Virus record (IMG/VR): IMGVR_UViG_3300049255_000026
Coordinates: 1-28,236 of that record
Length of the DNA stretch: 28,236 nt
DNA from: a virus
Reading direction: 5' to 3' (one strand)
In this document: positions 1 through 28,236 of the stretch, piece after piece
Layout: each line of letters opens with the position of its first letter
Numbering within the stretch: position 1 is the stretch's first letter
The notes under the pieces: model-generated
Databases searched by the model: none
What the model was told of the DNA's origin: nothing
What the model saw: only the letters and a program-made list of their open reading frames with translations
Made by a program: the position numbers and the translations under genes

Positions 1-2993
1 GATGCGCCCTGGCCCACAATATTCTGCGTCGCCGTGCCGGTGGCCGTGTTGGCCGTGGGGTTCGAGATGCGCAGCTCCCAGCCCACGAAGTTCGTGCTGG
101 TCAAAGCCGGTATGGTGAACGTGCCACCCGCCGCCGTGATGAAGGTGAGCAGGTTGCCATTCGAGGTCGTGATCGTGGTGCCGGTCGTGATCTGGCTGTG
201 CTGCAGCGCGAACGCGTTCTGCATCTGGATCTGCTTGTTGAAGTTCGAATTGCAGATCACGTCGGACGTCGGCGCGCCCGACAGGTTTAAGGCGCCAAAG
301 CCGTTGCTGCCGATGATGGCGCCCACGCCAGCGTAGTAGGCGCTGATGGGATTGGTGTTGGCGCCCGACATCAGGACTTTCTGACCGCTCGAATCGAAGT
401 CCGTCGAGAGCCCCGAATACTGGCTGTTGATGCGGATGCCCTGCGAGAAGTACAGGTTCCGGATGCACAGGTCGCAGGTCGAGGACGCGCTGTGGGAGTT
501 GCCGAGCTCGAGGTCGAGGCCGGTGCAGCCCTGCACCACGATGTGCGCCGTGCCGCCCACCTCGAAGTCGGAGGCGCCCTTGACTGAGCTATAGGTGACG
601 CTCGACCCTGAGTCGAAGCCGCCTATCTCGAAGACCGGCCAGCCCTGGGTGACGACGTTCACCGCGGTCGCGCCCGTCGAGGGGATCGGGGTCGAACCGC
701 CCGAGCCGCCCATCGCATTGCCGGCGGTCAGATACCCCGAGCCCGTGGTGCCGCTCATCGACAGCACGAAGTAGATGAGGCCCGTGGTGTAGCCATTCGC
801 GGTCGCCGAGAATTTCACCGGCATGCCGACGCCGAACTTCGAGAGATCGGTGACGCCAAACTTGCACGTCTCGACGTTGGGTGTGCCGGATGCGTTGAAC
901 GTGATGACCGTGCCGCCGACCGTCGCGGAGACTTGGAACGCGGTGCCCGAAAGGCCGGTCGCAGAGACGTAGTACACCGTGCCCGTGACCACTTGGCCAC
1001 CCGAGGTGCCGACGGTCGCGGTAAAGAACACCGGATCGTTCGCCGCAAAGCTTTGGGTCGCGACGATGCTCGCCGAGCCCGAGGTGATGGTGGTCGCCAT
1101 CGGCGCGACGAAGGTTGCCGCCTGGGTGCTGGTCGTCGTGGCACCCGAGCCGCCCATGTCGAACAGGCTCATGTTGTTTAAGGAGCTCGAGGCGCGCGAC
1201 TGCACCGCCCACACGCGTCCCGACCCGTTGGCGGTCGATCCGCCCCCGGTCAGCTTGCTCACGTGGCTGTTGCCGAAGTTGTAGAGCGTTGTGCCGGACG
1301 CCATGAACTGGCCGCCCTGCAGGTTGCCGTAGACGCTGATGCGCTCGAAGCTGCACTGCGCGAAGTTCTCGAACCAGAAAGCATTGACCGTGCAATTCTG
1401 GATGAACAGGTCGTGGAAGTAGCCGTAGTTCGGGCCTCCCTGATAGAGCGCGCCACACTTGATGCCGTAGGTGCCGTTCGAGATGGCGAGGTTCGAGACG
1501 CCGCAATTCGCGATCAGGCTCGACAAGAGCAGTGAGCCCGAGCCGTACTGGGACCCTAAATCGGTGGCGTTCCCTGAAAAGATCGGGAATGTGCCGTTGC
1601 CTTGGATGATCGTGCCGCTCGAGGGCGACGGGTTGCCGCCGCTCTGGGACAGCACGAAGCCGGACCCTTCGAACATGACGCCCGCGAGCAGCACGATCGT
1701 CGCGGTGATGGTGATGGTTTGCGGGGGCAGTTGCACGGTGCCGCCGCCCGCCGCGTTCGCCGCGGTCGCCGCCGCGTTGATGGTTGCCGCGGTGATCGGC
1801 GTCGCCGGGTAGAAAATGCCGGTGACGGTGCCCGCCGGCGCCTGGGCGAGCGCGAGCGTGCCCGAGGTGATGTTCGAGGCGTTCGTCGTGTCGGTCGTCG
1901 CGGAGGTCGCCAATCCGCTGATGTTCGACGAAGGGATCGTGGGCAGCCGCGCGAGCGCGAGGGTACCGCCCGTGATGTTGCTCGCGTTCGTCGTATCGGT
2001 GGTCGCCGAGGTGGCAAGGCCCGTGATCTTGCTCGTCGGAATCGACGGCAATTGAGCGAGCGCCAAAGTGCCTGAGTTGATGTTCGAGGCGTTCGTGGTA
2101 TCGGTGGTCGCCGACGGCGCAAGGCCTGAAATGTCGCTCGAGGCCAGGACCACCGCGCCCGTGCGGCCCGCGACCGAGATCACCTCATTGGTGATGCCGT
2201 CGATCTTGTCCCACGTGCTCCCGTCGAACACGACGCTGTCGCCCAAGTTCCACGATGAGATCCCGTCGAGCGTCGTCGTGCCCGTGGTCGCGACCTTGTA
2301 GTAGTAGCCCTTGGTGCCCGTGCTCGAGGTCAGCGTCGGGGTGTTGGTGGATGCGTTCCACGTGCCTTGGTAGTTGAGCGCACCGGTGACGCTCGCCGGC
2401 AGTCGCGCGGCGCTGATGGTGCCCGAGGTGATGTTCGACGCATTGGTCGTATCGGTGGTCGCGGATGCCGCCAGCCCCGAAATGCTGGTCGTGGGGATCG
2501 TCGGCAGGCGCGCCACGGACAGCGTGCCGGAACCAATGTTCGAAGCGTTCGTCGTATCGGTGGTGGCGGAGGGCGCCAATCCCGTGATGTCGCTTGCCGG
2601 TACCGGCGGCAGTTGCGTCGCGTTCAGCGTGCCCGACGTGATGTTGCTCGCGTTGGTGGTGTCTGACGTCGCGGAAGGCGCAAGGCCGGTGACCTTGGAA
2701 GCCGCAACGCTCGCCACGGTGACGCCGAGCGAAGACCCTGGAGAACCCGTGACGGTGATGGAACCGTCGGAGCTCGTGAGCGTGACGTTCCCCGAACCAC
2801 CGCCGCCGCCCAGCGTGGTCCAGGTCGTCCCGGTCCACTGCATGAGCCCCTGATCGCTCGTGACGACCAGCACGCCCGCGTTGATGAGCGACAGGTGCGG
2901 CAGGTTCGTGGAAACGAAGATGCCGGGCAGCTTCACATAGTCGGTGATCTCGACGTCACTGACCGAGTGGCCCTTCGGGTTGAGTACCGTCAC
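1..2993 (-). CDS. Tail fibre / tailspike protein, C-terminus beyond the left edge
   Basis: The minus-strand frame is open from a GTG at 2993 to position 1, about 997 residues, with no stop before the edge. Residues 1-100 form an N-terminal region ending in a glycine-rich stretch. Residues 101-205 and 288-391 each hold three copies of a 35-residue repeat built around SATTDTTNASNI. Between the blocks is a module with YQGTW and GTKGYYYKV motifs, followed by a GRTGAV motif; both are common in phage tail fibres. From about residue 395 the sequence turns into a pectate-lyase-like beta-helix start (GGGTVQLPPQTITITATIV). The role is host-surface recognition, possibly with glycan cleavage; no catalytic residues can be assigned. 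The stop of the upstream gene lies two codons before the GTG in the same frame. The GTG start is moderately supported, by a GGGA eight bases upstream. Confidence 0.85.
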   Translation of the reverse strand, partial: MTVLNPKGHSVSDVEITDYVKLPGIFVSTNLPHLSLINAGVLVVTSDQGLMQWTGTTWTTLGGGGGSGNVTLTSSDGSITVTGSPGSSLGVTVASVAASKVTGLAPSATSDTTNASNITSGTLNATQLPPVPASDITGLAPSATTDTTNASNIGSGTLSVARLPTIPTTSISGLAASATTDTTNASNITSGTISAARLPASVTGALNYQGTWNASTNTPTLTSSTGTKGYYYKVATTGTTTLDGISSWNLGDSVVFDGSTWDKIDGITNEVISVAGRTGAVVLASSDISGLAPSATTDTTNASNINSGTLALAQLPSIPTSKITGLATSATTDTTNASNITGGTLALARLPTIPSSNISGLATSATTDTTNASNITSGTLALAQAPAGTVTGIFYPATPITAATINAAATAANAAGGGTVQLPPQTITITATIVLLAGVMFEGSGFVLSQSGGNPSPSSGTIIQGNGTFPIFSGNATDLGSQYGSGSLLLSSLIANCGVSNLAISNGTYGIKCGALYQGGPNYGYFHDLFIQNCTVNAFWFENFAQCSFERISVYGNLQGGQFMASGTTLYNFGNSHVSKLTGGGSTANGSGRVWAVQSRASSSLNNMSLFDMGGSGATTTSTQAATFVAPMATTITSGSASIVATQSFAANDPVFFTATVGTSGGQVVTGTVYYVSATGLSGTAFQVSATVGGTVITFNASGTPNVETCKFGVTDLSKFGVGMPVKFSATANGYTTGLIYFVLSMSGTTGSGYLTAGNAMGGSGGSTPIPSTGATAVNVVTQGWPVFEIGGFDSGSSVTYSSVKGASDFEVGGTAHIVVQGCTGLDLELGNSHSASSTCDLCIRNLYFSQGIRINSQYSGLSTDFDSSGQKVLMSGANTNPISAYYAGVGAIIGSNGFGALNLSGAPTSDVICNSNFNKQIQMQNAFALQHSQITTGTTITTSNGNLLTFITAAGGTFTIPALTSTNFVGWELRISNPTANTATGTATQNIVGQGA
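1820..2132 (-). repeat. Tail fibre 105-bp repeats, block 2 (3 copies)
   Basis: A second set of three copies of the same 105-bp unit starts near 2132, 2027 and 1922. The core SATTDTTNASNI is identical in all three at protein level. The last copy leads into the beta-helix part of the protein. The two blocks suggest duplication of a three-unit cassette around a different module. Confidence 0.85.
2379..2693 (-). repeat. Tail fibre 105-bp repeats, block 1 (3 copies)
   Basis: Three tandem copies of a 105-bp unit encode 35 residues each, with the core SATTDTTNASNI(T/G)SGT followed by a short LPxxP linker; copy 1 reads SATSDTT. Copies start near 2693, 2588 and 2483 on the minus strand. The third copy is slightly shortened and runs into the next module. 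Confidence 0.85.
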
Positions 2994-2996
2994 CCG

Positions 2997-3356
2997 TCAG
3001 ATCCCGGTGCCGGGCGAGATGTAGAGCGTCGCCGTCCCGCCGGACGGGCAGATGGCCGCGAGCACCGCATCGTTCTGCCCAGCGATCACCGTGATGACCG
3101 TCGGGTACGGGTTCGGTGGCACGGGGAAATCCCCCGGGGTTGCGCCGTTCGGAACGAGTGCTACGAGGCCTGCGGCGCCCACGTTGACGAACGCGACGTT
3201 GGGCCCGGCGTTGTAGATCTGCAGTTGCGGGGCGGCGCCCGCCTTGATGGCCGCAATCACGGCGGCGGGCAGTGCGACGTTGGTCGAGGCTGCGCCGACG
3301 GAAAGGGAGACCGTCTGGGTCTGGAGGGGCGCGAACGCGTAGGCTTGGTCGGTCAT
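2997..3356 (-). CDS. Small virion structural protein, putative
   Basis: This 119-residue protein has no recognised catalytic motif. It is rich in Ala, Val, Gly and Pro with alternating beta-type hydrophobicity and ends in LYISPGTGI. That pattern (a repeated V-x-L start, a middle NAG/NVG segment, a terminal TLYISPG strand) is typical of small beta-sandwich proteins encoded next to phage tail genes. The ATG at 3356 is preceded by a clear AGGAA ribosome site. It follows a predicted terminator, and its TGA is in the same frame as the tail fibre start two codons on. A virion role is inferred from position; the exact function is unknown. Confidence 0.7.
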   Translation of the reverse strand: MTDQAYAFAPLQTQTVSLSVGAASTNVALPAAVIAAIKAGAAPQLQIYNAGPNVAFVNVGAAGLVALVPNGATPGDFPVPPNPYPTVITVIAGQNDAVLAAICPSGGTATLYISPGTGI

Positions 3357-3372
3357 GGTGGGTTCCTATCGC

Positions 3373-3406
3373 AAAAAAGGCCGCGCAAGTTTCCTCGGGC
3401 GGCCTT
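3373..3406 (-). terminator. Rho-independent terminator after the capsid gene group
   Basis: On the minus strand an 8-bp stem (AAGGCCGC paired with GCGGCCTT) encloses a 14-base loop and runs directly into a tract of T residues. It lies between the 178-residue protein gene and the 119-residue gene, so it should end or attenuate the head-gene transcript before the tail fibre genes. Confidence 0.75.
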
Positions 3407-3429
3407 CGGTAAGGTCAATGGCTGAAAGC

Positions 3430-3966
3430 TCAATACTCGTTGGCGCGCCGCGGTGTGGGGTCCTCGGCCGCCGACACAACCTTGCGAAAGCGGAAGTTGA
3501 TCGGCGTGGGGGCTGCGCGGTTCTTCTCCCACTTCGTCGGCGTGCCCTCGACGTCCTGCTCTAGGATCGTCACCGGCTCGTACGGATCGTCCGTGTAGAG
3601 CGCGGGCACCGAGACGTAGAAGATCTCCCCTTCCTCGTGCCGCGTGTCCATGGCACAGGTCGCCGTCGCGATCACGTAGCCCTCGTACGGCACGAGCGGA
3701 ATGTCCGGGCTGCCGGCGCTTTGCCGCTGCGAGTATTTCTCAAGGAGCAGCCGCTTGTCGGCGAGCTCCTTGGTGGCGGCAGCAAGCTCCTTCTGCAGGA
3801 TGGTTTCCTGCACCGAGAGCGTGGGTGTCGCCTGCTTGGCTTCGAGCGCATCCAAGCGCTCAAGCATGCGGGCGTTCAGCTCGCGGGATTTCGCGAGCTC
3901 CTCGGCCAATTCCCGACGCGTCAAAGTGCGTTCGGGTTCCTGGGCGGCGGTGTCGACGTCTGACAT
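3430..3966 (-). CDS. Phage protein with N-terminal coiled coil, unknown function
   Basis: This 178-residue protein starts with a charged, helical region (residues about 12-80) rich in Glu, Lys, Leu and Ala with heptad-like spacing, predicted to form a coiled coil. A beta-rich C-terminal part (about 90-165) follows, containing PYEGYVIATATCAMDTRH and a second half of short strands. It sits directly downstream of the cement-like and capsid genes, 9 bp from the former, and is followed by a terminator. A head or head-completion role is inferred from position only. I do not recognise the family. Confidence 0.7.
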   Translation of the reverse strand: MSDVDTAAQEPERTLTRRELAEELAKSRELNARMLERLDALEAKQATPTLSVQETILQKELAAATKELADKRLLLEKYSQRQSAGSPDIPLVPYEGYVIATATCAMDTRHEEGEIFYVSVPALYTDDPYEPVTILEQDVEGTPTKWEKNRAAPTPINFRFRKVVSAAEDPTPRRANEY

Positions 3967-3975
3967 GCCCTACCC

Positions 3976-4509
3976 CTACTTAACGCTGAAGCCGGACGCG
4001 TAGCCTTGGACGACCGAGTCCAAGTCCTTTGCCAGGAACGCGATGAACGCGCCCGCGGTGTAGGAGCCGGTCGTGATCGCTTGGACGCCGAGCCATTGGA
4101 GGTAGTTGGCCGAGCGCGGCAGCGCTTGAATCTGGCGAAAGCCCTTGCCGCCCTGCACGGCCGCGAACGACGCGGTGGGCAACGCCGTGAAATCAAGCAT
4201 CACGGTCGGAGTGCCGAGCGCCGAGGTGGCCGAGGTGATGAGCTGCATATCGATGGTCGTGCCGCCGACGGGTGCCGTCACCCAGTCGATGCAGAGCCAG
4301 ATCCGCTCACCGCCGCCCAAGTCTCGGCCCGCGTTCAGGTTGCCCGACAGCTGCGTGTCGCCCGCGGCGAGCTCGGTCAAGTACGCGCCCAAGGGGCTCG
4401 TGTCGTAGGAGTTGCCGGCGACGTAGGTGCCGGCGGCCCCCACGATGCTGGTGGACGGGGCGCCGGCGCCTTGGTTGCTGAAATCAGCCTGAAGGTCACG
4501 AATTGTCAT
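3976..4509 (-). CDS. Bbp16-like capsid cement protein, putative
   Basis: The 177-residue product is placed immediately after the major capsid gene, with only 1 bp between the two. Length, position and the beta-rich composition (repeated short strands such as LDFTALPT and LGVQAITTG) fit the Bbp16-type cement protein that decorates capsids of BPP-1-like podoviruses. The N-terminus MTIRDLQADFSNQG and the central GGGERIWLCIDW segment resemble members of this group as I recall them. The alternative is an unrelated decoration protein. Confidence 0.65.
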   Translation of the reverse strand: MTIRDLQADFSNQGAGAPSTSIVGAAGTYVAGNSYDTSPLGAYLTELAAGDTQLSGNLNAGRDLGGGERIWLCIDWVTAPVGGTTIDMQLITSATSALGTPTVMLDFTALPTASFAAVQGGKGFRQIQALPRSANYLQWLGVQAITTGSYTAGAFIAFLAKDLDSVVQGYASGFSVK

Positions 4510-4510
4510 G

Positions 4511-5512
4511 TTAGGTCACCGTCCCTTCGGTGTTCAGAATTTGGTCGACCTTGCGCAAGGGGATGCCCAAGAACTTGTACTCGATCTGAGTGAGCCCCTG
4601 CTCCACCGACAGCGCGTTGGTGCTTTTGGCGAGGGCCTGGATTTTCAGGATCGAGAAGATGGTGCGGTTCATGTAGAACGCGCAGCGTCCGGCGGTGGTC
4701 GAGGGCAGGCGGTCGATCGCGCGGGACATGAGCCCGATGAGATCGGCCGCCACGTTGTTGCCTGAGATCGTGGTGTCGATGTTGCAGATGCGCACGACGT
4801 AGCGCCAGTCCTTGACCGCGAGGCCGCACTTCCACTGCCAGTGCTCCCGGTAGGCGAGCATGCGGGCGCCGCCGATACCGGCGACGTTCTCAACGACGCC
4901 GAGGCCTAAGTCCGTGTGGCTCATGCCGGCCTTGCTGCCTTTCGGGAAGATGCCGGTGATGGACCCAGGCCCCCAGCAGACGAGGTAGATGCTGGTGTTG
5001 ACGGAGGCCGTGCCGCCGCCCGAAAGGATGTTCTGCGCGAACTTGCCGCCGGCGATCGCGTTGTAGCGCGGGTAGAAGCCGCGGAACACCGCGGGCGCCG
5101 TGGTGGGGTCGCCGTACATGAGGATGTTGGCGAAACCCTGGTTCATCGCTTCCATGAACCCGTCGGCCTCCGTCATGCGAAACGCCGCTTCCTCGCCGTT
5201 GAGCTCGACCAAGTCCTTGTCGACTTCGGAGAAGCCCTCGATCATCGCGGTCGCTTCATCGACCTGCGCGGTCGTGGACTTCGACGGCGTGATGCCCTGG
5301 TTCAAGGAGCGCGCCATCACGGTGGGAAGGCCGGTGCGCTGCGTGATGCGGTGGCCGGTCGGCAGGTTGCCCTCCTCCCACAGCATGTCGTTGATGATCT
5401 CGTTTTTCTGGGCGAGCATTTCGACGATCAGCGGGACTTTCCCGTCCGGATCGACGCGCGTCGCCCAGTCGGCGAGCGTGAGAACGTTGGAACCAATGGC
5501 GACTTGCGTCAT
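4511..5512 (-). CDS. Major capsid protein, BPP-1 (Bbp17) type
   Basis: This 333-residue protein matches the podoviral major capsid family by its N-terminal third. MTQVAIGSNVLTLADWA is followed by PTGHRITQRTGLP, a motif with LNQGITPSKSTTAQVDE, and FSEVDKDLVELNG. The middle carries FRGFYPRYN and the C-terminal half ends in LGIPLRKVDQIL. It would form the icosahedral shell with an HK97-type fold. It lies between the scaffold-like and cement-like genes, the expected order. The ATG at 5512 follows the scaffold gene by 17 bp. Confidence 0.92.
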   Translation of the reverse strand: MTQVAIGSNVLTLADWATRVDPDGKVPLIVEMLAQKNEIINDMLWEEGNLPTGHRITQRTGLPTVMARSLNQGITPSKSTTAQVDEATAMIEGFSEVDKDLVELNGEEAAFRMTEADGFMEAMNQGFANILMYGDPTTAPAVFRGFYPRYNAIAGGKFAQNILSGGGTASVNTSIYLVCWGPGSITGIFPKGSKAGMSHTDLGLGVVENVAGIGGARMLAYREHWQWKCGLAVKDWRYVVRICNIDTTISGNNVAADLIGLMSRAIDRLPSTTAGRCAFYMNRTIFSILKIQALAKSTNALSVEQGLTQIEYKFLGIPLRKVDQILNTEGTVT

Positions 5513-5529
5513 TTAAGCACTCCGAAAAT

Positions 5530-6222
5530 TTAGTTGGCCCGCTTGGGGTACATGATGTCTTTGGGTGCGCGTTTGGCCGACGCCGGGGCGCCCGTGCCTT
5601 TCTCGAAGGTGTCCTCGCTCAAGCGTTCACCGACGATGCGCATCGCGTTCACGAAGGAGGGATTGTTGCGGTAGCTTTTAGCGAGCTCACGAAACGCCGG
5701 CTCATAGCTGGTGAGAAAGCCGATGCCGGTCTCCGCCGCCGCGAGCTGCGGTGCGGTGAAGCGCGACTTGCTCTCTGCCTCCCAGGCTTTATCCTGCGCA
5801 GCCAACTGGGCTTGCCACCGTGCTTGAGCCGTGCGCGCCTGGTCGGCGAACAGGTCAACAATTTCCTGCGGACTCAAGGTGACTTTGCCTTCAGCGTTCG
5901 GAGCCTTCGCCTTCACAAATTCGGTGAACTTGGTCACCGCTTCAGGGGCGAGCTTAAGATCCGAGGGAACGTCGAAGACGGGAGCAGCAGGCGCGACGAC
6001 CGTCTGTCCATCAGTCTTGGGTGCAGTGTCTACCGTGGACGCAGTCGTTGCCGGGGGCGAGTCTGTCGCGGCCGGCGCGGGTGATGCGGTTGCGGGTGTC
6101 GTTGCGGGGGCGGTTGTGGCTGGCGGGACTTGAGTCGTTGCAGCAGCTGCGGGCGCCGTGTCAGCGCTTGCGGGCGCTGTCGTGGGAGTGCTTGAAGTGT
6201 CGCCGGGCGCCGCGTCTGCCAT
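5530..6222 (-). CDS. Putative capsid scaffolding protein
   Basis: From the ATG at 6222 the product is 230 residues. The first ~75 residues are a low-complexity Ala/Thr/Pro region. A charged helical domain follows, with FVKAKAPNAEG, then a long Ala/Gln/Lys-rich helix and a C-terminal basic tail ending KDIMYPKRAN. This layout, with location directly upstream of the major capsid gene, is typical of podoviral scaffolds. The frame can be extended to a TTG at 6261 or an ATG at 6237; I prefer 6222 because a GGATGGG sequence lies just upstream. No protease motif is seen. The call rests on context and composition. Confidence 0.65.
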   Translation of the reverse strand: MADAAPGDTSSTPTTAPASADTAPAAAATTQVPPATTAPATTPATASPAPAATDSPPATTASTVDTAPKTDGQTVVAPAAPVFDVPSDLKLAPEAVTKFTEFVKAKAPNAEGKVTLSPQEIVDLFADQARTAQARWQAQLAAQDKAWEAESKSRFTAPQLAAAETGIGFLTSYEPAFRELAKSYRNNPSFVNAMRIVGERLSEDTFEKGTGAPASAKRAPKDIMYPKRAN

Positions 6223-6277
6223 TGAAATCCCATCCATTAGACGGGGACCAATGCTAGGCAAGTCTCAACTGGGGAAA

Positions 6278-6297
6278 TGTTGTGAAACGTTGTAAAT
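6278..6297. promoter_or_regulatory. Short direct repeats between divergent genes
   Basis: Two near-identical 9-base units, GTTGTGAAA and GTTGTAAAT, lie in the AT-richer gap between the scaffold gene (minus) and the HTH gene (plus). They could be binding sites for the HTH protein. No convincing -35/-10 pair is seen on either strand. Confidence 0.3.
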
Positions 6298-6319
6298 TGC
6301 CGTGCTAATTGTCATTCGC

Positions 6320-6601
6320 ATGAGAGAACCGAACTTGTTGACGCAGAAAGGCTTAGCCGTTTTTTTAAGTGTGGATCGCATCACGATTTGGTACTGGTAC
6401 GCGCGCGACGTCGAGAACAAACCACCGCGCGTGAAGATCGGCAAGCGCTACTACTACTCGATCGAAGCCGTGCGCGAGTGGCTCAGGCTTGCCGGGTGCT
6501 CGTCTTTGGTTTCACGCGAGCCTGCTCCAACTCCCGCCGAACGGCGAACCATAAGGTTAAGTCGGTATCCGAGATCCACTGCTCGAGCTGCCACGCAATA
6601 G
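6320..6601 (+). CDS. AlpA/MerR-like helix-turn-helix protein
   Basis: The only plus-strand gene inside the head block. The ATG at 6320 gives 93 residues; a GTG at 6302 would add six. The N-terminal ~60 residues show the small winged-HTH pattern of excisionase/AlpA-type proteins: LLTQKGLAVFLSVDRITIWYW for the helix pair, RVKIGKRYYYSIEAVREWL for the wing and last helix. The rest is basic and low complexity and overlaps, convergently, the last 119 bp of the Bbp19-like gene, so the true functional part may end near 6500. It may regulate the divergent capsid genes or be a moron acquired by the phage. A spurious ORF is unlikely given the complete domain. Confidence 0.7.
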   Translation: MREPNLLTQKGLAVFLSVDRITIWYWYARDVENKPPRVKIGKRYYYSIEAVREWLRLAGCSSLVSREPAPTPAERRTIRLSRYPRSTARAATQ

Positions 6602-6896
6602 AGCGCCGGCCGGCGACCTCGCACATCGTCGAGTTGTTCGGATGAAAATGCGGCGCATTCCAGCCGCACGCGCCAATCAGCCGCGCCACGAACCGCACGC
6701 CCTCTTGAGTTGAGAGCACCGCGCGCAGGTCGTTGTCCCACTTCAATTCCCGCGACTTGTCGGTGAGCGCCTTGGCTTTCAGCTGCGCCGGGTTGCTCGC
6801 ATTGACGGGGGTTTCGAGGAATGCAAGCGTCGGATCGACCTTCTCCTCGGTCGGGTCGTTGTAGAGCTCCTCGGCAGATTTGGGTGGGTTGCTCAT
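6483..6896 (-). CDS. Bbp19-like phage protein
   Basis: The 137-residue product from the ATG at 6896 has the core GVRFVARLIGACG followed by APHFHPNNSTMCEVAGRRS and a terminal hydrophobic/amphipathic helix. This pattern (V-x-R/W-L-I/L-x-x-CG, then N-S-T, then a G-x-R helix) is shared by small Bbp19-type proteins located near the portal in many podoviruses. Its function is not established. Its start overlaps the stop of the upstream gene by 4 bp, so translation is probably coupled. The 3' end overlaps the plus-strand HTH gene. Confidence 0.75.
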   Translation of the reverse strand: MSNPPKSAEELYNDPTEEKVDPTLAFLETPVNASNPAQLKAKALTDKSRELKWDNDLRAVLSTQEGVRFVARLIGACGWNAPHFHPNNSTMCEVAGRRSIAWQLEQWISDTDLTLWFAVRRELEQARVKPKTSTRQA

Positions 6897-7150
6897 GAGA
6901 CGTCCACTTCGTCTGGGATCCGCGAGCAAACCCCCGAGACCAGGTGCTGCGCACGGGTCAGCCAGCCCTGCACCTCGAGTCCCGAGGTGCGATGGCCCCA
7001 GCCGTACACATTGACGTCTTGGTCCGCGCGGCCAAGTATTAAAATGCACGTCAGGTACGGATCCGGTGCTTTTTCGATCCAATCCGCCATCTTGCGCAGC
7101 TGCAGCGCGAGATCGTTTAAGTTCGTCACGGGAAATTCGACGACCTTCAT
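6893..7150 (-). CDS. Small protein downstream of portal, unknown function
   Basis: This 85-residue protein begins MKVVEFPVTNLNDLALQLRK, an amphipathic helix, and then alternates short strands (TCILILGRADQDVNVYGWG) with a last helix. Similar small alpha/beta proteins follow the portal gene in BPP-1-like phages, as I recall. The start overlaps the portal stop by 4 bp and its stop overlaps the Bbp19-like start. No catalytic motif is visible. Confidence 0.7.
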   Translation of the reverse strand: MKVVEFPVTNLNDLALQLRKMADWIEKAPDPYLTCILILGRADQDVNVYGWGHRTSGLEVQGWLTRAQHLVSGVCSRIPDEVDVS

Positions 7151-9042
7151 CCGGACACCGGCGAGGCGCCCACCGCCGCATCGAGCGCGCTGCCTTGACC
7201 CAGCGGCGTGTTGCCCATCTTGTTGATGGCCGTCGAGTGCGCGAGCGCGGCCTGGGCGGTTGCCGCCTGCTGCTCTTGCGCGGCCTGCTGGTCCTGGACC
7301 TTTTGGCGCTGTTGACGAATGGCATCGACGTCCGCATCGGAGCGCACGATCGTCGCGGGCACGCCGGTTGCGATCGCGTACTCCTCGATGGCCTCATCGA
7401 AGTTGACCTTGTCGAGCCCGGGGTTCTGCGCGCCCTGGGCGGAGAGCTGCGCGACCTGGCCCACGAAGCCCATGAACTGCTGAATGCTGCCGGCGGTGAC
7501 CTGCTGGATCGCCTGGGCGAGGATCGAGGAATACTCGACCTTGATGTCTTGACCGCGCATCGCCTGCGGCGGCGGCGGCAGCTCCCCGTGGCGCATCATT
7601 TCGGCGAAAAGCCACTGATGCATCGGGTTCAAGAATTCGTAGTTCATGTTCTCGAGCACCGGCCCGAGCATCAGGAGCTTCTCCTGCTGGCGGGCATTTA
7701 CCTCCGCCGCGGTGATCGGCTGCTTCTGGCCGGCCTCATCCCCTGTGATGAACATCGCAAAAATGTTGGTGAAGAGCATGTCGTTGATGCGACCTTGGGT
7801 CTCCCTGATATCCTCGAGCAATGCCTGAATGTCCGGCTTTATTTCGTAGACCGGCTCGAATCCTACGGATCCTTGCTCGGGCGCAACGAAGGTTACGTCG
7901 CCGGGGAGCATGCTGGTGCGTTGATTGCGCAGCGAGGGATGAGCTTTCATGGGCGGGTCGACAAGGCGATCAATTGATTGAGCTTTTCGTTTCTGCTGTA
8001 GCTGCAGCGCTCGCGCGTCACCCAGTGCATCCATGGCAGGCCCCCTGGCCCATGCGTCCTCCGAGTTCGTGTACCAGCGCGCGACCCAGACCGGAAAGTC
8101 CCTAAAGCCGCCCATGCGCAGGATCTTCTTGTTGTCCTGATTCGCGTCCGAGTTCTCGAGCACTTTCGAAGGATCGCCGCCGCGCTCGTAATAGCAGGAG
8201 CGAAAGCGCATCCCTGAAGCGTCCATCTTGTACTCGCCCGAGGCGCCCTTCTTGCGGTCCAGGTTTTCATCGACCGCGTGCACCAGGTCGATCATCACGT
8301 CGAACTGCTTGTTGTTCCACATGGAACGTACCTGGGCGGAAATGTTGACCCAGCTCGCCTCTTCCTCGAGCGGGCCGGTCGCAAACCGGTCGACGATCTG
8401 CTGCACGGTCCATTTGAAGTCGCGGTAGAAGACATTCACGCGCCGGTGCTTGTCGTTGCCGATGTAGTAGCTGCCGATCGTGAAGGGCTGAAAGTGCGGC
8501 AGCTCGTCGCCGAACGCCCACTCGCGACCTAAAGCCATCACGCCGAAGATCCCGTATTCGCCGTAGCACTCGTAGGCGCAGTTGTAGAAATTCGACTTAT
8601 TGAGGATCGCGCGCGCCTTTTTGGTCGCGGTGTCGAGCCAGGCCTTGACGCCCTCCGCCTCGAGGAGCGCATCGTCCTCGAGGCCGTACTTAAACCACGG
8701 GCGGCTCGGGGAGGTGGCACCGGCGAGCAAACCCGCGGCGAGCGTGTTGCCGGCGATCAGCGGCGTGGAATCGACGATGCGCCAGTTGCGCCGCCATCCC
8801 TTGTTGGTGTCCGAGGAGTCCTCGAACCAGCGCCCGCGGTACGGGCGAAAGTGATCCGCCAAGTCCCGCCAATTGGGATACCAGGTCATCCGGTCGATGT
8901 TCAGGATGCTTTTGCGGCGCTCAAGCTCGACTTTGAGCGTCTCCTTGTGCGGCGTACGGTTGCTTTTTCCGCCGCGCGTCTTCGGCAGGCCGCCGCCGGC
9001 GAGGCCTTCGTCGGGCTGGTTTAAATCGATGAGCTGGGTCAT
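7147..9042 (-). CDS. Portal (head-to-tail connector) protein, T7 type
   Basis: The 631-residue product matches the podoviral head-tail connector family in length and motifs. An N-terminal helix with WYPNWRDLADHFRPYRGRW is followed by IVDSTPLIAGNTLAAGLLAG. The middle contains FGVMALGREW and the wing/stem region has DIRETQGRINDML, FITGDEAGQKQPITAAEVN and a helix with ENMNYEFLNPMHQWLF. A Gln/Ala-rich C-terminal tail (about 570-610) forms the barrel end. Twelve copies would form the packaging ring at one capsid vertex. The ATG at 9042 has an AAGG site upstream, and its start overlaps the preceding stop by 4 bp. Confidence 0.96.
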   Translation of the reverse strand: MTQLIDLNQPDEGLAGGGLPKTRGGKSNRTPHKETLKVELERRKSILNIDRMTWYPNWRDLADHFRPYRGRWFEDSSDTNKGWRRNWRIVDSTPLIAGNTLAAGLLAGATSPSRPWFKYGLEDDALLEAEGVKAWLDTATKKARAILNKSNFYNCAYECYGEYGIFGVMALGREWAFGDELPHFQPFTIGSYYIGNDKHRRVNVFYRDFKWTVQQIVDRFATGPLEEEASWVNISAQVRSMWNNKQFDVMIDLVHAVDENLDRKKGASGEYKMDASGMRFRSCYYERGGDPSKVLENSDANQDNKKILRMGGFRDFPVWVARWYTNSEDAWARGPAMDALGDARALQLQQKRKAQSIDRLVDPPMKAHPSLRNQRTSMLPGDVTFVAPEQGSVGFEPVYEIKPDIQALLEDIRETQGRINDMLFTNIFAMFITGDEAGQKQPITAAEVNARQQEKLLMLGPVLENMNYEFLNPMHQWLFAEMMRHGELPPPPQAMRGQDIKVEYSSILAQAIQQVTAGSIQQFMGFVGQVAQLSAQGAQNPGLDKVNFDEAIEEYAIATGVPATIVRSDADVDAIRQQRQKVQDQQAAQEQQAATAQAALAHSTAINKMGNTPLGQGSALDAAVGASPVSG

Positions 9043-9716
9043 AGGACAAACCTTCTGGCGGGATCAACAGCGGGAAAGGTGGGATACGGTGCTTGCGACT
9101 CGGCTGTGTAGGGCGGCGTGCCCGCGGCGGCGCGCACCATCCACCCAGGCGCATATTCGTTGCCGTTCGGCTGCGCATTTAGGGTGGCATCCGAGAAATC
9201 GACGATCGAGTACAGGTAGAACGTGTCGCCCGGCGCATAGTCGACGCCGCGGTAGCTGCCGGCCGTCACGGCCGTCACGTAGAAACCCTGGCCCGTGGTG
9301 AAGAGATTGGCGGCGATGCCATCGAGACTAAAGACGCCCGCGGCGGCCGCGAGGGTGAGCGCCGTGATGCCCTGACCCAGCTGCGCGGCCTCGCCGACCA
9401 AGCCGAAGACCCCCGCGGCGGAGTCGAGCTGCAGGTTGCTCACCGACGGCGCGCCCAACAGGTTGAAGATCCCGGCGTTGGCCAAGAGCGTGTACGCGGA
9501 GAGATTGCCGGGGGCGAGCTGCGCCGCCTCGCCGGTGAGCGAGAAGAAGCCTGTCGCGGCGGTGAGCGTCGCGGGCGCGGTGAAAGTGACCGCCTCGCCG
9601 GTGAGGGCGAAGATGCCGGCCGCGGCGGAGAGCGTGTAGCCGTTCGCGACGCCGCCATCGAAGGTATACGACGTGCTGTCGAAGGTGATCGACGAGCTGT
9701 CGAAGGTGGTCGTCAT
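9039..9716 (-). CDS. Repeat-containing virion surface protein, putative
   Basis: After a short Ser/Thr-rich start (TTTFDSSSITFDSTSYTF), this 225-residue protein has about five copies of a ~25-residue unit of the form TLxAAAGxFxLTGEAAxL between residues 25 and 135. A C-terminal domain with YRGVDYAPGDTFYLYS and YAPGWMVRAA follows. The unit also occurs in the N-terminal part of the 363-residue protein two genes upstream. It looks like a beta-rich linker or stalk. The gene starts on the overlapped TGATG of the large upstream gene and overlaps the portal start by 4 bp. A structural role is inferred. Confidence 0.7.
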   Translation of the reverse strand: MTTTFDSSSITFDSTSYTFDGGVANGYTLSAAAGIFALTGEAVTFTAPATLTAATGFFSLTGEAAQLAPGNLSAYTLLANAGIFNLLGAPSVSNLQLDSAAGVFGLVGEAAQLGQGITALTLAAAAGVFSLDGIAANLFTTGQGFYVTAVTAGSYRGVDYAPGDTFYLYSIVDFSDATLNAQPNGNEYAPGWMVRAAAGTPPYTAESQAPYPTFPAVDPARRFVL

Positions 9717-12487
9717 CAGCCGGCCATCGAGGTGCCCTTAACCGATACCGCGAGGTCGACGGTGCCCCCGGTCAAGGTGCCCCCGATCGGCGTAATCTGC
9801 AGCGCGACCGGGCCGGGATAGTTGATGGGGGTATGCGCGGGAATCGCGTAATCCTGGGCGCTCGCGCCGATCGAGATCGTGTTGCCGCCGCCGTTGTTGA
9901 TGAGCGTCGGTGTCGCCGCGGTGCCGAAGTTCAAGCCCGTGACGCCGGTTCCCGTCGGCGCCCCAGTGACATTGAAACCCCAGCGGTCGATCGCGTAGCC
10001 GGCCGGGAGCGTCATCGGCACCGCGCAGGGTGAGCCTGAGATCGTGCCCTGGAAGTCCTGCACGAAGGTCTCGGTAAGGAGGTTGTTCTCACACAGCGCC
10101 GAGTAGCTGTTGGTCGTGTCGATGAGCTCTAAGCGGTTGCCGTACGACAAGCCGCCGTTGCTCGCGATGATGCGCGGTTTCTGGGCGGCAAAGTTCGTGC
10201 CGTTCATGAGCGAGATGCTTGCGACGTTGGTCACCGTGTTGGTGAGCGCCGGCGACCAGGTGATCGCGGTCTGGTTCGCGGTGAACGTGACGTTGCGGTT
10301 CTCGCCGTCGCTGAAGCCGATCTCGTAGGAGCCTGCGGGGTACGGGAACGGCGTCTGCAGCGTGCCGCCCGAGCCCGAGATCGTCGTGCCGGTGAAAAGC
10401 AGTTGCGTCGCGCGAAAGCCGATGAACGTGTATTTAAAATTCGACTGCACCGCGAGGCCGTTTTGGACCCCGACGTACGTCTTGAGCGAGGAGCAGTTGA
10501 TGAAGATCGTGGTCGAATCGACGTTGATGTTCTGGCCGCCCATCGAGAAGCACGGCGTATAGGTGGCATTTAGGGGGTAGTCCTGCACCACGCCGCTCGA
10601 TTTGATGGTGACGCCCGTGTTGCCGAACTGCGTGTCGCCCTGGATCGGGAACGCGACCGGCACTGCCGCCAAGTCGATCCACTCCATGTCGATGCTGACG
10701 CCTTGGATCGGCGGGGAGGACGGGAAGCGCGCGACGAAGCCGCTCGCCTGCGCGGTGTTGACGATGTTGGCAACCGCGGTGGCCGTGACGGCCGTCGCCC
10801 AGGACGCGGTCTGCTGGCCGTAGACGAGCGCGACCTGCTGCACGGAGCCATTCGAGAACGTCACCGCATAGGAGCCGGTTGCATAGCGCCAGGGCACAAA
10901 GAGCGTGCCGCTGCTCGCCGAGCTCAACGCCGCAGTGAACGTGAACGTCTGCTGCTGATAGATGGTGCTGTTCAGCTGGCAATAGAACTTGGTGATGGTG
11001 CCGTTCGCGTTGTTGAACGAAAGGAAGTCCAGGCCCCCGTGCGGGCGCAGGCTCGTGCAGTGCGCGATCGAGGTGCCGTTCGCCACTTCGATCTTGACCG
11101 AGTTGATGTAGCCCGAGCCCGTGTTCCGGGTATTGGGCGAGCCGACGTAGATGCCTTCGTCGTAGATCGTGCCCGCGTTCACGGTCATCGGGAAGCTAAA
11201 GACGGTGTCGTAGGAGTGCACATACAACAGGTGCGGCGGCGCGAACCAGTTCTGCGACCACTGCACCGCGAGGGTCGTCGTGTAAGTGCCCGCCGGGATC
11301 GTCGCGGGTCCGCCGTTGTAGGAGCTCAACGTCACCGTCGACGGACTGCCCGAAGTGCTCGCCGGGAACGCGGCGCTCATGGTGGTGCCGTTCGAGAGCG
11401 CGACCACGGTGTTCTGCGCCTTATAACCCCAAGGTGTTGCGAGGGTGACGGTCGTGCCGCCGGCGACGGGCGCGGTCGCGAGCGTCATCAGGTCAAAGCA
11501 CTGGCCGCCGATGTTGTTGCCGTTGGCGTCTTGGATGTCGGAATAGCGCACGCCGCGTAGGTGCCCTATCTCCAGATATTCGATGGTGCCGCAGATGCCC
11601 ATGCACAGGCCGTCGAAAATCGCATCCTCGACGTAGACATGCTTGGGGCTCACCCCGCCATTGTTGTTGGTGATGGTGGGCGTGCCGCTGATGGAGGATC
11701 CGGGTGCCCAGTTGGGCGCGCCGCTCAAGCAGAACGGAATGAAGTTGCACGCCGGCGCGCCATCCGGCACGCGCAGTCGCCACCTGCCCAAAAACGCGAT
11801 GCGGTCGCAACCGCCGGAAATGTTGATGAGCGCGCAGCAGTTGCTGCCGCCGGGAGAGTAGTAGGACGCGCCCGTGCCGGCGGCGAAGGTCACCGGCGCC
11901 CACTGCTGGATCCCGCCGATCTTTGGGGAGGCCATGAAACCCTTGCCGTAGACGTCGTTGTACTGCTCGATGGTATAATAAATCGGGCTAGCCTGATTCT
12001 GCGCATCGATGGCCGTCACACCAAAGGTGCCGACGTAGAGGATGTCCAGGTCGATGAAGGTGATGTCCGTCATGTTCACCATGTCGAACAGGTGCAGCAG
12101 CACCGCATCGGTGATGAAGTAGCCGACGCCGGGCTGGCAGCGGATCGTCATGCCGTTGCCCAAGAAGATGGTCTTCGCCTGGTTCGTGCCGATCGCGATG
12201 CGCAGCGGACAGTCGACCCAGATCGCGAGCGGCGTGCCGTTCGCAATGGCCTGGGCGCAGAGCGCGACGGCAGATGAGAACGCCGCCCAGCTGTCCGTGA
12301 CGCCCGTGGGGTCGACGCTGTTGCCGCTTGAGTCCGTGAAGGTCGACATGGCGAGCCACTGCGTGCCGATGCCATTGGCGACGGCGATCGCCTGGTTGAT
12401 CCACGGCGAGCCGATATTGAGCGGCGTGCCGGCGCCGGACGCTGCGGGCGCGTAGACGAGCGGTGAGATGCGGTTGGGGTTGGTCAT
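9716..12487 (-). CDS. Large beta-helix tailspike-like protein
   Basis: The 923-residue protein has a Pro/Gly-rich start and, from about 40 to 330, a sequence typical of right-handed beta-helix spikes: WAAFSSAVALCAQAIANG followed by short strand repeats (TIFLGNGMTIRC, NMTDITFIDLDILYVG, KHVYVEDAIFDGLCMG). Three diverged modules with a FSNG/FSDG turn and a conserved PW or PF near the start lie at about 335-408, 516-580 and 694-760; this unit is frequent in phage fibres. The last ~100 residues look like a jelly-roll cap. Host-surface binding or glycan degradation is the likely role; no active site is assigned. The ATG at 12487 has an AGGA ribosome site. Confidence 0.75.
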   Translation of the reverse strand: MTNPNRISPLVYAPAASGAGTPLNIGSPWINQAIAVANGIGTQWLAMSTFTDSSGNSVDPTGVTDSWAAFSSAVALCAQAIANGTPLAIWVDCPLRIAIGTNQAKTIFLGNGMTIRCQPGVGYFITDAVLLHLFDMVNMTDITFIDLDILYVGTFGVTAIDAQNQASPIYYTIEQYNDVYGKGFMASPKIGGIQQWAPVTFAAGTGASYYSPGGSNCCALINISGGCDRIAFLGRWRLRVPDGAPACNFIPFCLSGAPNWAPGSSISGTPTITNNNGGVSPKHVYVEDAIFDGLCMGICGTIEYLEIGHLRGVRYSDIQDANGNNIGGQCFDLMTLATAPVAGGTTVTLATPWGYKAQNTVVALSNGTTMSAAFPASTSGSPSTVTLSSYNGGPATIPAGTYTTTLAVQWSQNWFAPPHLLYVHSYDTVFSFPMTVNAGTIYDEGIYVGSPNTRNTGSGYINSVKIEVANGTSIAHCTSLRPHGGLDFLSFNNANGTITKFYCQLNSTIYQQQTFTFTAALSSASSGTLFVPWRYATGSYAVTFSNGSVQQVALVYGQQTASWATAVTATAVANIVNTAQASGFVARFPSSPPIQGVSIDMEWIDLAAVPVAFPIQGDTQFGNTGVTIKSSGVVQDYPLNATYTPCFSMGGQNINVDSTTIFINCSSLKTYVGVQNGLAVQSNFKYTFIGFRATQLLFTGTTISGSGGTLQTPFPYPAGSYEIGFSDGENRNVTFTANQTAITWSPALTNTVTNVASISLMNGTNFAAQKPRIIASNGGLSYGNRLELIDTTNSYSALCENNLLTETFVQDFQGTISGSPCAVPMTLPAGYAIDRWGFNVTGAPTGTGVTGLNFGTAATPTLINNGGGNTISIGASAQDYAIPAHTPINYPGPVALQITPIGGTLTGGTVDLAVSVKGTSMAG

Positions 12488-12499
12488 CGAGGCGTCCTG

Positions 12500-13591
12500 T
12501 TATGAGCCGATCGGCGGATCGGCGCCGGCCGAAAGCAGCACGTTGTCCAAGCCCCACTCGTTGCTCGTGTTGCTGGTCGAGTCCTGAATGGCGAACTTGT
12601 AGAACGCGTTCTGCACAACCGGCGGCCCTGCGCCCGACGGACCGTAGTCGGTGAGGAAGTCCGCGAGCGGTATTGAGAGCCGCGTCCATTTGCCGGCCGT
12701 AAACGTGCCGTAGCTCGAGAGCTGGATGCTCGGCTGCGATCCGGGCGTCGGTCCATAGATGCCGACATCGCCGACCCGCAGCGCATAGAGCTTCCAATCC
12801 TGGCCGCTCTTGGTCGGCTGGATGTCGAGATAAAGGTGGGTGGCCCACCCGACCCACATGTTCCAGGTGGTGACGAGATTGCCGGCGTACCAGAGCGTCT
12901 CGCCATAGGCGACCGTGGTCGTGACCGCGCAGTCGACGGAGCTGCCGGCCTGCGGGTTCAGCGACGTGTCGGCGTAGTTCTGGCTGGCCCCGTTGTCGTA
13001 ATCGCCGCCCCAGTGATAGCCGTTTTTGTAGATGTAGAACTGCTGCGTGCTCGAGCGCGGGCCTTCGTTGCCGGCCGAGTCCACCGCCGTCACCTGGTAC
13101 AGGTACGAATTGGCCTGGTAGTAGACCGGGCCCGAGCCCTGCGTGCCGTTTACGCACAAGGTCGCCGCGGTGTCGGCGAACGTAAGCCCGGTGATGCCGG
13201 TCGCGTATTGCACGTAGGCCGCGCCATTGGTGCTGCGGTAAACGTTGTAGCTCGCAACCGGGTTTGTGCCGGCGACCGCCGCGGTCCAGCCGATCTGCTG
13301 GTAGTTGGGCGATGAAGGCGCCGGAGGTGAAGGCGTGTTGTTCGCGCTCGTCTGACCCTGCAGCAGGAGCGAGACGGTTGCGGGCGCGGACGGCAGCACG
13401 AACGCCCCGTTGCCGGCCGAGAGCGTCGCGGCTTTGCCGGCGAGCGAGAAAATGCCTGGCGAAGCGGCCAAGGTATAGGCAGCCGGCACCGTGCTCGAAA
13501 GCGCAGCCGAAGGTGCCTGCAGCTGCACGACGCCGGTGAAGGCGACCAGCGTCAGGGGCCCGACATTGAAGCCTATGTTAAGGCCACGCAC
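12500..13591 (-). CDS. Fibronectin type III protein with carbohydrate-binding-like C-terminus
   Basis: This 363-residue protein starts on a GTG at 13591, just after the stop of the 140-residue gene. Residues ~30-80 hold one clear TLAASPGIFSLAGKAATL unit plus a degenerate second, the same family as in the 225-residue protein. A fibronectin type III fold follows (about 85-190): the WTAAVAGTNPVASYNVYRS strand pair, then YLYQVTAVDSAGNEGPRS. The C-terminal half is a beta-sandwich resembling carbohydrate-binding modules, with WTRLSIPLADFL and a final NEWGLDNVLL strand. A surface adhesin or fibre role is likely. The start codon is the least certain part. Confidence 0.75.
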   Translation of the reverse strand: MRGLNIGFNVGPLTLVAFTGVVQLQAPSAALSSTVPAAYTLAASPGIFSLAGKAATLSAGNGAFVLPSAPATVSLLLQGQTSANNTPSPPAPSSPNYQQIGWTAAVAGTNPVASYNVYRSTNGAAYVQYATGITGLTFADTAATLCVNGTQGSGPVYYQANSYLYQVTAVDSAGNEGPRSSTQQFYIYKNGYHWGGDYDNGASQNYADTSLNPQAGSSVDCAVTTTVAYGETLWYAGNLVTTWNMWVGWATHLYLDIQPTKSGQDWKLYALRVGDVGIYGPTPGSQPSIQLSSYGTFTAGKWTRLSIPLADFLTDYGPSGAGPPVVQNAFYKFAIQDSTSNTSNEWGLDNVLLSAGADPPIGS

Positions 13592-13594
13592 GCT

Positions 13595-14017
13595 TTAGCT
13601 GTCTTGCAGGATGCCGTTCGTGGGATCGAACGCGACGGTGAAAGTCTGCGTGTTGGCGAGCGTGACGGAGGAGCCGTTGTCCCAGTAGCCAATCAGGTTT
13701 CCGCCCGCGGTCACGTTGTAGAGCACCGCGTACCGAAAGGGGCCAATGCCGGCCGAGGTCGCTGTCCAGGTCGGGTTCGGCAGCGAGCCGATGAGCCTTT
13801 CGGTGCCGCCCGTCTGGGTGGACGTCTGTCCCGTGACGGTCGCGCCTCCCGCGGTGTAGCCGCCGGCGGTGGGCAAGTCCGTGAGCTGGGAGTAGTTCGT
13901 GTTGGTGGCCGCCGGCGCCGAATTCGTCAGCATCACTTTCAGCGTGTCGGAGCTTAAGTTGTGGACCTTGTTCGCCATATCGGCCACGAACTGGTTGAAC
14001 TTGTTGAATGCGGCCAT
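13595..14017 (-). CDS. Conserved phage structural protein
   Basis: The 140-residue protein belongs to a widespread phage group recognised by KVHNLSSDTLKVMLTNSAP near the N-terminus, an L-T-D-L-P/GGYTAGG middle and a GPFRYAVLYN segment before the final FDPTNGIL. The family is beta-rich and is found beside fibre and head genes. Its exact function is not established as far as I know. It starts at ATG 14017, and the next gene begins 3 bp after its stop. Confidence 0.85.
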   Translation of the reverse strand: MAAFNKFNQFVADMANKVHNLSSDTLKVMLTNSAPAATNTNYSQLTDLPTAGGYTAGGATVTGQTSTQTGGTERLIGSLPNPTWTATSAGIGPFRYAVLYNVTAGGNLIGYWDNGSSVTLANTQTFTVAFDPTNGILQDS

Positions 14018-14035
14018 GGGGGTGATCCTTTGGGG

Positions 14036-14389
14036 TTATTGACCGAGAAGTGACTTGCCGCCGCTCGTTGCGGCCGAATACGCCGCGGCGCCGGCTGCGC
14101 CTGCTCCTGCGCCCGTCTGAGTGCTCGCGAGGCCGCCCGCGACCGCCTGGCGCTGTCGTTCCATGGCCGCGGCTGAGCTCCCGGCTGGATCCATCATCGC
14201 GGCACCCGGCGGCGGAGGCACCGTGACGCGCGAATGAGGCGCGAGCAAGGCGGAGACGCCCGCACCCGCCGCAGCGGTCGCGGCACCTCCCGCGATGGCT
14301 CCTCCGGCGCCGGTCGCCAAGGAGGCGATCGCCGGCACCGCGTAGTCCGTGATCGCGTACTCAACCGCGGTGGAGAAGACGCCGGTCAC
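14036..14389 (-). CDS. Small Gly/Ala-rich phage protein, possible membrane-interacting
   Basis: This 117-residue protein has a hydrophobic stretch (about residues 18-50) of Ala and Gly in a small-residue zipper pattern (ATGAGGAIAGGAATAAAGAG), then a proline patch and a Gln/Ala-rich tail. The stretch could insert in a membrane, which fits either an ejection protein or a minor virion component. It overlaps the upstream cupin-like gene by 4 bp. A holin is less likely because a typical charged tail and a lysis partner are missing. Confidence 0.6.
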   Translation of the reverse strand: MTGVFSTAVEYAITDYAVPAIASLATGAGGAIAGGAATAAAGAGVSALLAPHSRVTVPPPPGAAMMDPAGSSAAAMERQRQAVAGGLASTQTGAGAGAAGAAAYSAATSGGKSLLGQ

Positions 14390-14931
14390 TGCAGCAGCCG
14401 CCGCGCGACGGACTCGCCGAGCGCCCGCATGTCGTCGGCCGACTCGAACGCCGCCGCCTCGAGGGCGTCCAAATCGTGACTATAGGTCGGGTTCGGGTGC
14501 ACGGTCTGACACTCGATGTCGGTGAGCGTGTACACCACCATCTGATAGCCGGGGACGGTGTGAATCGTCTTTGGCGCGTGGTACTGCACTTTGCCGGTCT
14601 CGTTGATGACGATGACGGCGCCCTTCAGGAGCGACACCTCGTGTCCCACCGTGTGGGGTCGCCCGATGAACACCGTGCGCGCCGGGATTTTCATCTTGCG
14701 GATGTACATGCCGTGGCCGATCACGTGCTCGACGGGCGTCTCGGCCTGGGCGCATTGCGTCAGGCACACCCCAATGTAGGCGACCTTCTCCTTCCAGGAG
14801 AGTCCGTGGCCGTAGGAGTACAGCAGGTCCGTCACGGCTTGTTCGGTGGGACTGGTGCGGGGTAGAGCTTGCGCTTCGCCCGCGTGTGGAGCGTCTCCTG
14901 CGGCGGCGGGCGTAGCGGTGTCGGCTGCCAT
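14386..14931 (-). CDS. Cupin-like phage protein
   Basis: From the ATG at 14931 the product is 181 residues. An Ala-rich lead is followed by LLYSYGHGLSWKEKVAYIGV and a beta-barrel of cupin type: FIGRPHTVGHEVSLLKGAV, then KVQYHAPKTIHTVPG and VVYTLTDIECQTVH. His residues in the middle and last motifs resemble metal ligands of small cupins. Such proteins are common between terminase and head genes in podoviruses; their function is unknown. A longer frame reaches 15024, but the upstream part is low complexity and overlaps the next gene, so I reject it. Confidence 0.75.
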   Translation of the reverse strand: MAADTATPAAAGDAPHAGEAQALPRTSPTEQAVTDLLYSYGHGLSWKEKVAYIGVCLTQCAQAETPVEHVIGHGMYIRKMKIPARTVFIGRPHTVGHEVSLLKGAVIVINETGKVQYHAPKTIHTVPGYQMVVYTLTDIECQTVHPNPTYSHDLDALEAAAFESADDMRALGESVARRLLQ

Positions 14932-14941
14932 GGCTTCTTGG

Positions 14942-15115
14942 TCACTTGGCCTTTTTGCCGAGCGCGGGGCGGTGCTCGCCGATGCCGAGCTCGTGGCCGG
15001 ACTCACGCGGCATGGGGGCGACATCGCCCGGTTTCTCGACGGGACGCACTTTCAGGCCCTTGCCGTGGGAGCGGTCGAACTTCGATTGCACGGGGGGATC
15101 GGATTCTGACTTCAT
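14942..15115 (-). CDS. Small basic phage protein
   Basis: This 57-residue protein starts at the ATG at 15115 and is very charged (many Lys, Glu and Pro), probably disordered. Its ATG overlaps the stop of the large terminase by 4 bp, and 10 bp separate its stop from the next start. Function is unknown; the coupled position makes it a real gene rather than a shadow. Confidence 0.65.
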   Translation of the reverse strand: MKSESDPPVQSKFDRSHGKGLKVRPVEKPGDVAPMPRESGHELGIGEHRPALGKKAK

Positions 15116-16587
15116 CGGTTCTGCTCCGCATATCGGTCGGTGGGTTCGTAGTCGTGAACATGCAGCCCCTGCGAGGCCGCGATCAGGTCTTGGATGGGCT
15201 TGCCGAAGCCCGGCAGGTAGGCAGGCGCCGGTGCGACGGGATAGGCGAACGTGCACGCGAGCGCGTCCTCAAGGTCCGGGGATCGGCCGATGCGCGCCTT
15301 GATCTGGTCTTTCTCCTCGACCAGGATCCGGCCCTGCTTGAGGCTGTACGTCATCGTCGACAACCCCATCACCATTTCGGGGATTGGCGGCAGTGCGCCG
15401 CCGTCTTTGATCCAGGCGACCATCTCCCAAATCATCTCGGCGCGTTTGTTGTAGAAGCGCTCGGGCTCGTGGGCCTTGCCGGCGAACTGCACGGGCAGCG
15501 CGTTCGTCCAGCCCATGCCCTTTAGCTGGTCGTACCAGCCGGCACCGAAGCCGCCGGTCGCGTCGATCTGGATGGAGTCGGCGCCCCACTCTGCAGCGAG
15601 GCGGCCTGTATGAGCGCCGCCCTGTAGGGAGTCCAGGTTTCGCATGCGTAGGGGCTGAAAGGCTGCCTTACCCTGGCGTTTGAAGATGACGGATTCGTCG
15701 TCACCGAATCGAGCCACGTCCACGCCCATGATCTTCGGGAATCGGCCGTACTGCAGTTCGGTGTAATGCCGCTTCTGCGCATCGCGCACCTCATCGGGGG
15801 AGATCAGCGTGTTGAGACCGGTGGGCGGAAAACGTCCGAAGACGTTCACCATCACCCAGGGGTTTTCGCGCCCCCACGTCGCGATCTGCTTGCGCGCCCA
15901 GTCGATGTCGACCCGGGAGGCACGGAGCGGATCGTCAGGATCGCCCGTAATCTCGGTGACGTGCCAGTTGTGGCGGTCGTTGAGGACGGCGTGTCCGAGC
16001 GCTCCGTCGTGCTGGGTGGGGTTGCCGGCCATGACGATGTGCTGGTCGCCGCCGCCGGCGAGCACGGCCTCTGCTGCTGCCAGTACCGCAACAGGTATCC
16101 CCCCCGCTTCATCCAGGATGGCAAGCGCGTGATCGGCGTGGAATCCTGCGAGGGTGTTGGCTTGCTCTTGGCTGTTGCCTTGTCGTGGCCAGGCGCGCGC
16201 TGAGGCATACCAGGTCTCCGGTTTTTCCTTGTGGAAGACTTTGGACTTCGTCCAGGTGAACTGGTCCTTCAAGAACGGCGACTTCGCCTGCCACTTGGCA
16301 AGCTCCGTCCACAGGCCGTCGTCCAAGTTATCGCCCGTGACCGACGTGCAGAGGATCTTCGGATCGATGCGGGTCGCCAGGAAGTTCCAGGTGATCCACG
16401 CCAGAAGCGCGGTCTTGCCCGGGCCCTTGCACGCGGTCATCGCCAAACGCTGATGCGTCGGGAAGGCGTCCAGGATCTCATCCTGCCAGGCATCCGGCGT
16501 GACGCTGAACACCTCGCGCACGAAGACGGAGGGGCGCTCGCGCCAGAGCCTAATGCGCTGTATCGCTACTGCGGTCGGATTCATCAT
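15112..16587 (-). CDS. terL: Terminase large subunit
   Basis: The 491-residue protein is the ATPase/nuclease of the packaging motor. Walker A is TACKGPGKTA at 51-60, Walker B LAILDEAGG near 155-163, and the nuclease domain has GVDVARFGDDES with Asp290, IDATGGFG with Asp342, and SPDLEDALACTF with Asp441. Substrates are concatemeric phage DNA and ATP; it docks on the portal. The 38-bp overlap with the upstream small-subunit-like gene indicates coupled translation. The start is MMNPTAV at 16587; the second ATG at 16584 is equally possible. Confidence 0.97.
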   Translation of the reverse strand: MMNPTAVAIQRIRLWRERPSVFVREVFSVTPDAWQDEILDAFPTHQRLAMTACKGPGKTALLAWITWNFLATRIDPKILCTSVTGDNLDDGLWTELAKWQAKSPFLKDQFTWTKSKVFHKEKPETWYASARAWPRQGNSQEQANTLAGFHADHALAILDEAGGIPVAVLAAAEAVLAGGGDQHIVMAGNPTQHDGALGHAVLNDRHNWHVTEITGDPDDPLRASRVDIDWARKQIATWGRENPWVMVNVFGRFPPTGLNTLISPDEVRDAQKRHYTELQYGRFPKIMGVDVARFGDDESVIFKRQGKAAFQPLRMRNLDSLQGGAHTGRLAAEWGADSIQIDATGGFGAGWYDQLKGMGWTNALPVQFAGKAHEPERFYNKRAEMIWEMVAWIKDGGALPPIPEMVMGLSTMTYSLKQGRILVEEKDQIKARIGRSPDLEDALACTFAYPVAPAPAYLPGFGKPIQDLIAASQGLHVHDYEPTDRYAEQNR

Positions 16588-16882
16588 CGGCTTTGGCCGC
16601 GGCGGAGGCGATCAGGCTTTCGAGCGAGATATGGCCGCTCACGTTGATGTCGCGCGGGTTCTCGGCGCGGGCGATGAGCCGCTCGACCAGGAAGCACGCC
16701 GCGCGCACCTGCTCGGGGCTCATGGTCGCCTTGACGAGCTCGCCGGGCTTCGATCCGCCCGTACCGCCGGTCGGATAGTAGAGCTCGTCCATGGCGAACT
16801 TTTGCAGCCGCTCGACGAGCTTCGAGGCCTTGATGCGCATCAGCACCCGCTCGGTGTCCAGGCGATTCAAGCGCGCGGCCAT
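16550..16882 (-). CDS. Putative terminase small subunit
   Basis: This 110-residue protein is directly upstream of, and overlaps by 38 bp, the large terminase gene. It is mostly helical: RLNRLDTERVLMRIKASKLVE, a long amphipathic helix, then MSPEQVRAACFLVERLIARAE, followed by a charged tail. Small terminases recognise the packaging start in DNA; here no clear HTH motif is seen, so the assignment rests on position and size. Some phages encode an unrelated small protein here. Confidence 0.6.
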   Translation of the reverse strand: MAARLNRLDTERVLMRIKASKLVERLQKFAMDELYYPTGGTGGSKPGELVKATMSPEQVRAACFLVERLIARAENPRDINVSGHISLESLIASAAAKADDESDRSSDTAH

Positions 16883-17223
16883 CAGTGCTCGCGTCCGGGC
16901 GTAATGATCGTGGGCGCGGCGGCGGCTTTCAGGCGCGGGATGATGTTGCCGTTGATGGCCTCGACGGTCAGGTGCGCGAGGTAATCCTCGACGGTGTCGA
17001 AGTTCTCCGCCTCGATCGGCAGTAGGCGCGCCTGCATCAGGAGCGTGATGACGGCGGTCAGGCGTGCCGACTGCAGCAGGCCGTTGATGTAGGCGCTGAA
17101 GGCCGCGCCCTGGGCTGCCATGCCCTGCGCCATCGCGGCGTCGGCAAGCCGCGCTTGGGCGTCCTCGAGCAACGAGACGGCGGGTTTCTGTGCCGCCTGA
17201 GATGAATTCGGGGAAAGACTCAA
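16882..17223 (-). CDS. Hypothetical helical phage protein
   Basis: Ala/Leu-rich, largely helical product (LLEDAQARLADAAMAQGMAA, then LTAVITLLMQARLLPIE). I choose the TTG at 17223, giving 113 residues, because AGGGAG lies 10 bases upstream; the frame also extends to a TTG at 17301. Its stop overlaps the next start by 3 bp. Function is unknown; the position before the small terminase gene suggests a packaging or late role. Confidence 0.55.
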   Translation of the reverse strand: MSLSPNSSQAAQKPAVSLLEDAQARLADAAMAQGMAAQGAAFSAYINGLLQSARLTAVITLLMQARLLPIEAENFDTVEDYLAHLTVEAINGNIIPRLKAAAAPTIITPGREH

Positions 17224-17303
17224 ATCGGTGACGCTCCCTGACAGGACCGTCCCGAATACTATTCGCGCGTCAAGCCGCTGTTCGCAACATTTGGGCCACA
17301 AGG

Positions 17304-17317
17304 GTGATGCGCATCAC
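17304..17317. promoter_or_regulatory. 14-bp palindrome GTGATGCGCATCAC
   Basis: A perfect inverted repeat lies over the stop of the putative nuclease gene, with a further GCGCATCAC half-site about 20 bp to the right (near 17329). It is upstream of the packaging genes on their strand and could be an operator for late-gene control. No strong -35/-10 pair was found. Confidence 0.3.
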
Positions 17318-17748
17318 AGATCGACCTCGCGCATCACCCACTTGCCGGCCGCGTTCTTGCGCCACGCCTGCACTACGATCCGAAGCGCCTGGGCGACCAG
17401 GGGGTAGTTCTCGTGCTCGGTGATCTTGGCGATCCGCGCCGCGAAGTTGCCGCCATTGCCGCCGGTGGCCTGCACGCCGACGATGTCCTCTCCCTTGATC
17501 GCGAGGATGTCGATGAACCCGTAGAGGTCCTGCCGGATGCGCACGTGCGGGTTCCAGTGCTCCACCACGGCACACAGGTACCCGAGGCCGCGCCAGTGCT
17601 TGAGCGAGCGCTGCGTCGGGCTCACGCCCTTCGGCTTGCGCGTCGCTTTCGGCAATGGCGCGCTGAGCGCGGCGAGCTCATCCGGCGTGAGCGCGCTGTC
17701 CTCGGGGCTTAAGTTTGCGCCCGGCTGCCAGAATTCAGGCTGGGTCAT
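17314..17748 (-). CDS. PD-(D/E)XK-like nuclease fold protein, possibly inactive
   Basis: From the ATG at 17748 the product is 144 residues. The core SPTQRSLKHWRGLGYLCAVVE (44-63, so Glu63), RIRQDLYGFIDILAI (70-84, Asp80) and VGVQATGGNGG (91-100) matches the alpha-beta layout of small PD-(D/E)XK nucleases, with the E-x-K pair replaced by Q-A-T. Related phage proteins carry similar Gln-x-Thr versions, as I recall. It may act in replication or packaging DNA processing, or bind DNA without cutting. It overlaps the next gene upstream by 14 bp. The catalytic status is inference. Confidence 0.6.
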   Translation of the reverse strand: MTQPEFWQPGANLSPEDSALTPDELAALSAPLPKATRKPKGVSPTQRSLKHWRGLGYLCAVVEHWNPHVRIRQDLYGFIDILAIKGEDIVGVQATGGNGGNFAARIAKITEHENYPLVAQALRIVVQAWRKNAAGKWVMREVDL

Positions 17749-17941
17749 GCAGCGCTTCACGGAGCTTCTCGAGCTGCTGGCGGCTCTCGTGCTCGCGGCA
17801 GATCTGCCACGCACGCTGCTCGGTGATGGCGTACGAGGCGACGATGGCCGCGTAGGTCTCGCCGGCCGCGCGACGCGAGATGATGTCGGCATTGCGCAGG
17901 AGGCGGTTGTTTCGGGCGTCGGGTTGCGGAGTGTCGGTCAT
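17735..17941 (-). CDS. Small helix-turn-helix protein
   Basis: Sixty-eight residues from the ATG at 17941, chosen because GGGGA is six bases upstream. The stretch NADIISRRAAGETYAAIVAS followed by ITEQRAWQICREHE is an HTH of the type seen in sigma-like and Mor-like proteins, and the C-terminal part is a charged helix. It could be a late activator acting on packaging genes. Its stop overlaps the nuclease-like gene by 14 bp. Confidence 0.6.
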   Translation of the reverse strand: MTDTPQPDARNNRLLRNADIISRRAAGETYAAIVASYAITEQRAWQICREHESRQQLEKLREALHDPA

Positions 17942-17943
17942 GG

Positions 17944-18348
17944 TCATTCCCCGTCGAACGCATCGCGTTGTTTGGCAGGTACTTTGAAGCTGTCGAGGCC
18001 GAGCGTGAAACCCTCGGGATCGCAAAAGACGAGCATTGCTTCCTTGCCAACCTCATCAACCCAGGTATTGGACTTCGGCATGCTCACAGCGTTGATTTGA
18101 AACTGCAATTTGCCTTTCAACTGCGCCTTGACGATCTCGACCGGGATCGATTCGTAGCTCCGGGCGGCGATCTCGTGCACCGCGTGGTTGATCGAGTCGG
18201 CCACCGCATCACGCAGGCGATCGACGATGTCCTGCTGCTGGTCCTCGCTCATGGCCGAGTAGCGCGGGCTGATGACGGCCATCTCAACCATGATTGCCTT
18301 CAAGATCTGGTTGCCGACGGAGTCGATGACTTGTGCTGTTTTTTCCAT
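17944..18348 (-). CDS. Hypothetical phage protein
   Basis: The ATG at 18348 gives 134 residues; a longer upstream extension is a shadow of the next gene. The protein begins with a helix (MEKTAQVIDSVGNQILKAIM), is Glu/Asp-rich in the middle and ends with beta-type segments (LKGKLQFQINAVSMP, AMLVFCDPEGFTL). No recognised domain. The ATG overlaps the upstream stop as TAATG. It belongs to the replication block by position. Confidence 0.7.
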   Translation of the reverse strand: MEKTAQVIDSVGNQILKAIMVEMAVISPRYSAMSEDQQQDIVDRLRDAVADSINHAVHEIAARSYESIPVEIVKAQLKGKLQFQINAVSMPKSNTWVDEVGKEAMLVFCDPEGFTLGLDSFKVPAKQRDAFDGE

Positions 18349-18560
18349 TATTCGGATCCCTCGTGTGTTTCGGCCGGTTGGTTCAATTCTCGGTGGTGTT
18401 CGGCGAGCGCTTTCGCGGAGGTCGCGCTGTCGCATTCGGCGTTCAGCATCTGCAGCCCGGTGTCCGGGTCTGCGACCCAGACCTGGAAGCCGTCGCGAGT
18501 GTCGCGCGTGACCTCGTACGAACCGCTCCGCCAGCCGCCGGGGATCGGGCGCCAGTTCAC
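18348..18560 (-). CDS. Hypothetical small phage protein
   Basis: Seventy residues from a GTG at 18560, which has GGAG six bases upstream and overlaps the helicase stop as GTGA. An earlier TTG at 18578 is possible. The sequence has a Trp/Gly-rich start, a beta-like middle (SYEVTRDTRDGFQVWVADP) and a helical acidic tail. No known family. Confidence 0.6.
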   Translation of the reverse strand: MNWRPIPGGWRSGSYEVTRDTRDGFQVWVADPDTGLQMLNAECDSATSAKALAEHHRELNQPAETHEGSE

Positions 18561-19504
18561 GCGAGCTCCGGGTAGCAAAGCTCGCCGTACGCACCGCCGG
18601 GCAAGTAGCGCGTGACCTCGACGTCGTGCAGATGCGGCTTGAACTGGCGCAGCCGACGGTTGAAATACCCTCGGATCGTCGGGCAGGCCCCCGTGTGATA
18701 GCGCTGCTTGCGGACGTAGATTTCCATGCCTGTGAATTCCTGACCGCCGTTGTTGTCATTGTCGCATCGGCGCACGAACAGCACGTTGTCCGCAAGGCGC
18801 CCGATGTCAGCGGAGCCTGCGACGTCGTTGATGTCGGGCTCTTGGTTTGCGCTCACCAACTTGCGGGGATGCGCGACCAAATGGATGTGCACGCCAGCGG
18901 TCGCGGCGGTGGCCTCGAGCGCGTTGCCAAACAGCCGCTGCGCCTCCCAGTCGCCTGAATGCACGTCGAGCCGGGCCAGCGAATCGACGATGGCGTGGCG
19001 CACGCCTTGGCGGGCGAGGACGCGGATCACCGCAAGGATCCGCGCGTGCTCGGCGATGCCGCGCCGGTAGGACCACAGACGCAGCTTGTCATGCCAGCAA
19101 TCGACGCACCACTGCAGGCCGTCGGCCGTGGGGTTGTCCGTGCCCAATGCGACGCACGCCAGGCGGTAGAACACGTCCATCGGATTTTCCTCGAGGCTCG
19201 CGATAAAAACCGCCTTCTCGGCGCGCATCAGGTGGCACGCAAACTGTCGCAGCAGCGTCGTCTTGCCGGTGCCTGGAAAGCCCGACCAAATCGTGAAGCC
19301 GGCGGGGAAGAACCGTAGTTCGTGCCCGTCCGGATCGAACGGTGCGGTGTCATAGGCGGCCTGGCGGCGTTTGTACTCGCTCAACAGGTCGACGACGTTG
19401 AGCTTGTTCAGGTCGACGAGCTCCTGCTCGGGCTCGATGTCGCGCTCGAGAAACTGCGGATCGTCCGCCTCGACGAAAATTCCACGCATGTTACGCGGCT
19501 GCAT
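18557..19504 (-). CDS. RecA-fold (DnaB/Twinkle-like) replicative helicase
   Basis: The 315-residue protein has Walker A GFPGTGKTT (75-83), Walker B AIVDS (171-175) and a DnaB-type VHIHLVAHPRK motif (205-215). The N-terminal ~60 residues are not a primase, so this resembles the helicase half of Twinkle/gp4 proteins. It would unwind the phage replication fork with the DUF1376 protein upstream. The ATG at 19504 has GGAG seven bases upstream; the next ATG at 19489 is an alternative. The start overlaps the preceding stop. Confidence 0.88.
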   Translation of the reverse strand: MQPRNMRGIFVEADDPQFLERDIEPEQELVDLNKLNVVDLLSEYKRRQAAYDTAPFDPDGHELRFFPAGFTIWSGFPGTGKTTLLRQFACHLMRAEKAVFIASLEENPMDVFYRLACVALGTDNPTADGLQWCVDCWHDKLRLWSYRRGIAEHARILAVIRVLARQGVRHAIVDSLARLDVHSGDWEAQRLFGNALEATAATAGVHIHLVAHPRKLVSANQEPDINDVAGSADIGRLADNVLFVRRCDNDNNGGQEFTGMEIYVRKQRYHTGACPTIRGYFNRRLRQFKPHLHDVEVTRYLPGGAYGELCYPELA

Positions 19505-19859
19505 GGGGGGACTCCGCCCACTCGATCATGCTGCCGTAGGACTCGCACAGGTACGGCGAGGTGTTGAGCGTTTGGGCGCAGTTGCACCAGGTTTTCGCGC
19601 TGAACTTGACGCCCCGTGACTGCGCCAATTGCCATACGCGGCTCGCGAGCTCGCAGCGATCGAACATGAAAATCACCTCTAGGCCCTCGAGAAGCTGCAC
19701 CGGCATCACCTCGCCGGGTTGGTGAAAAATCACCAGACAACCGACGCCTTGCAGGCGCTGCGGCAGGTGCCGTTTAGTCGTCACAATCACCGGCAGGGAC
19801 GGCTTGCGGCCGCCCAGACGCAGCTGCCTCAACGCATCCCACGGGTTCGATTCGGTCAT
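19491..19859 (-). CDS. Hypothetical protein of the replication block
   Basis: From the ATG at 19859 the product is 122 residues. The core RKPSLPVIVTTKRHLPQRLQ, followed by GVGCLVIFHQPGE, a MFDRCELASRVWQLA helix and a cysteine pair near the end (CNCAQ), suggests a small alpha/beta fold. I do not recognise a family. It overlaps the DUF1376 gene stop by 4 bp and sits between replication initiator and helicase, so a loader or helicase-partner role is possible. Confidence 0.65.
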   Translation of the reverse strand: MTESNPWDALRQLRLGGRKPSLPVIVTTKRHLPQRLQGVGCLVIFHQPGEVMPVQLLEGLEVIFMFDRCELASRVWQLAQSRGVKFSAKTWCNCAQTLNTSPYLCESYGSMIEWAESPHAAA

Positions 19860-20569
19860 GTCACGCGACTCCAGACGATCTCGGGTTTGGTTTGTTTTCG
19901 GGCGTAATTGCCGCGATCCTTCGCGGTGCGCACCCAGTTGCGCCAGGTCGCCGACCAGTCGGTGTGCGGGTTCTTGAACTCGCAATCCTTGAATTTCGCC
20001 GCTTCACGTTCCGGGTCGATGTCGGGGATTTCGGTGACCGCGAAAGCGAGATCAACGGGGAACTCGGGTGGACAGCGCCTGGCGGCCTTCGGTTTTGGCC
20101 TGGCCTGTGCGGGGGGCGGATCGCCCTCCGACTGTCTTGAATTGGGAGTGGGAGTGGGAGTGGGAGTGGGAGGTTGATTTTTGGTTGTAACCGAATCGAT
20201 GGGTTCGTCGTAACCACCGTTATAACCACCGTTACCCTTTTGGCTGGTCCAGCGCTTCGCCGCCGATGCCCGACCGCTCGCCCTCTGCTTCTCGATAAAG
20301 ATGCGATCGGCGCGCAGCTCGCGCTCGGCCCGGTCGTTTGTCAAACCGTCTGCCGTCTCACGCCAGAACTGGCGCACCACCGAATCGATTGCGTCCCGGT
20401 CAGCCTTCGACTCGGCTCGCAGCAGGCGGTAGAGCGTGCGCCCCGTGGGCAGCGGTTTTTCGGTCGCATAAAACGTCTGCATCATCAAAAGGTATGCGCC
20501 ATGTTCGGCGATCGACAGGTGACCGGTCTTCTTGGCGTAGTCCCCGATGTGATGCTTGTAGAAATTCAC
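19856..20569 (-). CDS. DUF1376 (YdaU-type) phage replication protein
   Basis: The 237-residue protein starts MNFYKHHIGDYAKKTGHLS (GTG at 20569, with AAGGGG just upstream), the typical N-terminus of the DUF1376 family, followed by the HGAYLLMMQTFYATEKPLP helix. The family occurs as a replication initiator or O-like protein in lambdoid and related phages. A linker with a (Thr-Pro) run (about 133-141) leads to a C-terminal basic part with WSATWRNWVRTAKDRGNY, probably helicase or DNA contact. Neighbours: the helicase two genes downstream and the 61-residue gene upstream. Confidence 0.85.
   Translation of the reverse strand: MNFYKHHIGDYAKKTGHLSIAEHGAYLLMMQTFYATEKPLPTGRTLYRLLRAESKADRDAIDSVVRQFWRETADGLTNDRAERELRADRIFIEKQRASGRASAAKRWTSQKGNGGYNGGYDEPIDSVTTKNQPPTPTPTPTPNSRQSEGDPPPAQARPKPKAARRCPPEFPVDLAFAVTEIPDIDPEREAAKFKDCEFKNPHTDWSATWRNWVRTAKDRGNYARKQTKPEIVWSRVT
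20144..20173. repeat. Hexanucleotide tandem repeat in the DUF1376 gene
   Basis: Four perfect copies of GGGAGT and a fifth, GGGAGG, encode the Thr-Pro run on the minus strand. The period is a multiple of three, so unit gain or loss would change linker length without a frameshift. Confidence 0.8.
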
Positions 20570-20751
20570 AGCCCCTTGGCCCTTTCCATCTCGCGCATTC
20601 GTTCAGGTGAGCGCCGGTCGACGTAGAACCCCATGCGAGCAAACCAAAACTTCTGCTCCGGCACGTCGAGCGCAGTCTTCATCCGCTGGTAGCAGAACTC
20701 GATCAGGTATTCGTTGAGGGCATCGTCGGCCTGGACGGGCAGCGCGTTCAT
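20566..20751 (-). CDS. Small phage protein at the head of the replication block
   Basis: Sixty-one residues from the ATG at 20751: MNALPVQADDALNEYLIEFC, then QRMKTALDVPEQKFWFARMG and an Arg/Glu-rich tail. The stop overlaps the DUF1376 start as GTGA. Function is unknown. A longer frame upstream enters the gap and is not supported. Confidence 0.65.
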   Translation of the reverse strand: MNALPVQADDALNEYLIEFCYQRMKTALDVPEQKFWFARMGFYVDRRSPERMREMERAKGL

Positions 20752-20794
20752 GGTGTTACCCGTTGCGTGCGGTCGCGTACAGACGCGCTTAAGG

Positions 20795-20811
20795 GGCTTG
20801 ACATACAAGCC
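20795..20811. promoter_or_regulatory. Inverted repeat with a TTGACA box in the 20752-20921 gap
   Basis: Arms GGCTTG and CAAGCC flank ACATA, and a perfect TTGACA lies at 20798-20803. A matching -10 was not found at 16-18 bp on the plus strand. The site lies between the minus replication operon and the plus membrane-protein gene, so it could serve as an operator for either. Confidence 0.3.
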
Positions 20812-20921
20812 AAGGATGGGGAGTCGGCGCGCGACATATTGCGCCTCCGGCAAATGGAGCCCGCTGCGCCCCGTGCTACGTTGATGTGGCGAGACCCCAA
20901 CTTCACACGGAGCGAGCGGAC

Positions 20922-21095
20922 ATGGACCCTGACACCAAAAGAAACCTGGACATCGTGCTGTGGGGCGCCGCCGCCCCAACTGCGGCGTATTTCCTCATCA
21001 CGCGGATTTTCGACATGCACGGCGAGGGAAAAGAAGCATTGGCAACGCTGCTGTCGTTCGTGGGCTTGTCGATATTGGTGAAGAGGCACGGATAA
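20922..21095 (+). CDS. Small membrane protein, unknown function
   Basis: The 57-residue product from the ATG at 20922 has GGAG about ten bases upstream. It has a first hydrophobic segment DIVLWGAAAPTAAYFLITRIF, a polar turn (DMHGEGKEA) and a second segment LATLLSFVGLSILV, ending in a basic tail. Two membrane spans or a hairpin fit. It is plus strand between minus genes and converges on the RHH gene. Candidates are a superinfection-exclusion protein or a moron; neither is shown. Confidence 0.6.
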   Translation: MDPDTKRNLDIVLWGAAAPTAAYFLITRIFDMHGEGKEALATLLSFVGLSILVKRHG

Positions 21096-21145
21096 AAACC
21101 GCGCGTCGTTGTCATATTTCCACCGATCGATGGACGTCCAGGCGG

Positions 21146-21376
21146 TCACAGTTTCGCAATCCCGGATCTAGGTCGCACGCTGTCGCCCAATCCCTCGCGG
21201 TGCAGCAATTCTGCCAGTAGCCTGTGCTCTTCGAGTTTGGTGAGCGCCCAGTCGTGCAGGATTTCGCGAGCGATTTGATTCATGTCGAGACCCCGTCGCA
21301 TCGCTTCCCATTCCAGCGCCACGTGAGACTCCACGGTGATTTTCGGGCGGATCGCATCCCTGAGCTCACGCGCCAC
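21146..21376 (-). CDS. Ribbon-helix-helix-like DNA-binding protein
   Basis: Seventy-six residues from a GTG at 21376. IRPKITVESHVALEWEAMRR looks like a short strand followed by the first helix, and GLDMNQIAREILHDWALTKL the second helix, of an Arc/antitoxin-type domain. The C-terminus is a charged tail. It follows the Cro-like gene by 3 bp and is likely co-transcribed. No partner toxin is visible, so it is more likely a phage regulator. Confidence 0.6.
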   Translation of the reverse strand: MARELRDAIRPKITVESHVALEWEAMRRGLDMNQIAREILHDWALTKLEEHRLLAELLHREGLGDSVRPRSGIAKL

Positions 21377-21379
21377 AAG

Positions 21380-21577
21380 CTAGGCAGCGGTTTCGCGCGA
21401 GCGAAAATAATGAGCAAGTCGCTCTACGTAGGAGACGCCCGGGTTGACGACGATGCGGCGTCCGATCTTCTCAATGGTTCGGTAGGAAATACCGGTGCTC
21501 TCGGCAATAGCCGGCCAACTTCCCTTCGAGGCCTCAAGGCTCTCGATGACGTACTCGTGCAGCGATTGGGTGTTCAT
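21380..21577 (-). CDS. Cro-like HTH regulator
   Basis: The 65-residue product begins MNTQSLHEYVIESLEASKG and contains SWPAIAESTGISYRTIEKIG, a clear helix-turn-helix, followed by VNPGVSYVERLAHYF, a C-terminal helix typical of small phage regulators of this type. It is transcribed divergently from the repressor-like gene, with the operator copy at 21591-21608 just upstream. The promoter prediction puts the RNA start two or so bases before the ATG, and no ribosome site is present. Confidence 0.8.
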   Translation of the reverse strand: MNTQSLHEYVIESLEASKGSWPAIAESTGISYRTIEKIGRRIVVNPGVSYVERLAHYFRSRETAA

Positions 21578-21585
21578 GATGGCCG

Positions 21586-21614
21586 ATAGTACGCCCTACT
21601 TAGGGCGTATGCAA
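21586..21614 (-). promoter_or_regulatory. Predicted left promoter with operator in the spacer
   Basis: On the minus strand TTGCAT (21614-21609), a 17-base spacer, and TACTAT (21591-21586). The spacer lies within the perfect palindrome ACGCCCTACTTAGGGCGT (21591-21608). Repressor binding would therefore block RNA polymerase directly. Transcript would start near 21579, at the ATG of the Cro-like gene. Confidence 0.6.
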
Positions 21615-21621
21615 TCCGGTT

Positions 21622-21629
21622 TAGGGCGT
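21622..21629. promoter_or_regulatory. Operator half-site
   Basis: TAGGGCGT is one arm of the 18-bp palindrome; the other arm is degenerate. It lies between the left operator and the repressor-like gene, so it may support cooperative binding or autoregulation. Confidence 0.4.
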
Positions 21630-21653
21630 GACGAGTGCTTAAGTTTGCTTCGC

Positions 21654-21971
21654 ATGAAACAAACAAGAAATTCGAGAAGCAAACGTCCACCTAGCACAGC
21701 GAGCCGCCACCTTCGGGAGAATATCCTCGGTCTTTTGGCGTACAACTACCCCACGTTGTCGGCATATGCGCGCAACACCAAGCTCGCGGAGTTGTCCCGG
21801 TTGTCGCGCTCACAGATCGAGCGCATGGTCGTCGACCCGGATGACCTGTCGACCAAGATTCAGTACGTCGAGTCCAGGATCGACACGGTCGAAATGGTGG
21901 CCCTCGCTCTCAACGTAACAACGGCCGATCTGCTTACCCCTGGGTTTGCCATCAAGCGCAAAAACGTGTGA
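21654..21971 (+). CDS. XRE-like prophage repressor, putative
   Basis: From the ATG at 21654 the product is 105 residues. A basic start is followed by LRENILGLLAYNYPTLSAYA and a helix-turn-helix around AELSRLSRSQIERM, and the end ALALNVTTADLLTPGF is the classic closing helix of XRE domains. There is no C-terminal LexA-type peptidase domain, so induction would not be by RecA-stimulated self-cleavage of this protein. It lies between the two operator copies, as CI does between OL and OR. An ORF start at 21495 is possible but would overlap the divergent gene and operator. Confidence 0.75.
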   Translation: MKQTRNSRSKRPPSTASRHLRENILGLLAYNYPTLSAYARNTKLAELSRLSRSQIERMVVDPDDLSTKIQYVESRIDTVEMVALALNVTTADLLTPGFAIKRKNV

Positions 21972-21974
21972 AAA

Positions 21975-21995
21975 GCAGCATGAAAATCATGCTGC
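21975..21995. promoter_or_regulatory. 9-bp inverted repeat downstream of the repressor gene
   Basis: GCAGCATGA and TCATGCTGC are separated by AAA, 3 bp after the repressor stop. On the minus strand it is followed by TTTT. It may be a terminator for minus transcripts, or a second operator type, since a related GCAACATG follows. Confidence 0.45.
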
Positions 21996-22011
21996 AAAGC
22001 AACATGTAAAA

Positions 22012-22055
22012 ACGCCCTAACTAGGGTTGACAACGCCCTAAGTAGGGCGTAGTTT
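22012..22055 (+). promoter_or_regulatory. Predicted right early promoter with two operators
   Basis: TTGACA (22027-22032), a 17-base spacer and TAGTTT (22050-22055). The perfect palindrome ACGCCCTAAGTAGGGCGT fills 22033-22050. A second, imperfect copy (ACGCCCTAACTAGGGTTG, 22012-22029) overlaps the -35. It should drive the early plus-strand operon beginning at 22090 and be shut off by the repressor. Confidence 0.7.
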
Positions 22056-22089
22056 CGTATCCATCAGACAACGAGATGGAGAACGAACG

Positions 22090-22548
22090 ATGAACACCGA
22101 CCTCACCCTGACCGGCCAGGTCGACCAGCTGCACGATGCAAACCTGCGCGAGACGCTGCTCGACATCATGAACGGCCATGGCCGGTCGTACGCCAACGCG
22201 GGCGTGACGATGCCGCCGGCTCCGCCGATGCAGCCCTCGCCGCTGCCGTGGACGCTGCACGAGAACGACTGGGAGATCCAGGACGCGGAAGGCCGCTCCA
22301 TCGTGCTCGCGAGCATTGCGGAGGAAGACGGCCCCTGGACGCAGATGAAGGACGCCGTCAACGGCCGGTTCGTCGTCAAGGCAGTGAACTGCCACCAGGA
22401 CCTGGTTAACGGCTGCAACGCGCTGCTCGGCCTGCTTCAACTGGTTTGCGCCCGTGATGATCTGCCGGCCGACATTGCGCGAGCGTTGACGACAAGTCAC
22501 CGGATCGAAGAGGCCCGCGCCGCGCTCGCGAAGGCGGGTGCGCTGTGA
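22090..22548 (+). CDS. Hypothetical early protein
   Basis: The 152-residue product starts with ATG at 22090 and has GGAG eight bases upstream. It has a helical start, a Pro-rich middle (PPAPPMQPSPLPWTLHENDW), and a helical end with RFVVKAVNCHQDLVNGCNAL, a segment seen in phage early proteins of unknown function. It is the first gene of the early operon, so it may be a regulator or anti-host factor. Confidence 0.7.
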   Translation: MNTDLTLTGQVDQLHDANLRETLLDIMNGHGRSYANAGVTMPPAPPMQPSPLPWTLHENDWEIQDAEGRSIVLASIAEEDGPWTQMKDAVNGRFVVKAVNCHQDLVNGCNALLGLLQLVCARDDLPADIARALTTSHRIEEARAALAKAGAL

Positions 22549-22706
22549 GCTGGCAGCGCGCACTGGTCGGCCTCTTTGGCCTCGCCGTGATCTTCGCCGC
22601 GCTCTACCTCGTGCTCGATGAGATCCGCCAACGACGGCGCGACGCGAAGGCTTTTCGCATCAATCCCATGTACCGCGTCGGCGCCGATGCCAAGGATTTC
22701 CCGTGA
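22545..22706 (+). CDS. Small single-pass membrane protein
   Basis: Fifty-three residues from a GTG at 22545 that overlaps the previous stop as GTGA. One membrane span, LVGLFGLAVIFAALYLVL, is followed by a very basic region (RQRRRDAKAFR). This gene has no ATG start. Function unknown. Confidence 0.6.
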   Translation: MSWQRALVGLFGLAVIFAALYLVLDEIRQRRRDAKAFRINPMYRVGADAKDFP

Positions 22707-22909
22707 TCGCCGTCTGCATCGACAAGGACACCTACGCGACCACGATCGCGGCGTTGAAGGTTGCGGCCCGGTGCGCGGAGCGATCCAAGGCCCCGCAGTT
22801 GGCTGAGCGCTTTCGGGCAGCGCACGACGACCTGCGCCGCTCCTACACGCTCGCGAATGATGACGGCCTCGCGCCCCTACCCTCACTACTTCGGAGACAG
22901 GCAGAATGA
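22703..22909 (+). CDS. Small hypothetical early protein
   Basis: Sixty-eight residues from the GTG at 22703, overlapping the preceding stop as GTGA. Mostly a long helix with DKDTYATTIAALKVAARCAE then AERFRAAHDDLRRSYTLA. It ends overlapping the ERF gene start by 4 bp. Function unknown; possibly a recombination accessory. Confidence 0.6.
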   Translation: MIAVCIDKDTYATTIAALKVAARCAERSKAPQLAERFRAAHDDLRRSYTLANDDGLAPLPSLLRRQAE

Positions 22910-23556
22910 ACACACAACTGAAAGAACCCTGGCCGGTGAACGCCGAGCAGACGCTTACACCACGCGCGAATCTCGCCGGCGCTTTTGCGAAAGCGCAGCT
23001 CGAGATGCAGAACCCGGCATTCGACGCCGCGAACCCGCACTTCAAGAGCCGGTTCGCCTCGCTCGCCGCGGTCCGCAACGCCGTCGTCCCTTGCCTCGCC
23101 AAGCATGGGATCGCAATCGCGCAGGACATCACCAGCGTAGAGGCCGGCGTCTCCTGCGTCACGATTCTGATGCACGCGAGCGGCGAGGAGAAGAGCTTCG
23201 GCCCGCTGATCCTGCCCGTGTCCAAGAACGACCCGCAGGCATTCGGCAGCGCATCTACGTATGCCCGGCGATACACCATGCAGGCGGTCGCCGGTGTGGT
23301 GGGCGACGACGACGACGACGGCAACGGCGCTAGCAAGCCGGCCTCCCAGCGAGAGGTCAAGCCTGAGCCGGTGAGCGAGGATGTGTGGACGGTGCTCAAA
23401 GACGCCGCCGCGGTGGGTGAGAAAGAACTGCGCAAGGCTTGGGCGGGTCTGCGCGAGTCCACGCGCGACACCATCACTGCGTCGTACACCACGCGCTGGG
23501 AGACGCTGAAATCCCTTGCAATTTCCAAAAGTCCGAAGAAGGCCGAGACCGCATGA
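22906..23556 (+). CDS. ERF-family single-strand annealing recombinase
   Basis: The 216-residue product has the ERF hallmark: NLAGAFAKAQLEMQNPAF, then NPHFKSRFASLAAVRNAVVP and a central GSASTYARRYTMQAVAGVV motif. An acidic GDDDDDGNG linker (about 137-145) leads to a C-terminal helical domain. It anneals complementary strands during phage recombination, pairing with the exonuclease immediately downstream. The stop overlaps that gene's ATG by 4 bp. Confidence 0.92.
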   Translation: MNTQLKEPWPVNAEQTLTPRANLAGAFAKAQLEMQNPAFDAANPHFKSRFASLAAVRNAVVPCLAKHGIAIAQDITSVEAGVSCVTILMHASGEEKSFGPLILPVSKNDPQAFGSASTYARRYTMQAVAGVVGDDDDDGNGASKPASQREVKPEPVSEDVWTVLKDAAAVGEKELRKAWAGLRESTRDTITASYTTRWETLKSLAISKSPKKAETA

Positions 23557-24197
23557 AGTTCACGATCATCACGCATTCTCAGCGTTCACCGGAATGGTTT
23601 GCCGCGCGCGCCGGCCGGCTCACCGGGTCCTGCGCATCGGCCGTGACGGCAAAGGGCAAGGGCGCATCCGAGTCAGTCGTGCGGCGCGACTACCGCTTGC
23701 AGCTCGCGTGCGAGCGGCTGACGGGAACTCCAGCCGAGGGCGGCTTCATCAACGAAGCGATGCAGAGGGGAATCGACTTGGAACCGGTCGCGTTCCCGGC
23801 CTACGAGGCGAAAACCGGCAACGTGGTACGAACGACCGGGTTTTTGTCGGCGGATGAGCACATGGTCGGCTGCAGCCTGGACGGGGACGTCGGCGGATTC
23901 GAGGGGATCGTCGAATTGAAGTGTCCAAAAACTGCCACGCATCTCGGCTACCTACGCAACCCCTCGACGCTTGCCGCTGCCTACATCGAGCAGTGCACCC
24001 ACAATCTGTGGGTCACGGGAGCGCAGTGGTGCGACCTCGTGTCGTACGACGACCGGTTGCCGCCGGCGCTGCGCATCGCCAAGGTGCGGATCGAGCGCGA
24101 CGAACTTGAGATCGCGGCGTACGAAAGCGCGGCACTCGCCTTCCTCGCCGAGGTCGATCGCGAGGTCGAAGCGCTACAAGGAATGGCGGCAGCATGA
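23553..24197 (+). CDS. YqaJ-type phage exonuclease
   Basis: From the ATG at 23553 the product is 214 residues. Motifs of the lambda-exonuclease family are present: RSPEWFAARAGRLTGS at the start, RGIDLEPVAFPAYEA, the catalytic Asp in VGCSLDG, and VELKCPKTATHL supplying the Glu-x-Lys pair, then YIEQCTHNLWVTG with the conserved Gln. It degrades one strand from double-strand ends, producing the single strand for ERF. A longer ORF start at 23439 is a shadow of the ERF gene. Confidence 0.93.
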   Translation: MKFTIITHSQRSPEWFAARAGRLTGSCASAVTAKGKGASESVVRRDYRLQLACERLTGTPAEGGFINEAMQRGIDLEPVAFPAYEAKTGNVVRTTGFLSADEHMVGCSLDGDVGGFEGIVELKCPKTATHLGYLRNPSTLAAAYIEQCTHNLWVTGAQWCDLVSYDDRLPPALRIAKVRIERDELEIAAYESAALAFLAEVDREVEALQGMAAA

Positions 24198-24607
24198 ATC
24201 AGACATTCATCCTGCCGCGACTTTTGAGCCGCGAGCGTGCGATCGAGCGCATCGCTAAGGTGCTCGCATCTTTATCGCCTGAAAAAGCCTGGCGCATTGA
24301 GATCGGCCTGCACAAGGAGCGGCGAACGCAGCAGCAAAACCGCTACCTTTTCGGCGTCGTGTATCGCACGATCTTGGACGCAGGCGCGCTCCAAGGTTGG
24401 GAGACTGAAGATCTACACGAGTACATGCTCGGGAAGTGGGGTGGTTGGGAACGAGTCGAGGGATTTGGCAAGGTTCGTTTGCGGCCGGTGCGCCGCAGTT
24501 CAACCCTCAACAAGGCGGAGTTCGCCGATTACATCGACTTCATCCAGCGCCGCATGGCCGAGCACGGTGTGTTTATCCCGGACGCGGACAAGGAGCTCGC
24601 AGCATGA
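24194..24607 (+). CDS. ninB: NinB-like (lambda Orf) recombination protein
   Basis: The 137-residue protein has the NinB pattern: KAWRIEIGLHKERRTQQQNR, then YLFGVVYRTILDAG and a helix-strand with DLHEYMLGKWGGWE, ending with DYIDFIQRRMAEHGVFIPDA. NinB-type proteins bind single-stranded DNA and support recombination mediated by annealing proteins. Its start overlaps the exonuclease stop by 4 bp. With ERF and YqaJ it forms a complete Red-like module. Confidence 0.88.
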   Translation: MNQTFILPRLLSRERAIERIAKVLASLSPEKAWRIEIGLHKERRTQQQNRYLFGVVYRTILDAGALQGWETEDLHEYMLGKWGGWERVEGFGKVRLRPVRRSSTLNKAEFADYIDFIQRRMAEHGVFIPDADKELAA

Positions 24608-24741
24608 AGCACCTCTACGACACCCTGGGCCACATCGCCTTCGTATACCAAGCCGCATGTCTCATGCGCTGGCTGTGGAGCACGCGCAACGCGCCGCCGT
24701 ACTGGGACGAGCTCGCGGATGACACGGACGGGCGCCGATGA
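24604..24741 (+). CDS. Small hypothetical protein
   Basis: Forty-five residues, Trp/Tyr/Leu-rich (YDTLGHIAFVYQAACLMRWL) with an acidic end. Its ATG overlaps the NinB stop by 4 bp and its stop overlaps the next ATG, so it is likely translated. It may be membrane-associated; function unknown. Confidence 0.5.
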   Translation: MKHLYDTLGHIAFVYQAACLMRWLWSTRNAPPYWDELADDTDGRR

Positions 24742-25013
24742 ACCGCGAAGAGGACACGTCGGTCGATCACGCACCGGGCGAGCCAAACTACGCGCACATG
24801 ACGCGCGTGCGCCTCATCGCCGACCACCGAGCCATGCGCGCCAAACTGCTCGAGGTCGCCGAAGGTTGCGCGCGGTGCATGGGCACCGGCATGCAGACGG
24901 ATTACGTCGATGCCGATGGTCTGTACATCCCTGAAGGCGATATGCGCCGCCTGACCGGCCGCCCTGTGCAGCGGCCGTGCGAGGACTGTGACGACATCCG
25001 GGAGTTGATTTGA
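24738..25013 (+). CDS. Small zinc-binding-like protein
   Basis: Ninety-one residues from the ATG at 24738. A helix (LIADHRAMRAKLLEVAEG) is followed by CARCMGTG and, near the end, CEDCDD, giving a four-cysteine zinc ribbon with a long spacer similar to DnaJ-type CxxCxGxG. It overlaps the next gene as TGATG. Function unknown. Confidence 0.65.
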   Translation: MNREEDTSVDHAPGEPNYAHMTRVRLIADHRAMRAKLLEVAEGCARCMGTGMQTDYVDADGLYIPEGDMRRLTGRPVQRPCEDCDDIRELI

Positions 25014-25246
25014 TGGCGCCAACGCTCGACCAAGAGACCATCAACTGGGTGCTCGCCGCAGACGCGCTGCCCGACGATGACACCACGGTGCTGGTCTACG
25101 CGCCGGGTGCGGGTGAACCGGTTTGGCTTGGCTTCTACGACGGCTGCTACTGGTTCAGCGTCGACGGCTGCAAGTACGGGAACGAGGAGGAGATCGCGCA
25201 GCAGGTGACGGCCTGGGCGATGATGCCGAAGGGGCCGCAGCGATGA
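25013..25246 (+). CDS. DUF551-family protein
   Basis: The ATG at 25013 gives 77 residues. LPDDDTTVLVYAPGAGEPVW is followed by LGFYDGCYWFS and a C-terminal VTAWAMMPKGP, the pattern of DUF551 (small phage and plasmid proteins of unknown role). A TTG at 25010 would add one residue. It overlaps the next gene by 4 bp. Confidence 0.8.
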   Translation: MAPTLDQETINWVLAADALPDDDTTVLVYAPGAGEPVWLGFYDGCYWFSVDGCKYGNEEEIAQQVTAWAMMPKGPQR

Positions 25247-25794
25247 GGGCGATTGATACCCACCATCTAGTCTGCGATTTCGGCAAGCATAAGGGCGAGC
25301 TGTGGACGCGCGTGCCGGTGAGTTACCTGAAGTGGCTGGTCAACCAGCCGGCGAGGCCGGGATTCACCGGCACCGACATCTGCAAGGATCACGGTGCCGA
25401 TGCGGGCGACCTATCGCCTACTCTGCGCGTCATGGGGCACGCAGGGAGTCATGCGAATGCTGGCGGTCAGGTGGCCGTGGCTTTTCACGAGAACCAGAGG
25501 GCCGAAGTGACCACAAACGACACCGCGGGCGCGCTCAAGAACGGCGGCGGCAAGCCCGGACAAGGCTACAGCGCTGTCATGTCAGGCATGGCGGTGCGTC
25601 GGCTGACTCCAGGAGAGTGTGAAACTTTACAGGGATTCAAACGAGGTTATACCGCCATCACCCGCGCTAACGGCAAGCCTGCCGCCGATGGGCCGCGCTA
25701 TAAGGCCCTCGGCAACAGCATGGCCGTGCCCGTCATGTCCTGGATTGGCCGGCGGATTCAGGAATGCTCAGGGTCTGCAAAGGAGTGTGAGTAA
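25243..25794 (+). CDS. DUF3820 domain fused to C-terminal cytosine-methyltransferase remnant
   Basis: The 183-residue product starts at the ATG at 25243. Residues 11-36 (CDFGKHKGELWTRVPVSYLK then WLVNQ) are a DUF3820/exonuclease-associated segment. From about residue 47 on, the sequence matches the end of Dcm-type phage methyltransferases: DLSPTLRVMGHAGSHANAGG, the NQRAEVTTNDTAGALKNGGG part, motif IX-like RRLTPGECETLQGF (119-132) and motif X-like GNSMAVPV (157-164). The catalytic motifs I, IV (Pro-Cys) and VI (Glu-Asn-Val) are absent, and the usual Pro after QGF is Lys. I infer an in-frame deletion or recombination that removed the enzyme core. Methylation activity is not expected. Confidence 0.75.
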   Translation: MRAIDTHHLVCDFGKHKGELWTRVPVSYLKWLVNQPARPGFTGTDICKDHGADAGDLSPTLRVMGHAGSHANAGGQVAVAFHENQRAEVTTNDTAGALKNGGGKPGQGYSAVMSGMAVRRLTPGECETLQGFKRGYTAITRANGKPAADGPRYKALGNSMAVPVMSWIGRRIQECSGSAKECE

Positions 25795-26051
25795 TGCCTA
25801 AACCATACATTAGACCTGCTCCGACGATGGAAGAATTACGGCAGTACAACCGCCAGCACGGCATGGGTGGCCACAGGTACACGGTTCCAGGTAAAGGTAA
25901 TTATGCTTTTTGCTGTCACTGCGGAAGTCGTGAAAAAACCATTATCCAGTCGCATGGATACCAACTGTGTGCATGGTGCTACGAAATGTCTACGCCGCTT
26001 CAGTGGCGACACGGGTACTCAGGGCCCATAAAACACGGTGACGCATCATGA
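25794..26051 (+). CDS. Small zinc-ribbon protein
   Basis: Eighty-five residues; the ATG at 25794 has GGAG upstream and overlaps the previous stop (TAATG). CCHCGSREKTIIQSHGYQLC followed by AWC gives a CxxC...CxxC ribbon. The base composition is visibly more AT-rich than neighbouring genes, suggesting separate acquisition. Function unknown. Confidence 0.7.
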   Translation: MPKPYIRPAPTMEELRQYNRQHGMGGHRYTVPGKGNYAFCCHCGSREKTIIQSHGYQLCAWCYEMSTPLQWRHGYSGPIKHGDAS

Positions 26052-26584
26052 CCGACTCCCCCGAATTGGCGGCGATCCGGGCGAGAATAAAAGCGGGCTG
26101 GCCGAAAGACGACAGCGTGTATGCAGATCGCGCATCGCTGTTGCGGATGCTGGATAAGGCGCGGGCTCGCATACGGGCACTTGAAGCCGAGCGTCACGCC
26201 ATCGCCGCCGACTTGGCAGACGCTAGGCTGATCGCGAAAGAACAAAACGACTCGGCCATCGCCGCCGACTTGGCAGACGCTAGGCTGATCGCGAAAGAAC
26301 AAAACGACTCGGCCATCGCCGCCAATTTCCGATGCGTCCATTTGAAAGAACACATTGAGGCATTGGAGTTGCTACGCGATCGGTTGCGTAAAGAGCGCGA
26401 CGAGGCGCAAGCTGAGAACGAGCGGATGCGTGCGGCGCTGCACGGCATAGCGACGAACACGCTTAAGCAGGGCAGCACGGACGAGCGGCGCAATGAAGGC
26501 ATCAAGATCGGGCTGGCAATGGCCGCTGATATGGCGAGTCGTGCGCTCCAACCGACCAACAAAACTGACAGCGCCAAGCCATGA
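26048..26584 (+). CDS. Coiled-coil protein with internal duplication
   Basis: The 178-residue product is predicted to be mainly a coiled coil (about residues 30-135, Ala/Glu/Leu/Arg heptads) with a helical tail. Two perfect consecutive copies of a 19-residue unit (AIAADLADARLIAKEQNDS) sit in the middle and the next few residues start a third. The function is not recognised; similar Ala-rich coiled-coil proteins occur in the early region of many phages. It overlaps the zinc-ribbon gene upstream and the 35-residue gene downstream by 4 bp each. Confidence 0.7.
   Translation: MTDSPELAAIRARIKAGWPKDDSVYADRASLLRMLDKARARIRALEAERHAIAADLADARLIAKEQNDSAIAADLADARLIAKEQNDSAIAANFRCVHLKEHIEALELLRDRLRKERDEAQAENERMRAALHGIATNTLKQGSTDERRNEGIKIGLAMAADMASRALQPTNKTDSAKP
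26198..26311. repeat. 57-bp perfect tandem duplication
   Basis: Copy 1 is 26198-26254 and copy 2 is 26255-26311, identical base for base, followed by 12 bases of a third copy (26312-26323). The unit is 19 codons, so the frame is kept. The complete identity implies a recent event. Confidence 0.95.
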
Positions 26585-26688
26585 TCCTGTTCTGCTGCCG
26601 CGACTGCTTCCAAATGTACCGCGCCGCCTCGCGCACGCACGGCCGGCGGTGTCTGTGCGGCGGCGAGCTGGTAGAGGTGGTGGGGTGA
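26581..26688 (+). CDS. 35-residue zinc-ribbon microprotein
   Basis: MILFCCRDCFQMYRAASRTH then GRRCLCGGELVEVVG, with CCxxC and CxC, from an ATG at 26581. It overlaps the previous stop by 4 bp and the next GTG start at 26685. Small, but the cysteine pattern and both overlaps argue that it is translated. Confidence 0.55.
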   Translation: MILFCCRDCFQMYRAASRTHGRRCLCGGELVEVVG

Positions 26689-26891
26689 TCCTCGCGCCCT
26701 CGGACTTGGTCGACCTCACGGGCTACACCCGGGCGTCCGCGCAAATCCGCTGGTTGCGGGATCACGGCTGGAAGTTTACCGTCAACGGCCTCGACAAGCC
26801 GGTGGTCGCCCAGGCCGAGTTCAATCGGCACATGGTGGGTGGCAAGGCTGCCAAGGTCCAAGAGCCAAACTTCGAAGGGATCAATGGGTAG
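26685..26891 (+). CDS. DUF4224-family protein upstream of the integrase
   Basis: The GTG at 26685 gives 68 residues: MILAPSDLVDLTGYTRASAQ then IRWLRDHGWKFTVNGLDKPVV. This is the DUF4224 pattern, often found just upstream of phage integrases; an excisionase-like role is possible but unproven. The stop overlaps the integrase ATG by 8 bp. Confidence 0.75.
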   Translation: MILAPSDLVDLTGYTRASAQIRWLRDHGWKFTVNGLDKPVVAQAEFNRHMVGGKAAKVQEPNFEGING

Positions 26892-27867
26892 AAATCGCAC
26901 ACGCAACAGGCATTTACCCGCAAAGGTGTCCCTTGAGCGTGGCGCCTATTACTACCGCAACGGCAAGAATCCGCGCGTGCTGCTCGGCCGCGACTTGGGC
27001 GAAGCGCTCGCCGCCTACGCGGCGCGGGTCGGCGCGGCTTGGTCGCTGCGCACCTTGGGCGATGTGATCGACCGGTACCGCGCCCAAGTGTTGCCGCTTA
27101 AGAAAAGCCAGCAGACACGCGACGAGGAGGGTAAGTCGCTTGAGCGCCTCAAGATCGCGTTCGGGCACTTCATCCCAGACGGGGTCACCGTCGTGCACCT
27201 CTACGCGTACATGGACAAACGGCGCTCCAAGGACGGCAAGCCGGTGCCTGTTGCCGCGCGGCACGAGATCGTGTTACTCGGCCACGTTTACAAGAAAGCG
27301 AAACGCTGGGGCGCGGCGTCGATCAATCCCGTGACGGGGCTCGAGCTGCCACAGAAGGCGCCGAAGCGCCGCTACGTGCCGATGGAATGGGTTGACCAGG
27401 TCAAGCGCTTGGCGAACCCGCGCATGCGCCTAGCGATCGACTGGGCCGTGATGATCGGCCAGCGCCGCGGCGATCTGCTCAAGGTGAAATTCTCGGACAT
27501 TCGCGAGGATGGGATCTACATCGAGCAAGGGAAGACCGCGGCGAAGCTTCTGATCGAGCGCAGCCCAGCAGTGGAGACGTTGATCTCGCGGTCGAAAGCG
27601 ATGGCACCTCAGATCCCGCGCGAGTACATCATCCGCAAACGCAACGGCAAGCCATACACCGCGGACGGGTTCTCCGCCAACTGGCAGCGGCTGATGAAGA
27701 AACACGTGGCTGTCGGCGGCGAGCGGTTCACCTTTCACGACCTGCGATCGGTCTCGGTGAACGAGACGCCGATCGACGAAGCACGCGATCGGCTGGGTCA
27801 CGAATCGAGTGCGACCACGAAGCGTCACTACTCCCGCGGCGTGACGAAAGCGAAGCCGCGATCGTGA
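26884..27867 (+). CDS. int: Tyrosine-family site-specific integrase
   Basis: From the ATG at 26884 the product is 327 residues. An N-terminal arm-binding part (basic, about 1-50) is followed by a core-binding domain (about 55-150) and the catalytic domain with Arg194 (GQRRGDLL), Lys217, His285/Arg288 (FHDLR), His306 (RLGHESS) and the nucleophile Tyr316 (KRHYSRG). It recombines the phage attP with the host tRNA-Arg attB. A start at 26839 is possible but would overlap the DUF4224 gene more deeply. Confidence 0.96.
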   Translation: MGRNRTRNRHLPAKVSLERGAYYYRNGKNPRVLLGRDLGEALAAYAARVGAAWSLRTLGDVIDRYRAQVLPLKKSQQTRDEEGKSLERLKIAFGHFIPDGVTVVHLYAYMDKRRSKDGKPVPVAARHEIVLLGHVYKKAKRWGAASINPVTGLELPQKAPKRRYVPMEWVDQVKRLANPRMRLAIDWAVMIGQRRGDLLKVKFSDIREDGIYIEQGKTAAKLLIERSPAVETLISRSKAMAPQIPREYIIRKRNGKPYTADGFSANWQRLMKKHVAVGGERFTFHDLRSVSVNETPIDEARDRLGHESSATTKRHYSRGVTKAKPRS

Positions 27868-27868
27868 T

Positions 27869-27898
27869 TTTTCCCCACACGATGCCATTTTCCCCACA
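27869..27898. promoter_or_regulatory. Direct repeats TTTTCCCCACA between integrase and tRNA
   Basis: Two identical 11-base copies at 27869-27879 and 27888-27898, spaced by 19 bp (about two helical turns). They lie just inside the attachment site and could be arm-type sites for the integrase. Confidence 0.5.
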
Positions 27899-27937
27899 AT
27901 TCGCAGTGCACTGGAGCGGCTTAAGCTACTGATTAAA

Positions 27938-27985
27938 TGGTGCGCCCGGAGAGATTCGAACTCCCGACCTCCTGGTTCGTAGCCA
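27938..27985. other. Probable prophage attachment site in the tRNA 3' half
   Basis: The integrase ends 70 bp from the tRNA 3' end, the standard arrangement where the 3' part of the tRNA gene is the att core. The second core copy should occur at the prophage's other end, which lies beyond the left edge of the window. The exact core limits cannot be set here. Confidence 0.6.
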
Positions 27986-28014
27986 GGCGCTCTATCCAAC
28001 TGAGCTACGGGCGC
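27938..28014 (-). tRNA. tRNA-Arg(ACG)
   Basis: On the minus strand a complete cloverleaf: acceptor GCGCCCG/CGGGCGC, D-arm, anticodon stem CCTGG/CCAGG with loop CTACGAA (anticodon ACG), variable arm, T-arm with TTCGAAT, discriminator A and encoded CCA (27940-27938). The 3' end faces the integrase gene. Confidence 0.97.
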
Positions 28015-28036
28015 GTGATACATCAACTTCAAAAGA

Positions 28037-28120
28037 TGGCGGAGAGGGAGGGATTGCTCGGGCTGCGCCCTCGTCCCTGCGGGACCGCCGGCGCCGCGCC
28101 GGCGTCTCCCTCCCTCTTCG
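28037..28120. repeat. tRNA-Ser-end-like palindromic repeat, copy 1
   Basis: Begins TGGCGGAGAGGGAGGGATT, which equals the complement of a typical tRNA-Ser 3' end including CCA. Internal hairpins (GTCCC TGC GGGAC and GCCGGC...GCCGGC) follow, and the element closes with TCCCTCCCTC, complementary to the start. Host DNA downstream of the tRNA gene. Confidence 0.75.
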
Positions 28121-28180
28121 TGCCGACTAATTCTTCGGGCCGTTCAGTCTTACATCCAACGAAAAACATTCGTATCCTAT

Positions 28181-28236
28181 TGGCGGAGAGGGAGGGATTG
28201 CTCGTCGCTCCGCTCCTCGTCCCTCCGGGACCGCCG
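28181..28236. repeat. tRNA-Ser-end-like palindromic repeat, copy 2, cut by the edge
   Basis: The first 24 bases equal those of copy 1, and the segment TCGTCCCT(G/C)CGGGACCGCCG is shared; the part between them has diverged. It runs off the right edge. Confidence 0.75.

Follow-up and report, generated by a model that had tools for sequence, protein, structure and literature searches.

What maintains lysogeny in a phage whose apparent repressor consists of a DNA-binding domain only? The question is raised by a virus record in IMG/VR that is 28,236 b long, analyzed here over its whole length and referred to as the window. Leftward in the window lie structural genes (portal, terminase) and replication genes, with DUF1376/primosomal and helicase genes downstream of cro; rightward lie ERF, YqaJ, NinB-like, and integrase genes, in a unit that ends at tRNA-Arg (27938-28014). 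The portal is most similar (~38%) to those of podovirus-type phages, e.g., Escherichia phage TL-2011b. In the region between the two transcription units, operators are duplicated and placed within promoter-like boxes, one gene is homologous to cro, and the layout is kept in relatives. We consider this, with a probability of about 0.87, to be the immunity region of a temperate tailed phage with the wiring of lambda OL/OR, in which a 105-aa repressor and Cro would act on shared operators. The features on which this reading draws are as follows.

21146-21376, minus strand: 76-aa ORF in the position of lambda cII, starting 3 nt past the cro stop
21380-21577, minus strand: cro-like gene, 65 aa, HTH (phrog_9425, E=1.3e-15)
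21586-21614, minus strand: candidate leftward early promoter, PR-equivalent (cro), TTGCAT (21614-21609)-17-TACTAT (21591-21586), 8/12
21591-21608, minus strand: O1-left, perfect operator in the leftward promoter spacer
21612-21629, minus strand: O2-left, degenerate, with the half at 21622-21629 intact and the half beside the -35 box lost; 21 bp centre-to-centre from O1
21654-21971, plus strand: putative repressor gene, 105 aa, CI-type HTH domain only
21975-21995, no strand assigned: other palindrome, perfect over 21 bp, unrelated in sequence to the operator, between the repressor stop and O2-right
22012-22029, plus strand: O2-right, 3 mismatches, its last 3 bases beginning the -35 TTGACA
22027-22055, plus strand: candidate rightward early promoter, PL-equivalent, TTGACA (22027-22032)-17-TAGTTT (22050-22055), 9/12
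22033-22050, plus strand: O1-right, perfect 18-bp operator in the rightward promoter spacer
22090-24607, plus strand: start of the rightward operon, a 152-aa ORF, then small ORFs, ERF, YqaJ, and NinB-like
22906-23556, plus strand: ERF annealing protein, rightward operon
to 24197, plus strand: YqaJ exonuclease, rightward operon
24194-24607, plus strand: NinB-like, rightward operon
26839-27867, plus strand: integrase, reached via further genes after NinB-like

Profile and pairwise comparisons place the left gene product among the Cro homologues of the phrog_9425 family. The profile match covers residues 3-63 of 65, and pairwise identity is 37% with the Cro annotated in Pseudomonas phage PAJU2 and 32% with the XRE regulator of Bordetella phage IFTN4. 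It is divergent from the repressor gene and is the first gene of the early replication operon. Its ATG lies 8 nt after the -10 box (21577-21591), compared with 6 to 7 nt in seven related loci described below (L006 and L053-L058), and the cro mRNA is probably leaderless in the window and in these relatives, with its start expected on or within ~2 nt of the ATG. A leaderless cro has precedent, since the cro and cI mRNAs of phage PY54 were found to be leaderless by RACE (PMC4488713). The 76-aa ORF that follows looks ribbon-helix-helix-like, judged by eye only, and family searches with it gave no match.

For the 105-aa protein, the evidence of homology to CI N-terminal domains is weak but consistent. 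Its match to Pfam HTH_26 (E=0.023, 15.4 bits) falls below the curated cut-off of 22, its best pairwise match is the N terminus of PAJU2 CI (27%, pair E=7e-4), and it also aligns with the N-terminal domain of IFTN4 CI; hhalign against a six-member CI N-domain profile built from Cro-relative phages gave 70% and E=3.9e-5. Structure prediction from the single sequence was of low confidence and gave no fold match, a search of GenBank phages found no relative of the repressor, and peptide patterns run against IMG/VR and GTDB genomes returned no close relative of use for either the repressor or Cro. The end of the protein coincides with the start of the S24 linker in CIs of the PAJU2/IFTN4 type. A repressor without a LexA-type domain had been claimed, and we agree: there is no S24 match in the 105 aa and no room for such a domain before the rightward promoter. 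Within the Cro-relative group the missing sensor domain is unusual, although not unheard of, and the 103-aa repressor of mycobacteriophage BPs works without a cleavage domain (PMC4557955). Because the window repressor lacks an S24/LexA-type domain, we infer that derepression would probably proceed by an antirepressor, by repressor instability, or by Cro accumulation and not by RecA-stimulated cleavage.

The difference in strength between the two assignments leaves room for one competing account, in which the Cro-like protein alone binds the palindromes, with the 105-aa protein in an accessory HTH role and lysogeny maintained in some other way, e.g., by a repressor encoded outside the fragment. 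The Cro assignment (E=1.3e-15) is indeed far stronger than that of the repressor, and the Cro of PY54 binds a single operator, so that a full set of shared sites is not required for CI and Cro (PMC4488713). However, the 105-aa gene occupies the exact cI position, divergent from cro and between the operator pairs, and its product aligns with CI N-domains from the same phage group; we consider Cro-only binding improbable.

The operator, ACGCCCTA-N2-TAGGGCGT, occurs as perfect 18-bp copies at 21591-21608 and 22033-22050, and the left palindrome extends to 20 bp (TACGCCCTACTTAGGGCGTA, 21590-21609). The original prediction of these two full palindromes, of an imperfect copy at 22012-22029, and of a half-site at 21622-21629 stands in every part: both full copies are present and perfect, the imperfect copy carries 3 mismatches, and TAGGGCGT at 21622-21629 forms the preserved half of a site that spans 21612-21629 and keeps the 21-bp register. 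The four elements in fact reduce to one 46-nt block that is present twice and inverted, at 21584-21629 (leftward) and 22012-22057 (rightward), with 37/46 positions identical. Read in promoter orientation, the sequence is ACGCCCTAAACCGGATTGCATACGCCCTAAGTAGGGCGTACTATCG for the left block and ACGCCCTAACTAGGGTTGACAACGCCCTAAGTAGGGCGTAGTTTCG for the right, with an identical central AG. In each, a perfect O1 fills the 17-bp spacer and a degenerate O2 lies 21 bp upstream, touching the -35 box, its outer half intact and its inner half eroded where the -35 box is needed; the imperfect copy and the site that contains the half-site are positional equivalents. The two O1 copies are 442 bp apart, and no third site was seen on either side. 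The proposed search for further copies of the palindrome across the 28,236-b record found none else within 2 mismatches. Shuffled sequence gave an expectation of 0.08 matches per shuffle, and 3 matches were not reached in any of 100 shuffles. When repeated perfect palindromes <1 kb apart were counted de novo, 2 were observed, whereas 200 dinucleotide shuffles averaged 0.015; both are nested forms of the single operator pair.

The palindrome at 21975-21995 (GCAGCATGAAAATCATGCTGC) begins 3 nt past the repressor stop and has a half copy with 1 mismatch at 21999. It folds well as RNA (z=-4.5) and may be a terminator, a processing hairpin, or the site of another regulator.

The palindromes were also said to fill the 17-bp spacers of outward-pointing promoter boxes, and both box pairs were found, at 8/12 and 9/12. 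Across the 56,416 window positions scored with a 17-bp spacer, TTGACA-17-TAGTTT is the best sigma70 match and the sole one at 9/12; 24 positions reach 8/12 or better, TTGCAT-17-TACTAT among them. The ranks were computed without using the palindrome, so the coincidence of promoters and palindromes is independent support. The -10 boxes match at 3/6 and 4/6. Neither promoter is listed by a strict scan (at least 4/6 per box and 9/12 overall), so the boxes are good for such GC-rich DNA and not consensus. We infer that both candidate promoters are used. No convincing promoter for the repressor gene was found.

An alternative is that the palindromes act as RNA hairpins, i.e., as terminators or attenuators, and not as operators. 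A terminator scan does flag 22033-22050, the RNA of which folds stably (z=-2.9), but the start predicted for each promoter falls downstream of its palindrome, which is thus absent from that transcript, the T run is absent and the stem has a 2- to 4-nt loop, and an identical sequence on both sides with degenerate copies 21 bp upstream fits protein sites, not terminators. We regard the hairpin explanation as very improbable. Chance can be set aside with near certainty: the 16-bp core does occur as a single copy in 38 viral contigs of IMG/VR, but none of the 38 has a second exact core or the two-sided promoter setting, only 4 have near-copies with 2 to 3 mismatches 0.2 to 2 kb away, none of them at 21 to 24 bp, and two perfect copies within 442 bp are absent from shuffles, which refutes chance statistically.

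The original prediction of OL/OR logic gains support from relatives. A scan of IMG/VR by Cro alignment gave eight loci, two of which, L051 and L052, resemble PAJU2; the remaining six (L053-L058) were compared alongside IFTN4 (L006, which is nearly identical to L054 over this region). At all seven loci, cro is directly preceded by a promoter-like sequence whose 16- to 17-bp spacer is filled by a palindrome with the consensus TAGCAAANNTTTGCTA; another copy of TAGCAAANNTTTGCTA lies 23 bp upstream, touching the -35 box. Five loci (L006, L053, L055, L056, and L058) have a further pair, spaced 23 to 24 bp, located 1.4 to 3.2 kb away and beyond cI. The far pair fills the gap between boxes on the opposite strand in L006 (TTGACC-18-TATTGT, 9/12) and L058 (TTGACA-18-TAAAGT, 10/12); its promoter setting is weak in L053, L055, and L056. 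Single OR boxes in the relatives score 7 to 8/12, which is unremarkable against background (2 to 13% of positions), and the weight of this evidence comes from the repeated geometry, not from single OR box scores. No close relative with an identical operator was present in the collections searched, so conservation was judged for the layout and not for the operator sequence. Since the layout is common to the Cro relatives, the window follows the group's design and has an operator sequence of its own. The recognition helices differ accordingly in both proteins (ISYRTIEKI in the window Cro and VSYSWISKF in the group; LSRSQIERM in the window repressor and AQTTISLYL in the group), as a joint change of specificity would predict, although this is no proof of binding.

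S24 was matched in the repressors of PAJU2, IFTN4, L054, L057, and L058. Those of L053 and L056 are short (~145 to 190 aa) and without S24 (by Pfam for L053 and from the ORF for L056), and the window repressor, at 105 aa, is the shortest of the group. In the cI position of L055, a gene at 2188-2928 on the minus strand encodes an HTH and a P-loop NTPase-like region (ResIII/AAA matches) without S24; the NTPase-like region is possibly a different sensor.

Exact operator matches elsewhere in IMG/VR, in L003 and L004, are single copies located in unrelated genes or at their ends and were attributed to chance. L003, an unrelated AT-rich phage contig, has identical 19-bp palindromes of its own (AACCTGCTAATAGCAGGTT, at 1357-1375 and 1784-1802) that flank a 113-aa ORF. 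Repeated palindromes in the ERF-bearing relatives L036, L012, and L020 were rejected as operator pairs of the window type.

Among the closest known systems, Bordetella phages vB_BaM-IFTN4/5/8 and L053-L058 share with the window a homologous Cro (32 to 39% identity), O1 in the spacer, O2 at the -35 box, and a second pair beyond cI. They differ in the operator (TAGCAAANNTTTGCTA, with 23 bp between O1 and O2, against ACGCCCTANNTAGGGCGT and 21 bp in the window), in an OL-OR distance of 1.4 to 3.2 kb, and in repressors that are longer, most with S24; induction of IFTN8 with mitomycin C is on record. PAJU2 resembles the window in its Cro and its CI N-domain, but its CI carries S24, its cI-cro gap has no perfect palindrome, and its cro, judged by position, is not leaderless. 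In lambda, as summarized in the introductions of PMC4557955 and PMC4488713, O1 lies between the -35 and -10 boxes and O2 at the -35 box. The window shares this O1/O2 placement, the divergent repressor and cro genes, and two candidate outward early promoters that flank the repressor gene; unlike lambda, it has two sites per side, an HTH-only repressor, another operator sequence, and an operator separation of 442 bp instead of kilobases. The lambda arrangement of three sites per region, with OR3 controlling the repressor promoter, was not found in the window, and with two sites per side we classify the region as OL/OR-type and not as lambda itself. Many non-lambda phages have fewer than three sites per operator region. 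By description, and with no claim of homology, the repressor of BPs, gp33, is similarly very short and without a cleavage domain, with an operator between the -10 and -35 boxes of PR (PMC4557955); BPs differs in a 12-bp palindrome that is half of a larger site, a tetramer, five operator regions, and integration-dependent immunity. The cI/cro region of Yersinia phage PY54 likewise has a palindromic operator, of 16 to 18 bp (PMC4488713), but a single one (OR3) and a Cro of different specificity.

Under the lambda-like reading that we prefer, the 105-aa HTH protein would be the prophage repressor, a dimer of which would occupy O1 inside the spacer of both outward promoters; O2, beside the -35 box and 21 bp or two helical turns away, would probably be occupied too. 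RNA polymerase would be blocked at the leftward promoter, keeping cro and then the replication genes off, and at the rightward promoter, keeping the recombination genes through integrase off. In lytic growth, the 65-aa Cro-like protein would compete for the repressor's sites. O1 is the likely target of both regulators and O2 an auxiliary site. Cooperativity is a guess, as is autoregulation of the repressor through O2-left, which lies 24 bp from its ATG. DNA looping between the operator blocks (442 bp, 42.1 turns at 10.5 bp) is not favored because looping in lambda requires the CI C-terminal domain, which the window repressor lacks. We suggest, tentatively and as the less probable case, a minimal cassette in which a lone 105-aa domain with no oligomerization or sensor domain keeps lysogeny by means of two inverted 46-bp promoter-operator blocks 442 bp apart, with switching by a non-RecA partner such as the ORF behind cro.

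The design itself is ordinary, well known, and common to distant phages; the novelty lies in the sequence of the operator, in how compact the inverted arrangement is, and in a repressor with an HTH domain only. An immunity region and an operator sequence are now fixed for an otherwise unplaced prophage. Furthermore, phages whose repressors carry S24, an NTPase-like domain, or no further domain have the Cro/operator layout in common. Within this set, the repressor's sensor half is swapped or lost and the DNA-binding switch is kept, which makes the set useful for the question of non-SOS prophage induction.

At the far end of the window (27938-28236), the tRNA-Arg adjoins integrase and is a likely attachment site. 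The DNA past it is probably that of the host and contains repeats resembling a tRNA-Ser 3' end. The top match of the tRNA is a Xanthomonas sacchari record (96%), a hint of a Xanthomonadales host.
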